A stretch of DNA of 64,000 nt from Candidatus Absconditabacteria bacterium (GCA_028685875.1 JAQUDD010000003.1:1-64000), one strand, 5' to 3'; shown: positions 1 through 64,000, numbered from the stretch's first letter. Numbers and translations: made by a program. The notes: generated from the sequence alone by a model not told the origin.

Positions 1-2240
1 GCTATGAAATTACTTGGATTGATAAGAGTGCAGTAGTTTGAACCATCAACTATTCTACTACGGGAAATACGAGTGAAGATGTGATAGCAAGCATTAGCTT
101 CAATAAAACAGGAGTGACAATCACGAACAACGGAGGAAGTCCTTCCTATGTGTTTATAGGGAATGGAAGCTTCACGTTTGAGTTCATGGATGCGTATGGA
201 AATACCGGAAGCACAACTGCAACGGTAAATTGGATTGATAAGACAGCAGTAGTTTGAACCATTAACTATTCTACTACGGGAAATACGAATGAAGATGTGA
301 TAGCAAATATCACGTTCAATAAAACAGGGGTAACGATCACGAATAACGGAGGATCAGCAAACTATACCTTTACGGAGAATGGAAGTTTCACATTCGAATT
401 TGAAGATGCCTATGGAAATACGGGAAATACAACAGCAACAGTAACACGAATCGACAAGAGCGCAGTGATTGGAACGATTAGTTATTCAATAACAGGGAAT
501 ACGAATGGAGACGTGACGGCGAACATCGCATTCAATAAAACAGGAGTAACGATTACGAATAACGGAGGAAGTCCTTCCTATGTGTTCACTGAAAATGGAA
601 GCTTCACGTTTGAGTTTATTGATGTGTATGGAAACACCGGAAGCGCAACTGCAACGGTAAGCTGGATTGATAAGAACGCAGTTATTTGAACGATCAACTA
701 CTCAACAACAGGAAATACGAATGAAGATGTGATAGCAAATATCACGTTCAATAAAACAGGGGTAACGATCACGAACAACAGAGGAAGTGCTTTCCATGTG
801 TTCACCGGAAATGGAAGCTTCATGTTTGAGTTTATGGATGCGTATGGAAATACGGGAAGTGAGACCGCAACTGTGACACGAATTGATAAGAGCGCAGTAG
901 TTTGAACAATTAGCTACTCAACAACAGGAAACACGAATGAAGATGTAACAGCAACTATTGCGTTTAATAAGACAGGAGTGATAATCACGAACAACGGAGG
1001 AAGTCCTTCCTATGTGTTTACCGGAAATGGAAGCTTCACGTTTGAATTCATGGATGCGTATGGAAATACTGGAAGCACAACTGCAAGCGTAAGTTGGATC
1101 GATCAAGATCTTCCAAGCGGAACTATTAGCTATACTCCTGATACTCCTACCAATGGAACGGTTGTTGCGGTTTTGAGGACGAATAAACCCATAGTGATCC
1201 CTGATGCCTGGACGAGACTGGATCCAACCACTTATGTGAGACTTTTCGCTGAGAATGAAACGGGAACATTGCTTTTGGAAGATCTCTTAGGAAATCAAGG
1301 AAGTGTAGAGTATGCAGTAACGTGGATTGATCGTAGTCCCGTGATCGGAACTATTACCTATTCAACGACAGAGAAGACTGTTAATTCTGTTATTGCTACC
1401 ATTAGTTTCAATAAATCTGGTGTGATCGTAGATTCTCCTTATGAAGGAGGAGAGCATGGTTCTGGTTGGTTTTATACGTTCACCGGAAACGGAAGCTTTA
1501 CCTTCACCTTCAGGGATGTGTATGGAAATACGGGAAGTGCAACTGCGGTGGTAAGCTGGATTGAGAGTTCTCTCCCGGGAATGGGAGGTGGAGGAGGCTC
1601 AACTCTCACAAAGGAGAGTTGTTCGACTAACTCTTATGATAAGCGTTGTGGAACTCCTCCTTATCTGGGAAATACTTCTTATGATGAAAAGGGTTGATTT
1701 TCTCCTCCTTCTGAAATTGAACCTTTGTTGCAGAAATCGGTATATGCATGGTCCTTTGAACATGGATTAACTACTAGGCCAACTTTGGATCTTGCGAGAT
1801 TTGGTGACAGCTTAACGAGAGCAGAAGCTGCAAAGATTATTAGTGTGTATGCTACGAAATTCTTGGGTAAAGCAATAGATACTACCAAAACTGCCTGTCT
1901 GGGATTCTCAGATCTCTGAGAAGTGGATCTTGAACTTCAAGGATATGTCATTCAAGCTTGTCAACTTGGTTTGATGGGGTACCGAGCAGATGGAATAAGT
2001 GTAAAATCCCATTTTCTCCCTAATGATATGATTACTAGAGCTGAAGTGGGAACGCTATTTTCAAGACTCCTTCGAGGAAATATCTATGCAGGAATTGATG
2101 AATATCGATATCAAAGACATCTTTTGGCACTCAAAAAGAAGTCAATTATGAACCTGATTGATGCTCCACTGTTACCTGAACTGAGAGAGAGTCTTTATCT
2201 GATGCTCTATAGGCGATCACATGCAGACCAAACTCTATAA
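1..2240 (+). CDS. Ig-like repeat surface protein with C-terminal SLH domains (5' end outside window)
   Basis: The frame is open from base 3 to a TAA at 2238-2240 if TGA is read as Gly; at least six TGAs interrupt it under the standard code. Nearly identical 216-bp (72-aa) units start at about 31, 247, 463, 679 and 895, followed by two diverged units to about 1560. Each unit has the pattern TISYSTTG, FNKTGV, then NGSFTFEF and YGNTGSxTAxVxWID, which suggests a bacterial Ig-like beta-sandwich. The last unit carries an extra stretch (DSPYEGGEHGSGW). A glycine-rich linker near 1585 leads to two S-layer-homology-type segments, marked by LTRAEAAKII and ITRAEVGTLFSRLL. The likely role is an S-layer-anchored adhesin or surface fibre. 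The domain order is clear; the ligand is unknown. Near-identical repeats invite copy-number change and assembly collapse. Confidence 0.85.
31..1110 (+). repeat. Tandem 216-bp coding repeat, five near-identical units
   Basis: Units begin at 31, 247, 463, 679 and 895, an exact 216-bp period. All encode the same 72-aa Ig-like module, and nucleotide identity is high. More units probably lie upstream of the window. Confidence 0.9.
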
Positions 2241-2243
2241 CCT

Positions 2244-2276
2244 TAAAAAGGACATCTTGAATGATGTCTTTTTTCT
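2244..2276 (+). terminator. Intrinsic terminator of the surface-protein gene
   Basis: Stem AAAAAGGACATC / GATGTCTTTTTT with a six-base loop and one bulge, followed by a T-rich run, directly after the TAA at 2240. Confidence 0.75.
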
Positions 2277-2339
2277 TTTTTTCTCTTGAAATTATACTCT
2301 ATATGCAAAAAATGTGTTAGCTTTATCTTTTACTCCTTC

Positions 2340-3299
2340 ATGAACATTCGTCCAGAAGCATTCCAGTGGTACTTCTACTTTATTCAAGAGAGGATGGCGA
2401 TTTTTTGGAAGAGATATCATTGAGCATCTGCTCCTTATTCTGAGGATGACATCTTTCAGTCCCATAAATTTACGAATGTATATAGAGTGCTAGATAGGAC
2501 GACGCAAGCCTTACTTAGAAAAGTTATTTATCATCCAGATGCTTCTTCTTTGGATGCTGAGGATTTGCTTTTGAATATCTTACTTTTTAAAATTTTCAAT
2601 CGTGAGGAGACGCGAGATGCTTTGTATCAGCAGTTTTGATTTCTTGGAAGGGAAAGCTTTGATGTAGCTGTTCTTTGCTGATTTCTAACTTCTCTTCAGC
2701 AACAACAAGCGATCTTTAGTTCAGCATATATTATGACAGGAGCCGTCTCTCTCTATCAATGAACTACAAAGCAGGAAACGTGGCTTAGAATGGTAGAAGG
2801 GGAATTTATCAAGCAAAAAAAGCTGAGGGCTCTTGTTCAGGCTCAGTCGCTGGAGGAGCTGTATCAGATTTTTTGTTCTTGTCCTTTGATTGGTGGATTT
2901 TTGGGCTATCAATATGCGATTGATATGAATTATTCTCCCGTAATTACTTTTGATGAAAATGATTTTGTGAAGGCGGGTATTGGAGCAATGAGAGGGATTA
3001 AGAAATGTTTTGTTGATCTGGAGTGAGGAAGTTATGAAGATGCGATTAGGCGGACGCAGGCAAATCTTCCTGAGTTACAGAAAAAATTTTGATGGAATGA
3101 TTTTCAGCCTCTCCCTTGAAGAGCTCCTAGCCTGATAGATTTGCAAAATTGCTTTTGTGAAACGGATAAGTATTTGAGGGTGAAACTTCCAGAGTTATCT
3201 CTGGGTAATGTGAGAATTAAGCAGAAGTTTATAGAGAAAAAGAACAGTTTGGACTTGATCTTCCCGCCAAAGTGGGGGATTGTTATTGATTGACGTTAG
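2340..3299 (+). CDS. Putative DNA base hypermodification protein (HMUDK-helical / thymine pyrophosphorylase type)
   Basis: A 319-aa frame from ATG 2340 to TAG 3297, containing eight TGA (Gly) codons. The N-terminus carries what I recognise as the signature of the phage-linked family that pyrophosphorylates or kinases modified thymines: a WYFYFIQER segment, then HKFTNVYRVLDRTTQ near residue 45, a leucine-rich LLLNILLFKIFN segment near residue 85, and EFIKQKKLR. In phages this family acts on 5-hydroxymethyl-dU in DNA during hypermodification. No hydroxylase or other modification gene is next to it, so its substrate here is unknown. It stands alone between a terminator and an AT-rich gap. Family assignment is from recalled motifs and is fairly but not fully secure. 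Confidence 0.6.
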
Positions 3300-3382
3300 T
3301 ATCTTGAATTCAAGATATATATACTATTTTGTTTGTAAAAAGTTTTATAAAATAGTATTTAATACTTTTTCTAATTTTTTTA

Positions 3383-3410
3383 TTGACTCTTTCCTTTTTT
3401 TGTTTATACA
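3383..3410 (+). promoter_or_regulatory. Promoter upstream of the HIT-family gene
   Basis: TTGACT, 16 bp, TATACA. The predicted transcript starts near 3417, about 37 nt before the ATG at 3454. Confidence 0.6.
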
Positions 3411-3453
3411 TGCCATGTATTAATAAAAAAAATAACAATTTAAAAAAAATAAA

Positions 3454-4215
3454 ATGAAAAGTGAAATTTTAGACACGGGCTTACCATTTGGTCAGGTTAC
3501 AATAAATCCGAAACTTTTATTATCGGAGAAAAATGGTTTTTGGACAGTTTTCAATTTAAAGCAGACTGAGGGTGGATCTGCTTTGATGATTGTCCCTGAG
3601 AAGAAAGTGAAATATTTGTATGAGCTTTCTTATACAGAACGAGCATATCTTATTAATGAATGGAGTGATGCTTTTTGTTCAGTGGTTGGTTATCGTTCTC
3701 ATGGTGTGATGCTATTACATCAAGGAGAAGAAGCTGGACAAAACATTCCCCATCTTCATGCACATGTGTTTGCTGGAGACATTTTGATAAATTTTCCTTT
3801 CCTTTTTTTGGAAGGTGGTGCTGTAGAACATCTTTCGCAAAGATATTTTAGGCACTTCGTACATACTGAGACTGTAGGGGATGAGTCTGTAACTATCCAT
3901 AGGATTGTTCCACGAGGAAAATATATTTATCTTCGTGAAGTTAGGGGTTCGATAGAACTTCAGACAATTATGATGTTCTGGATAGAGCAGTTCATTCTTT
4001 CTTGCAGAGATAAACAAGGAAATCTGTTAATGATTCAGGATGGAGAGATGCCTATTCAGTTCTATGTGATAGAACGGAATGCTCCGCGAAGGGAGAATAA
4101 TCCTCATAGAAAACCTGAATTAAAAACTCGGTCGATCTTGGAGGACGGAGAATTTATTTCTCCGCAAGTGGAGGAAGATATCTCTGAATTGCGACGATTG
4201 GTAAGAGGGAAGTAG
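3454..4215 (+). CDS. HIT-superfamily protein
   Basis: 253 aa, ATG 3454 to TAG 4213, with no internal TGA. The histidine triad PHLHAHVF (H-x-H-x-H-x) lies near residue 105 and is the nucleotide-phosphate-binding motif of HIT hydrolases and transferases. Upstream, TEGGSALMIVPEKKV fits the beta-sheet part of the HIT fold (compare the PGHxLVIPKxH element). The protein is about twice the usual length of a HIT hydrolase. Its C-terminal 110 residues, which include RNAPRRENNPHRKPE, are not recognised and may be a lineage-specific extension. It is monocistronic between its own promoter and terminator. Substrate unknown. Confidence 0.7.
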   Translation: MKSEILDTGLPFGQVTINPKLLLSEKNGFWTVFNLKQTEGGSALMIVPEKKVKYLYELSYTERAYLINEWSDAFCSVVGYRSHGVMLLHQGEEAGQNIPHLHAHVFAGDILINFPFLFLEGGAVEHLSQRYFRHFVHTETVGDESVTIHRIVPRGKYIYLREVRGSIELQTIMMFWIEQFILSCRDKQGNLLMIQDGEMPIQFYVIERNAPRRENNPHRKPELKTRSILEDGEFISPQVEEDISELRRLVRGK

Positions 4216-4237
4216 TATTGAGATTAAAAAAATATAA

Positions 4238-4269
4238 GAGGCGTTGGTATTTTACACAACGCTTTTTAT
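4238..4269 (+). terminator. Intrinsic terminator after the HIT gene
   Basis: GCGTTG (4241-4246) pairs with CAACGC (4257-4262) across a ten-base loop, followed by TTTTTATT. Confidence 0.7.
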
Positions 4270-4349
4270 TGTTAGTCATTTTTTCTTTTCCTTGTAAATT
4301 CTGAGGACTTCTGTACATATAAGTTAGTATTTATTTCTCTTTTGTGACG

Positions 4350-5456
4350 ATGAAAATTGGAATTGTAGGACTTCCTAATGTGGGAAAGTCAACTTTATTT
4401 AACGCTTTAACGAAATCTTATTCAGCTCCTGCTGAGAACTTCCCCTTTACGACGATTGATCCTAATATCGGGATTGTGGAAGTGAAAGACGAGAGAATGG
4501 ATAAGCTCAGCGAGATGTCCAATACCAAAAAGAAAGTCTACGCAACGATCGAATTTGTAGATATTGCAGGATTGGTGAAAGGTGCGAGTAAAGGAGAAGG
4601 ACTTGGGAATAAATTTCTCGCAAATATCAGAGAAACAGATGCGATTGTGCAGGTGCTCAGATATTTTCAGGATCCTGATGTGGTGCATGTGGAAGGGACT
4701 ATTGATCCTCTCAGAGATGTGGAGATTATCAATACTGAGCTGATTTTCGCAGACTTAGAACATCTGGAAAGAGTACTTCCTCAGTTACAAAAGAAGGCAA
4801 AAGTCTGAAATGCAAATAAAGACGATAAGAGATTGGTAGAAATTCTTGAACTCCTTCATCAAACCTTGATGCAGGGGAAGCTTGCGAACGCGATCAAAGA
4901 TCAACTTTCTGCTGAAGATTTGAAACTCATTAAGTCTTACAACTTTCTCACGCTCAAGACCTTTGTCTATGCACTCAATGTTTCTCAGGATGACATCGCA
5001 AATGCAGATGTGATCAAGGCAGAATATGAAGAAAAACTTCAGGCGCAAGTAGCGATTGTGTGCGTGAAGCTTGAGGCAGAAATGATGGAGATGGAGACCG
5101 ACGAGAAGCTAGAATTCCTTGCAGAGATGCTCGGGCTTGAAGTAAAACAAATTCCGACTTTGGATGGGTTAATTGCTTTGGCATTTAAGACGCTTGGATT
5201 GATGTATTATTTTACTACAGGAGAAAAAGAGACGAGAGCTTGGACGATCCCTGTTGGTTCAACTGCACCCCAAGCCGCAGGAGCGATTCATACGGATTTT
5301 GAGAAAGGCTTTATTAAGGCAGAAGTCGTGGGATATGAGCCCTTGCTTGCTGCTGGATCACGGGCAAAAGTCAGGGAAAAAGGACAACTTCGTCTGGAAG
5401 GAAAAAGTTATATTGTGCAGGATGGAGATGTGATGATCTTTAAATTTAATGTCTAA
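4350..5456 (+). CDS. ychF: Ribosome-binding ATPase/GTPase YchF
   Basis: 368 aa, close to the usual 363 for YchF/OLA1. The P-loop GLPNVGKST lies at residues 8-16, followed by the G3 element [19 protein letters not shown]. The coiled-coil arm is followed by a C-terminal TGS domain with the YchF-typical [18 protein letters not shown]. YchF binds ribosomes and hydrolyses ATP. One TGA at 4806 encodes Gly in a linker and would otherwise split the gene. I prefer ATG 4350 over the in-frame GTG at 4344, because [14 protein letters not shown] matches the family N-terminus. Confidence 0.95.
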
Positions 5457-5539
5457 TCTTTTAGGTCAAAGAGTTGCTTCGCATATTTCATAATTAGGAA
5501 ATTTTGTTACAAGAAATTGATAAAAAAATAGATATTGGC

Positions 5540-5567
5540 TTGACATTAGTATTTGGTTCGTTATATC
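5540..5567 (+). promoter_or_regulatory. Promoter upstream of the sigma-4/HARE-HTH gene
   Basis: TTGACA (5540-5545), 16 bp, TATATC (5562-5567). The leader to ATG 5631 would be about 57 nt. Confidence 0.6.
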
Positions 5568-5630
5568 TGTGAGTGGTAGAATATTTGTAATGTTTCAGTG
5601 TTGCACTTTAGTTTGTTACGCCTGTTGCAA

Positions 5631-6719
5631 ATGAATTTCAATGTAAAATTAGATGACAAAAAGCTTAAAGTAGATGTTGAGGGGACTAACCTCAAAGACG
5701 TTTTGATATATTGCAAACCGAAAGAAAGGCTTGTTTTGATGAAGAAATTTGGTCTTGGGGGAGAAAAAGGCATTCCTCTCCAAAGAATTGGACAGCAATA
5801 CAATCTTACTAGAGAAAGAATCAGACAGATCGAGACGCAGGCATTGATGAGATTTAGAAGGCTTATCGTGGGAAATGAGACCTATATGAATGTGCTTTCT
5901 GAGGCGAAGAAAATTTTGGATGCACATGGAGGGCTTTTGGCTGAAGATGTACTAGTTTCAAAACTTATCAATAGAAACCTTTTTAAATTTTCAAAGTCTG
6001 AGCTTAGACTTATTCTGATTTCTGATTTTGATGTTACTTATCTCAAGAGAAATAAATACCTTTATAAAGCTTTCTATATTGAACCCCTTTATGAAGATCT
6101 TTTGACCAAGATGACGCTTTTTGTCAATGATTACTTCGAGAAGAGAAATGGGTCTCAAGATATTTATGAATTTATAGCGGTACTTAAAGATACTTTTCTT
6201 AAAGAATATAAAGAAGTGACCTATCTAAGAAACGATCTCTTCTATATTAACTTCTTTGCAATTGTGAGAGGACTATCAATGTTTGATGGTAAAGTGGGAT
6301 TTGATACGTTTACGGATGTGAATCCAAAAACCATGAAACTCAAGGTGTACTATACTATGAAAAGACTCAATAAACCCATCCATTATCAAGAATTACCTGC
6401 TCATATTATTGGGTGGTTCCCAGAAAAGTCTGTAAAAATTAATACTATTCATAATGAATTAGTAAAAAATAATGATATTTTTGTAAACCTTGGTCTTGGT
6501 CGTTATGGACTCAAAGAATGGGGATATGAAGGAGGATTGGTAAAGGATATCTTGGTAAGGATTTTTGAGAAGAATGATAGACCTATGACTGTAAAAGAAC
6601 TTTGTAAAGAAGTGCTTAAGGAAAAAATGGTAAGTCCTAATACCGTAATGCTCAATCTTCAAAAGTATAAAGATATGTTTGAGAGAATAGACAAGGGTGT
6701 ATATCAGTTGAAAAAGTAA
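5631..6719 (+). CDS. Sigma-70 region 4-like regulator with HARE-HTH domains
   Basis: 362 aa, ATG 5631 to TAA 6717, no internal TGA. Residues 20-75 resemble sigma region 4: PKERLVLMKKFGLG, then the helix-turn-helix YNLTRERIRQIETQALMRFRRL that contacts the -35 element in true sigma factors. There are no sigma regions 1-3. The C-terminal third contains two segments like the HARE-HTH fold of RNA polymerase delta, one around KPIHYQELPAHIIGWF and one around DRPMTVKELCKEVLKEKM ending in IDKGVYQL. The protein is probably an RNA-polymerase-associated or DNA-binding regulator rather than a stand-alone sigma factor. An in-frame GTG at 5598 is an alternative start. Confidence 0.75.
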   Translation: MNFNVKLDDKKLKVDVEGTNLKDVLIYCKPKERLVLMKKFGLGGEKGIPLQRIGQQYNLTRERIRQIETQALMRFRRLIVGNETYMNVLSEAKKILDAHGGLLAEDVLVSKLINRNLFKFSKSELRLILISDFDVTYLKRNKYLYKAFYIEPLYEDLLTKMTLFVNDYFEKRNGSQDIYEFIAVLKDTFLKEYKEVTYLRNDLFYINFFAIVRGLSMFDGKVGFDTFTDVNPKTMKLKVYYTMKRLNKPIHYQELPAHIIGWFPEKSVKINTIHNELVKNNDIFVNLGLGRYGLKEWGYEGGLVKDILVRIFEKNDRPMTVKELCKEVLKEKMVSPNTVMLNLQKYKDMFERIDKGVYQLKK

Positions 6720-6733
6720 TCTCTATTACTAAA

Positions 6734-6763
6734 GAAAGGACTGAGATGATTCAGTTCTTTTTT
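6734..6763 (+). terminator. Intrinsic terminator
   Basis: GAAAGGACTGA pairs with TCAGTTCTTTT across a GATGAT loop and is followed by a T run. It ends the sigma-4 gene just before the deaminase gene. Confidence 0.75.
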
Positions 6764-6784
6764 ATTTCTTTTATCTTCACCTTT

Positions 6785-7324
6785 ATGCAGAAGGCTCGCG
6801 AGGTCATTGGGTGGGATCAGTATTTCATTAATGTTACGAGAGAAGTAGCTACTCGTAGTAAGGATCCTTCTACCCAAGTGGGTTGTGTGATCGTAGATCA
6901 GAAGCATCGTCCTATTTCTTTTGGATATAATGGATTTTTGTCAGCAGGAGATGATAGTTACTTGACCTGGGAGAGACCCATGAAATATTATTTTTCTATC
7001 CATGCAGAGATGAATGCAATTCTTTTTGCAAAAAGGGATTTGGAGGGATGTAAGCTTTATTGTAGTTATGCTTGTTGTGAGAATTGTCTCAAATTTATCA
7101 TTCAGGCTGGAATTAAAGAAGTGGTTTATGATAAACCTTTTCTTAATAGTTATACTTCGGGATCCAATACGTCTATGTCTCATCCAGAGGCTTTTGAGGC
7201 AGCTACCCGTTTAATTCAGTCTGCCGAATCTCTAGGTTTTTCTATGAGAAATATCAATGGTACCTCCTATTTAGAAGAGATGTGGTGAGGAAAAGACAAG
7301 ATACCAGATTTTAGAGAGAAATAA
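6785..7324 (+). CDS. Deoxycytidylate deaminase family protein
   Basis: 179 aa from ATG 6785; TGA 7286 is Gly and the real stop is TAA 7322. It has the zinc-dependent cytidine/dCMP deaminase signature: DPSTQVGCVIVD, the HAE motif in SIHAEMNAILF (His ligand and catalytic Glu), and the CxxC ligands in ACCENCLKFIIQAGI. The proline that usually precedes the first Cys is replaced by Ala-Cys. dCMP deaminase makes dUMP for thymidylate synthesis. An upstream in-frame start at 6746 overlaps the preceding terminator and adds a hydrophobic tail foreign to the family, so 6785 is preferred. Confidence 0.8.
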
Positions 7325-7381
7325 TTAATGAAAGATTGTAATTCTCTTTGGGTTTGTGATGATAAAAAAGTCTGATTTTTT

Positions 7382-7409
7382 TTGCAAGTTTATAAGAAAG
7401 AAATATACT
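7382..7409 (+). promoter_or_regulatory. Promoter of the TrbC-like pilin gene
   Basis: TTGCAA, 16 bp, TATACT. The start of transcription would be near 7416, a leader of about 25 nt to ATG 7441. Confidence 0.7.
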
Positions 7410-7440
7410 TAATTAAGTATTTATTTTCTAATTACTCTTT

Positions 7441-7878
7441 ATGAGGAGCATGCTATCTTTTATTATCTGTGGTGTAGTAGCTTTTGTGTTTTCAGTGAAT
7501 TATAGTTTTGCTCAGGAGACTCTTACTAATTGAGGGACTGTTGAGACCGATTCTTCAAATTGTCTCCTTTGAATTTGATGTACTATGAGTGTGACAGATA
7601 TTCTTTGAGTGAAACAAAATGTTGCGGAAGAGGAAAGGACCTCTGTGCTTACACTTGTGCAAGACTTTATCTTGGCAGCGACGATGTTTATTGGAACAGT
7701 AGTGACGCTTGCCTTTGTTTATGCTGGTATTAGATTTATTATATCTGCTGCTAAAGGTGATTCTGGTGCTCAAGGTGCAGCAAAAAAAGGAATGCTTAAC
7801 GCAGGAATTGGAATGCTTCTGGTAATGGGTGCCTATGTAATTATTAGAGCGATACAATTTTTGGCTGCAGCAGGATAA
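7441..7878 (+). CDS. TrbC/VirB2-like pilin or small membrane protein
   Basis: 145 aa after joining across four TGAs in the N-terminal third. A signal peptide (LSFIICGVVAFVFSVNYSFA) precedes a short Cys-containing stretch. Two hydrophobic helices follow, LVQDFILAATMFIGTVVTLA and AGIGMLLVMGAYVIIRAIQF, separated by the basic turn AAKGDSGAQGAAKKG. This two-helix layout is typical of the TrbC/VirB2 pilins found in many CPR genomes. It has its own promoter and terminator and lies about 18 kb from two similar genes at 25.7-26.8 kb. Likely a subunit of a type IV secretion or DNA-uptake pilus. Confidence 0.65.
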
Positions 7879-7902
7879 TATATTTCAGAGATATTGTGAT
7901 AT

Positions 7903-7926
7903 GAAACTCCTTTGTGGAGTTTTTTC
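7903..7926 (+). terminator. Intrinsic terminator
   Basis: AAACTCC TTTGT GGAGTTT followed by TTTT, 25 nt after the pilin stop. Confidence 0.8.
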
Positions 7927-7987
7927 TTTCTTGAGAAAGTTGAGCATAAGTATATAGTTAACATTGCTTTCTATCTTTTTCTCTCTA

Positions 7988-9676
7988 ATGTTATTACTTG
8001 ATACTTCTCATCTACCAACTGATCCAGGAGTATATCTCTTTAAGGATCAATACGGGACTATTCTTTATATTGGGAAGGCAAAGAATCTCCAAAAAAGAGT
8101 AGCTCAATACTTTGCTCCAGGATCACTTCGAAAACAGGAAATGTTACAAAAGGCTGTTTCTGTTGATTTTCTTGTTGTGGGGACGGAAAGTGAATCACTG
8201 TATCTTGAGAATAATCTTATTAAGAAGCATAAACCTTTTTATAATAATATGTTAAAAGGCTGAAATGGCTATGCCTACATTAAGCTTATGCATCATGATT
8301 TTCCACAGGTTCTCCTGACGAGACACAAAAAAGATGACAGGGCACAGTATATTTGACCAAAACATAATACGAGGGAGCTCAAGAAATTTCTTCAATACCT
8401 TCGTAACATCCTCCAATACAGAACCTGTACCAATACGCAGTTCAATCAAAATAACCTCTGTTCGGACTACTACTTTCATTTATGCAAAGGACGATGCGCT
8501 GGTTGTCCTGATCCTCTTGCTATGGGAACAACACTTTCTCCAGAGGAAATGAAATCAGAATATAAATCTTTGCTCCAGCTTTTTACCTCTTTTTTTAAGG
8601 GAAATACAAAACCTGTAGAAAAAGAATTGAAGAATCAGATTGAACAGGCAGTTGTAGTACAAAATTTTGAACGAGCAGCCAAACTTAGAGATATTTATAT
8701 CCAGATTGAGCAATTTGTGGAGAGACAGCATGTGGAATTACCAAAAAATATTACTGGATATGTCCTTTCTCTCAAAAAGATTGGAGGATGGAATGTTTAT
8801 GTGTTGCTTCATTTCTACGAAGGAAAGCTTATTGATGTTGTTCGTGAAAAAATTGCTCAAGAAGAAGGGGACTTTCATCATATTGTAGCGGGGTTTGAGA
8901 TTGAACTTGGCGAGATGCATATCCAAGAGGTAGATACATATCATTTACTTGCTTTTTCTCAGGGGATGAAATTCCTTGTTGCTGAGGAGGAGGCTCTGGA
9001 GCAACTTCTTCAGGGTTTCTTTGATTCTTATGTTATAGCTGCAAGTTTTGAAGGTGAAACCTTTCATAATGATCTTTTATCTACTTTACAAGAAAGATAC
9101 CAATTTAAGAGGTTCCCTTATCGTATGGAGTGTATTGATGTTTCTCATCTCTCTGGAGGATGGGTGAGTGGAGGACTCACTTGCATGGTTGGTGGGATTT
9201 TAGAAAAGAAAGGGTATCGTAAATATAAAATTCAGGCGGTGAAAGGGGAGAGTGATGACTATGCTTCTTTATTGGAAATTCTCAAAAGAAGGTTTCTTAA
9301 AAGGTCTGATGAAGAATCAGCATTTTTTCCTGACATCTTCATCTTGGATGGAGGGAAAGGACAGTTGTGAATTGTAAAGAAGTTGTATGATGAATCTGAG
9401 CACTTCCAAAAGATTTTTCAGCAAGTACAGTTTGTTTCTTTATGAAAAGGAGAAGCGAGAAAGAAAACGCGTATTGGTTCGCAATCGTTCCGTGGGGAAG
9501 ATCAAAGAGTAGGGGAAAAAATCTATTCTTTTGGCCCAGATTTTAAAATTATTGAAACTCCTTTGGTGTATGATCAGGCGGATAGATTTCTTACTAAATT
9601 ACGTGATGAAGCACACAGATTTTCTAATAGTTATAGAAAACAGCAAATGAAGGGGGATTTTTCTATAAAAAAATAG
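7988..9676 (+). CDS. uvrC: UvrABC excinuclease subunit C, lacking the usual C-terminal HhH domain
   Basis: 562 aa assembled across TGAs at 8261, 8345, 9368 and 9443. The GIY-YIG nuclease is at residues 10-90 (GVYLF, ILYIGKAKNLQKRV). The Cys-rich CKGRCAGCPDP lies near residue 165, and the UVR motif (FERAAKLRDIYIQIEQF) near 230. The RNase H-like second nuclease follows, with CIDVSHLSGG near 385 and FILDGGKGQLG near 460. The frame ends soon after the conserved RDEAHRFSNSYRKQQ. The helix-hairpin-helix pair found at the end of most UvrC proteins is missing. It incises damaged DNA in nucleotide-excision repair. ATG 7988 is preferred over the upstream TTG at 7964. Confidence 0.93.
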
Positions 9677-9731
9677 TACTAGATAAAATATTTATTTGTC
9701 AAATGGAAGTGAGCAGAATTTTGCTCATTTT

Positions 9732-9760
9732 TTGTGTCTTTTGAAGGATCTGGCTATACT
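9732..9760 (+). promoter_or_regulatory. Promoter of the TPR-protein gene
   Basis: TTGTGT, 17 bp, TATACT; leader of about 24 nt to ATG 9791. Confidence 0.6.
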
Positions 9761-9790
9761 TAGAATAGTTTTAGTTTATCTAGATACTTG

Positions 9791-11443
9791 ATGGGAAACA
9801 ACGTAGTGAATAGTTTTGCTTTAGTGATTATGGTTCTTGGTGTATGATTTTTGTTTGATGATGTAGTAGATTGGAAATGAGTGTATGTTTCGTTGCAAGC
9901 GCACTATTTTCAATCTCAAGATACAACTCTGGAAGATCAAGATACCTCTCTTTTCTTTTCTCAAGGTTTGGAACCGGATGAGCTTTCTTCTGCTTCAGAG
10001 GTTCAAACCTCTCAAGAAAATGTGGCTATTGTGAAAAATACTGATGTGCATTCTTCTGCTCAGACTTCTTCTGTAGAGGAAAGTCTTGTTATTGTCCCAC
10101 TTCTACAGAATGCTACTGATTCTCAGAATATCCATAAAGAACAAATCTCTTCGGAGGAAGCTGATCTTCTTCTTGATATTGATGTTGCCTCGGAAATTGT
10201 CCTTGATCAGCTTGATTCTGACAATATTTCCTTTTTAGAAAAACTTTATGAGAAAACACAACAAAGCGATATTGCTGTGCTTGCGTTGGAGTCGCTGTTG
10301 GATTCTTATCAGTTTACGAGGGCGAAAAAATTTCTTGCGGGACTTGACGCAGAGACTTTATTACACTTGGATCCAAAGCTTCATCTCAACATTGTTTTTA
10401 ATAGTTTTTCTCTCTCTAGTCAGTATATAGATTCCTTGGAAACGTTGATTGGCCAGTATGTTCAATCTAATCGTTTGCAGCCAGAAGATGCAAATCGATA
10501 TCGCGGTCTACTTGCTCTCTCTCAGAAGAACTATGATCAATTCTCTCAACTTGCTTCATCTTTTTCTCGTACCGATTATCTTCAATTTTCTCAGCATATA
10601 AAGGATCAACAGGCAACTATTACTACTCAGCAAGGAATGCCAGTGTATTATGGAGATGCTTTGACGGCAATTGCTTTGTTTAATCAGGGGTATTTTCAGT
10701 TGGCGAAGGTCTTGGCACTGGATGTTTTGCAGCAAAATGACAAATATATCCTGCCTTATCAGCTTCTTGCTTATGCAAATTTTTTAACAAATTCATGGGA
10801 TGCAGCTATTAGTTATTTGAATACCTTGGTTGTCTTAGATGCTAGAGAGCAGGAGAAATATACCTTTTTGATTGGAGTGGCAGAATATTGGAATAAGAAT
10901 TATCATAAATCCGTATTAAAACTTTCTCAGGTGAGTGATGAAAGATATCGTCTGGATGCAGAAAGATATTTAGCGCTAAATTATCTAGAACTTCAACAAT
11001 CTACTAAGCTTTTGGGTAGTTGGCAAAGAATCTTAGGATATTCTGATCTCCAAACTTCAGATTTTTATAGCTATTTTTATGAAGTATTTTTCCGTCCTTA
11101 TGCAGAAGGGAAAGTTCATACTTTGTATCTTCAGGATATGAGTTTAGCACAGAAATATTTGCAGTATTGTAATCAGCTCTTTACTGGAAAGGAAAAGGCT
11201 GTTTGTGCATATGGAAAGATTGGATTGCAATTGGTCTTAAAGAGCTTTGACTCTTTGGAGTCTTCTCTTTTACAGTTGGTAGAGGAGTATCCTCAGGGCT
11301 ATCTCTTGCATGCTCTGGGAGAATATTATCTTAAGCAGGGTAATGCTGAAAAGGCGAAAGAATATCTTCTTCGTGCAGCGAATATGACGGAAAGTGATCC
11401 GGAGCAATTGGTAATTAGGGACCTTTTGAAAAATGCTTTCTAA
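9791..11443 (+). CDS. Membrane-anchored TPR-type repeat protein
   Basis: 550 aa. ATG 9791 is joined to the main frame through TGAs at 9848 and 9878. A short hydrophobic N-terminus (VNSFALVIMVLGVGFLF) could be a signal anchor. An acidic, Ser/Gln-rich linker follows to about residue 140, then an all-helical region. The end is clearly TPR-like (ALGEYYLKQGNAEKAKEYLLRA), and the middle has repeat-like units such as ALFNQGYFQLAKVLALDVLQ and LAYANFLTNSWDAAISYL. Probably a scaffold on the outer face of the membrane. It is the first gene of the region that includes the secretion-like genes. Partner unknown. Confidence 0.65.
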
Positions 11444-11446
11444 AAT

Positions 11447-11475
11447 TTGACAAATTATTATTTTGTGTGTATTAT
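11447..11475 (+). promoter_or_regulatory. Strong consensus promoter
   Basis: TTGACA (11447-11452), 17 bp, TATTAT (11470-11475). Drives the genes at 11508 and 12375. Confidence 0.8.
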
Positions 11476-11507
11476 TGAGTTAAGGTTTATTTTCTTAGTT
11501 TATCATT

Positions 11508-12350
11508 ATGGGACTTTATGATCATTTAAATCAAGTATGAGCCTCTCCTAGAGGTTTGTCTGCTAGTGAAGAATTGACCAAAAAATATGCGGATTCTCTG
11601 TTTTGAACATTAAGTTCTTTAAATGCTGGTGTTAATAGTTCGCTTGATCAGCATGAACAAGAGGTTAAGGAAACATCTTTCTATTTAAAAAAAATAATTC
11701 ACAAAAATCCTTCTTTTGATGTTAAAGAGCTAGTTGATGAAATTAAGAAACTCCCTGATTATGCAACTATTTCATCAGAGGATTACTTTGTAAAGTTAAA
11801 AGAGACTCTTGCAAAAAAATATTCTAGAGAATTCCCTATATGGGAGCAGGAGTATAAAAAAGAAACCCATGATTATAGTTCAGATGAACTTCGTGATCAG
11901 AATCAGAGACTTTCTTCTTCAGCTTCTAAGTTGGTTGCAAAAAAAACTACTTTAAGTACTCGGAGATATACTTTAGCGGTGATGAATGATACTCTTGCTA
12001 GCGGTCTTACTCCTGTGGATAAAGCAAAGCATATTTTAAATTATGCAGTATGAGTATGAGGAAATTTTTTGGTAAATAATAGGTTTGTCAATTCAATGAA
12101 GGCATGAGTTAGAAATGCTGGATACTTTTCGACTTCTTTAGATAAAAAGAATCTTAATGCTGTTGTCGATCAGATTCTTTCAAAAATTAAAGTTCATAAA
12201 TCCGATAAAGATAAGGATGGTGATCTTACCAAAGCAGGACTCGCCAAACATCAGATATTGCAAAATGTGCAGTGGGCTCGTGATACTTTAGAACAAGCAT
12301 CTCAAGATCATAGAGCAACCCAACAAGATTTTAATGCAGTTCTTAATTAG
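11508..12350 (+). CDS. Hypothetical helical protein
   Basis: 280 aa from ATG 11508 to TAG 12348, invisible under the standard code because TGAs occur at 11538, 11586 and several later sites. No family recognised. The translation (MGLYDHLNQVGASPRGLSASEELTKKYADSL at the start) is hydrophilic and predicted mostly helical. It has no signal peptide and no membrane span apart from a weakly hydrophobic Gly-rich patch near residue 183 (YAVGVGGNFLVNN). It shares a promoter with the next small gene and lies among secretion/envelope-type genes. The long uninterrupted frame in code 25, with the consensus promoter in front, supports a real gene. Confidence 0.7.
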
Positions 12351-12374
12351 TAATTTATTTTATGATTCTATAGT

Positions 12375-12656
12375 ATGTTGATATTTTCTACTTCAAAAGA
12401 TGCTTTATCTTACCTTGATCAACAGTTTGCAGGTCAAGGTTTAGATATGACAATGTTGCATTCACTTTTTCGTTTGGAAATTTTAAAGAGACTTCCTTCT
12501 TATGTTTTGCCAGAGGAGGAAGAAAGGATACATATTTTAATTTCTGATGATGGTGATTTTAAAGAAAAGGAGATATCCAAATATCTTAGTAAATATCCTG
12601 ATTTATTAGAAGATATTGTTTCAGACTTTCTTGCAGAATATTTGTTATCAAGCTAG
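12375..12656 (+). CDS. Hypothetical 93-aa acidic protein
   Basis: MLIFSTSKDALSYLDQQFAG start, TAG at 12654, no internal TGA. Acidic and helical, with no recognised domain and no signal peptide. It follows the 280-aa gene by 24 nt and is probably cotranscribed. A bidirectional terminator follows. Confidence 0.6.
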   Translation: MLIFSTSKDALSYLDQQFAGQGLDMTMLHSLFRLEILKRLPSYVLPEEEERIHILISDDGDFKEKEISKYLSKYPDLLEDIVSDFLAEYLLSS

Positions 12657-12685
12657 ATATAAAAATTATTTATTGAATGAAAATA

Positions 12686-12715
12686 AAAAAAGAAGAGGGT
12701 TCTCTCTTCTTTTTT
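12686..12715. terminator. Bidirectional terminator between convergent genes
   Basis: AAAAAAGAAGAG pairs perfectly with CTCTTCTTTTTT across a six-base loop. It gives a U run on both strands and serves the plus gene ending at 12656 and the minus gene ending at 12731. Confidence 0.85.
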
Positions 12716-12730
12716 CTTATGCGACTGCTT

Positions 12731-13429
12731 TTATGCTGCCACTTTTCCTTTTTTTTGCTCTTCATCTATTTTCTTTTTCCACTCTTCAAGTCCTATTAAT
12801 TTCTTATTTGCAGCGTCTAGCTGTCATGTCACAGTTTTAAGACTTTCTACTAATGCTTGTTGTGTCTCTTGTATCTTTGCTAATGCTTTAGCTGTACCAT
12901 CTTCTTTCTTCTCTTCAGGTTTTTCTGATCATTCTTTTTTCTCAGATTTTTCCTCCTTCTTTTCATTTCCTTTTGATAATCGTTGTCGTTTTGATATTTG
13001 ATTCTTTTTACTTACTCCTCTTTCTCCTAGATGTTCGTATTTAAAGTTTTTTGGATCATCTTCGTGAGCGGTCCATTTAATAGTATTCCCTTCATTTACC
13101 AGTAAGTTTCCAGCTACATCTCTTGTATTGCAAAAAAGATTCCAAGTAGGGTTTAATACTGCTCTAATTGCTCCTTCTCCTATTGTACCTGCTGCCACGA
13201 ATGGACTTGCAATCCCGTTGATAATTTTTTGGTACCATTTCCCCTCATTAAATGCTTTTCTGAAGACTTCTTTTGTGTGTTTAGTAGTATCTCAAAGTAC
13301 TTCAAAAATCTCTTTTGGATAATTAAATCCAGAACGAGCTAGATCTAAACTTCCATACCCTACGTTACCAACAGTTCTTGTAGCTAATCCGATTGTGTTG
13401 CGGGTTCTATTTCGTAGTTTAAGTGCCAT
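12731..13429 (-). CDS. Hypothetical protein with C-terminal coiled coil
   Basis: 232 aa, ATG 13427-13429 on the minus strand (MALKLRNRTRNTIGLATRTV), stop TAA at 12731. TGAs encode Gly at about 13294, 12926 and 12835. The first 100 residues are mixed, with GIASPFVAAGTIGEGAIRAV as a mildly hydrophobic patch. Then comes a highly charged Lys/Glu stretch and a long helix with heptad character (ALAKIQETQQALVESLKTV, QLDAANKKLIGLEEW). No signal peptide seen. It is transcribed divergently from the giant gene at 13618, with a consensus promoter for each direction between them, so the two may be functionally linked. Function unknown. Confidence 0.7.
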
Positions 13430-13461
13430 CGTATATGATTTATTATAAATACATTTTGTTT

Positions 13462-13489
13462 ATTATAAACAAAATAAATATAAAGTCAA
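13462..13489 (-). promoter_or_regulatory. Consensus promoter for the minus-strand gene
   Basis: On the minus strand: TTGACT (13489-13484), 16 bp, TATAAT (13467-13462). Confidence 0.8.
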
Positions 13490-13559
13490 ATGTAATTATT
13501 GTTTTTTTGTATTTTTTGTTGTTTTCTTTATGGTATTTATCAGATTTACTTCTGATAAC

Positions 13560-13588
13560 TTGCCAATTTTCTCTTTCCCGATTATACT
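13560..13588 (+). promoter_or_regulatory. Promoter of the giant zincin-motif gene
   Basis: TTGCCA, 17 bp, TATACT. The leader to ATG 13618 is about 23 nt and has no Shine-Dalgarno. Confidence 0.75.
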
Positions 13589-13617
13589 TAGGTATCTTTA
13601 CTATTTTAGTATACCTT

Positions 13618-16600
13618 ATGTCATCTTCCTCATCTCTTTCTCGTAGTGAACAACTGTATGAAAAGGCAAAATCAGCCTTAAATAAGAATAGTTATTCTAC
13701 AGCTAAGGATTTAGTACAAGAACTGCAAGCAGATTTTTCCTTTCTTTCTTTTGATGATTGGAAACTCTTCCATACTCAGCTTTCAGAGCTTATTGCGAAT
13801 GATACTCTCTCGGATATTGAAAGGGAGAGATTTGTTAAACTTCAGCAAGAATTGGCTTGGCATTATCCCCCAAAGTTAGAGCATACTCCTGAAAATGAGT
13901 GAAGGCTTGTGAATAGAGATCAATTGGCTGATGATATCAGTAAGAATAGATTTGAGAATGGAATACATGGTAATAATAACTGATTTCCTGCGGGAAATAT
14001 TATCCTTAGACATAAGGAGAATATCACTATAGAGTTTTCTAGTTTGCCTTTTTACAGTGAATTAAGACAGGAATATGAGAAAGCGTTGAAGATTACTGAT
14101 GCTTATACGAGAAATACACAACTTTCTAAACTAGATACTCAATTTGCAGAGAGAATCATTCTATGACAGCAAGATGTTAATTATATTCAATTAGATAATC
14201 CAGCAAACCAAAAATCTGATGTACAACTGAGAAAAGAGGCGGTTCGTGCAATTCAAGGATTGACGAAAGCTGGCCTTGTTCCTCAAGGGAAGAAGTTGGA
14301 ATATGTGATTTTGGGTAATAAGGACCTGTTTGATACAGAGTATAGAAAACATCTTCAAGAAAAACTTAAAAAACTCAATCAGGAGGATCCTTCTAAACGC
14401 ATCAGAAATGCGAGGAAATGGGCGACCCAAGAGCTTCTGTTGGAAGAGATGACTTTATCTAAGTTACAAGAATTGGTTAAGGAATATGAAGATAAAGTGG
14501 CTTCTGAATCTATTTATAATGTAGGGAATCACGAATCTCTTATTATTTTTAAAGATGCCTTGTCGCATGCATCGCAAGAGTGATATCTTCATCATGTTGT
14601 GAGATTGGTTGATGAATCAGAACCGAAACCAGAACCGAAACCAGAACCGAAACCAGAACCGAAACCAGAGCCAAAACCAGAGCCGAAACCAGAGCCGAAA
14701 CCAGAACCGAAACCAGAGCCAAAACCAGAACCAAAACCAGAACCAAAACCGGAGCCAAAACCAGAACCAGAGCAAGAAATTCTAGATAATATAGATATCT
14801 CTGCTGTGCTTTCTAATGTTTCTTCTTCTATTGAAGAGAGAGTTTCTCGTGAAGTAGAAAATGAAATGAAAGATGAATGGAATACTATGTCCTGGATAAA
14901 TCCCAAAAAACTTGGTCGTTTCTTTGCTAGAGGATGGACGAGGAAAAGAAGAATAGCGAAAAGGAAAAAAGATATGGATACGGGAGCTTTTTATAACTCA
15001 AACGTACTCAATACGGAAATGTCCCTCCAGGCTGATAGACATGCTTTGGAGGTAGCACAAGGAGTAGGTAAAGCGGAAAAGAAGCTTACTCTTAAACTTG
15101 AGGATGCTAATCAAGAAAAACTTAATCAATTAGCAAAACAATATATAGAAGGAAAGATTACGGAAATTGAATTTCAAAAACAATTTAATGAAATTGTAAA
15201 AAATGATTCCTACATCAGAAATAATAGAAAATATTTTGAGAAAGTTAATGCAAATAAAGAATCTGGAATAGATTTTGTAGGAACGAATATCCTGCTTCAA
15301 CTCAAAAGAACAAAAGCTGAGAAAAATCTCAAAGCGAGAACAGCTGATGCAATTTCTAATTATATGAAGGACAAAGATCCAAAGCATCTTGATGAAATCA
15401 AAAGACTCATGAATGAGTATACGGAGACATTCAGACAAGATCCAAGTATTAGAAAGCAGATTTTTGGAACTGATGGAAATATTGACCCGAAGGATATTGA
15501 GAAGCTTGAGAAAATCGCTAAGCATCGAAAAGGATGTAATGCTACTGCTGTTGGGAATGTACAAGTTGCTCTCGATCTGATTGCAGATGGAGAAGGTGCC
15601 TATGAGATCGATAAGAAAAAAGCGAATATGAAAGGTATTTATAAACTTGGACATCGATTAGATAAAAACCGATGGGTTAGCCCTCTTGCTATAGGATGAC
15701 TTACGGTACTTACAGGATGAATTGTCTGACTTACTGCTGGAGCGGTGGCAGCTGGTTGGGCAACGGCATGAGTGGCTGGTTGAACTGTTGGATTTAAAAA
15801 TTTCCTAGCAAAATGGACTCATCATACCAAAGAACACAATACGCATGAAAAAGATTTGGTGAGAGATTTTGAGCAGACTAAACAGAAAATGGATAATTGG
15901 AGAGCTGATATTGCAGAAGAATGGGCGGTTTTGGAAAATCCTAACTCTAGCTGGACAGAGAAGATGAAAGCAAATATGTCTATCCTTAAAAGTCGTAAAA
16001 AATATAAAGCAAAAAGACAACTTCAACTCTATGAAAAAACTACACAAAGTTATGATAAATTTGAAGATACTAGGCAGATTTCTGATATTATTATGAAAGG
16101 AATCAACCAATCTCTTTCTTCAGAAGATAAAAATACCTTTAATGCAGTAGTGCTTGATGCCTATGCGAGGCTAGACTTTTATAGAAAATCAGGACATAAT
16201 TATCTCAAATCTGAAGATAGAAATAGTATTGAGTCAGATTTTCATGCTTTGGAATCTGCATTGACATTGGTTGCCAGTAGATCGGGAGCAAAACTTACCG
16301 ATATTCCAGCTCTTATTTCTGCGAGAGGTGATGATGGAAAGGTAGTTAATTATACAGAGATAAGAAAAGAATTTGAGTCTGATTATGCAGCAGCTAAATC
16401 AAGATTTAAACAACAAAGGGCTTGGCTTGCTACCAAATGGTGAGTATCTACAGCCGCTCTTACTTTTGGAACGAGTGTTGCATCGCAGTATCTCTTTGGT
16501 TCGGGGATTTTTTCAGGGAAGGATAAGGTGGTCGAGGAACTGCTGACCTCTAGTTCCTCAGTTCATGATAATTTCTCACTTTCTCAGTCTGAGTTTATTG

Positions 16601-18522
16601 ATGGAAATGTTGTTTTGAATGAATCTAGAAATGTATTTAATGGATTGGGAGAAGGGGATGTAGTAAAACTTAGATTTGGGGCAGGAACAGATGGAACAGG
16701 ATTAAAGTCCTGAGCGGATCAGATTTTTCAGTGAGACTATAGTAGTAAAATAGATGCCGTGAAATCAGTAGTGAATCAATCAAATCTAGCTAATAAATCA
16801 GAAATACTTTCTTTTATTGATTCAAAACCATGGGAGGCTTCTTGGAGTCAGGATTTCTTAAGTGACCATCTTCAGGGTGCAAGATGTCTTGAACTTATTG
16901 AAGAAACTATTAAGGGGGCATGAACTTCTCATGCAAAATTAGAACTTATCTATGATACTAGTAATTCTGTAGCAGGGACCAACTGGAATACAGCAGCGGA
17001 GAGAGTAGGGCATGCTGCGTTTGAAGTGTTAGATAAGACGATTACGACGCTTCCTGGAGAAGCTCCTAAGGAAATCTTCTGGAAGCATATCCCTATCCCT
17101 TGGTTTTCTAACACCTTCAGAAGAAATAAAAAGGATAGGGTAGAAGATAACAACCAGAAAAAGGATACTAAAGACCAGCAACCCGCTGATAAACCTGCTG
17201 TGGATCCAGAGAAAAAATTTGATCGTGAAGTTAAGTATTTCCCTTATAAACCTGCTGACCCAGAAAAGGATCCCGATAAGTTTTTTGGAGATGATTTAGG
17301 AAAGTGAAGACCAGAAAAAAGAGAAATAGGAGAGAAAGGGCATATTAGTACTAGAGGTCAGAAAATATGGACGGATAAGGATGATTTTTGAAAGGAATAT
17401 CCATGAGATTGAAAAATGCCTTCTATTGAAGTGACTCTTGCTTGTTTGCTGAGGAAGAATTTTTTATTGCAGGAAGATCAGGAAGTTATTAGAAAGATGA
17501 GATTGGAAGGAGCTAGACTTGAAGATATTTATGCATATATAAAGAAGAAAATTACCCAACAAAGAGAAGCTGCTGATAAGAAAAAGAATGAGTGGAAATT
17601 TGACATGCTTTTTGATCAATGTATTACAGCGGTTCCTAATTCTTTAGAGAAGATTTTGGGAAAAGATATGTCTAAAAAGCTGAATTCTCCCTTAGATAAA
17701 AATAGAGTGCATTTGGTAGGGGATTATGATTTTATCTCAATCGCTTGACCAACTGCTGCAGGAGTTTTTAGGACTGAATCTTGAGATATTTATGTTTCTC
17801 AAAAGGCTGTAGAAAAGTATGAGAATTATCCTCCTTTGTGAGAATATACTGATAATGATTGAGGTAAACATATTTTTCCAAGGATTTTCTGGGAGATTAA
17901 GCATATTTTGATTCATGAAATGCTTCACAGTATGAGTGTGTTGAATTATAATATGTTTAAAGACTCTCTTTCCACTAGACGTTTAGGTTTATTACATCGG
18001 GGTCTTGGATATGCTAAAGAAAAAGGTCGTGGTATCAATGAGGCTTCAACTGAAAACCTTGCCCAGTTGATTTTAAAAATGCTTTATAATGATGAGGGCT
18101 TGTCTTCTTATAAACCTGGATGGATCTCTTATCAACAGGAACAAAGAATTATTAACCAAATGTTAGAAAGTGATTCAGGTGAATTTGAATGGAAAGATGT
18201 ATATACTGCTATGCTTATTAGAAAATATAGTGAGGGAGAAAAAGTTGAGAAGAATACTCCATTGTTTCAGCTGCTTTCTAAGATTAATGGAGGAGAAAAT
18301 CCTGTTAAGGCAAAGAGACCTTATTACTATCAGATTATTACTTCTCTTATGGATAGTGATCTAGTAAAAGGAAATATTGTTCTGGATTTTGTAAAAACAA
18401 AGAATGTGAAAGACTTAAAACACAAATTATGAACAGCCTTTAATAAGATATTTGATAAATCATTACTTAATGCTGATACGTCGGACTTTAACGATTTTAT
18501 TTTACAGAAGTATACCAAATAG
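13618..18522 (+). CDS. Giant (1634 aa) protein with Pro/Glu/Lys repeat linker, hydrophobic segments and HEMLH zincin motif
   Basis: One frame from ATG 13618 to TAG 18520 once about two dozen TGAs are read as Gly. Regions in order: a helical N-domain; an E-P-K-P tandem linker at residues 335-386; a basic segment ([15 protein letters not shown]); a helical domain; a Gly/Ala-rich hydrophobic hairpin-like stretch near 692-728, where many glycines are TGA; a second helical domain; another hydrophobic patch near 942-963; a charged Asp/Lys/Pro linker near 1180; and a C-terminal domain with HEMLH at residues 1433-1437. A downstream [10 protein letters not shown] could give the third zinc ligand of a gluzincin. 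No signal peptide is evident. Likely a large envelope-associated or secreted protease or effector. The role is inferred from the motif and the neighbouring secretion genes only. Confidence 0.75.
14620..14775 (+). repeat. 12-bp tandem repeat encoding an E-P-K-P linker
   Basis: About 12 copies of a 12-bp unit (gaaccgaaacca with G/A third-position changes), all within one frame of the giant gene. The encoded Pro/Glu/Lys rod resembles TonB-like extended linkers that span an envelope. Synonymous variation between copies shows selection on the protein. Confidence 0.9.
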
Positions 18523-18586
18523 ATCTTGTAATAAGATTCTATATTTCTACATATGAAGTGTTATTTATTGAAATACTATATTATTC

Positions 18587-18925
18587 ATGACTACAGCTCA
18601 ACAAACCCCCGAAGAACAGTTTCTTGATGAAACGTTGGAACTAGCTGGATTTGATCCAGAAGAAGATGATTTTGAACTGCTCAAAGAAGATCTTAGACCT
18701 CTTTTGGAAGAGAGAGTGATGCTTAAACTTTATGCTGCATTACCTACTGAGGAGGATAGAGCAGCCTTTGATAAACTTCTTGATGAGTCTGAAGAGGGAG
18801 AAGAGGAGTGAGATGAAGTATTTGCTTTTCTTTCTGAGAAAATTGGGAATGTAGAGGAGTATATTGTGAGTATTTATACAGAGTTTCAAACAGAATATTT
18901 AGAAGCTATGAAGGATACAGAGTAG
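18587..18925 (+). CDS. DUF5663-like small acidic protein
   Basis: 112 aa, ATG 18587, TGA 18809 read as Gly, stop TAG 18923. Very acidic, with EEQFLDETLELAGFD, then LRPLLEERVMLKLYAALPTEED and a second helical half after the UGA. The middle resembles the small DUF5663 proteins common in CPR genomes (a helix with a conserved Arg, then LPxEExxxFxxL). It lies 64 nt after the giant gene and before a bidirectional terminator. Function unknown. Confidence 0.6.
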
Positions 18926-18946
18926 TCTAAGGAATAGGATTATAAG

Positions 18947-18974
18947 AAAAAGACTGAACAATTCAGTCTTTTTT
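18947..18974. terminator. Bidirectional terminator
   Basis: AAAAAGACTGAA CAA TTCAGTCTTTTT, a perfect stem with T runs on both strands, between the convergent genes ending at 18925 and 18987. Confidence 0.9.
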
Positions 18975-18986
18975 ATAATTAGATTA

Positions 18987-19841
18987 TTATTGGGTAAGTT
19001 CTCGTTCAAGGATCTTCAGATATTTTGGGAAGAGTCCATATCTTGTTGAGCTACCGCTTCGCACCTCATTTTCATATCCCTCAAAGAAGTACTTGGGTGC
19101 TGCAGGAGAGATTTCTCCATATACGGTCGCTCCGCTTAATCCATTGTAGAGTGCGGCGAATCTCCAGAGGTCGGTATAACTGGCTCCTGTATAGCTGAGG
19201 TCTATGCTCAATCCGTCAGCTTTATTTCTTTCATTATATCGATTGATTTTATTCCGTGAGAAATCCATGAAGTCTTGCACGGTCTGGAAAAAGAGTTCTT
19301 CGGTGATTGTTCCTGTTCCATAGTCTTTACTTACAATTTGGAATGGTCCGTCTCCGTTTCTGGGTAGTGCATATCCACAGGTTGACTCTCTATATCGGAC
19401 CGCAATGGTTAGGGCTGTTGGAAAATTGTTGGCAAAGCTGATATTATCTAAAGAATTGTATCGTCCTAGACAGTTTTCATAGACATCTTGTTCTAGGGTT
19501 ATATCTTCTTTGTATTCATCCCCAAAATCATTTTTATATGTGATGCTCTGCTGTTTTGCAAGATTCTTTCTACTAGAAAATTGAGTATAACTAAAATCTC
19601 TTAGGTGTTCTAAAAGGTATTGTACTCTTTCCTCGCCTATGGTAATTTTGGAGAGTTGTTTAAACTGATCGTAGTAGTTTCGTAAATCTTTGTTATCGCT
19701 ACTGATGAGGATATTTTTGAGTTGGGCTAGTTTGGTGTTGTCCGATTCTGTAGGAGTGTAGGAAGCTTGTACTTGCGTTCAGATATATCCTAATGATATT
19801 ACAGAACAGATCAGTAAAAAAGCTGGCAGCTTTCTTTTCAT
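18987..19841 (-). CDS. Secreted lytic-transglycosylase-like protein
   Basis: 284 aa, ATG 19839-19841 (minus), one TGA after the signal peptide, stop TAA at 18987. A signal peptide (KLPAFLLICSVISLGYIG) precedes a helical region. A lysozyme-like core follows: ALTIAVRYRESTCGY, where the Glu is the likely catalytic acid, then GDGPFQIVSKDYG, the usual G-x-x-Q element of goose-type/Slt transglycosylases. FAALYNGLSG matches the AYNxG motif. Such enzymes cut peptidoglycan to let a secretion channel or pilus through. It is the last gene of a minus-strand cluster after two VirB6-like genes, in line with a VirB1-type role. Confidence 0.75.
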
Positions 19842-19917
19842 TCTTTGATTTAGAGGGTAAATCGTAGTTGAATGATAGAAAAACTTTTCAGCTTTGCAAG
19901 GAGTTTTTGTCAGGGTT

Positions 19918-21825
19918 TTAAAAAGATTCTTCTAATAATTCTTTTGCACTTGGTACGGTAGTTGTTCTTCCTAAGAAATTATTCCAAAAACTTTTTCTAG
20001 CATCATCGTTTGCTAGTACTTTTTCTATTCTTTCATCATTGTTTTCTATTGTCTTACTAACTTTATCCCATTCTCTAAAGAAATCCGTTGTATTTATTGT
20101 CTCATCATTTTTACTTCCCTCTCCATTCATTCGTGCATAAAAATGAGGTTTCCAATTTGGATCATTGAATCAGATTTTTTGTCCATTATTTATGATTTCT
20201 TTTGAAACTGTCCTGAATTCGTTTGTCGGCTTTCTACTTGCTTGGCTTAATTTAGTATATATCTCGGGATCAGGGCTTTTGTCGTCAACAAACATTTTGA
20301 GGATATTCTTTTCTTGTCTGGTGATTTCTTCATTAAAGTTATCTCTTCAGGCTGCTTTTATATCGTTATAGGTTCTTCACACGCTTCCCATACTCACTCC
20401 TCCTTTTCCACCTACAGGAATGAGAGGTAACTCCTTGAATCCCGTCTGTATGAAATCAGTACTCCATTTGCTAAAGTTCTTAATCGCTCAGATTTTGTTT
20501 CCACTAGTGATTCCCAGTTTAATTACCATCCGGATCATAACTAGGGTGATAATCGAGAGGATCATATCGAGAAAACTTTTTCCAAGTCCTTTTATAGAGA
20601 CAGAACTTATGGGGGTTTCAATTTTTGTATCATATTTAGGAGTAGCGCTCGTACTACTGACTTCTGTACTTGTTATCGTTACATTGTTTAGTTCTAGACT
20701 ACCCTGATTACTTTTTTTAATAACATCCTGCATGAGAGTCATCAAAATAAGTGTAACAGAGAGCGCTAAAGTAATAATTACTGGCTTGAATGCCAAACTT
20801 ATAAATCCTCACAGATTGATTCCCTTTTCTCCTAATGTTTTCGATATTCCTCATAGGTCACTTTTTTCCTTATTTCCGACATTTTCTAGACAAAACAAAA
20901 GAATAAGTAGCGGTGAAATAATGATAAATATCCGAAGATACACGATCCTAATCAATGCTATAATACATAGGAGCACCATAGCTACTCCGTAGATAATGAT
21001 ACTTGCTCCGTTGATGATTAATTGAATAAACGCTCCAACTAATCCTCCTACGGTATCAGTTAAGTTTAGGGGCTCTATTTCTGTAATTTCTAAAATATTA
21101 ATTCCTATAAAAATCAGTACTCCATCAAGGGAATTTTCATTAGGTAAAATAGCATCAATTATTCCTTTTTCACTTACTTCTTCGGTGAGTTTCACTTTTT
21201 CAATAACGAATCCGTCATCTCCCTTGTAGGTTCGCATCTTTTTTTCTGTGAATAGGGTCTCATGTGCATTTTGTGCACTTTTTACTTTTTCTAAATCTCC
21301 CAATAGAGCTCATTCTGTTATATTTTTATAGATAGTTGAGTTGTTGGCTGTGATTTGTGCAGGAAAAGATCCTACGGCTGCAGTTGCAATATTGGAAAGA
21401 TCAATAATGGCTGCTGTTAGAAATCGACTTGCTTGAATTCCTACTCCTGCAACAAGGATTTTTATGATAATATCTTTTGCAAATCCTACTCCTTGTCCTT
21501 TTCCAATGAGTTCCTTCCCAATATAATAGATAAAAAGAAATCAGAGGATGTAGTTTGCAATATTTCTCATCATATTTCGCAACATCCAGAGATAACTGTC
21601 CAATCCTAGTACTTCTCCATATACTCGAGAATTACTTAGTAACTCTCCACCTATTTTGGCAAAGATAATCCATCCCCAAGACAAAAAGCTGAGGATAAAG
21701 TGGAAAAAGGTTGCGAGATTTTGCATCCCACTAGCTCCCGCCTCTGCGGCGAAACTATAATCAAAACCTATCATTCCAATCATGGTTATGATGATAAGTG
21801 TTTTGATGATAGTCTTTTTTTTCAT
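19918..21825 (-). CDS. VirB6/TrbL-like polytopic membrane protein (copy B)
   Basis: 635 aa in one code-25 frame. Start MKKKTIIKTLIIITMIGMIG at 21825, stop TAA at 19918. A signal peptide is followed by several helices, the paralog-defining block (VYGEVLGLDSYLWMLRNMMRNIANY, then ILVAGVGIQASRFLTA), a soluble loop, a cluster of strong membrane helices (IIIYGVAMVLLCIIALIRIV) and a charged cytosolic tail. The closest relative in view is its neighbour at 21855-24218. Large TrbL/VirB6 proteins form the inner-membrane pore of type IV secretion systems. It lies 29 nt behind copy A and ahead of the transglycosylase, so likely one operon. Family assignment rests on topology, the conserved block and context. 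Confidence 0.65.
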
Positions 21826-21854
21826 TACGATGAGTATATTGTTGTTAAATAAGA

Positions 21855-24218
21855 TTAACTTGTTGTTGGTTTTTCATTTGTTGTTTTTTCTTTAGGAACA
21901 ATTTGTTCTCAGACGATGTGATATACTGCTTCTCAAATTTTTCGTTCATTTGTATTGTCTTTTATTTTTTTGTCTGCTACTTTTTTTTTCATTTCTTCAC
22001 TTAGACTGTTGAATATTTTTTGTAGACTATCTAGTGTAGTAGCACCATCTAAGAATGCTATAATATCCTCTTCACTAGAGGCGTTTTCTTTCTTTTGTAA
22101 TGAGGTAATAAATCTTTCTTGAGCATCGCTCATTTTTCCTAGATCTGCCATGGTAAACACCAAATCTTCTTCTCTTCCGTTTATGTTTTTCTTGATCGTG
22201 TACCTGTGTCCCGATTGCCAATTCCTACTATTAAAGTCTTCTATTATTTGTGTTCTTTCAGTGTTTGTTATTTTTGTTTTTGCTGTTTCTTTATCTTGCT
22301 CAATTTGCTTTAATTTATCTTCAACCAGTCCTCCTGCTCCCATACTCTGAAGAAATTCAGCCATATTTTTATCGCTAACATCTCCCATGCTTCTTGTGAG
22401 CTGACTTCCTACTCTACTTAGAGATTGTGTTCAAAGCTGTCCAATACCAATTCCTCCTGCGACAGGAATGATTGGTGCGCTCGTAATAGCTTTTTCTGCA
22501 AGTCATTGTGCAAAGGTTCCGAAGCTTTTTCCCACGCTATTCACTTTTATCGCCCAGAAGAGGAGGAACCGTACGATGGTTATTCCGAGTATTGAGAATA
22601 TAAGTTGAGAGAAATCTAGTACACCTTCTGCAATATTTACTTCAATGATTCAAAGAAAGTCTGACATATCTATTCCACTTGCTTTCGTAGTAAAGTCTTT
22701 AATGATTGTTAAGAAGACGGTAGATATACTTACTGCAAGGGTTATGAGTACTGGAGCTACTAATAGTTTTATAACTTCATTAAATTGGAATATTGATAAA
22801 TTTTTTAGTACATTTTTCTCTCGATCAAAAACCTTTAGGATAATCAAGATGGGAGAGAGTGCTATAAATACCCAGAGGATCCCTATTCTTGCAACGAGTA
22901 CCACTACGAGACAAACGAGAGGAACAAGTAATGCTATTGCATAAAGGATATTTATGAGTCAATAGATAAATTGTAGATAGAATCAGGTATTTGTCCCTTG
23001 TTCATGATTAATAAATGAGAGGAGATTACTATAAAGGGTACTGAATACTCCCACGTATCCTTCAGCTTTATCTAATAGATTTCCCAGTTCTGTTCCTGCT
23101 CAATCATCTCAAATTCTTAGATTTCTTGTATCATATCAGAATTCAGGAAACCCTTCTTTCTGTGTATAAGAGATTATTTTTCCGTCACTTCAGGAAAAGA
23201 TTCTTACATTGGGTGTTGATTGTAAAAAGATCCCATCAATAATTCTCTCATTTGTTTCCTCTATAGCTCCTGTTAAGTTTTCGCTAATTCTACTTCGTTC
23301 TGCTTTTATTGCTGTATTATACTTTTCTTGAATCTCATTAGCTTTTGTCAAATCATCTGGAATAGTTTGTATTTCTCAAACAAATGGAGACTGTCCTTCG
23401 TTATATCGATATATTCCTCCGTTGTGGTTACAAACTCAAGATTTTGTTCTTTGTATTTTATTGTTTTTGTCCACATAGAAAAGTACCTTTCTTCCTAGTA
23501 ATAATTGATCCTGCCTTCAAAAAGGGAAAGTTTGCATGATGCATGGTGATATTTTTTCTCCTTTCCCATCCTCTCCTCCTATATTGGTAGTTTGGATCAT
23601 GAGTACTCAGGAGAATTTATCTTTAATATATATTTCATTTCCTAGGACATATGAGGTGTTTTCTCTTGTATTATTTTCTGTTGTCTTAGTTTCTTTTAGC
23701 ATACTAATCGGTAATCCACCGATTCCATAGGTAGCGATTGTTGAGATATCCACAGCAGCAGCTGTTAGAAATCGACTTGCTTGAATTCCTACTCCCGCAA
23801 CCACGAGTTTCAAAATGATGTCTTTGATTGCTTTTGAGGCTTCTTCTTTTCCTAGTAATATTTTCCCAATATAAAAGATGAAAATAAATCAGAGTGCATA
23901 ATTTGCGATATTTCTCATCATGGTCCACATTGACCATAATGCGGTATCAAATCCAAAAACTTCTCCGTATACCATGCTATTGTCCATTGCATATCCTGCA
24001 ACGAAAAGAAGGGGCCATAGTACTACATAAAATACTTGTGATAATACGGTAAATGTTTCATTCCAAGTAGTGAGATTTTTTTCTAGATCTGCTGTGGTTG
24101 ATGCAAAACTTAGATTAGCTTCTGTTCCAATTCCTAATAAAAATATTGCGACGATAAAAAGAGTAATTATTCCGTATAGTATATACTTATTTTTCTTTTT
24201 ATTAGTTATATCCTTCAT
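21855..24218 (-). CDS. VirB6/TrbL-like polytopic membrane protein (copy A)
   Basis: 787 aa, ATG 24218 (minus), stop TAA at 21855, with more than 15 internal TGAs. The signal or first helix (KYILYGIITLFIVAIFLLGIG) is followed by the same block as copy B: SMVYGEVFGFDTALWSMW, MMRNIANYAL and VVAGVGIQASRFLTAAAVDI. A long extracytoplasmic segment of about 220 residues separates it from a helix-rich pore region (NILYAIALLVPLVCLVVVLV, SILGITIVRFLLFWAI). The hydrophilic C-terminus carries MGDVSDKNMAEFLQSMGAGG. Probably the main inner-membrane channel component of a divergent type IV secretion or uptake machine. Expressed from the promoter at 24255-24283. Confidence 0.65.
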
Positions 24219-24254
24219 GTCTTAAGTTTTGAGAAGCAAATAAATTACTTCTCT

Positions 24255-24283
24255 AGTATATTCGACTTTCTCTAAAAAATCAA
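24255..24283 (-). promoter_or_regulatory. Promoter of the VirB6-like/transglycosylase operon
   Basis: On the minus strand: TTGATT (24283-24278), 17 bp, TATACT (24260-24255); leader of about 30 nt. Confidence 0.7.
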
Positions 24284-24356
24284 AAATCTGCTTTCTTTTT
24301 TCAATTTCTTCTACCTTTTTTTGAGATAGTGTATCTAATATGTTTTTTGGTATAAA

Positions 24357-24384
24357 AAAATACATCAACTGGTGATGTATTTTT
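24357..24384 (-). terminator. Terminator of the SLH-like membrane protein gene
   Basis: AAAATACATCA ACTGG TGATGTATTTT with a T7 run on the minus strand, 25 nt after the stop at 24409. It separates this gene from the VirB6-like operon. Confidence 0.8.
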
Positions 24385-24408
24385 ATTTATGAGATGTTCT
24401 TAGATTTC

Positions 24409-25593
24409 TTAGAGCGTATCTGTAGTTACATATCCACCTTTCTTACATCCATTTAATACGTTAAGTTCTTCTGCCTTCTCTCGATATGCTGCCTTAATAT
24501 CTGTATAGGATCCAACATCCCATCCCGCCGCAAGTCCTTTGATTACTGTATAGGTTTCACAAGAAATTTGTTTGTTGGGCTCCGTGGATTTTCCAATCAT
24601 TCTTTTTTCATATGCAGTTTTGAAGTAGGGGTAGTTCTCATTTGATTTACCTACGTAAGTGAAGCTAATGTCTGTTTTTGTGGACAATGGGATATTGTAG
24701 TTTTCGATTACATGTTTTAGTGCATCAGCCATAGTAATGTTTGTTATTTCTGTGGTGGAAACTTCTATTTCTTCATTACTATTTCCTGTGTTTGTTTCTA
24801 TTTCGGGAATCGAAGTTCCTCCTATTCCTAGATTTTCATTCTCTTCAAGGGTGTTAAATCCAGAAAGTACTTCTCCTGTAGATTCAAAGATATATTCTCC
24901 TGTTCCTATATTAGGATCGTTTTCTTCTTGATCTTGATCGGGAGTAGTTATTTTGGATAGTGTATGTACATTTGGAATATATTGATTAATAGTATTGATG
25001 AGCTTATCACTTCCATAACTAAATACAAGTGCGTATGCTAGGGCTACTATCCCTATTATGTAATAGAGTTTAGATGCACCCAATGTGTTTACTCTGTCAA
25101 ATCCGTTTGTCCCTATAATTTTACCGATAATTACGAAGCAAACTAATCCAATAATTATTGCTAAGATTCCTGCCCAGTGGAGAAAGAATTCACGTAAGAT
25201 AAAATAAGCACAGGCTCCGATAATAAGCGATATGAAGAAAATAATCCACGCTCCTCGTGTAGAGTTTCTTTTCTTTTTCTTTTTCTCAATAGGGGCAGGA
25301 GTGGTTTGTACTACTTTTTGGATACTGATTTTCTCTGTGAACACAGTTTCTTTGGGATTGTTGGTTTCTTGTATCACTTCTTGTTCAATGCTGACTTTAT
25401 TTGGGGATTTTTTTTCTTTTTTGGGAGAAGTTTCTCTGGTACAAAATGCATAAACAATGCTAATGAGAAGGATTGCGATAGCATTGATTACTGCTAACCG
25501 GTAGAAGCTCGTTTCCTTTCGTAGGAATCCTATAATGAGGCTCTGTCCTACGAAAAAATACAGCGAGAAGAGGAGAAATAAATTTTTTGTCAT
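24409..25593 (-). CDS. Membrane protein with degenerate SLH-like C-terminal domain
   Basis: 394 aa, ATG 25591-25593 preferred over an upstream TTG at 25608; stop TAA 24409; no internal TGA. There are two helices at the N-terminus (LFLLFSLYFFVGQSLIIGFL, LAVINAIAILLISIVYAFC), a Lys-rich cytosolic loop, then three more helices to about residue 210. An acidic linker follows, and then a domain after residue 290 with SLH-like spacing: MADALKHVIENY, FTYVGKSNENYPYFKTAYEKRM and ISCETYTVIKGLA. It may anchor the secretion-like machine to the surface layer. It lies divergent from the pilin operon at 25748. Confidence 0.6.
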   Translation of the reverse strand: MTKNLFLLFSLYFFVGQSLIIGFLRKETSFYRLAVINAIAILLISIVYAFCTRETSPKKEKKSPNKVSIEQEVIQETNNPKETVFTEKISIQKVVQTTPAPIEKKKKKRNSTRGAWIIFFISLIIGACAYFILREFFLHWAGILAIIIGLVCFVIIGKIIGTNGFDRVNTLGASKLYYIIGIVALAYALVFSYGSDKLINTINQYIPNVHTLSKITTPDQDQEENDPNIGTGEYIFESTGEVLSGFNTLEENENLGIGGTSIPEIETNTGNSNEEIEVSTTEITNITMADALKHVIENYNIPLSTKTDISFTYVGKSNENYPYFKTAYEKRMIGKSTEPNKQISCETYTVIKGLAAGWDVGSYTDIKAAYREKAEELNVLNGCKKGGYVTTDTL

Positions 25594-25640
25594 TGTGGAG
25601 ATACTCAAAAAGTTAAAAACTAGCTTTTATATTTCTTCAT

Positions 25641-25668
25641 TGTATATAGAATTAGTTGTTTGTTTCAA
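25641..25668 (-). promoter_or_regulatory. Promoter of the SLH-like membrane protein gene
   Basis: On the minus strand: TTGAAA (25668-25663), 16 bp, TATACA (25646-25641). Confidence 0.6.
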
Positions 25669-25684
25669 TACCAAGACTAAAAAT

Positions 25685-25713
25685 TTGCTTTTTTGGAGAT
25701 TTTTGGATACAAT
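25685..25713 (+). promoter_or_regulatory. Promoter of the pilin/TraC-like operon
   Basis: TTGCTT, 17 bp, TACAAT; leader of about 28 nt to ATG 25748. Confidence 0.65.
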
Positions 25714-25747
25714 TTAGAGGAAGTTTTTATCTTCTCTCAGTTAGCTT

Positions 25748-26248
25748 ATGAAGAAAAGTCTTTATTTCTTATTATGATTCTTAATCTTTTTGTGAGTTCC
25801 CTCACTGATTGTGAATGCTATCGGTCCTTTTACTCCTGAACAATATGTTGGTTCTACGGAGAGAGAAGATTTTCTTGATGGAGACCGTATTGATGCGAAT
25901 AATCCTATTAGGGAAGGAATGCAGGGAATTATCAATAGCCCTACTTGAGATGATACTGTTGAGGGAGTTATTACAGGGACTCCTATTCAGACTCATAATC
26001 AGGCCGTACAGGCAACTATGCATTTAATACAGATTGTTATTAATTATTCTCTGGCATTACTTGGATTTGTGGCTTTAATTTATATTATTTATTCAGGATT
26101 TTTGATTTTTACGGCTGGAACTGATGATAAACAGCAGGCAAAGGGGAAGAGTTGAATTAAGATTGCGATCATTGCGTTAGCTGGAATTGCGGTGGCTTGG
26201 TTGATTGTTAGTTTTATTCTTTGGCTTATTACCCTGATTACTTCATAA
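25748..26248 (+). CDS. TrbC/VirB2-like pilin
   Basis: 166 aa, ATG 25748 to TAA 26246, with TGA (Gly) at 25775, 25793, 25946 and 26153. A signal peptide (SLYFLLGFLIFLGVPSLIVNA) precedes an acidic spacer. Two membrane helices follow, VINYSLALLGFVALIYIIYS and AIIALAGIAVAWLIVSFILW, joined by the basic loop TDDKQQAKGKSGIK. This is the same architecture as the genes at 7441 and 26272. It begins a three-gene operon with the next pilin and the TraC-like protein. Likely pilus subunit or small channel component. Confidence 0.65.
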
Positions 26249-26271
26249 TTTATTTTCTTTATCTTTGTTTG

Positions 26272-26763
26272 ATGAAATCCTTCTCTCTTTCCTTGTGTAC
26301 TTCCGTATTTGCTCTTTTGCTTGCTACACCTATGTTTGCACAGTATAATAGCGATTTTTATTATGATACTCCTAATGCCTCAACTAATCAACAGGTTGCA
26401 ACTGAAGATCTGTGAACTATTGTTGCTGATGGAGTGGTTACAGAAAATGATTCCTTGCTAAATAGTTTCTTGAGGATGTTTGGTTTTGGGGCAGGGGATT
26501 ATGAGAATAACACCTTAAAAGCTCTTGTGTATATTAAAGCAATCATTAACCTTCTCTTAGGCTTGGTCAGCTTTGTAGCCTTAGTTATTATTATCTATTC
26601 GTTTTATGGAATGTTTTTTACTGAGGACTCCAAGGGAATGGAAAAGGTCAAGAAAAATCTTATTGGAGTGGTCATAGCTTTGGTGGTTTTAGGACTTTCT
26701 TGGATTATTGTTAGTTTCCTTTTTGATTTTTATCAGACTAAACTCGTAAGTGGGGTAATATAG
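26272..26763 (+). CDS. TrbC/VirB2-like pilin
   Basis: 163 aa, ATG 26272 to TAG 26761, one TGA (26413) as Gly. The signal peptide (SLSLCTSVFALLLATPMFA) ends in a good cleavage site before QYNSDFYYDT. Two helices, INLLLGLVSFVALVIIIYSF and LIGVVIALVVLGLSWIIVSF, are separated by EDSKGMEKVKKN. It lies 23 nt after the preceding pilin gene and 25 nt before the TraC-like gene. Confidence 0.65.
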
Positions 26764-26788
26764 TTTTATTTTATAGATTTATCTCTTT

Positions 26789-27493
26789 ATGCTCTTTAAC
26801 TCTTGAGATCAGAATAAAATTAAGAAGACTGCACCGGATAGTCTTTTTAACACGGAAGCAATGCTTCCTATTTCTGAAATTAGAGATGGCGTGATAGTGC
26901 TTAAAGATGGGGGACTAAGATCTGTTATTAGGGTAGAAGGGCTCAATCTTGATTTGAGAAATTTTGAAGAACAGGAGGTGGTCCTTGAGCAATATAAAAG
27001 ATTTTTGAATGGACTTTCTTTTCCTCTTCAGATTTTGATTAGGAATTCTTATTTGAATTTGACTGATTATCTTTCTTATATTAAGGGAAATCTGAAGAAA
27101 ATTGATAATGTTGCCTTACACCAACAAGGTGATCAGTATCTTTCTTTTTTGCAGGGAATCGATGCAAAACAAGGTCTGATCTTTGTAAAAGAGTTTTATA
27201 TTATTGTTCCCTATTATGAGACCGATCAAGATACTTCTCAAGTGGGAAAATCTCGATGGGATAAATTCCTTAATGTTTTGAATGCGAAAGATGATGTCGA
27301 GGCAGTGGTAGAAAGATATAGAAAATTTATCAAAGGAGAGAAGCAACTTCAAACAAGAGTTTCTTTAGTTATGGAAGGACTTTCTGGAATGAGAATGAAT
27401 TCTGAGCAGCTTACTACTTCAGAAATTGTATCTTTGCTTTTTCGTATGTATAATCCTTTGTTGGATAGCGCTCAGGCAAAATTTGTTGAATAA
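26789..27493 (+). CDS. TraC/VirB4 N-terminal-domain-like protein without ATPase domain
   Basis: 234 aa, ATG 26789 to TAA 27491, one TGA (26804) as Gly. The start region LPISEIRDGVIVLKDGG, followed by RSVIRVEGLNLDLRN and FLNGLSFPLQILIRN, matches the N-terminal domain found on TraC/VirB4 ATPases and stand-alone in CPR genomes. No Walker motif is present and no ATPase gene follows, since a convergent gene starts immediately. The energising ATPase must therefore be encoded elsewhere. Last gene of the pilin operon. Confidence 0.7.
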
Positions 27494-27799
27494 TTATTTG
27501 GTGAAAATATCTATTATTCTTTCTTTATATCCCAACTTTTCTAAATGCTGATTGATGAGTTCAATCAGTTTTTTTTTCTCCTTAAAAACTTGTATTTTGA
27601 TCTCTTGGTCTTGGATCTTTAGAAAGAGCTTATTATGTCTGATATATCCTTCAACAGCTTCTTTTTCTCTAATGGTTTTTTCATTCTTCTCCAGAGAAAA
27701 ATATTCGTGGATGCAGTTTATTGCAATACTTCCTATCATATTTTTCCCACGAAACTGTTGAGAAAGTCTTTTTCTGAGTGCATCACGAATTCCTTGCAT
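27494..27799 (-). CDS. Small protein, possibly DUF721/DciA-like
   Basis: 101 aa, ATG 27797-27799 (minus), TAA directly abutting the stop of the convergent plus gene at 27493. Basic, alpha/beta pattern: IRDALRKRLSQQFRG at the start, then GYIRHNKLFLKIQDQEIKIQVF, then LIELINQHLEKLGYKE. The final strand-strand-helix pattern recalls DUF721/DciA helicase-loader-like proteins, but the match is weak. It follows the MtaB-like gene by 47 nt on the same strand. Confidence 0.5.
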   Translation of the reverse strand: MQGIRDALRKRLSQQFRGKNMIGSIAINCIHEYFSLEKNEKTIREKEAVEGYIRHNKLFLKIQDQEIKIQVFKEKKKLIELINQHLEKLGYKERIIDIFTK

Positions 27800-27846
27800 C
27801 TAATGGAGTTTCAAGAGGGTAAAAGTTTAATCATTCAAGAGGACTC

Positions 27847-29046
27847 TTATAGGAGATATTCAATTATTTCACCTTTTTTATAGTTACCTTCAAGTTCAAC
27901 TTGGATATAATTTTCTGTTCGTCCTTTTCGTTTTTCTGCTTTTTGTTCTTCAATTAATACTTTATGTGTAATTCCTTTATTTCTCTGGATGAATGCATCT
28001 CTGATTCTTTCTCCTCTTTCAATCAGCCTTTTGTTTCTGTCTTTTTTTATTTCTATACTGATCTGATTTGGGTAGAGCGAGGCAGGAACTCCCTCTCCTC
28101 TCTGGTGTGCTGAGAAGGGAAAGGCGTGAAGTTTAGTGATTCCAAATTCTTGAACGCATTCAAAAGTCTCTAAAAAATCTGCTTCTGTTTCTCCGGGAAA
28201 TCCCACGATAATGTCTGCTCCAATCGAAATACTTTCTGGATTCTTTTTCTGAATTCTTCTGGTTTTTCTAAGGGTATCTTTGAGTTTTTCTGCTCCATAT
28301 CCTCTTTTCATATTTTGGAGTACTTTATCTGAAAAGCTTTGGATAGAGTAGTGGAAATGGGGGAGTATCCTTTCATCACTTGCAAGTTCAAAGAAATGGT
28401 CGTTTACAAATTCTGTTCCGATGCTTGAGATTCTAACTCTAGGGATGGTGGTTTGTTGTAAGATTTCCTCTAAGAGCTGAGAGAATCTACTTTCTTCTGT
28501 TTTTCTGCTATTGTTAGCTCCTCGTGCAGCGAGATTGACCCCTGTAAGTACCACTTCTTTTCCCCCTCTGGATTCAATAAATTGTATTTCTTCGATAATT
28601 TCTTCGCTACTTCTGCTTCTATGTTTTCCTCTTTTGAGGACGGTAAGACAAAAGGAACAGTGATTGTCACATCCGTTTTGAATAACGACAAAATTTTTGG
28701 TATAGAGTGGGGTGAAAGTTCAGCCTTTTCAGAGTTTAGTTGGAGATTCTGGAAGGAGATCAATATTTTTGTTAAATTTTCTTAATTCTGGATAAATGGA
28801 AAAAAATCTCTCAGCAGAGATTAACTCTCCTTTTTCTAAGGTTCCACATCCGGTGATTGCTACTCTTTGTCCTTGTTCTAACGTTTTCTTAGCATCTTTT
28901 ATTCGTTTACTCTTTGCTCTGTCTGTTACTACACAGGTTGCGATCAGTAAAGTAGTATCAAGTCCATTGTTCTGTTCTTTGTAGTGCTGGAGTCGCTGGT
29001 TGATGTAGAATTTATTTACTTTGCAGCCAAATATTTTGTAGGGCAT
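27847..29046 (-). CDS. MtaB/MiaB-type tRNA methylthiotransferase
   Basis: 399 aa joined across a TGA at about 28721 (Gly). The N-terminal methylthiotransferase domain supplies three cysteines (YKIFGCKVN, IATCVVTD, ITGCGTLE) for one Fe-S cluster. The radical-SAM motif NGCDNHCSFC supplies the other, and GFPGETEADF follows. A C-terminal TRAM-like segment ends VELEGNYKKGEIIEYLL. The IQ-x-GCDxxCSFC form is closest to MtaB, which makes ms2t6A at position 37 of tRNAs. ATG 29046 preferred over TTG 29049. The enzyme class is secure; MtaB rather than MiaB is likely. Confidence 0.85.
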
Positions 29047-29089
29047 CAATAGATTATGGGTGCGATAAAATGTATGGCTTCTCTCATAA

Positions 29090-29113
29090 AAAAACTCCCT
29101 TTAGGGAGTTTTA
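29090..29113 (-). terminator. Terminator of the secD / zinc-ribbon operon
   Basis: AAAACTCCC TTTA GGGAGTTTT, with TTTTTTT following on the minus strand. It lies between the zinc-ribbon gene and the MtaB-like gene. Confidence 0.8.
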
Positions 29114-29157
29114 CTATAGTGATTCTTTTTTGATTTTGAAGAGGTTATTCAACTATG

Positions 29158-29391
29158 TTATTGTGTTGCCCAACAATGTTTACATATCTCCATTTCAAAA
29201 GTTTTGTATATTTCTTTTCCATTGTTGTCTTTCCAAATATCAATATCATCTGCTAAATGTTGGTTTCCCTCTTCATCTTCTGCAATAAGATAAAAATCCA
29301 AGATGAGTTCCTTTCAGCAATTGTAACAAATCTCTTGTAGTCTCTCTCCTTTTTCTTGAAGATTCTCATTATCGTTGACAGTCTTTTCCAT
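29158..29391 (-). CDS. Small zinc-ribbon protein
   Basis: 77 aa, ATG 29389-29391 (minus), TGA 29315 as Gly, TAA 29158. Two CxxC pairs form a treble-clef or zinc-ribbon-like site: EICYNCGKELILDF near residue 22 and MEICKHCWATQ at the very end. It is hidden under the standard code because the UGA lies inside the first knuckle. It lies 18 nt after secD and before that operon's terminator. Function unknown; probably a nucleic-acid or protein-binding accessory factor. Confidence 0.7.
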
Positions 29392-29409
29392 TGATATTTT
29401 GGAATATAA

Positions 29410-31659
29410 TTATTTTGCTTTTGGTGTCTTTTCTGTTTCTCTCTCTGGGAAGAAGAGATAGAGAAGCTCTTTGATGAGTGGTACATTAACCAATAGTGTG
29501 AGTACTACTCCAACAACGAGCATAGAACCAAATCCCTTAAACATATTGATTCCCATCATAAAGAGGAGGAGTCCAATTAATCCTGTACTAAGTTGAGCAT
29601 CTCTGATAGCATTCCAGCTTCTCTCATATGCGACATTGATTGCTGTTTTATTTCCTTTTCCTTCAGCTTTTTCTTCTCTCATTCTCTCAAAGATCAGAAT
29701 GTTTGCATCTACTGCAAGTCAGATGTTTAGGATGATTGCAGCGATTCCACTAAGAGACAGTGCGTAATCAAAAAGTTTTACTAGTGCTAGTAGGACAAGG
29801 GTAAATGTTCAGAGAGAGATGAGCGATATAATTCCCTTTCTGATTCCATATACTACGCACATATAGATGAAGATTAAGACAAATCCAATTCCTCCTGCGA
29901 TGATTGCTCCACTTAATGCATTCTCTCCAAGAGTTGCACTTACCTTTTCTTCTTGCATCAAGATTAATGGTGCAGGAAGTGCTCCATCATTTAATGCACT
30001 TGTGAGTTCTTTTGCTCCTTCTGGCGTGAATTGTCCATCAATTTGTGCTGTTCCATCACAAATTTTGCTTTGGATTACAGGTGCAGTAACCATTTCTCCT
30101 CAGATGAAGATTGCCATTTGGCTTCCGATACTGTTTGTGGTAATATCACAGAAGATTGCTTTCCCTGTGTCATCGAAATTGAGCACTACAACAGGTTGTC
30201 CAAGTTGAGATTGGCTTACTGATGCGTATTTAAATGTTGCTCCATTCAGGATTTTCCCATCACTACTTTGTGCAGTAGCCCAGGTGAGTCTATCTTGTAC
30301 AAATACTTCTTCAATGGTATAATATTCTTTTGATGCGAGAGCTGTTTCAAAAACTTCTTGATTTACTCCTTCTACGATCAAGAATCAAAATCTCTTATCA
30401 CTTGTCGTTTTTTTCTCAAGAATCTTTACAAGATACGTAATTCCTTCTTGGCTATAGATTTGAAAATCTTCTCCTGTAGATGCATTGAATTCTGGGATTG
30501 CCTGTCTGATTTCTAGATTTGTAAGATAACTATTGGTAAGTTCTTGTGCTTGAGTGATTTCTGCTTCAGGATTTTCGGCCAAGGTATTTTTGATTTCTTC
30601 AATTTCTGCATCAAAATTTGTTTGTTCTTCGGCTAATTCTTCTGCATTAAGTCCTAGATCATTTGGTTCAGTTACTACAAAGATTCTTACTTTGTATGCT
30701 TCTTGATTGGCATAGATTTCCCCATTATTGAAGAATAATTTTCCCTCTTCTACTTTATAGTTATTTATTGCAACGCCCAGATCAGAAGATTGAATATCAA
30801 GGGTGGAGTTGTAAGATAATCCTAAATCAGTAGCTACTTCTACGATTGCTTGTGCATTGATACTTGTTCTCTCTCCACTTTCTCTTTCTAGAATACGGAA
30901 GAAAGTAAATCCTTCAATTTCTTCATTTTGAAGATATCCTTCAGCATCTTCATATTGTCCAAGTCCGTAAGCTCCTTCAAATACTTCACTTACTTGTTCA
31001 AGAGGAATAGTCTTGAGAATTTCACTATTTGCTTGATAGATGCTTGGTAATTCTGCCAAACCTACTTGATCATAACGAGTATAGTAGATATTCTCCGATC
31101 TTCTCCCATCAGCAATTTCTTGCATTTTATCAGCATTTATTTCAATATCATCGTGAAGAGCGAGTGCGATATTTCTTCTTTCAGCTAGCGTTGTTGGATC
31201 ATTCTGATTTTTGTTTGGGAGTTTGAATTCTAGCTCTACGGTTTTTCCGATAATCTCTTTTGCTTGATCTAGATCAGCAACTCCACCGATCTCTACTACG
31301 ATTTGCGTTTCATTGTCCAATTTCTGGATATAGGATTTATAATCACTTACTCCGAGTTTAGAAATTCTTCCATCAATATTTTTGAGGATAATATCTTCAA
31401 CAGTGCTTTTTACTGTTGCAAGTTCTGTAGCATCTTTGTAGGTTTCATTATACTTATCATAATTGATTCTGTAAGTAAGTTTTGTTCCTCCAGAGACATC
31501 AAGACCCTTTCTAAAGTTCAGTATCCCTTGGTTAGTTAAGGTTAGACTCCTACTAAGTGTTTCTTTATTGAAGCTTCGTGCTACAAAAAATACGATAAAT
31601 GCTGAGAGAACTATACTTACTGCAAAGATAATCCTTCTCTTGTTCCAAAATTTGTCCAT
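29410..31659 (-). CDS. secD: Protein translocase subunit SecD
   Basis: 749 aa, ATG 31657-31659, stop TAA 29410. TGAs join the pieces at about 30382, 30097, 29806 and 29719. The N-terminal helix (IIFAVSIVLSAFIVFFVAR) is followed by LRKGLDV-type NFRKGLDVSGGTKLTY. The P1 periplasmic region is long, with two large acidic insertions. The C-terminal membrane domain carries the SecD hallmark GLAVDANILIFERMREE and helix GSMLVVGVVLTLLV. SecD, with SecF, uses the proton gradient to help Sec-dependent export. No secF follows in the window. The long acidic insertions (around residues 240-420) are unusual. Confidence 0.9.
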
Positions 31660-31687
31660 CCTCTAGGTGCAAAGCGATATAAAATAC

Positions 31688-31708
31688 AAAAAATGTTGAA
31701 ACATTTTC
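31688..31708 (-). terminator. Terminator after ddl
   Basis: AAAATGT TGAA ACATTTT; on the minus strand the stem runs into TTTTTTGTATTTT. It lies between ddl and secD. Confidence 0.6.
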
Positions 31709-31758
31709 AGGGCATATCATATCTTTTTAATTGAGAAATGCAAGCACTCTTGTTTCTT

Positions 31759-32739
31759 CTATCCCTTTTTGAGGGCTTCATTAATTATCTCTTCTAGCAC
31801 TTCTCCAAGTTTTATCCCTGCTGTTTGGATTTGTTGTGGGATGAGGCTTGTTTCTGTCATCCCTGGAGTTGTATTAATTTCTAGAATATAGATGTTCTCT
31901 TCTTGGATAATATAATCAATTCTGATGATACCTTCCGCTCCTATTAGTTGGTATATTTCTCTTGTTAATTCTTGTATTCTCTTTGTGAGGTTTATATTAA
32001 TTCTTGCTGGAGTGATTTCTTCTACTTCTCCTTGATATTTTGCAGTGTAGTCAAAAAATTCTCTGTGAGTTACTATTTCTGTAATGGGTAGTGCAATTAC
32101 CTCTCATTTTCTCTTAAAACATCAACAGGTAACCTCTGTTCCTATGATTGCTTTTTCGATTATAATCTCAGGAGATTCTTTGAATGCATTTTTAATGGCA
32201 TTTTCAATTTCTTCTTCTTTCTTTACTTTTGATATTCAAAAGCTCGATCCTCCAAGATTTGGTTTCACAAAACAAGGGAGTCAGATTTTTTGGATGATTT
32301 CTTGAGCATTATAGTCTTCATTTTGATGGAGGTGGATTGATTCAGCAATATTCATCCCGAAGGATTTTAAAAACTGGTTGCAAAAGAATTTATTAAAGGT
32401 GAGCGCAGAAGTGCTAACATTACATCCAGAATAAGGGACTCCTATCATCTCGAAATATCCTTGAAGTATTCCATCTTCTCCCGGTGTCCCATGGATTGTG
32501 ATATAGGCAAAATCGAAGAGAATTTTCTTCCCTTGTTTATCTCTAAGGCTGAAATCATTTTTATCAATGGGATATTTCTCTCCATTTTGTTCAGCATTTC
32601 GTGTGTCTTGATTAATACAGATGGAAAAAATTTTGTATTCTTCAGTGGAAAGGTGGTTAATGATAGTGTCTTTACTTTTTTCTGATACTGCAAATTCGGA
32701 GGAGTATCCTCATCGAATAACAGCGATATTTTTTTTCAT
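31759..32739 (-). CDS. ddl: D-alanine--D-alanine ligase
   Basis: 326 aa, ATG 32737-32739, stop TAG 31759; several TGAs lie in conserved glycines, so the standard code shows only fragments. ATP-grasp Ddl signatures: VIRGGYSSEFAVS at the N-terminus, ITIHGTPGEDGILQGYFEMI and VPYSGCNVSTSALTFNK, then LPCFVKPNLGGSSFGISKV, EKAIIGTEVTC, IRIDYII and the catalytic end EINTTPGMTETSLIP. It makes the D-Ala-D-Ala end of the peptidoglycan stem peptide, so this cell builds or finishes its own wall precursors. The gene ahead (32761) is 21 nt away. Confidence 0.95.
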
Positions 32740-32760
32740 TGTCTCGTTTCTGGATAAACT

Positions 32761-33528
32761 TTAAGCAATACTATACTTTTGTAATAGCTTCTCAAATCCT
32801 TTTTCGCTGGGTAATTCATGGGTAATAAATTTCCCTTTTCGCCATATTCCGAAGGTAGCAAAATGACTTCCCCATTGTTTTACCTCCTGAGCAGAGTTTA
32901 GCTTCTTTGCCTGTGTAAAAATTCAGAGTTCTTTTGCTTTACTGATCAAGAGGGTAGTATATTCTTCCATAAAGGGGCATTGATTGCTATAGCTGAGAAA
33001 AATTTCTTCTTTCTCTTCACAGCTTCCTGTTTTTACATGAGGGGAAAATCTTGGTTTCTCTGCTTTTGGATTGAACATGAGTGCCAAGAGTTCAAAATAG
33101 GGCTCAGCAGTATCGACCGTTTCAAATCAGAATTTCTTATAAAATTTTGGATTGGTAAGATAGGGCTTGTCTTTATTTCCTGTGACTACGCAAATACCGT
33201 CTCTTCCTTGTGCTTTCGCATCGTTGATTACTTCCTTCAAAAGCTCTTTTCCTATTCACTTTCCCTTAAACGAGCCAGATACCCGCAGGCAATGAATGAC
33301 GAGAAAATTCTTCGCCTCAATCGGTTTCCAGCAAGTCTCGCTTGGCATATATTCCACAAAGACTTTCCCTCTAGCATCCAATCTCTTAAATACCAATCCT
33401 TCGGAAAATCTTTCTTTCATCCAGGATTTTTTGTTTGCAGCTCTGGCGAGATTGTCTTTGTCGTTCCCGATTGCACAGCAGATATGCTCTTGATCAATGT
33501 TGTTCGGAGTGATGGAGATGATGGGCAT
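32761..33528 (-). CDS. GNAT acetyltransferase with YoaP-like C-terminal domain
   Basis: 255 aa, ATG 33526-33528, stop TAA 32761. TGAs at about 33256, 33127 and 32923 are Gly. The N-half is a GNAT fold: CAIGNDKDNLARAANKKSW, then NFLVIHCLRVSGSFKGKGIG (beta-4 strand and acetyl-CoA loop), then LKEVINDAKAQG and FYKKFGFE. The C-half (CEEKEEIFLSYSNQCPFMEEY, and GSHFATFGIWRKGKFITHE) matches the thioredoxin-like YoaP domain that follows GNAT in Bacillus YoaP-type proteins. Acceptor substrate unknown. Probably cotranscribed with ddl. Confidence 0.75.
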
Positions 33529-33588
33529 GGGTACGAAATCTACTAAATTAACGTATATATAGTAGACCTTGAAGAGATATCAAGAAAA

Positions 33589-34149
33589 TTATCTTGTGTG
33601 GGTGATGATTTCACTAAAATCAACAGCAATTCCTCTGTCTTGGATGTATTTTGCCATTATGTTTTTAATTTTTGGTAATAATTCCCTAGCTCTTTCTATT
33701 GAACAATCAAGTTCAGCAAGAGTTATGTGAGGGATTCGTTCTTCTCATTCTTTTAGATTTTTATAGATATTATCTGGATTATGAGGGACTAATACTAGGT
33801 AAGTCTTACCATTTATTTTACTCTTTCGAATTTCTTTTTTATGAATTGATTGATCATATTTTTTATTGCGATTTAAGAGTTCCATGTTTTCTAATTTTTT
33901 TGCTTCTTCTTTGCTTAGTATCAAGGTTTTCAACATATCATTTGCATAAATTTCTATATAATAAGAAAGCGTCATATGGTGATCAGTTACTACTTTTGCC
34001 TTAATTCACTCAGCTTCTAATAATATTTTGAGTTCTTTAGAAAATTCAGCTAATTTTTCTTTAGCATCTTTTTGGAGATTTAGTTCATGATACACTCTAC
34101 TAAATTTGTATTGAGTTTCATCTATTAGATATTCACATCCCTTTTCCAT
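33589..34149 (-). CDS. 2H phosphoesterase / RNA ligase-like protein
   Basis: 186 aa, ATG 34147-34149, stop TAA 33589, TGAs at about 34003 and 33742 as Gly. Two HxT motifs, DHHMTLSYY near residue 55 and RIPHITLAEL near 145, are the paired catalytic motifs of the 2H superfamily (2'-5' RNA ligase, cyclic phosphodiesterases). A long Lys-rich insertion sits between them. Probable RNA 2',3'-cyclic-phosphate or nucleotide phosphodiesterase; substrate unknown. Confidence 0.65.
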
Positions 34150-34213
34150 TCTCAATATATGAAAATTATATAAATATAATTGACATATTATATAAATTAG
34201 ATTTGTATGCAAG

Positions 34214-35212
34214 CTATTTTTTAAACAGTTCAATCTCCTTCTTCTTCACCTGATTGATATAGATGAGGGCATCGATATCCTCAGGTTCTCGCTGCTTCCC
34301 GAAGAGCTCGAGCTTTTCAGAGAAATGGAAAGGGACGATATAGTTATTATTTAGTTTTGAATATTCTTTATTAAAAATTTCCATAAAGTGGGCGTTTTTC
34401 ATGATGGGAGAAATTACAAAAATATTTTTTCCTCCAAGATTCTCTTCTTCAATCCATCTACAGAGCATTTGTGCGTAGAATTCTAAGGTTTGAACTACGA
34501 GATTTTTCGCGAAAGGATTATTTTCTATTTCTTCATAATTTTTGTATCGATATTTTGAAATTCCGTTGTCTTTGTACATTTGCATGAGAGCATTTACTCC
34601 GAGGTTGATGCTTTCGATTTGTTCGTAGAATCACTTCTCTACCTCTATCCCTTTACAGTGTGAATCTCTGATGTAGAGGAGAAGGAACTTTTCGCTTTGG
34701 ATATTTTTTTTCAAGAAAGAGATGGTTTGGAAAGATTCTGGTATGATAGTCAGGTTTTTTTGGTTGTGAAAGTTCCCATATTTGTCGTTAAATTCGAGAC
34801 AGCTTTTTCTATTAAGGTAGACAAGAATTACTCTAAAGCTGAGTTCTCCTTTTTCTCCGATGAGAAAATTTCTCTCTTGTTCATTATTTCTAATGGTATC
34901 AATATGTGAAAATAGGAATACTTCTTTACATTCTCTATCAGCGAGATCGATTTTGTTATTGATGATATTTTGGACATCCTGAAGGGTGAGGGCTTGTTCG
35001 CTGTAATATTCTACGTCGAAACTGAAAAAGCTAAATCTTTGATCATCAAGGAGAAAAATATGTTCGTATTTTGGATATTTGCTACTGTTATCAATGATAG
35101 TTGCGAGATTTTCGTAGAGGAGATAATGTTGAATTCAGAATTCTTTTTGAGCTTTGAGGACACGAAATTTTGGATATTTTGGATCGAAATTTTCTTGCCA
35201 GAGATAAAACAT
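34214..35212 (-). CDS. Hypothetical protein, 332 aa
   Basis: ATG 35210-35212 with GAGG a few bases upstream, one of the few plausible Shine-Dalgarno sites; stop TAG 34214; two TGAs as Gly. Starts MFYLWQENFDPKYPKF. Mixed alpha/beta pattern: EHIFLLDDQRFSFFSF, then TLQDVQNIINNKIDL, a LIGEKGELSFRVILVYL strand pair, and a helical C-terminal half ending QVKKKEIELFKK. No signal peptide or membrane span. The strand-rich middle vaguely recalls the actin-like PilM/FtsA fold, but I see no nucleotide-binding motif, so no function is assigned. Confidence 0.6.
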
Positions 35213-35286
35213 GTCGTCCTCGTAGGGGATAAATTATTGTATGTGTAGTTATTTGTTTGCTTTTTTCAAGAAAGTTAAGTATTGGT

Positions 35287-36234
35287 TTAATAATTTCTCA
35301 GAGCCTCGACCCTTTCACTGATTGTTGGATGTGTGTCTCGGAGAGAAGATTTAGCTCTCTTTTTTTCGAGAGCATTCATATGGGGTAGATCATCAGGAGA
35401 GTTGATGAAAAACATGGAAATATTTGTATTTGCTGAGGGAACCGCTGAATGTCCAGAAATTTTTTCTAAGGCAGAAATCATCGCTTCGTTGTCTTTTGTT
35501 AACTCAACCGCTCAGAGATCTGCAAGGAATTCTCTCTTTCTAGATACTGCTAGTCTAATGAGTGGATAAATTAGATATCCTAAGACGAGAAATCACAGTC
35601 CTACTAAAGGTAGGAGATTGTTTTTATTGTCACTTCCTCTACTGGAAGTTCTGATGAGAATACTTCCCATCATTGAGATAATTCCAATGTATACTACAGT
35701 AACTAGCATGAGGAGCGAATCTTTATTAATAATATGACTTAGTTCGTGTGCTGCTACCGCTTCGATCTCTCTTTTATCGAGAGTCTGTACGAGACCTGAG
35801 GTAAATATAATCCAAGAATCTTTTGCTCTCCATCCTGTAGCGAAAGCATTGAATCCTGATGTGTCAATGATTCAGATTCTTGGAGTTTGTAGTCCTCTGG
35901 AGATACAAAGATTTTCTATTATATTGTATATTTCTGGATTCTCTTTTCTGGTAAGTTCTCTTGCTCCAGAAAAGGAAAACATGAGTTGTTTTTGGAAGAA
36001 AAACACTACGACTGCTCGAATAATAATGATGGGTCCTAGCAGCATAAACACTCCAGCGGTATTGTAGAGAGCTTCGTTTATTCTCTGGTTCATCTCGTAG
36101 GCAGTATTGGTGCCAAAGAAGAGCATAATTAGCCAAGTTATTCCAAAAAGAAAAAGAGGGAAAAGAGTGAGGAGAAGGATGGTCTTTCTCTCATTACTGT
36201 GTTTAAAGCTGATCATCCCTTGGTAGTTAGACAT
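35287..36234 (-). CDS. htpX: HtpX-like M48 zinc metalloprotease
   Basis: 315 aa, ATG 36232-36234 preceded by AGAGGA; stop TAA 35287; TGAs as Gly at about 35874, 35598 and 35515. Two N-terminal helices (ILLLTLFPLFLFGITWLIML, FMLLGPIIIIRAVVVFFF) come first. The zincin motif AAHELSHIINKDS follows, then two more helices and SRKREFLADLGAVELT, which supplies the third zinc ligand Glu. This is the full HtpX layout. It degrades misfolded membrane proteins. The next gene upstream is lemA, the common partner of htpX. Confidence 0.92.
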
Positions 36235-36302
36235 TTTTCCTCTCTTTTTAAGGTAAAATTTTTGGTATCAAACGAAGTTGCTGATTAAAAATATTTTTTT
36301 GC

Positions 36303-36450
36303 TGTTCCTTTATACTAATGTTCTTGTCGTGTACAGGAGCTAAGAAGAACTTAGTCCAAAGGAAATTTCTCTAAGAAAAGACTCTTTTAGAGGGCAGACT
36401 GTTCTGAGTGGTACCTACAGTATCTTTAGTGTGGTGTCTGTATTTGCAAT
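36303..36450 (+). ncRNA. Candidate structured RNA of unknown type
   Basis: A TATACT box at 36311-36316 precedes a stretch with several short hairpins: CTAAG/CTTAG near 36340, CTCTAA/TTAGAG near 36372-36395, and ACTGT/ACAGT near 36405-36421. The last one encloses GTGGTACC, which looks like the tRNA-CCA-binding T-box. No plus-strand gene follows, so a T-box leader is not supported. It may simply be a folded intergenic region. Confidence 0.25.
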
Positions 36451-36455
36451 GATGA

Positions 36456-37001
36456 CTAGAATTCAACTTTTGGAGCTTTTTTGATTTCTTCTTCTCCTTC
36501 AAAGAATGTTTCTGGTTTGTTCCCTGAGAAGATTATGTTAGCAGGAAATTGTTGGATAGTGGTATTGTATTCTTTCGTTGTAGCATTGAAGAATCTTCTC
36601 GCGGCAGCGATTTTATTTTCGATATCAGAGAGTTCTGTTTGAAGTTGAAGGAAGTTTTGATTTGCCTTAAGGTCTGGATAAGATTCTGCTAGTGCGAAAA
36701 TACTTTTGAGAGCAGAACTGAGTTCTCCATCAGCTTTTGCTTTCCCTTCCATATCTTTTGCTTTCCCAAAATTATTTCTTGCTTTGATTACTGCATCAAG
36801 TGTTTCTTTTTCGTGTGCTGCATATCCTTTTACCGTGCTTACCAAATTATCTACGAGATCAAATCTCATCTTCATCTGTACGTCGATGTCTGAGAGAGCG
36901 TTTTCTCTAGTAGTTTTGAGTCTTACGATTTTGTTGTAAAGGCTGATAACGTAGATAATGAGGAGGATAACAACTCCTAAGAGAATAAGAAGTCCTGTCA
37001 T
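36456..37001 (-). CDS. lemA: LemA family protein
   Basis: 181 aa, ATG 36999-37001 preferred over TTG 37019; stop TAG 36456; no internal TGA. One N-terminal helix (GLLILLGVVILLIIYVISLY) is followed by the LemA core: RENALSDIDVQMKMRFDLV, DNLVSTVKGYAAHEKETL, then ENKIAAARRFFNATTKEYN and the end region FPANIIF. LemA proteins are membrane-anchored helical proteins of unclear role that often pair with HtpX, as here (222 bp apart, same strand). Confidence 0.95.
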   Translation of the reverse strand: MTGLLILLGVVILLIIYVISLYNKIVRLKTTRENALSDIDVQMKMRFDLVDNLVSTVKGYAAHEKETLDAVIKARNNFGKAKDMEGKAKADGELSSALKSIFALAESYPDLKANQNFLQLQTELSDIENKIAAARRFFNATTKEYNTTIQQFPANIIFSGNKPETFFEGEEEIKKAPKVEF

Positions 37002-37195
37002 GGTAGTATTTTTAAACAAGAATAAAAATCAAAATCTTTTCTGACCCTCAGTGTAGTTATTGTTTTTTGGTTTGCAAGTTTTTTCTCTTGGTGAGGAAAA
37101 TTTATTATTACCTCTAGATTGTATTGATTTTTATGTTAATATTATTATATATGTCAATATAATAAATTATAAAATAATCACAAAAATAGAATGAT

Positions 37196-37609
37196 ATGAG
37201 AATAGACACCCTTTTGAATAATCTTTCAGAAGAAAGCAGGACGGTTGTAGAGAAGCTTATATTAAGATTCTCTCAATTAGAAAATACGTTGAGTATGGAC
37301 GATCCCAAGATAGTATTTTTGCTTTCAAGGATTTCTGATTATGATTTCCCGGAAAATGTGGGGAATCGTATAAAAAAGGCTTTCTTTCAAGCAGAAATTA
37401 CCTACTTCTTTGAGGTGGTTGCGTTTCATCGCTCGAAAAAAAGGAAGAATGTTCATAGGTATGGTCTCTCAACGTTGAAGAGATTAGGGAAGAATTCTCA
37501 GAGAGCAATATTTGATGTTCTTAAGGAGCATCGTATTGATACCTCTGATGATTTGGTTGATGAGATCATTAGATCATGTTATTTTTATAGGTATCATATG
37601 GACCTGTAA
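37196..37609 (+). CDS. Hypothetical 137-aa protein
   Basis: ATG 37196 to TAA 37607, no TGA. Begins MRIDTLLNNLSEESRTVVEK. Helical, with a basic middle (FHRSKKRKNVHRYGLSTLKRLG) that could bind nucleic acid, ending in YFYRYHMDL. No family recognised. The leader is extremely AT-rich, and a stem-loop terminator follows. Confidence 0.6.
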   Translation: MRIDTLLNNLSEESRTVVEKLILRFSQLENTLSMDDPKIVFLLSRISDYDFPENVGNRIKKAFFQAEITYFFEVVAFHRSKKRKNVHRYGLSTLKRLGKNSQRAIFDVLKEHRIDTSDDLVDEIIRSCYFYRYHMDL

Positions 37610-37624
37610 AAAATGTTTTATTAT

Positions 37625-37659
37625 AAAAAATGATGAGGATTGTGTTCTCGTCATTTTTT
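37625..37659 (+). terminator. Intrinsic terminator
   Basis: AAAAAATGATGAG pairs with CTCGTCATTTTTT (one G-T) across a nine-base loop. Confidence 0.8.
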
Positions 37660-37733
37660 GATATTTAGCTAAATAGTTCCATAAACATGGAATACTTTTC
37701 TCAGAGGTTTTAAACTATTTGTTTGCGTAATGT

Positions 37734-37758
37734 AAAAAAATAGCGAGGCGTTATTTTT
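37734..37758 (-). terminator. Terminator of pheS
   Basis: AAAAATAGCG AGG CGTTATTTTT; on the minus strand a T7 run follows, 12 nt after the pheS stop. Confidence 0.65.
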
Positions 37759-37769
37759 CTAATCTGTTT

Positions 37770-38792
37770 TTAAGCAAAAGATTTAATGAATCTGAGATCT
37801 CCGTTTGTAAAGTATCTGATATCTTTAATCCCAAACTTCATTGCAGCAACTCTGTTGATTCCAATACCAAAGGCAAACCCTGTTCGTCCTTCTTTGCTCT
37901 CAACTCCTGCTTCTTTGAGAACATTCGGATGAATCATCCCTGCTCCTAGGATTTCAAGCCACTTTGACATTGTTTTCTCTCCAGTTTTTTGATCAAGGTA
38001 TTCATATCTTGCATCAATTTCAAATCCTGGCTCTACAAATGGGAAAAATGCTGGTCTCATTCTGACTTCTACTTCTTTTTTGAGTACAGCAGAAAGGAAA
38101 GTAGTGATCACATTTTTGAAGTTTGCTATTGAAACATTTTTATCGATATAAATTCCTTCTAATTGATAAAACATGGTATCATGAGTTGCATCCATTTCGT
38201 CAAATCTATAACATCTTCCAGGAAGTACCGCTTTGATAGGGAGTCCATATTTTTTGATCACATAATTTTGAGCTGAGGAGGTATGGGTTCTGAGCACATA
38301 ATTCTCTCCTCTCTGATCTTGTTTGTTCACATAGATGGTGTCATGCATTTCTGTTGCTGGGTGTGTGATTGGGATATTTACGGTTTCAAAATTTTCGTAC
38401 TTGGTTACTACATCGCTTCCTGTAGCAACGATAAATCCCATAGATTGAGCAATCTCTTCCATCTCTCTTCTAGTTTGTACGAGGAGTGAATAATGTCCTT
38501 TTTCTGCAGGTGTTGCGGGGAGAGAGATATCTACGAGCTCTTTTTCAAGAAGTTGGTTGATCTCTGTCATGGAAAGGGACTGCTCTTTGTCTGCATAGGC
38601 AGCTTCCAAGCTATTTTTGAGATCAGAGAGAAGCTGACCTTTTTCTTTTTTCGCTTTAGGATCAAGGCTTCCCATGGTTTTGAATTCCGTGGTAATGCTT
38701 CCTTTTTTCCCGAGGTAGGATTGATATCGTGCTTCTAGTTGCTCTTTGGTTTGCACTTGGCTGAGCTGTGTTAAGAGTTGCTCTTTATTCAT
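37770..38792 (-). CDS. pheS: Phenylalanyl-tRNA synthetase alpha subunit
   Basis: 340 aa, ATG 38790-38792 (MNKEQLLTQL), the normal length; an upstream TTG at 38849 is less likely. No TGA. The N-terminal coiled coil is followed by class II motifs: ITHPATEMHDTIY, RTHTSSAQ, PGRCYRFDEMDATHD (motif 2), GAGMIHPNVL and GFAFGIGINR (motif 3). It charges tRNA-Phe together with PheT, which is not in the window. Confidence 0.97.
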   Translation of the reverse strand: MNKEQLLTQLSQVQTKEQLEARYQSYLGKKGSITTEFKTMGSLDPKAKKEKGQLLSDLKNSLEAAYADKEQSLSMTEINQLLEKELVDISLPATPAEKGHYSLLVQTRREMEEIAQSMGFIVATGSDVVTKYENFETVNIPITHPATEMHDTIYVNKQDQRGENYVLRTHTSSAQNYVIKKYGLPIKAVLPGRCYRFDEMDATHDTMFYQLEGIYIDKNVSIANFKNVITTFLSAVLKKEVEVRMRPAFFPFVEPGFEIDARYEYLDQKTGEKTMSKWLEILGAGMIHPNVLKEAGVESKEGRTGFAFGIGINRVAAMKFGIKDIRYFTNGDLRFIKSFA

Positions 38793-38919
38793 AGGATAAG
38801 ATAACGATAAATACTGCTTTAATTGTAATCTTCTTTCTTTCTTTTTCAATCTGATTTTATATGACCCCGGGGTTTAATCAACATTATATTCAGAATCCTG
38901 GGGTCTGAGAAGCAAATAT

Positions 38920-38948
38920 TTGCAAAAAATCTGAATTCTGACTATACT
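38920..38948 (+). promoter_or_regulatory. Promoter of the CAE-type deaminase gene; decides its start
   Basis: TTGCAA (38920-38925), 17 bp, TATACT (38943-38948). Transcription would start near 38955, after an ATG at 38952, so translation most likely begins at ATG 38985. Confidence 0.7.
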
Positions 38949-38984
38949 TGAATGAACGATTTTTTATTTTTCAACAGTTTCTCT

Positions 38985-39515
38985 ATGGTCTATAGTAATG
39001 GGACACTCAAAGATCACGGACATCTTGAGCCGGTGCAGATTCCTTGGGATGAATATTTTATGGATATCTGCAGAGTAGTGGGAGAAAAGGCTACTTGTGA
39101 TAGAGGAAGGAGCGGATGTGTGATCGTAAGAGATCATGTGATCCTTTCTACAGGGTTTGTTACTTCTCCTGAAGGGAGCCCGACTTGTGATGAAGTGGGA
39201 CACCAGATGTGTGGTTTTATTCATGAAGATGGAAAGAAAATTGATCATTGTATGAGAAATAATTGTGCAGAGCAGGTAGCGATTGCTAATGCAGCCAGGG
39301 TTTGAATCTCTCTTGAGGGAGCAACACTTTATACCAAGATGACACCTTGTAGCGTAAGGCATTGTGCACATTTGATTGTTGCTTGTGGGATCAGGAGAGT
39401 AGTATGCGATAGTACCTACCATTCTGCTCAGGAGAGTGAAGAAATTTTTACTAGAGCTGGTGTTCAGCTTGTTTATCTCAATAAGGAAGTAACGGAGTAT
39501 AAGAAAAAGAAATAA
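38985..39515 (+). CDS. Cytidine/deoxycytidylate deaminase family protein with CAE motif
   Basis: 176 aa from ATG 38985; TGA 39303 as Gly; stop TAA 39513. WDEYFMDICRVVGEKATC and RGRSGCVIVRDHVIL give the dCMP-deaminase-like N-terminus. The zinc motifs are NNCAEQVAIANAA and MTPCSVRHCAHLIVACGI. The usual His of HAE is replaced by Cys, giving a CAE motif as in free-cytidine deaminases and hence three Cys ligands. An inserted Cys/His stretch (MCGFIHEDGKKIDHCMR) may bind a second zinc, as in some ComEB/dCMP deaminases. Substrate is dCMP or a related base; a second deaminase is at 6785. Confidence 0.75.
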
Positions 39516-39522
39516 ATCTGAA

Positions 39523-39605
39523 ATCCTCCTGAGTGAAATGAAGGATCCAGATGAACAAAGAATCTATCTTATTTTACCTGGATTCTTCACTACGTTCAGA
39601 ATGAT
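39523..39605. repeat. Dispersed inverted repeat (GGATCCAG/CTGGATTC type), copy 1
   Basis: Arms tgaaggatccag and cctggattcttca, ending in ttcagaatgat. Same layout as the copies at 40933 and 48361. Intergenic, between the deaminase gene and rpsA. Confidence 0.7.
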
Positions 39606-39636
39606 GAGCTTGCCCTCTTCTCACAATGACAGATTA

Positions 39637-39670
39637 TAAAAAAACCACTCTCTAAAGAATGGTTTTTTTT
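39637..39670. terminator. Bidirectional terminator between the deaminase gene and rpsA
   Basis: AAAAAAACCA and TGGTTTTTTT flank a short extended stem with one mismatch; T runs on both strands. Confidence 0.75.
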
Positions 39671-39710
39671 ATATTGTATTCCTGATTTTACATTAGTTAA
39701 TGTGGTATTT

Positions 39711-40871
39711 TTATTCAGCTTTTTCTTCTGCTTCTAATTTTTTAGCAACCTCAGCGAGATCGGCTTTTTTAGCTGGTTTTTCTGTTGGAGCTCCTGGTTC
39801 ACTATCTTTCATAGAAAGTCCGATTTTTCTATTTTTTGGATCCAAGAGGATAAGTTTTACTTTAACTGTTTGTCCGATTTTTACGACTTCGTTTGGATTG
39901 TTTACGGATTTTTGTGATAGCTCGCTCAAGTGAACCAGTCCATTGATATCGTCGAATACTCTCACGAATACTCCATAAGGAACAAATCTGATCACTTTCC
40001 CTTCAAAGGTATCTCCCACTTTTACCTTTCTTGGAAGAGCTTCCCATGGATCTTCTTTGAGTTGTTTTGCAGAGAGTGAGATCTTTCCATTTTCTAGTCC
40101 AATCACTTTTACTTGCATCTTATCTCAGATTTGTCCAAGATTATCAATATTATTAACATGTCCATAGGTAATTTCTGAGATATGTACAAGTCCTTCAACT
40201 GTTCCTCCAATAGTAACAAATAGTCCGTATGAAGAAATTCCTGATACTACTCCGTCAAATACTTTTCCAACTTCGAGTTCAGCAAGTACCTTTTCTCTTT
40301 CTTCTCTGAGTGCTTCTCTTTCAGAAAGGATGATTCTTCTCTCTTCTTCGTCGATATTGATTACTCTTACTTTGATTTCTTGTCCGATAAGTTCAAGGAG
40401 CTTTCCGAAGATTGCTTCTTGTTCTCCATCTTCTACTCTTGGGTAATGGATAGGAGCAAGCTGTGAGAGAGGAATAAATCCTTTGATCCCATGCATATCA
40501 ATCAATAGTCCCCCAAGATTTGCTTCAGTAGGAATTACAGTGATGATCGTGTCTTTTTCAAATTTATCGATAACCGATTTCCACACATCGTATTGAAGGA
40601 GTCTGGTCACAGAAACGATATAATATCCATCTTCGTGTCTAATTGCTGGGTTGATGATTTCAAGTTCTAGTTCTGTTCCATTGTTGAGGTCAACATTTGA
40701 TCTTTTGAGTTCTTTTGCTTCTTTTGCGAGGATAACTCCTGTAAATGCACCATTTTCACAATCTACGAGGATTCCATTTTCAATTTCTTTAAGGATAGTT
40801 CCTTTTACTTTAGCTCCTTCTTTAATTATAGGCACATTGAATTGTGCTTGTGTTTCAGCTTTTTTAGCCAT
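39711..40871 (-). CDS. rpsA: Ribosomal protein S1-like (four S1 domains)
   Basis: 386 aa, ATG 40869-40871, one TGA at about 40122 as Gly, stop TAA 39711. Four consecutive S1 OB-folds, recognisable by GAKVKGTILKEIENGILVDC, the NLGGLLIDMHGIKGFIP core, VFDGVVSGISSYGLFVTIGG plus GLVHISEI, and FEGKVIRFVPYGVFVRV plus GLVHLSEL. An Ala/Lys/Glu-rich tail follows. It is shorter than the six-domain E. coli S1 but like the four-domain forms of other phyla. S1 helps mRNA binding on the 30S subunit, which fits a genome with few Shine-Dalgarno sequences. Confidence 0.9.
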
Positions 40872-40932
40872 TAGTAAATAAAAGTTAATGAAATAAAAAT
40901 AATTACTAATTTATCTTTTTTACTCAATATTT

Positions 40933-40998
40933 CGTCATCTTGAGTAGAGCGAAAGATCCATTAATGTCTGGGTTCTTCAGCTACGCTTCAGAATGACA
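40933..40998. repeat. Dispersed inverted repeat, copy 2
   Basis: cgtcatcttgag ... aaagatcca ... tgggttcttca ... cttcagaatgac. Fills the rpsO-rpsA gap. Confidence 0.7.
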
Positions 40999-41023
40999 AA
41001 TGTTTCTGAATGACAGTCTGAAC

Positions 41024-41278
41024 TTACACTTTAAGTCCAGTTTTCTTTGCTACTTCTGTATAGCTTTCAAGATTAGTGTTTTTGAGATATCTCAAAAATC
41101 TTCTTCTTCTCGCAACTTTTTGGAGAAGAGATCTCTTTGCATCGAAGTCTTTTTTATTTTGTGCAAGGTGTCCTTGAAGCATTGTGATTTCTTCGCTAAG
41201 GCGTTCGATTTGTGCTTCTGGAGAACCTGTGTCTTTGTCGTGTCTCTTGAGAGAGGCATCTGTTTTTTTTACAGCCAT
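41024..41278 (-). CDS. rpsO: Ribosomal protein S15
   Basis: 84 aa, ATG 41276-41278 (MAVKKTDASLKRHDKDTGSP), stop TAA 41024; an upstream in-frame start at 41350 would add a spurious hydrophobic tail. Hallmarks are GSPEAQIERLSEEI, the helix pair up to LLQKVARRRRFLRYLK, and the end YTEVAKKTGLK. Binds 16S rRNA and the S6/S18 site. Confidence 0.97.
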   Translation of the reverse strand: MAVKKTDASLKRHDKDTGSPEAQIERLSEEITMLQGHLAQNKKDFDAKRSLLQKVARRRRFLRYLKNTNLESYTEVAKKTGLKV

Positions 41279-41512
41279 GGTATAAATAATAAAAAGAATA
41301 AAAATCTGAACAAAGAGCAACAGTGGCAAACCGTATGAGCTAATGTTCAACTCTGTTTTCTAGTTTTGCAGAGACAAACTTTGCAAAAATAGCAACAGTT
41401 TACTATAAAAAACTCCTTCTCGATTTCAAGACGAGATATCTTTTTATACTCTCCATTGAAAAGGGGATCTGCTTTTTTATACTTCTATTTAGTTTATCTT
41501 AGTTCTTGGGTG

Positions 41513-42124
41513 ATGTACAAATTAGATAACTTCTATTCTAAAAAAGCGAAACAAGAAGGATATGCCGCGAGGAGCGTTTTTAAGTTAGAGGAAATTCAGG
41601 ATAAGTTTCATTTGATTGATAGAAATACAAAGATAGTTCTTGATATTGGTTGTGCTCCTGGAAGTCGAATACAATATACTACTGCACAATTGATGAAACT
41701 TAGAGTAAAAGAGTATCAAGTGATTGGTTTTGATATTAATACGAAGCATGTAAATATTAAACTTCCTTGAGTCTTTATTTATGAACAGGATGTGACACAA
41801 CAGGAACAGGTAAATCAAATTCTTACTTCTCACCAGATTTATCCAGAGAAGGTAGATTTTATTCAGTCAGATATGGCTCCCAATACCATTGGACATAAAG
41901 AGGCAGATGCAATGAGGTCTATCGGACTCCTTGAAGAAACGTTATGGGTCTATGAAACATATTTAAAACCTACGGGAAGATTCTGTACAAAAATCTTTAT
42001 GGGACCAGGATTTGATGAATATGTGTTGGGAATGAAAAAGAAATATGGAGGGAAAAATATTAAAGTGTTTAAGCCTAAAAGCTCAAGAAAGGAAAGTAAG
42101 GAAACGTTTATTATCAAGATTTAA
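41513..42124 (+). CDS. rlmE: RlmE/FtsJ-like 2'-O-ribose methyltransferase
   Basis: 203 aa, ATG 41513; TGA 41768 as Gly; stop TAA 42122. FYSKKAKQEGYAARSVFKLEEI carries the first catalytic Lys. The SAM motif is VLDIGCAPGSRIQYT, then VDFIQSDMAPNTIG (catalytic Asp), GRFCTKIFMG (Lys) and RKESKETFII (Glu), the full K-D-K-E set. It methylates U2552 of 23S rRNA in E. coli. ATG 41513 matches the family N-terminus better than the upstream start at 41456. Confidence 0.88.
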
Positions 42125-42214
42125 CCTCCCTTTTGAAGGGAGGAGGAGCGAAGCGGAGGTGGGTTCGAACCCCCTGCTCATTGCATTCGCTTCCCCCTTC
42201 AAAGGGGGATTTAT
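42125..42214. repeat. Palindromic repeat element (TTCGAACCCCC family), intergenic copy
   Basis: CCTCCC TTTTGA GGGAGG hairpin, a GC-rich stretch, GGGTTCGAACCCC, and CCCCCTTCAAAGGGGG. The second half matches the copy inside argS (44831-44880). It fills the gap between rlmE and the phosphoesterase gene and may also end rlmE transcription. Confidence 0.75.
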
Positions 42215-42227
42215 CTCAATTATACCT

Positions 42228-43520
42228 ATGCTTTTTATCTGAGACATTCATATTACTTCTAAGTATAAGGATAAGATTCTGACTTCACTCAGGAATTTTA
42301 TCAACAGTCAGCCTGAAGAAAAACACCTGATCTTTCTTGGAGATTTTGTTTATCATTTTAGTTATGATAGAGGAGCCTTACTCTCCCTTTATGATTTTTT
42401 CCTTGAACTGTATAGTCAAGAGAAACATCTTTATATTCTTGCGGGAAATCATGATCGATTAACTCAGAGCTTTGTTTTTGAAGAGGCAAAGAAAGCATTT
42501 CAGCTGCTTCAGGTCTTTGGAGATGCTACGAATGCCAGCATCCAATTTATCACCGAACCACAAATTATCAAAATAGAGGGAAAAGAAATCTGTTTTCTTC
42601 CTTATCTTTTGGAGGTAGACTTGGCAAAGTATCCTGGGATTGAACAACTTCAAGATGACTTTTATCAGAAGCAAATTGCTTCGAAAAATAAGAATCAGAT
42701 GCTCTCTGCAAAACTTCATCTCCTTGTTCAGTATTTCAAGAATCACTACTCAAATCTTACCTTTGTGCATCATTATTACTTTGATTCTGTAGTGTTTCCG
42801 GGACAAAAGTCTACATTCTCTTTTAGAGATGTTGCATTAAGTAATCAGTGGTTGGAGGATAAGGAATTGTTTTTTATTTCTGGACATTTGCATCAAGCGT
42901 TTTTCTATCAGAATTATCTTTGTACTGGTTCGATTTGGGCATCCTCTCCTTTAGAGGAAAATCAGATTAAAGGCTATTGGAAGCTATCCGAAAATCAGTG
43001 GTCGTTTTATGAATCGGGGATAAATTACTATTTCTTGATTGATTCTGGACAATTATCCTCTCAATCGCTTTTTGGTGGAGAGACGCTAGCACTTACGCCA
43101 TGAGATATTGAAACCCATCATAAAAAATTACAAGAAAATTTTAAGCAAAATGTTTTTTGACTTGAATTATCATGATCTGATGTTTTTCACTCACCATGAC
43201 AGCTAGAAGTAGATTTTCATTTTCTCTCAGAACTTGATCTAAAAAGAGTATCTCTTTCTCTTCGTGTAGAAGAGTTGAATTACCAAAAGATGGAAAGTTT
43301 TGTTACTGTTCAGCTCCAAGCAGAACTACAAGATGTAAAACTCAAAAAACAGCAGGTGAATGTTGATGATTTACTCGAGAAACTTCAGAAGCCTGATGCT
43401 TCTTCATTAAAGGAAGGGTTTTGAGGGCGGATTGACTTGCTTAAAAGATTCTTAATGAAGCAATATCCCGATACTTATCAGGAATATGAAAAGATACTTC
43501 AGGATATGAAGCTAATCTAG
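42228..43520 (+). CDS. Calcineurin-like metallophosphoesterase
   Basis: 430 aa, ATG 42228, stop TAG 43518. TGAs are Gly at the first GDIH (42240) and several C-terminal sites. The two-metal phosphoesterase motif set is complete: LFIGDIHIT, IFLGDFVYHF, LAGNHDRLT, FVHHYYFD and ISGHLHQAF. The catalytic domain spans residues 1-250; the C-terminal 170 residues are mostly helical and unrecognised. The layout resembles SbcD/Mre11-type nucleases, but no SbcC-like partner is adjacent. Substrate unknown. Confidence 0.8.
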
Positions 43521-43532
43521 AAAGAGATTAGA
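43511..43532. terminator. Stem-loop overlapping both stop codons of convergent genes
   Basis: CTAATCT agaaag AGATTAG; contains TAG of the plus gene and TAA of the minus gene. No strong T run, so terminator function is likely but not certain. Confidence 0.45.
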
Positions 43533-44463
43533 GAAATATGTTACGAATTTCCTCTGGATTCGTTTTTTCTATCATGGCAAAGCATATTTGTTTTATTTTA
43601 TCTTCGGCATATTCGGAGAGGTCTTTTCTTCTGATTGTTGCATGTTCAATTATGTATTCAAAGATTTCTTTGGAGGAAAGGTTTTCTAGATTTGTTTTTC
43701 TTATATTGTGGGGGTTATATTGTATGAAACTTCATCCTACACAGAATTCTAATCCTTCTTTGTCTAGGTTTACAATATGTTCTTCTCAGTCCTTGTTTAC
43801 ATACATAATTTTTATTTCGTTTTTAATTCCTCTTACTTCGTTTACTTTTATTGCATTTTTTACTAGAGGTATGTTATCTTGAATATTATAGTATTCTCCT
43901 AGAGGTTCTATAATCTTGTTATCTTTCCCGTGAATTTCTGCTTTGAAACTCTCTTCTTGAAATGATACTAGTACAAAACTATGATTGCCCTCTTTATACT
44001 TCACAATTTGTGTTTTAAGTCATTTAATATCCCAACTATCAATCAATTTTTTTAGAAATATTGCTCGATGAAAACAACTCCCTCCAAAATATTCTCCCTC
44101 TATATTGGTGTTAGGATTCAGCATATTATTTAGGTATTGATCTGTTAACGAGGATTGAGCATATGCTTCCACGGTAATATTTGGAGCATTATTGTAGAAT
44201 TTTCTGCGAATGAGTTTTAATAAATCGTAATTTAGAAAATCCGTCAATTGATCAAATAGTTTTTCAGGGTTGTTTTTCAATTTTGTAGCAAATTTATCTC
44301 TAAATCTTTCTAATTCATTTGTAAGTTCATAGAGTTTTTCTCTACTTTCTGGTCATTGATGGCGTAGAATCTTACTGATTTCTTCTAGAGAAGATATTAA
44401 AGAAAAGTTTGAATCTCTTTTTTCCCCCTCTTTAATAGGGATATTATCCGTGTTTTCTCTCAT
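43528..44463 (-). CDS. Hypothetical protein, 311 aa
   Basis: ATG 44461-44463, stop TAA 43528, TGAs as Gly at about 44355, 44017, 43783 and 43732. Hydrophilic. The N-third is helical (LISSLEEISKILRHQG, LYELTNELERFRDKF). A middle with CFHRAIFLKKLIDSW and GNHSFVLVSFQEESFKAEIHG suggests a papain- or transglutaminase-like arrangement of Cys and His, but this is only a spacing impression. The C-terminus is helical. No family recognised. Confidence 0.6.
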
Positions 44464-44537
44464 ATTTTGGGATTAAAAACTAATACATTTTTAAGTATAT
44501 GTTTAATTTTTAATTTTTCAAAAAATATGAACTTTTC

Positions 44538-46277
44538 TTACATGCTTTCTACAACATCGATAGAGAGAAGTTCTAGTCCATTCTTGAGGACTTGTTGTAC
44601 GGTTTGACTGAGTGCAAGACGAGCTTTGCTCAGTTCTGGATTTGTTTCGTCGATGATTTTGTGGTTGTGGTAATAGCTATTGAAAAGCTGAGCGGTATCT
44701 AGACAGAATCTGGCTACATAGTTTGGTTTATATCCTTGAGCAGCTTTTTGCACTTCCTCTGGGAGTTTCGCGATTTGGAGAAGGAGTTTTTTGTCTTCTT
44801 CGGTGTTGAGGAGGGTATAGTCTAGATCATTCGAACCCCCTGACTCGCTTTGCGAGTCTTCCCCCTTCATAAGGGGGATTGATTTCTTTATAATTGAAGC
44901 GATTCTGGCGTAGGTATATTGGATGTAGGGACCGGTTTCTCCTTCAAAAGAAAGAGCTGTTTCCTCGTCAAAGAGGATTTTCTTTTCGCTGTCTTGGAGG
45001 AGGATTTGGAATTTCATTGCTCCGAAGGCGATTGCCTTAGCGGTTTCAGTTTTTTCTTCTGCTGAAATATTCCTTTCTGCCATCATTTCGTTAGCTTTTT
45101 GTAGGAGTTGGTCGCGGAAGGTTTCGTAGAGGATTACATTTCCTGCACGTGAAGACATTTTCCCTTCTTTGAGATCTAATAGTCCGTATGCAAGATGTTT
45201 GAGTTTGCTGGGGTCAAATCCTATAATTTCTAGCGTTTTAAAAAGCTGTTCAAAATGGTGGATTTGTTCCGATCCCACAACATAAATAGAAGCATCGTAG
45301 TTTGGATAGTCTTCTCTTTTTTTGTAGGCGAGTGCGATATCTTTGGTAGAGTAGAGCGAAGCTCCAGTGGATTTGAGGAGGAGAAATCGTCCGAGTTTGT
45401 AGTCTTCGAGATTGATAGCTACTGCTCCTTGGGAGTGTTCAGCGATGCCGTCTGCGAGCATTTTTTTTACGATTTCTATTCCTAGTTGTTCTACTTCGCT
45501 TTCAAAGTATCGTTTGTCGATTTTGGTACTTCAGAGTTCATTCAGAATTCTGACAAAGTCTTTTAGGCAGAGTTCTCTGGTTTCTTTCCAAACTTTTTGG
45601 AGCTCGGGATCTCCGTCTTCGAGTTTTTTTTGGAGCTCTGCGATGTCTGCTTTGTATTGGTCAGGATTCTCGTCTACTTTGAGGGTGGCTTTGGTGTAGA
45701 TATCTCCCACTCGCTGTGTGAAATTATTTTCTGGTAGTTCTCCTTCGTAAAAATTAAGGTAATACCATATCCATTTGGCTACGTGTGCGCCGATATCTCC
45801 GGGATAACATACGCTCACTACTTCGTTTCCTGCATATGCGATAATTCTTGCTAGTGATTCACTAACGAGAATATTTCTGAGATGTCCGATGTGAAGTGCT
45901 TTGTGGGTGTTTGCATTTCGTCCTTCGATCAGGATTTGCTTATTGGTAGGATCTCCTTTTCCGTAGTCAGCTTTTTTTGTTTGTATTTCTGAGAGAATGT
46001 CGTTCGCGAGTTGTTGGCTACTGATAAAGGCGTTGAGATAGGGTCCTGTAGCTACGAACTTTTCAAAAAGCTGATTTGTCTTTAGTTTTCCTTCTAATTC
46101 TTTACTGATTTCTAGAGGGGATTTCCCCAAGGTTTTTGCGAGTTGAAAACAGGGAAATGCAAAATCTCCAGCAATATTTTCTGGAGCGAGGGTTATTTGA
46201 GATTGTAGTTCTTCAGTTGAGAGTGGGAGATGCTGGGAGAGTATGTTTGCATATTCTTTCGTATATGTTTGGAGCAT
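44538..46277 (-). CDS. argS: Arginyl-tRNA synthetase (with palindromic-repeat insertion)
   Basis: 579 aa, ATG 46275-46277. One TGA at about 45534 (Gly) joins the halves. The N-terminal add-1 domain is followed by the HIGH motif THKALHIGHLRN, the insertion domain, and KMSSRAGNV in place of KMSKS. LSFEGETGPYIQYTYARI and the helical anticodon domain follow. Between RIASIIKKSI and LLNTEEDKKLLLQIAKL about 20 residues (PLMKGEDSQSESGGSND and neighbours) are encoded by a palindromic repeat element shared with the intergenic copy at 42.1 kb. The site is a variable loop, so function is probably kept. Confidence 0.95.
44831..44880. repeat. Palindromic repeat element inside argS
   Basis: TTCGAACCCCCTG, then GACTCGC TTT GCGAGTC, then CCCCCTTCATAAGGGGG. 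It shares both ends with the intergenic element at 42125-42214. It is translated in frame in argS as a hydrophilic loop. Confidence 0.8.
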
Positions 46278-46357
46278 TCTGGTAACAATAAGAGTAAATA
46301 TTTGGCTTATATGTACTTATTGTCTCAGCTTTTTCAAAGCATTTTTGTGTGGAAAAA

Positions 46358-46380
46358 AAAGACTCAAATTTGAGTCTCCT
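46358..46380 (-). terminator. Terminator of glyS
   Basis: GACTCAAATTTGAGTC with a T8 run on the minus strand, 16 nt after the glyS stop. Confidence 0.8.
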
Positions 46381-46395
46381 TTTTTTGTGGGATGA

Positions 46396-47820
46396 TTATA
46401 AGCTAATTTCTTCTATTTTTACTCTTGTCTGCTGCATGGTATCTCTGTCTCTTATAGTTACTGTTCCATCTTCACAGCTTTGTTGGTCGATCGTGATGCA
46501 ATAGGGCGTTCCAATTTCATCTTGTCTTCTATATCTTTTTCCGATAGCTCCACTATCATCATATTCACATTTGTAGAGTTTGCTCAGCTTTTTGAAGAGA
46601 TCTTCCGCAATTTCTACTTGTTTTTCATCTTTCTTAATGAGGGGAAGGATAGCGAATTTTACTGGAGCAATGTTTTTGTGAAATCTTGCTACGGTTCTGG
46701 TTTCTTTTTCTCCTTTTTGATTAGTATATTCTTCTTCATCATAGGCATCTATCATTGCGGTAAGGATTGCCCTCGTAAGTCCTCGACTCGGTTCTACACA
46801 ATGAGGAACATATCTCTTTCCTGTTATAGGGTCATTATATTGAAGGTCTTTCCCTGAGAATTTCATATGTTGTTGGAGATCATAATCGGTTCTATAAGCG
46901 ATCCCTTGTAATTCTCCCCATCCTCGTGGAAAGTCATATTCTACATCTCGAGTTCCTTTACTGTAAAAAGATAATTCATCAGCTCCATGTTCTCTGAACC
47001 TTAGTTTATCTTTCTTGATTCCGATCTTTTCTATCCACCAATTTTCACTGGTTTCTTTCCGATCTTGTAGCCATTTCAATCCTTTTTCTTCATCATTTTC
47101 GAGGAAAAACTCGATTTCCATTTGTTCAAACTCTCTTACTCTAAACATGAAGTTTCCTGGAGTGATTTCGTTTCTAAAGGATTTTCCAATCTGGGCAATT
47201 CCAAAGGGGATTCTCATTCTTGTAGTGTCGAGGATATTTTTGAAATTTACAAAAATTCCTTGTGCGGTTTCTGGTCTTAGGTAAATATCTTTTCCTTCTC
47301 CGTCAATTACTCCTTGTTGGGTTTTGAACATGAGATTAAACTTTTTTGGTTCTGTTCGATCACAAGCTCCACATTTTGGACATTTTACTTTAAATTCATT
47401 CAAAAATGCTGTTTGTTTTTCAAAGGTTCGTGCTTCTGGAGCGAGTGCATTTACTCAGATTTTTTCTTGAACTTGTTCGATAGTGATCGTATGTTTTGCG
47501 ATATATTCCTCAATCAATTTATCAGCTCTTTCTCTATTTTTACACTTTTTACAGTCTACTAGAGGATCAGAAAATCCTGATACGTGTCCTGATGCTTCCC
47601 ATACTTTTGGATTCATTAAAATTGCTGCATCCATCCCTACCATATCATTTCTTTCTTGTACAAAATGTTTCCATCGAGCATCTACAATATTTCTTTTTAG
47701 TTCTACTCCGTAGGGTCCTAAATCTCGTGCGTTAGCTAAGCCGCCATATATTTCTGATCCTGGGTAAGCAAAAGCTCTTCTCTTTGCCCAAGCAACGATG
47801 GTTTCCAGTGAGTATCACAT
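46396..47820 (-). CDS. glyS: Glycyl-tRNA synthetase (alpha2, class IIa)
   Basis: 474 aa, ATG 47818-47820; TGA is codon 2 (Gly) and also joins the halves at 47455; stop TAA 46396. Family motifs are [16 protein letters not shown], the zinc-binding CKKCKNR and [51 protein letters not shown] (motif 2), [10 protein letters not shown], and [13 protein letters not shown] (motif 3). The C-terminal anticodon domain ends VKIEEISL. In a code-25 cell this enzyme must charge tRNA-Gly(UCA) that reads UGA, as well as ordinary tRNA-Gly. Confidence 0.96.
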
Positions 47821-47963
47821 CTTTTTGGCGGTTAATAATAAAACATTTGTATGTATAGATATCGGAGCTTAAAAGTCAAAACAAAACATTCTCTTCATCC
47901 CTTTCTCATTTGCTTTTTTTTGTTTGGTGGGATATAGTTAATTAGATTTATTTTTTTCTTCTC

Positions 47964-48015
47964 TCATGTCTCTTATTTCTTTTCTTCTCTCATGTCTCTT
48001 ATTTCTTTTCTTACG
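47964..48015 (+). repeat. 26-bp tandem duplication around the start codon
   Basis: The segment containing tcatgtctcttatttctttt occurs twice, 26 bp apart (ATGs at 47966 and 47992). Only the second ATG is in frame with the following gene. Confidence 0.85.
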
Positions 48016-48333
48016 ATCTTGTATGGAATGAGTTGAATCATTTCTGTGATGGCCTATCTTCCTACTATTAGGGATTTATGGAAAGAAATCCCTAGTGCAA
48101 ATTTTATTACTTATTTTCTCTGGTTTCTCTATTATCTCATTTCTGTGCTGTATGGAATCTTCGTGATTCATGACTGGATATTTATTATGATTACAGGGTT
48201 GGATACCTTATTGTTACTGTGGATTGTGATCTTAATCATCAAAGTCAAAAGAGGAGCTGTGATGATAGAGATTAAAGACACCACCAAAAAAGTTCCCAAA
48301 CATCTTCCTAAGTTAAAGAAGAGAAAAGCTTAA
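47992..48333 (+). CDS. SemiSWEET/PQ-loop-like small membrane protein
   Basis: 113 aa, ATG 47992, TGA 48034 as Gly, stop TAA 48331. Three membrane helices: SLISFLTILYGMSGIISVM, FITYFLWFLYYLISVLYGI and [40 protein letters not shown] between helices 1 and 2 corresponds to the PQ-loop region of SemiSWEET sugar transporters. The basic tail is cytosolic. Possibly a homodimeric small-solute transporter. The start lies in a 26-bp tandem duplication. Confidence 0.6.
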
Positions 48334-48351
48334 TAAGATCAGCTTTTTTCT
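48321..48351 (+). terminator. Terminator overlapping the stop of the PQ-loop gene
   Basis: AGAAAAGCT ... AGCTTTTTTCT stem across a ten-base loop with a T run. Confidence 0.65.
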
Positions 48352-48360
48352 ATAGAGTTA

Positions 48361-48458
48361 TGTCATCCTGAACCCGCTAAAGCGGGTGAAGGATCCAGGT
48401 TGATAAGGAATTCTTTTTTACTGGATTCTTCATTTCGCTTCGCTGCATTCAGAATGAC
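48361..48458. repeat. Dispersed inverted repeat, copy 3
   Basis: tgtcatcctgaa, a CCCGCTAAAGCGGG hairpin, gaaggatccagg, then ctggattcttca and cattcagaatgacg. The outer ends are inverted repeats. The non-coding stretch 48334-48676 continues with a hairpin of ggacggttt/gaaccgtcc (48539-48557), a related ggaca...tgtcc element (48577-48595), and 16-bp T/C-rich tandem repeats to about 48670. I see no gene in it. Confidence 0.7.
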
Positions 48459-48676
48459 GGAATATTGGGTGTTTTTCTTCATTAGGTTCGCAATGACGAA
48501 ATAATGAGAAAGGACGCAATATTTTTTTACATCAAAAAGGACGGTTTGATGAACCGTCCCTACTTCTTCGTGTTTTGGACAAGGCAAGCCATGTCCCTAC
48601 ATTTTTCTTCTCTTTTTCACTTTTCACTTTTTTCAACTTTCACTTTTTTCAACTTTCACTTTTTTCTTCTTTTGCT

Positions 48677-49426
48677 TTATACTTTCTTCCCTTGATTAGC
48701 TACTGAATCCATGAGTTTTTGGATTTCCTTGGGATCTCCGAGGAGGTAATCCTTTATTACTGTTCCCTGATCATCGAATTCAAAAACGTAGGGAACTGCG
48801 GTTGGGAGATTCAGGTGTACGATGTCTTGGTCTGAAATATTTTTGAGGTATTTGATAATTCCTCTGAGGCTGTTCCCATGTGCTGCAACGAGAATCTCAT
48901 TATGGTTTTGTAATGCTGGGAATATTTCATTCTCCCGGTAAGGAACAGCTCTTTCTACTGCTTCTTTGAGAGATTCGGTGAGAGGAAGGTTGGATTTTTC
49001 TATGGTTGCATAACGAGGATCGAGATAAGGAGATCTTTCATCGTTGGCATCTAGGGGGGTAGGAGGAACATCATAACTTCTTCTCCAGATGAGTACCTGC
49101 TCTTCTCCATACTTTTCTGCAGTTTCTGCTTTATTGAGTCCTTGGAGTATCCCGTAGTGTTTTTCGTTGAGTTTTCGAGATTTTTCTACAGGGATTCGAT
49201 CAAGATTCATTTCATCTAGGATATTATTTAGTGTTTTGATTGCTCTTTTGAGGTAAGAAGTATAGGCTTGAGTGAAGTGAAATCCTTCACTTTTTAGGAG
49301 CTGTCCTGCTTTACTTGCTTCGAGTTTCCCTTTTTCGGAGAGATCGACATCAGTTCGACCTGTAAAACGATTCTCTTGGTTCCATGTGCTTTCTCCATGG
49401 CGGATGAGTACGATTCTTTTTGTCAT
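48677..49426 (-). CDS. gpmA: 2,3-bisphosphoglycerate-dependent phosphoglycerate mutase
   Basis: 249 aa, ATG 49424-49426, stop TAA 48677, no TGA. The histidine-phosphatase motif [19 protein letters not shown] contains the phosphorylated His. [12 protein letters not shown] and [18 protein letters not shown] follow, and [14 protein letters not shown] supplies the second catalytic His. It interconverts 3- and 2-phosphoglycerate in lower glycolysis. Full length with no unusual features. Confidence 0.96.
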
Positions 49427-49507
49427 GAATTATATTAGAGTGAAATAAAAATCTGCTTTCTATTTCTCGATTAGAGAAGCAAAATCAAGCTAAAATTGGC
49501 CAATGTT

Positions 49508-50248
49508 TTATTGGTTTTTCAAGAGTCGTGCTGCGATGATGGCTGCGGTTTCCATTCTGAGGACGGAGTCTCCTAGACTCTTAATTTTATATTGTTTAAA
49601 TAGTTGGTAATCTTGTTGGGTTAAACCCCCTTCGGGTCAGATGACTCATAATTTCTTCGCTTTATAAGGGGGATTTTTTGGATTTATTGTATCAAGTTGT
49701 TCAGCATTATCAATTTTATCAAAAATCACTACTTCTGCATCTCTTATTTTCTCTTCTGCATCTTTGCAAAAAGTTATTTGAGGAATGTGGGTTCCTCGTG
49801 ATTGTTCAGTAGCTTCTTGAGAGATTTTAAGGAGTCTCTCAGCTTTTTTTTCGTTTCGTTGTTTAATAATGGATCTTTCTGCTGGTCGGAAGAGGATTTC
49901 CTTGACTCAAATTTCGCTGAGTTTTTGGACGATGAGCTCTGCTTTATCTCGTTTGTTAGGCATAGCGATGAGCATACTTATTCCACTTGGGTGTGCTGTT
50001 TGATCTTGCTGTTCATTTGCGTGATAGAGCAATGTTTGATCTACTATTTCTCCTATGAGGTCTTTGTCGTTTCGGTCAATAATTTGCACTTGGTATCTGA
50101 TGATATTTTCCTCTTGATTTTGTAGAAAAATAGTATCTCAGATTTTTGTTCTGAGGACTTTTCTTAGCTGAGAGAGGAGTTCTGGGACTTCCTTGAGGAT
50201 AATCTGGTTTCCTTTGGTGGGTATATGAGGGAGTATGAAGAGTTGCAT
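49508..50248 (-). CDS. rsmE: 16S rRNA m3U1498 methyltransferase RsmE
   Basis: 246 aa, ATG 50246-50248, stop TAA 49508, TGAs (Gly) at about 50140, 49907, 49646 and 49637. PUA-like N-domain, then the SPOUT domain with SMLIAMPNKRDKAELIVQKL, EIGVKEILFRPAERSII, RLLKISQEATEQSRG, and the SAM knot VIGPEGGLTQQDY plus SLGDSVLRMETAAI. Two of the UGAs give glycines of the conserved GVIGPEGG segment. The loop just before it (NPKNPPYKAKK) comes from DNA that resembles one end of the argS palindromic element. Confidence 0.9.
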
Positions 50249-50469
50249 TTCTCTGTATTATGAAGTCAAAAATGTATCGTCTTTATATAGATTTTCTTGT
50301 GAAAATAAACTGTGAAAGCATTCTTTTGTGTGGGAAGAGATGGATTTGCTGATGTAGCTTAATTTAGATAGCGAAAAAGTAGACAAAAAATTCCCTAATA
50401 GCTATAATAAGGTATTGATAAAAACTTGTTTACTAGATTCTGCTTTATTAAACAAAACTCTCTCAACAT

Positions 50470-53064
50470 ATGCCTTACCAAAAAGAAATTTTAGAGCTTC
50501 TCAAACAGCTTCATACTAGTCAACAAAACTGACTTTCCTCTCAGCAAGTACAGAAGCTTCAACAGCAATATGGGAGAAATATTCTTACTAATGAAAATAA
50601 GCTTACTCCTTGGAAAGTTTTTTTCTCACAGTTTAAAAGTTTTCTTATTCTTATCCTTATTCTGGCAGCGGGGGTGTCTTATCTTGCAGGAGAGAAGGTT
50701 GAAGCAATGGTAATCTTTGGAGTTATAATTCTTAATACTCTTCTCTGATTTTTTCAAGAATACAATGCGGAGAAATCTATCGAAAATCTCAGAAAAATGG
50801 CATCTCTTAAAGTCAGAGTGATTAGAGATCAGAAAGAAGACCTTATTGATTCAGAAGAGCTAGTGATTGGAGATATCATCATTCTTGAAGCAGGAGATAA
50901 AATTGCAGCAGATGCTCGTATTTTGGAAGTGTATAGTTTAGAAACTGCAGAATCTGTTCTCACCGGAGAGTCTCTTCCTGTCGAGAAGAGCAAGGATGTT
51001 ATTCAGGAGATTGTTCAGATAGGAGATCAGACTAATATGCTTTTTTCTGGAACGGTAGTGACGAAGGGTCGTTGAGTGGCAGTAGTTACTGCAACAGGAA
51101 TGCAAACTGAAATTGGGAAAATTGCTGGGATGATTCAGGAAGCTCCTGATAAGCAAACGAAACTTCAACAAGATCTCAATGTCCTTAGTAAATGGTTAGG
51201 ATTGGTGATTTTGTGAATTTGTGTCATTGTTTTTATTGTGCATGTGTTTTTCCTTGGTGAAGATCCCCAAGAAGCTTTCCTTGTAGCTATTGCGCTTTCT
51301 GTTGCGGCGATTCCAGAATGATTACCTACTGTTGTGACGATTTGTCTGGGAATAGGAGTCAAGAGACTGGTTAAGAAACAGGCATTAGTAAAGAAACTTT
51401 GAAGTGTTGAGACGCTCGGAAGTGTAGATGTTATCTGTAGTGATAAGACAGGGACACTTACTAAAAATGAAATGACCGTGAAAAAAATCTTTGTGGATAA
51501 TCAGCTCATTGATGTGCAGGGGATTGGTTATGAAGATGATGGCGAGGAACCTATTACTCAGGAGAGTCCTAGTCTAGAGATGCTCCTTAGGATCGGTTTA
51601 CTGTGTAATAGTGCAGAACTTGAAGAGGAGGAAATTATTGGAGATCCTACAGAACTTGCACTACTCATTAGCGCTAATAAGGGAGGCTTAGATGAAGATC
51701 AGGAGGAGTATAGCTATCAACTTATTGAGGAACTCCCTTTTGATTCTGAAAGAAAACTGATGTCGATGCTTAGAAAAAAGGGGAAGACCTATACTCTTTT
51801 TACCAAGGGTGCACCAGAGATGTTGCTTGATCGTTGTGATCGTATTCTCATCAATGGGAAGCTAAAAAACCTTACCCAAAAAGAAAGGCAGAATATCCTT
51901 GAAATGAATACAAACTTTGCTCAACATGCACTCAGAGTTCTTTGATTTGCTTATAAAGAAAGTTGAACTCCAGAAGTCGAGGAAGAAGGGCTTATTTTCG
52001 TTGGACTTCAGGGGATTATTGATCCTCCAAGACCAGAAGCTAGAAAGGCTATTGCAACTTGTCATAAGGCAGGGATCAGAGTGATTATGATCACCGGAGA
52101 TAATGTTATTACTGCCTCAGCTATTGCGAAAGAACTGGGTATTCAAGGGATCTCTCTTGATGGACAGTCCCTCGAAGAGATGAGTGATGAGGAATTACTT
52201 AATCAGATTGAACATATTTGAGTCTTTGCGAGAGTTACACCGAGTCATAAACAGAGAATTATTACCCTTCTCAAACAGAAAGGGCATACGGTTGCTATGA
52301 CGGGAGATGGAGTGAATGATGCTCCAGCGCTCAAGTTTGCGGATATTGGACTTGCGATGCGGATTACAGGAACTGAAGTAACTAAAGAAGCTAGTGATAT
52401 GATCCTGATGGATGATAATTTTTCTACGATTGTGCATGCTATCGAAGAAGGAAGAGGAATTTATAATAACATCAAAAAGTTTGTGAATTTCCTCTTTGCA
52501 ACGAATTTTGCAGAAATTATGATTGTGTTTATCAGTATTCTCTTAGGACTTCCTCTTCCTCTTATCGCCATTCAGATTCTTTGGATTAATCTTATTAGTG
52601 ATGGGCTTCCTGCCTTAGCACTTGGAATTGATTCTTATGACCCTCATCTTATGTCTCAGAAACCAAGAAAACTCTGATCAAAAATTATCAATGCGACTAT
52701 GATAAAAAATATTCTCCTTCTGGCTGCTATCGTTACTATTGGGTGTCTGCGATTCTTCCTTAGGCATTACGAAGCGGATCTTATTGCGGCGAGAACGGGA
52801 ACTTTCCTTCTTCTTATTCTTCTGGAATTTGTAGTGATTCAGATGATTAGAAGGGATTATGGAGTGAAATTTTGGTCTAATGCTTGGCTCTTTATTGCGA
52901 TCGTTGCTTCAATTTTATTGACGCTTGCTCTTATTTATGTTCCTTTCTTGGCAGAGATTTTCAAGGTTGTGCCTTTAAGTGGGGTGATGTGGCTAGAGAT
53001 TTTGGGAGTGGTTGTAGGGATTGGTCTGCTTTCTCTGATTGTTCATAAGATTAAGGGGAAGTAG
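50470..53064 (+). CDS. P-type cation-transporting ATPase (IIA-like, Ca2+-type)
   Basis: 864 aa, ATG 50470 to TAG 53062, with TGAs as Gly at 50530, 50747, 51073, 51214, 51319 (PEGLP), 51400 and others. N-terminal cation-ATPase domain, membrane helices, the actuator loop with [13 protein letters not shown], and [16 protein letters not shown] (ion-binding helix 4). The phosphorylation motif [13 protein letters not shown] has its Asp at about residue 325. [11 protein letters not shown] (nucleotide-binding), MITGDN and [11 protein letters not shown] follow, then the C-terminal helices with NFAEI. The layout fits SERCA/PMR1-like Ca2+ or Mn2+ pumps; the ion is inferred. Confidence 0.92.
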
Positions 53065-53235
53065 GTGTTATTGTTTTTGTGGAGGAGACTCGCCAGTGGA
53101 TCGCATTCTATGCTTATTTGCGATATATGGAATCGAAGATAAAAGACAAATGATATTACTTCTAGATATGACAATCTGCTTGTATTATTACAGTTCTGTC
53201 AATAAATATATTTACAGACATATTTTTTCTTATAA
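53065..53235. other. Non-coding stretch at the left edge of the accessory island
   Basis: Between the ATPase stop and the remnant below I see no start with a long code-25 frame, no tRNA-like fold and no clear copy of the tRNA-Gly 3' end that could be the left attachment site. Likely junction DNA. Confidence 0.4.
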
Positions 53236-53463
53236 AATAAAAAAATCTCACATTACTGTGAAATCCTTAATGGAGCTCACGAGGGCATATTTATCAAACT
53301 TTTTGATACGCTTTATTCTGAATTAAAGCAAAAAGAGGATGTTATCAACTCTTTCGTGGCTCAGCTCAAATATAACGCTAAATTTGACGAAAGATTAAGA
53401 GACAAGTTTCTTAGTGAAAACTTCTCCCTAGTGGATAATCAAACATATACAAATAAGGAATAA
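53236..53463 (+). pseudogene. C-terminal remnant of an unidentified gene
   Basis: A 75-codon open stretch with no ATG, ending at TAA 53461. It encodes a helical, charged sequence with KLFDTLYSELKQKEDVINSF and DERLRDKFLSENF. A TAA at 53233 precedes it in frame. It looks like the tail of a larger protein whose 5' part was lost, probably when the island formed. Parent family not recognised. Confidence 0.35.
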
Positions 53464-53493
53464 AACGCTCAAAGAAATTTGAGTTATTTTTTA
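53464..53493 (+). terminator. Stem-loop terminator before rep
   Basis: CTCAAA GAAA TTTGAG followed by a T-rich run (ttattttttag). Confidence 0.6.
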
Positions 53494-53507
53494 GTTATAT
53501 TATTAAA

Positions 53508-54422
53508 ATGATTCAATCAGAAGACATCATCCAAAGGACTATTGATAAGATGGAAAAAAGCCAAAAGAAAAAAAAAGAAATCACATCTTATTTGGAAGAG
53601 TATAAACCTCATTTATTGGGGTCTATATGGAAAAAGGGTAGAATAAAGGAATGTTGCAATGTTCTTATCTTTCGTGATTATCTCAATGGAGAAAAGAGAC
53701 TCTATAAATCTAATTTCTGTAAATATGATAAGTTCTGTCTTGCTTGTGCAACAAGAAGGTCAATAAAGATGATACAGAAGTTTGAAGCCTGAATAATCCA
53801 GTTCTGATTGGATACAAAAAACTGGTATCACATCACTTTGACTGTAAGGCACAATAAGACTCAATCCTTAGATTTTTTGATGGATAAGCTATGGAAGGCA
53901 AAAGAAAAATTGGCTCAGAGATTTAAAAACTCTCAAAGGGAAACTCATAAATCCAAGAGTTTTATGCACAGTTTTGATGGAATGGTTAGTTCCGTAGAAA
54001 TTACTTATAGTCTCAAAAGTGGGCGACATCCTCATATACATATGCTTGTTTGTACTGACAAAGAGATTTCAACGGAATATTCTCAGAAAATGGGGACTGA
54101 ATCCAATAGAGACCTCCAAAAAGAATGGTATAAAATCACAAAAGACAGTTATCAGGTAGCAATAAGAAAGGTAGAAGTAAATAAGGATAATTACAGTCGC
54201 AAAGGTATAGGGGAAGTATTTAAATATGCGGTCAAATTCTCCAAATTGGATATTCCTCAACTTTCCCAAGTAATGGAGATTCAGCAAATGAAAAAATACC
54301 GTTTTTTTGCCACATACGGTATCTTTAGAGGCTGGAAGATAGAAAAAACTGATAAAATAGATAATGATAATTTTATAGAAAAGACTTTTGAGTATTATGG
54401 AGATGAGTTTGAAGAGAAATAA
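53508..54422 (+). CDS. Rolling-circle replication initiator (Rep_1-like)
   Basis: 304 aa, ATG 53508 to TAA 54420, TGAs 53790 and 53805 as Gly. The N-third has a Cys cluster (CNVLIFR, KYDKFCLACATRR). Then come YHITLTVRHNKT (motif 1) and the HUH metal-binding motif GRHPHIHMLV near residue 168. VEVNKDNYSRKGIGEVFKYAVKFSKL follows; its Tyr and Lys fit motif 3, with the nicking Tyr. This is the domain order of plasmid Rep proteins of the pUB110/pC194 group. On a chromosome it points to an integrated plasmid-like element. Confidence 0.75.
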
Positions 54423-54438
54423 TTGTTTTTTTTTAAAA

Positions 54439-56979
54439 TTAAATGCTTTCAATTTCTTTTACTAATTTCTCTTTTTCACTAGGGATTTTGGCTTCAAAAG
54501 TGATTCTATATTCAAAATCCTTGTTTATTTCTTTGAAAGCTCTAAATCACAGCTCTTTTGCAAACACATCATTAGAGATTTTTGTATCTCACTTTTTGTA
54601 ATATTCTTGTGCTTTTTTGTAGTCTTCCCTTTTGTCGCTTCCTTTAACTTCAATTACTAAATATCTCTTTCATCATCATTTTTTTTCTATTTCTACAAGA
54701 AAATCAGGGAAGTATTTCTTTATTTTCTTTTCGTTCTCTTCGTATATTTCATATTGGAAGAAGAAATCTGTATAGTTCTCGCTTCCAGTTCATCAGGTAA
54801 AATAAATGTCTTTTACTTCTTCGTCCTTATCCAAAGTGCTATGGATATATTTAAACAATTCTAATTCATCCGTACTATCAAAATTATATGGGTTTATATG
54901 AAATCAAAGTCTATTTTCTTCAATATCCCTTTTATAACATACCAAAGAAAGATTGTCTTTGTCTACCTCAAAAGTGAATGAATTGCTATCTATTTTGATA
55001 AGTTTCAGCTCTTCTTCTATTGTTTCAGTCTTTTCTTCATAATTATAGTAGTTTTTACAGATTTCATCTATAATAAATCATAGTTTTTGATTGTCTTCAC
55101 TTATTATTTTTTCTAATTTATCTTTGCTATGTCAGGTATTTTTTAATATTTCTTTGATTGATGAAAAATCTATGTGAGTGTTTTTGTATATACTCCAAAG
55201 TATTTCATAGTAATTGATTGGTTTATTGAGTAATTCTTTATCTATTGTTTTAATTCATTTGTCATCGTAAGAAGTTCATAGTTCTTTGATGTGCATATAA
55301 ATTTCTTGCGGTTTGTATTTATTGAAATCTATAGTAAACTTTGAAAAATCTTTTTGTTGTGAAACTATTATGGATTTGATAATCTTTTTGACCCAAATAC
55401 TCTTTCTTTTCTCTATAGTACATTCAATTGGTTGTCTATTTTTGTTTATTTTCATTATTCCTTCAATATCTATTCCGAAGTTTAGTTTTAGTTCTTTATC
55501 TAAGACATTGTAATTTTGTTTAGATAAGAATATGGTTGCCTTTTTATCATTTTTTCCAATAGCTCTCAAACATCTTGCAGTAGATTGTAAAGTAAATATT
55601 TGAGGTGGTTTTTTATAAAGAGCTGTAGCAAAAAGAGATTTACAATTTCGTCCTTCAGTCCCTTTGTTTACAAGTAATATAAACTGTTTTTCGCTCTTTT
55701 CTGTATCCAAAAGTTTAAATTCTTGTAGTTCTTCATTTGATACTTCAGAATGATTTTCAGTTATTTTTTTAATAGATATGTTTAATTCTCTAAAAATTGA
55801 TTTTTCTAATTTATTTCTTACTTCTTTGAGTTCTGCTATGTTTGCTGTATATATAGCAATCTTTGGGAGTTTCCCATCAACTCTTTCTTCGGCATATTTT
55901 TTCCAAAATTCAGATATTACAAGTTTGAGAAAATCATCACTTTTAACATCTCCAAACTCTATGATGTCAGCTTCTTTTAGTATTCCGTGTTCTATTCATT
56001 CTTTTAATCCATAGTAATATACTACATTTGGAATCATCTCTCCATCAATATAAGGAGTTCAGGTCATATTTACACAATTTACAAGAGCTTTGTTTTCGTG
56101 TATTCTATTGATAGTCTCTTTGGTTTTTTTAAGTTCTCATTCCAAATTTGTCCCAAAGCTATGGTGGGCTTCATCTATAAAAATACTCAAATTACTAAGT
56201 CTTTTGATTGCCAATAGTCTTTGATTCTCTATTTGATGACTTTCTCTTTCTTTTTCATCTCTAAGTAAAACATTCTTTAGATTATCTTTATTCCCTTTCC
56301 TTGTTTTGATAATTATTTTTTGAGAATTAGTCACAATTATATTGTATATGCTCCCATCAGAAACGGATATAGTATGTTTCAAATCTTCCAAATAATGATA
56401 TTTGATTTGCAAAAGTGCATTATGATATTCAGGGGGTATTACATTATTAAAATCAAATCCTTTTATCTCTTTCAAAGATTCAATAATGGTTTTGTCAGGT
56501 GCAAAGACTAAGAAGTTTTTGGCAAAGATTTCTTCTTCAGGATGATAATAAGACAATACAATATCATAGAGCATAAAAACAGTCATCAATACTGTTTTAC
56601 CTGTCCCCATCGTAAGAGCATAGACTTGGTTTGTATAGTCATCATTTCCAAAGGTTTTCTGTATTTTTTCTTTATATATTGTTTGCCTTTCTTCATCGGT
56701 CATATCAATAAGTTCGTCTTTTTCTTTTTCAGAAAAATCTAATGATTGCCTAAGGGTTTTTTGGTCAAAAAGAGATAGGCAGACATCTGACAATGGTTTG
56801 TTTTTTTGTATTTCTTTGAGAAAAATATATGTTTCCAAAGCTTCCTTTTGTGGTTTTCTAAGGAAATTTACTTTATTGATATATTTTAAAATATTCAGAG
56901 TTTCAGGATAAACTCCAATATATTCTTTTTCTTTCCATTCATTGATTTGTTGTTGAAGTGAATTAACAAAAGATTGCAT
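54439..56979 (-). CDS. Type III-like restriction enzyme, Res subunit
   Basis: 846 aa, ATG 56979 (MQSFVNSLQQQINEWKEKEY), stop TAA 54439, with many TGAs. SF2 helicase motifs: YALTMGTGKTVLMTV (Walker A near residue 123), FIDEAHHSFG (DEAH), MTGTPY (motif III), NKGTEGRNCKSL and QSTARCLRAIG (motifs V and VI). The C-terminal nuclease region has the PD-ExK pattern YFPDFLVEIEKKG plus YLVIEVKGS. Type III Res subunits use ATP to move along or switch on DNA and cut near unmethylated sites. It lies 21 nt behind the Mod gene in one operon. Confidence 0.85.
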
Positions 56980-57000
56980 ATGTTGAATATGAAAAATAAA

Positions 57001-58836
57001 TTACTTAACTACTACATCGTAAGTTTCAAAAAGCTCCTCTCCTAGTATATCAATAATTTTGATAGCAACTATTTTGTTTCATTTTGTTGTATATTCCCAT
57101 TCATATTCTCATTTTATTACTTCTTTTTTTCACGGATTATCTATAATCTCAGCATTGAATAGTTTTCAATCATAGTCTATATCTATTGCAACACTATCTA
57201 TTATTTGTTTATAGTCTTCAATAATCACTTTTTCAGATTTGTTTTTATTTTCCAATTCTAATTTTTTCATCAAAACAGGGCTTATAAAATCCTTTATAGA
57301 AATTTTTAATTGATTTTTATCTATAGAAACACTAGTCTCCACCGTTGGCTTTTCTTTGAAAATAAGCCCTTCTTTTTCAATAAGTATATCTTTTGCCTTT
57401 ATGATACAATTTGTCGTATTGTGCTTTTTTATAAATGCTTCTATATCCAATTCTTTTCCGCTGCAAATAAGGTCTATATCGTAATATTTGAGTGGGCTAT
57501 TTGTATAAATATAGTCTTCTTGTTGTTCTTGGATATGTTTAATAACTTCTTCTACATCTTTTTTGGATAAAATCCTATTGGGGTCTATAATTTTGACATA
57601 AGATGAAGACATTTTACCATCAAAATATCATCTCACAGCTTCTACTCAATAGCTTTCCATTAGGATTGATTTGTAAGTCTGTATTCCTTCATCCTTATTT
57701 TTAAAAAGATTATATTCGTTTACATTATAGACTTTGAATGCAAGTGGAGTATTTATTTTCCCATCAGAAAAAATATTAGAATCAGATTTTGAATTTTCTT
57801 TTTGCTCTTCAATTACATTATTCAATCTTTTAATGGTTGTATTGATTGCCCCTGTGTTTATGTCACAACATATCCATCTTCTTCCAAGTTTTTGAGCTAC
57901 TGCACAAGTTGTGCCACTTCACATAAAACAATCCATAACTATATCTCAAGGATTGCTACTTGCTTTTATTATCCTTTCCAATAGGGCTTCAGGTTTTTGG
58001 GTTGGATAGTCTGTTCTTTCAGAAGCAACAGGATTTATAAAAGGGATTTTCCAAACATCACTTAGTGGTTTTCCATCTGATTTAGCATATACAACTTTAT
58101 ATTTTCAGCTGTTTATCATTTCCTTAACTTTTGGTTTAGTATCATCATAAACTACAAGTCATTCTGCTCATCATCATCATCCCAATAAATATCATTTTTC
58201 ATATTTATCTTTTAAATTGTCTGTTATTTCTCTTTGCTCATTGAATGTATAATTATTTCATTTTTTGTATGTTAATAATGTATCGTGATTTTTTTGGAAA
58301 TTACTTCAAGGTGATGTCCATTTCTCATAATGCCATATTATTTCAGAGAGAAACGAATCTTCTCAAAAAACCTCATCCATTAAGCATCTAAGATGATGTG
58401 ATTTGTGCCAATCACAATGTAAATAAATAATTCAATCGTTATCTAGTAATTCTTTCAAAAGTAGAAGTCTTTCAAACATAAATTGAAGATATTCGTCTTT
58501 GCTCCATATATCAGAATATTGGACATCTTCAAGTAAACTTTGTTCTTTACCTTTAATTACTTGTCATTTGAATTTGATGTTTTTTATATATTCTGCCTTA
58601 CTATCAAAAGGAGGGTCTATATAAATCAAATTTATTTTCCCTCTATATTCTTTTAATAAGTGGCTTAGTACCTGAAAATTATCTCCCCAAAAAATTTTAT
58701 TGAAATCAATACTTTCTTTATCTCCATAAACTTCTTTTTCTTGTGCGGGATAGTATTCAATATTGAGTTGTGCAGTCTTCCCTTCCCAATAAAGCATTGG
58801 ACGACCTTTGGCTTTGATAATGTTTTTTTCTGTCAT
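57001..58836 (-). CDS. Type III-like DNA methyltransferase, Mod subunit
   Basis: 611 aa, ATG 58834-58836 ([20 protein letters not shown]), stop TAA 57001, with about 20 TGAs, the densest UGA use in the window. [15 protein letters not shown] is motif IV (DPPF). [21 protein letters not shown] and [19 protein letters not shown] are motifs X and I. The order IV then I marks the beta class, as in type III Mod enzymes and related N6-adenine methylases. The target-recognition part lies between, and a long C-terminal extension follows. Four consecutive UGA codons occur at 58168-58179. The start at 59013 used by a standard-code frame falls in repeat DNA and is rejected. Confidence 0.88.
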
Positions 58837-58987
58837 AACAAAAAAATGGTAGGTATATAAAGCAGACCTGACCATCGTAGATGTCTCTTGTTTTAGAATA
58901 AGGGGACGATTTACGATACCTTCAGGTTGCTTAGACCAACACACCGTCCCTATAAGAGAGCGAATGCGTGAAAATACCGCAAACCGC

Positions 58988-59086
58988 CCTCTTGTTCTTA
59001 TAAGGGGTTTCAATGTGTTAGTCTCTGTTAGTTCATAAGAAAGAAGCTAGTCTCTTGTTCTTATAAGGGGTTTCAATGTGTTAGTC
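58988..59086. CRISPR. CRISPR-like mini-unit: two identical 36-bp repeats and one 27-bp spacer
   Basis: Repeat copies at 58988-59023 and 59051-59086 are identical; each begins ctcttgttcttataagg and ends tttcaatgtgttagtct. They flank a unique 27-bp spacer (59024-59050). Repeat and spacer sizes are those of a CRISPR array, and the repeat holds the GTTTCAAT element common in type I/III repeats. A degenerate half copy (gtctcttgtt...ataagggg) lies at 58883-58905. No cas gene is in the window. It may be an orphan or decayed array, or another two-copy repeat. The rest of the gap 58837-59196 holds a ggacg...cgtcc inverted element and no gene. Confidence 0.5.
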
Positions 59087-59196
59087 TAAGCAATTCCTTG
59101 TATAGTTTTATGTACAAGAAAAGCAACAAAAAGTATCTTTCATTTTTTGTGCTTTTGGATATAGTATGAACGGTTTATTTTGTAATTATTCCAATT

Positions 59197-60687
59197 ATGG
59201 GCAAATCAAAAAAAATTAAGATAAAGGAAAAAAATGAATATGATTTAATATTGAATGATAAAATCAGTGATGTGAAAATTCTCAGAGACACTGAAAAACA
59301 TATTGAGTCCCAAATAGATAGTCAAAGCGAAGAATTTAAAGAGAAATACTATAATGAACTAAAGCCTGAGGCTATTGAACTATGTGAATATGCGTTTAAA
59401 AAAATCAGATTAGAGCTTCGTATGAATGAAAATATATGGGATTTTCGTGCTATAAAGACAGAAAACAAAGAAATTCAAACAAAATATGATGACTATACTG
59501 TAGCTCTTTATGAGATAAAACAATTTAATGAAAAAATCAAAGACAATATAATTAAATATTGAGACCCAAATATTGATTTCTATTTGGACCATCATATAAA
59601 TTTTGAATGAAATTTGGTAAGACTATGAAATCTTAATTATTATATTACTAGCAAACTGGCTAATATATATTGAGATAAAAAGACACTTTATAAGTGGTAT
59701 ACAGAGGGAGAAGATATAGATTTTATTGACGAATTTTTTATTGTAGAAATGCTCAAAAGTCTTTTGATTAAAGATTATGAGAACAAAGTAAAATACTCTA
59801 ATTATAGTTCAAATCTATCAAAAATACTATTTCAGGTCAGTGAATATAATCCTATTCAAAATCTAATAAACTACCTCATATTAAAGCTATTTTGAGATGA
59901 CTTAGATATAAAGAATAATAAGAAAGAAAAACTTATAAAGCTCTTTTGATGAATCATTTCTAAGAAAGAAAAAATGGTTATAGATAATCTTTCTGTATTA
60001 GAAGAAGTAGCTAAAAATATGCCTGATATTAAATCAGAACGATTGGATAAGCAAAATGTACTTAAACTTATATTGAGAGACACATTTGAAAAACATAGTA
60101 GAGAACCTTTCAAAGTAAAAATACTTAATGCTATAGAATGTTATCAACATCGGGGCTCGGTCAGTATTTATTTAGACCGAGAAAAGCTCCAAATAGGACT
60201 TTCCAGCGATAATGAGTGGATACAAATACATCAAAAAACTCATATTTTTGAAGACTTTTATTGTTTTATTGGAGATGTTTTCTGACAGTATTTTTATCAA
60301 TTTTCTCCCGAATATTGTGGTGGTCCAATTGAAGAAGATACAAAAAAGTGATGAATAAAGGGTAGTGGGATAGAGGAACTAAAAATTAAACCTCAAATTC
60401 AAAAGTTGTCTGATGAAGAAGTGAAAAAACAGGCAAAAAAGATGATGATACAAGAGATAACTAAACTTATTGAGGCTGTAGACTATAAAAATTTAACAAT
60501 TACGATGGTATGACTGACTGAAAATGTAAATATCCATAAACTAAAATCTAATGCAAAGCCTGGTATGGTATGAGCTCAATATGATGATTTCGGTAAGAAA
60601 ATATGAACAGGTGTTTCTCTAAAAAGAGATTTGAAGGGCTACGTAAAAAAAATCAAAAACCCTTCCAAAAAGAAAGGAAAAGAGTAA
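59197..60687 (+). CDS. Unknown 496-aa protein in the defence island
   Basis: ATG 59197 to TAA 60685 with 13 TGAs as Gly, so the standard code shows only two pieces. No family recognised. Basic N-terminus (GKSKKIKIKEKNEYDL), a helical region with repeated Lys/Glu, DPNIDFYLDHHINFEG near residue 122, and a central helical part. A compact part with SVSIYLDREKLQIGLSSDNEW and FEDFYCFIGDVFGQYFYQF follows, with a Lys-rich end. No membrane span, Walker or nuclease motif stands out. It lies between Mod and the recombinase genes, so it may be cargo of the element, perhaps a defence protein. That is inferred from position only. Confidence 0.65.
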
Positions 60688-60775
60688 TATATTAGCAATC
60701 CTTTTATTAGGATGTTTTTACAGGCAGTTATGTAATGTCTATTAACTTAGACCAAATAACGAACAAGCCTGAGCA

Positions 60776-60919
60776 ATGACAATTGAAAAAGCTAGGCAGT
60801 TGCTTTGAGACGAATACAAAGACCTATCAAATGAGGAAGTACAAAAACTCATAGATATGTTGAAAAGTATTTGTTCTATTGTAGTTGAAGACTACATCAA
60901 AGATAGAGATTCAAAGTAG
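60776..60919 (+). CDS. Small helical protein, 47 aa
   Basis: ATG 60776, TGA 60806 as Gly, TAG 60917. MTIEKARQLLGDEYKDLSNE, then EVQKLIDMLKSICSIVVEDY. Two helices with a typical small-regulator look. It recalls short proteins seen beside recombinases in CPR mobile elements, but I cannot name a family. Upstream 60688-60775 holds no other convincing frame. Confidence 0.45.
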
Positions 60920-60981
60920 TTGTACAAAAGGATGGGATAAGTTCCCATCTTTTTTGATAAAAAGAAAAAATGAAATTATAG

Positions 60982-61009
60982 TTGATTTTTGAGAAAAAAT
61001 TTATATACT
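60982..61009 (+). promoter_or_regulatory. Promoter of the regulator/recombinase operon
   Basis: TTGATT, 16 bp, TATACT; leader of about 30 nt to ATG 61045. Confidence 0.65.
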
Positions 61010-61044
61010 AACATCAAACACCTTTATAAATTAAAATAGACTAT

Positions 61045-61263
61045 ATGAAAAGCTATATATCAATAAATCTAAAGAGTTTGATTAAATCTAAATCAATGAC
61101 TTTGAAAGAACTATCCAAAATTACAGGAATAACGCCTCAGCAACTTTCCGCAATCAATAGATGAAAATCTAAGAAAATAGAATTTATAACGATTTATAAA
61201 TTATTAAAAGGGCTTTCTTGTAATCCAAATGATTTATTTTCTATCCAAGATGAAGATGTCTAA
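61045..61263 (+). CDS. Cro/C1-type HTH regulator
   Basis: 72 aa, ATG 61045, TGA 61159 as Gly, TAA 61261. A single XRE fold: SLIKSKSMTLKELSKITGIT, the recognition helix PQQLSAINRGKSKKIEFIT, then IYKLLKGLSCNPNDLFSI. Its stop overlaps the recombinase start by 8 bp, so the two are probably translationally coupled. It may control excision or expression of the island. Confidence 0.8.
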
Positions 61264-62983
61264 AAAACAACCAAGGTATGATGCTAGTAAAACAATGAGA
61301 TTTGATATAGAAAAGTGAGAGTATGTAGAAAAAAATATATATGTAGAGGCAAAACAAAATCCTACAGCTATTATTTATGTTCGTGTATCAGACCAAAAAC
61401 AAGTAGATGAGGGAAATGGGTTAGAAAGCCAAGAAGCTACTTGTAAAAGATGGGCTGAGACAAAGGGTATAAAAATATTAAAGATTTTTTCTGATTGAGG
61501 AAAATCAGGCGCTGATATGAGTAGAAAAGGATTGTTGGATTCTATAGAGTATTTGAAAAAAGAAAACGCAAAATATCCAAAAGTATCTTATTTTTTATGT
61601 ACTGAGGTTTCAAGAATTTCAAGAAGTGAAGATACTACTCAAACAGGGGATTTAAAGAAGCGTATAGAATCTACTGGAGTAGATATAATCACAACCTATA
61701 CAGGAAGAAATATTTCAAGTTTAAATGTAAATGATTCTTTTATTACTGATATAGATATTGCAATTGCTAAAAGTGAAAGGTTGCGTATTAGAGAAAGAAG
61801 TCTAAATGGGGCTAAAGCTAAATTATTGAGTTGATATTGGATTTTTGATGTTCCAGCGGGATATGAAAGAATCCACATAAAAAACTGAACTAAAACAGAA
61901 AAATTATTGCAAAAGGTAGAGCCTCAAGCTTCTATAATCAAAGAATGATTAGAAATGTTTGCAAATGGGGTATTTATAAATCATTCCCAATTATTACAAT
62001 ATTTCAATGATAAAAAACTAAAATCAAATTATCATTCTCCCAATCCGTGAAAATTAAACCTTACTTTTATACAAAGATTGTTTGAAGTAGAAAAACTTCA
62101 TTTTTATGCTGGATATATTCTTTATCCAAACCCAAACTATTGAGTGACAAAACCTGTAGAAGCTGTACATATGCCTTTGATAAATCTTTCTACAGTAAAT
62201 AAAATTCTAAAAAGATTAAATCATAAATGAGGTCTAAAAGTTTGACCAAGAAAAGATACATCTGAATTATATCCTTTGAGATGAATGGTATATTGTCCTC
62301 ATTGTAATTATCCTATGACTGCACGACCATCAAAAGGGAAAATGGGAACTATTTATTATTATTATGGATGTAATAGAAAAGATTGTGAACATAAAGAAAA
62401 TATAAATATAGAGGTTATGCATTGAGATTTTGAAAAGCTTTTACAAAGACTAACTCCAAAAAAAGGAATACTTGCTTTGTTGGATGGGATATTAAAAGAA
62501 GTATTTAATGAAAAAAATAAAAGACAACGTAATTTAAATGAATGTAAAAAACAAAGAATCAAAGAGATAGAAAAAGAAGTAGAAACACTTCGTAATACAT
62601 TATGAAAACTTAGTAGAATAGAATTGATTCAGAATGTAGAGGAGAAACGAGCAGAATTAGAGCAAGAAAAAGAAATATTAGAAAACGAATTACAAGACAA
62701 AGCACTCAATGAAAGAGAGTTTATAGTTTTATATGAAAGAATAAAGAATATTATAGAAGACCCATTATCTATTTGGGAGTTGTGAAGTGTAGAATTAAAG
62801 ATGTTGCTTGTGGGAGTTTTATTTTGATGAAAACTTTACTATAAAAAAAATGAGGGATATCAAACCCCTCAAATTTCTGCTCTCTTCGGTATTTTAGACC
62901 ATCTGAATGATGGTAATATTCCGTCTGGAGCGGGTGACGGGACTCGAACCCGCAACAGTCTGCTTGGAAGGCAGGCACTCTAG
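61256..62983 (+). CDS. Large serine recombinase (integrase)
   Basis: 575 aa, ATG 61256, about 15 TGAs as Gly, stop TAG 62981. The resolvase domain has AIIYVRVSDQKQVDEGNGLESQ (catalytic Ser in YVRVS), IFSDGGKSGADMSRKGL and LCTEVSRISRSEDTT. A recombinase domain, a zinc ribbon (MVYCPHCNYPM ... YGCNRKDCEH) and a coiled coil (RIKEIEKEVETLRNTLGKL) follow. The last 24 codons read through the tRNA-Gly gene on the other strand (GDGTRTRNSLLGRQAL), and the stop lies inside the tRNA. It likely inserted this element here and can excise it. Confidence 0.88.
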
Positions 62984-63002
62984 CCAATTGAGTTACACCC
63001 GC
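62929..63002 (-). tRNA. tRNA-Gly(UCC)
   Basis: On the minus strand: acceptor GCGGGTG pairs with CACCCGC; the D arm ACTC-GAGT has an AATTGGCTA loop; the anticodon loop CTTCCAA gives UCC; T arm GCGGG TTCGAGT CCCGT. CCA is encoded at 62928-62926. It reads GGA (and GGG) glycine codons. The UGA-reading tRNA-Gly(UCA) needed by this code is not in the window. It overlaps the 3' end of the serine-recombinase gene by 55 bp. Confidence 0.95.
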
Positions 63003-63145
63003 AAAGATGCGTGCATAGAATATAGTGATTTATGAACTCATTTTCAAGAGGAAATATCTTTTTCTCATCTTGAAAGCGTTTCTTATCGCTCTCCTGCGAA
63101 GAACATCATAGTAAATTGTAGACTAAAATCAAGAAAAAATCTGCA

Positions 63146-63829
63146 TTATTTTTCGTCTTTTTTTGCTTTAATTCCTACTACAAATTCTCCTTTAATGGCT
63201 AACTTATTCTCTTTAATCAGCTCTTCAACTTCTTCTAAGCTTCCTGTGAAATATTGTTCAAAGAGTTTGCTGATTTCTCTTGCGATGCTGATTTCTCCCT
63301 TAAATCCCAGTTCTTTTAGTTCTTTGAGGAGTTTCTCTACCCTATGTACGGATTCGTAGAAAAAGGTCGGAGTTTCTTCATGGATCATGCTTTTAAGTGC
63401 GGTTTGTCTTCCTTTTTTTTGAGGAAGGAATCCGAGAAAGCTGAAGATTGTGGTATCAAATCCTGCTCCTACGATTGCAGGAACCAGAGCATTTGCTCCA
63501 GGTAAGATAGTGTAGGGGAGTGCTGCTTCATTACACAGTTGGATGAGGGATTTCCCGGGATCGCTGAGTCCTGGAGTCCCTGCTTCACTGAGCATTCCGA
63601 CTTCTTGTTTTGTGATCAGCTTTTTGTAATGTTCCATCTTTCCTTTATCGGTGAAACTGGTTATTGCAAAAAATTCTTTCTCTTTGTAGTCTATTTCATA
63701 CATGCCAAAGAGTTTTTTTGCGGTTCTCGTATCTTCACATAAAAAGGTCTTCAACTCTTTAAAAAGTCTGAGTGCTCTTAGGGTGATATCTTCTTTATTT
63801 CCGATAGGAGTAGGAATAAAATAGAGCAT
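63146..63829 (-). CDS. rsmI: 16S rRNA 2'-O-methyltransferase RsmI
   Basis: 227 aa, ATG 63827-63829, TAA 63146, no TGA. Tetrapyrrole-methylase-fold protein: MLYFIPTPIGNKEDITLRAL, LCEDTRTAKKLFGMYEID, then the SAM loop VGMLSEAGTPGLSDPGKSLI and LPGANALVPAIVGAGF. GEISIAREISKLFEQYFTGS follows, then GEFVVGI. It methylates C1402 of 16S rRNA. It lacks the small C-terminal extension of longer RsmI proteins, which is common. Confidence 0.95.
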   Translation of the reverse strand: MLYFIPTPIGNKEDITLRALRLFKELKTFLCEDTRTAKKLFGMYEIDYKEKEFFAITSFTDKGKMEHYKKLITKQEVGMLSEAGTPGLSDPGKSLIQLCNEAALPYTILPGANALVPAIVGAGFDTTIFSFLGFLPQKKGRQTALKSMIHEETPTFFYESVHRVEKLLKELKELGFKGEISIAREISKLFEQYFTGSLEEVEELIKENKLAIKGEFVVGIKAKKDEK

Positions 63830-63871
63830 GGGAAGAAGAAAAATAAAGAGGGCTGATGCTGATTATATTTT

Positions 63872-64000
63872 TTACTTTAGGGATTGGAGATAGTCCTTGG
63901 CAGAGAGTTCGAAGTCGAGAAGTTGCCAAAATTCTCTATGATTTTGTTGCTGAAAGAGAAAGGTTTCTCCTTCTTCCAAGATGAAGTTGCTTGCAGTGAA
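63872..64000 (-). CDS. C-terminal end of a hypothetical protein (cut by window edge)
   Basis: Open minus-strand frame from the window edge to TAA 63872, 42 residues ending DFELSAKDYLQSLK. Lies 42 nt upstream of the rsmI start on the same strand, so probably cotranscribed. Too short to identify. Confidence 0.45.
   Translation of the reverse strand, partial: FTASNFILEEGETFLFQQQNHREFWQLLDFELSAKDYLQSLK

What the first reader, a model, noticed from the sequence alone, without database searches (positions are those of the whole stretch)
18987..27493. Divergent type IV secretion-like locus with twin VirB6-like channels
Two large paralogous polytopic proteins (787 and 635 aa) share the block VYGEV-G-D..LW..MMRNIANY plus VAGVGIQASRFLTA. 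They share an operon with a secreted lytic transglycosylase. Across a divergent junction lie an SLH-like membrane protein, two TrbC-like pilins and a TraC/VirB4 N-terminal domain with no ATPase. Dedicated promoters flank each unit. The set looks like an envelope-spanning machine for DNA uptake or for contact with a host or prey cell, arranged unlike classical systems.
Basis: partly seen in the sequence, partly recalled or inferred. Interest (0 to 1): 0.8.

Follow-up and report, generated by a model that had tools for sequence, protein, structure and literature searches.

The report
Scattered secretion machine with paired VirB6
This stretch holds about half the parts of a type IV secretion machine in a tiny, probably host-dependent bacterium; it includes the channel-platform protein VirB6 that a recent survey could not find in this group, present here as two specialised copies, which gives a named target for asking how such bacteria connect to their host cells.

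Summary
The window lies in a 1.03 Mb genome that uses code 25 (relatives are titled candidate division SR1/Absconditabacteria). P0003 (787 aa) and P0002 (635 aa) are divergent VirB6/TrbL proteins. No single-sequence library search finds them, but profile-profile comparison with Patescibacteria VirB6 gives 99.6%, E 4.9e-24, with controls at or below 25%. P0005 and P0006 are T4SS pilins. P0007 is TrsD, an N-terminal VirB4-like piece without the ATPase. The rest lies elsewhere in the genome: VirB4 ATPase on contig C14, with weaker candidates for VirB3/PrgI (C5) and VirD4 (C11). Relaxase PF03432 is absent from all 59 genomes searched.

A 2025 survey (PMC12102498) described this Patescibacteria T4SS but reported VirB6 as absent in class Gracilibacteria. 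I find it in 55 of 59 relatives, mostly single-copy outside the window's family and duplicated once at that family's base. VirB6a has a long cysteine-bearing loop; VirB6b mostly lost the cysteines. Genomes usually have one VirB4 and one TrsD, so both copies probably serve one machine.

Not supported: 'dedicated promoters' (chance level). Lytic transglycosylase and SLH calls are weak. Transport direction and substrate are unknown.

The parts
21855..24218 (-). VirB6a (P0003, 787 aa): VirB6/TrbL-family polytopic protein with a long loop carrying two cysteines invariant in its family
   Evidence: Profile-profile match to Patescibacteria VirB6, 98.6% for the VirB6a profile alone and 99.6% for the joint profile; Cys226 and Cys263 invariant in 23 rows; loop lengths
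19918..21825 (-). VirB6b (P0002, 635 aa): paralogue with a short loop without cysteine
   Evidence: 98.8% to Patescibacteria VirB6; paralogy to P0003; sister clade in the tree; VirB6 chains at the top of the PDB fold search, not significant
18987..19841 (-). SLT/lysozyme-like secreted protein (P0001), candidate VirB1; weak call
   Evidence: Conserved directly downstream of VirB6b in 17 loci counting the window; invariant E152 and GPFQI, YNG motifs; marginal profile match to SLT
24409..25593 (-). P0004, membrane protein with an extracytoplasmic C-terminal part ('SLH-like' in the finding; unnamed family)
   Evidence: Conserved next to VirB6a and/or divergent from the pilins in other genomes; no library family
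25748..26248 (+). VirB2-like pilin 1 (P0005)
   Evidence: PF18895 1.9e-8 over cut-off; NF045849 2.1e-9, below cut-off
26272..26763 (+). VirB2-like pilin 2 (P0006)
   Evidence: PF18895 1.6e-7 over cut-off, TrbC 2.8e-4 below cut-off
26789..27493 (+). TrsD / VirB4 N-terminal-like protein without ATPase (P0007)
   Evidence: NCBIfam VirB4_plasma 3.3e-13 and TrsD 5.1e-8, both below full-length cut-offs; directly upstream of virB4 in G047, G026 and G034
24354..24392 (-). Terminator-like hairpin with T run between P0004 and VirB6a
   Evidence: Read directly from the sequence; too few G-C pairs for the scan

Best explanation
The locus encodes part of the chromosomal MPF-FATA-like type IV secretion system that most Patescibacteria carry. 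Here its genes are scattered, and its VirB6 was duplicated once at the base of this family into two specialised copies. Proposed mechanism: VirB4 (C14), anchored by PrgI/VirB3 (C5) and helped by the separate TrsD (P0007), powers assembly. VirB6a and VirB6b together form the membrane platform or channel on which the VirB2-like pilins (P0005, P0006) build a short pilus or conduit. The SLT-like protein opens the peptidoglycan, and a VirD4-like ATPase (C11) may feed substrate. Inferred use: contact-dependent exchange with a host or prey cell, not conjugation. Shown here: the identities of VirB6, the pilins, TrsD and VirB4; conservation of the set; one duplication; asymmetric divergence; no PF03432 relaxase. 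Inferred: both copies in one machine, the pilus, the opening of peptidoglycan, the host contact, and the substrate and its direction.
For: VirB6 homology by profile with reversed and other-membrane-family controls; pilins; TrsD found in 57 of 59 relatives and adjacent to virB4 in several; VirB4 over cut-off in 55 of 59 relatives; PrgI and VirD4 candidates; VirB6 profile in 55 of 59 relatives; tandem order in about 30 genomes; reciprocal clades with 99/99 support; loop and cysteine asymmetry; no PF03432 relaxase in 59 genomes; the same gene set in one row on a Bacilli plasmid; reported T4SS essentiality in a Saccharibacterium (PMC12102498).
Against: No direct evidence of function. The structure model is weak (pLDDT 62) and its PDB matches are not significant. 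PrgI and VirD4 candidates are below Pfam cut-offs. The SLT call is marginal. Three genomes of the family, one of them a single contig (G032), have VirB4 and TrsD but no detectable VirB6.
Confidence: 0.8

Rival explanations
1. The two VirB6 copies belong to alternative states or separate machines (for instance one for export and one for import, or host-specific versions) that share one VirB4 by turns, rather than to one hetero-oligomeric channel.
For: Old, asymmetric divergence of the copies; several further pilin genes elsewhere in the genome, C14:51384-52268 and a double pilin beside VirB4, could make alternative assemblies.
Against: Usually one full-length VirB4 and one TrsD per genome; the copies are adjacent in tandem and co-retained in about 30 genomes.
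Confidence: 0.3
2. It is a conjugation system or the remnant of an integrated conjugative element.
For: VirB4 is of the CD1110 family and the coupling-protein candidate resembles CD1115, both named after an element-borne conjugation system; pilins resemble the mycoplasma ICE family.
Against: No PF03432 relaxase in 59 genomes; parts scattered over several chromosomal loci and conserved across a whole family.
Confidence: 0.07
3. P0002 and P0003 are unrelated polytopic membrane proteins (transporter or wall-synthesis factors) that merely lie beside pilin genes.
For: No single-sequence Pfam, NCBIfam or PDB hit for them; own genome negative for PF04610.
Against: Profile-profile homology with clean controls; one family member reaches TrbL at 3.7e-4 on its own; repeated association with pilins and TrsD; VirB6 chains rank 1, 4 and 10 of 350,542 PDB chains.
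Confidence: 0.05

Closest known systems
Patescibacteria T4SS, MPF-FATA-type (PMC12102498; reported there as essential for epibiotic growth of Ca. Southlakia epibionticum)
   Same: VirB4, TrsD, PrgI/VirB3, VirB2-like pilins, VirD4-like protein away from virB4, no relaxase; TrsD not linked to virB4 in class Gracilibacteria.
   Different: That survey found VirB6 absent in Gracilibacteria; here it is present and, in the window's family, doubled with asymmetric loops.
Compact T4SS cassette of Bacilli plasmids (Pontibacillus NZ_CP062975.1, Geobacillus NZ_AP022558.1)
   Same: Pontibacillus: pilin, pilin, TrbL/VirB6, PrgI-like, TrsD, VirB4 of the CD1110 family and a peptidoglycan hydrolase in one row.
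   Different: One VirB6 gene, one contiguous cassette, on plasmids; hydrolase with M23 and NlpC/P60 or SLT domains instead of the short SLT-like protein.
Mycoplasma ICE conjugation module (NCBIfam Mbov_0395 pilin-like, Mbov_0397 VirB4)
   Same: Pilins and P0007 match these models.
   Different: In that VirB4 model the part matched by P0007 belongs to the same protein as the ATPase; it is a mobile element.
Rickettsiales T4SS with several VirB6 paralogues (PMC7648143, PMC3556328)
   Same: Several VirB6 paralogues with unequal extensions in one T4SS of a host-dependent bacterium.
   Different: A diderm system acting on eukaryotic cells; probably an independent duplication (inference).

Membership tests
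VirB6/TrbL | Sequence homology over the membrane core | tested here: met
   hhalign 98.6-99.8% against PF04610-positive Patescibacteria proteins; controls at most 24.9%
VirB6/TrbL | Direct Pfam PF04610 match above cut-off | tested here: not met
   No match in the own genome or in the class members listed; one of 37 family members at 3.7e-4. This is an operational cut-off of a model, not a structural feature
VirB6/TrbL | VirB6 fold | tested here: inconclusive
   R388 VirB6 chains rank 1, 4 and 10 but E 1.6-3.4; model pLDDT 62
VirB6/TrbL | Pentameric platform/channel | not testable with these tools
   No complex prediction available
Type IV secretion system (MPF-FATA-like) | VirB4 ATPase in the genome | tested here: met
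   C14:134870-137182, NF045971 5e-106 over cut-off
Type IV secretion system (MPF-FATA-like) | VirB3/PrgI | tested here: inconclusive
   C5 candidate, PF12666 1.0e-4, below cut-off; above cut-off in nearly all class relatives outside the family
Type IV secretion system (MPF-FATA-like) | Coupling protein VirD4 | tested here: inconclusive
   C11 candidate, PF02534 1.2e-4 and NF045973 2e-10, below cut-offs
TrsD | VirB4 N-terminal-like protein without ATPase, beside virB4 in relatives | tested here: met
   NF041427 5.1e-8 (below its cut-off) and NF045975 3.3e-13; adjacent to virB4 in G047, G026, G034 and a Bacilli plasmid
VirB2/T4SS pilin | PF18895 above cut-off | tested here: met
   P0005 34.7 bits, P0006 31.7 bits, cut-off 26.6
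SLT lytic transglycosylase (VirB1) | SLT domain with catalytic Glu | tested here: inconclusive
   No Pfam match in 17 members; marginal profile match at the Glu and GxxQI motifs; no PDB fold match
Conjugative element | Relaxase | tested here: not met
   PF03432 in 0 of 59 genomes; other relaxase classes not tested

The most novel reading that the evidence does not exclude
The code-25 family that includes the window runs one host-contact T4SS whose inner platform is an obligate hetero-oligomer of two VirB6 types: one carrying a disulphide-stabilised outward loop that faces the pilus or the partner cell, the other a barer channel former. I know of no such platform described for a monoderm-type T4SS.
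Probability: 0.4. Interest if true: 0.75.

Novelty: new variant of a known kind. Interest (0 to 1): 0.52.

Why it matters
T4SS genes were reported essential for epibiotic growth in a Saccharibacterium, but VirB6 was reported absent in class Gracilibacteria (PMC12102498), and the paper on the predator Vampirococcus (Absconditabacteria) does not mention a type IV secretion system (PMC8080830). Identifying VirB6 in this group, in two specialised copies, completes a plausible parts list and makes it testable whether predatory and parasitic relatives use this machine to draw material from, or deliver it to, host cells.

Tried and rejected
Pfam and NCBIfam on the single VirB6 sequences: nothing. PDB sequence search with profiles of VirB6, TrsD and SLT: nothing meaningful. 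hhalign of TrsD against VirB4-N of the same genomes: no signal, with profiles of low diversity; NCBIfam's broader model did detect it. The AlphaFold model of the SLT-like protein was poor in the catalytic region and gave no PDB match. The search for related loci with the widest alignment had no usable stretch. The large protein P0008 was considered as part of the system and rejected: no homologue among the large proteins of the other loci read; UvrA is the usual neighbour there. Duplication tied to code 25 was rejected: TGA-reading genomes outside the window's family (G048, G057) show a single VirB6. Promoter claim: at chance level. A single Bacilli VirB6 against the family profile gave only 14.6%.

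Full report
Setting. The window is G000:C4:1-64000 of a 1,025,715-base genome in 16 contigs, 99% complete. Frames are open under code 25. Related records are titled candidate division SR1, Absconditabacteria and Gracilibacteria, one of them Peribacteria.

The observation. All seven genes exist as described. Minus strand, in transcription order: P0004 (membrane protein), P0003 (787 aa), P0002 (635 aa), P0001 (secreted). Plus strand, divergent: P0005 and P0006 (pilins, PF18895 over cut-off) and P0007. P0002 and P0003 share a block at 54% identity. The promoter claim fails: sigma-70-like sites are as frequent as in shuffled sequence. A terminator-like hairpin after P0004 is visible in the sequence, so P0003-P0002-P0001 may be a separate transcript.

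VirB6. Neither protein hits Pfam or NCBIfam. The Pfam TrbL/VirB6 model finds nothing in this genome or in the class members listed, while it does match 36 of 145 genomes across the phylum. I built a profile from 37 relatives (A1) and one from 24 of those phylum-wide VirB6 proteins (A2). hhalign gives 99.6%, E 4.9e-24, over the membrane core. Split by group, VirB6a gives 98.6%, VirB6b 98.8% and the single-copy class relatives 99.8%; reversed profiles give at most 24.9% and two other membrane families at most 0.6%. One member of A1 reaches TrbL at 3.7e-4 by itself. The AlphaFold model of P0002 is weak (pLDDT 62) and its PDB matches are not significant, but R388 VirB6 chains rank first, fourth and tenth among 350,542 chains.

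Duplication and divergence. The A1 profile finds the family in 55 of 59 relatives. In the window's family 33 of 36 genomes have it; in about 30 genomes read in detail, the window included, the two genes stand in tandem, and G011 has three copies. Outside the family most genomes have one copy, including TGA-reading ones (G048, G057). The tree puts all VirB6a rows in one clade and all VirB6b rows in another (SH-aLRT 99 and 99), with the six single-copy rows outside: one duplication at the base of the family is the simplest reading. The loop between the two membrane blocks is 136-235 aa with 2-6 cysteines in VirB6a, 69-159 aa with 2 or 4 in single-copy relatives, and 54-102 aa without cysteine in 23 of 24 VirB6b rows of A7; some deep VirB6b rows of A1 keep two. 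So VirB6a enlarged, and VirB6b mostly lost, a probably disulphide-bonded loop; that it faces outward is inference. Paired PF04610 hits on one strand in G074 and G092 suggest that tandem VirB6 genes also occur elsewhere in the phylum.

The rest of the machine. P0007 matches NCBIfam VirB4_plasma at positions 94-233 and TrsD, is in 57 of 59 relatives, and lies directly upstream of virB4 in G047 (PrgI-TrsD-VirB4) and in G026 and G034. The VirB4 ATPase of the window genome is on C14 (NF045971, 5e-106), in 55 of 59 relatives, followed here by a membrane protein and a double pilin. A PrgI/VirB3 candidate is on C5 and a VirD4-like ATPase on C11, both below Pfam cut-offs. No PF03432 relaxase was found in 59 genomes. 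On a Pontibacillus plasmid the same set stands in one row: pilin, pilin, VirB6, PrgI-like, TrsD, VirB4, peptidoglycan hydrolase. The window therefore looks like a fragment of such a cassette that was broken up, with VirB6 doubled; the direction of that change is inference.

Synteny. The divergent unit P0004 | pilin-pilin-TrsD recurs in L151, L154, L156, L161, L162, L163 and L189; in L151, L162 and L163 (and in L161 up to the contig end) it directly adjoins VirB6a-VirB6b-SLT as in the window. P0008 is not conserved; UvrA is the usual neighbour elsewhere.

SLT and SLH. P0001 homologues share an invariant Glu, GPFQI and YNG in the order of lysozyme-like transglycosylases, and a profile of known SLT proteins aligns at those motifs with marginal score. 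Pfam, the PDB and the structure model give no support. I treat it as a likely but unproven VirB1 equivalent. P0004 matches no library family; 'SLH-like' rests on eye.

Mechanism. From T4SS knowledge (PMC12857230), VirB6 forms a pentameric platform or channel on which VirB2 assembles, and VirB3 and VirB4 belong to the same inner complex. With usually one full-length VirB4 and one TrsD per genome, both VirB6 copies probably serve one machine. Exchange with a host or prey cell is inferred from the lifestyle of relatives and from the reported essentiality of the T4SS in a Saccharibacterium (PMC12102498). Substrate and direction are unknown.

Novelty. The T4SS itself, its TrsD separated from virB4 in class Gracilibacteria, and its pilin arrays are already described (PMC12102498). 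New here, as far as the papers I could search show: the missing VirB6 in this class, its family-specific duplication and asymmetric divergence, and the parts list of one genome. The exceptions in the family are G032, G008 and G009 (no VirB6 detected); G032 is a single contig, so real loss or further divergence is possible.

Noticed in passing
window 13423-18522: Large protein (about 1650-1700 aa) with twelve-base PEPK-type repeats (14618-14768, 12.6 copies), a hydrophobic stretch and an HEMLH metalloprotease-like motif near its end; no homologue among the large proteins of the related loci read.
   Followed up: partly
L236 5273-14826 (NZ_CP062975.1) and L237 8570-17246 (NZ_AP022558.1): Bacilli plasmids typed non-mobilizable carry a compact T4SS cassette (PrgI, TrsD, VirB4, peptidoglycan hydrolase); the Pontibacillus one includes two PF18895 pilins and a VirB6, although Gram-positive T4SSs are generally said to lack VirB2.
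   Followed up: partly
L003 12154-13104 (G000:C14): A protein of 316 aa with three PF18895 stretches: a fused double or multiple pilin beside VirB4; in G032 the equivalent frame is 694 aa (L188).
   Followed up: no
G000:C14:51384-52268 (L196 7385-8269): Two further tandem PF18895 pilins away from any other T4SS gene; eleven PF18895 matches in the genome.
   Followed up: no
G032 (L188, L189): Genome in a single contig with VirB4, TrsD, pilins and P0004 but no detectable VirB6, although its genus-mate G025 has both copies.
   Followed up: partly
L048-L053, next to or near the single VirB6: In class relatives very large proteins without Pfam match (784-1665 aa) and a conserved 167-177 aa membrane protein sit beside or near VirB6; possible unknown T4SS parts.
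   Followed up: no
L003 13197-14651 (G000:C14): A RuBisCO-like large-subunit gene, named by eye from its sequence, lies directly downstream of the VirB4-pilin cluster.
   Followed up: no
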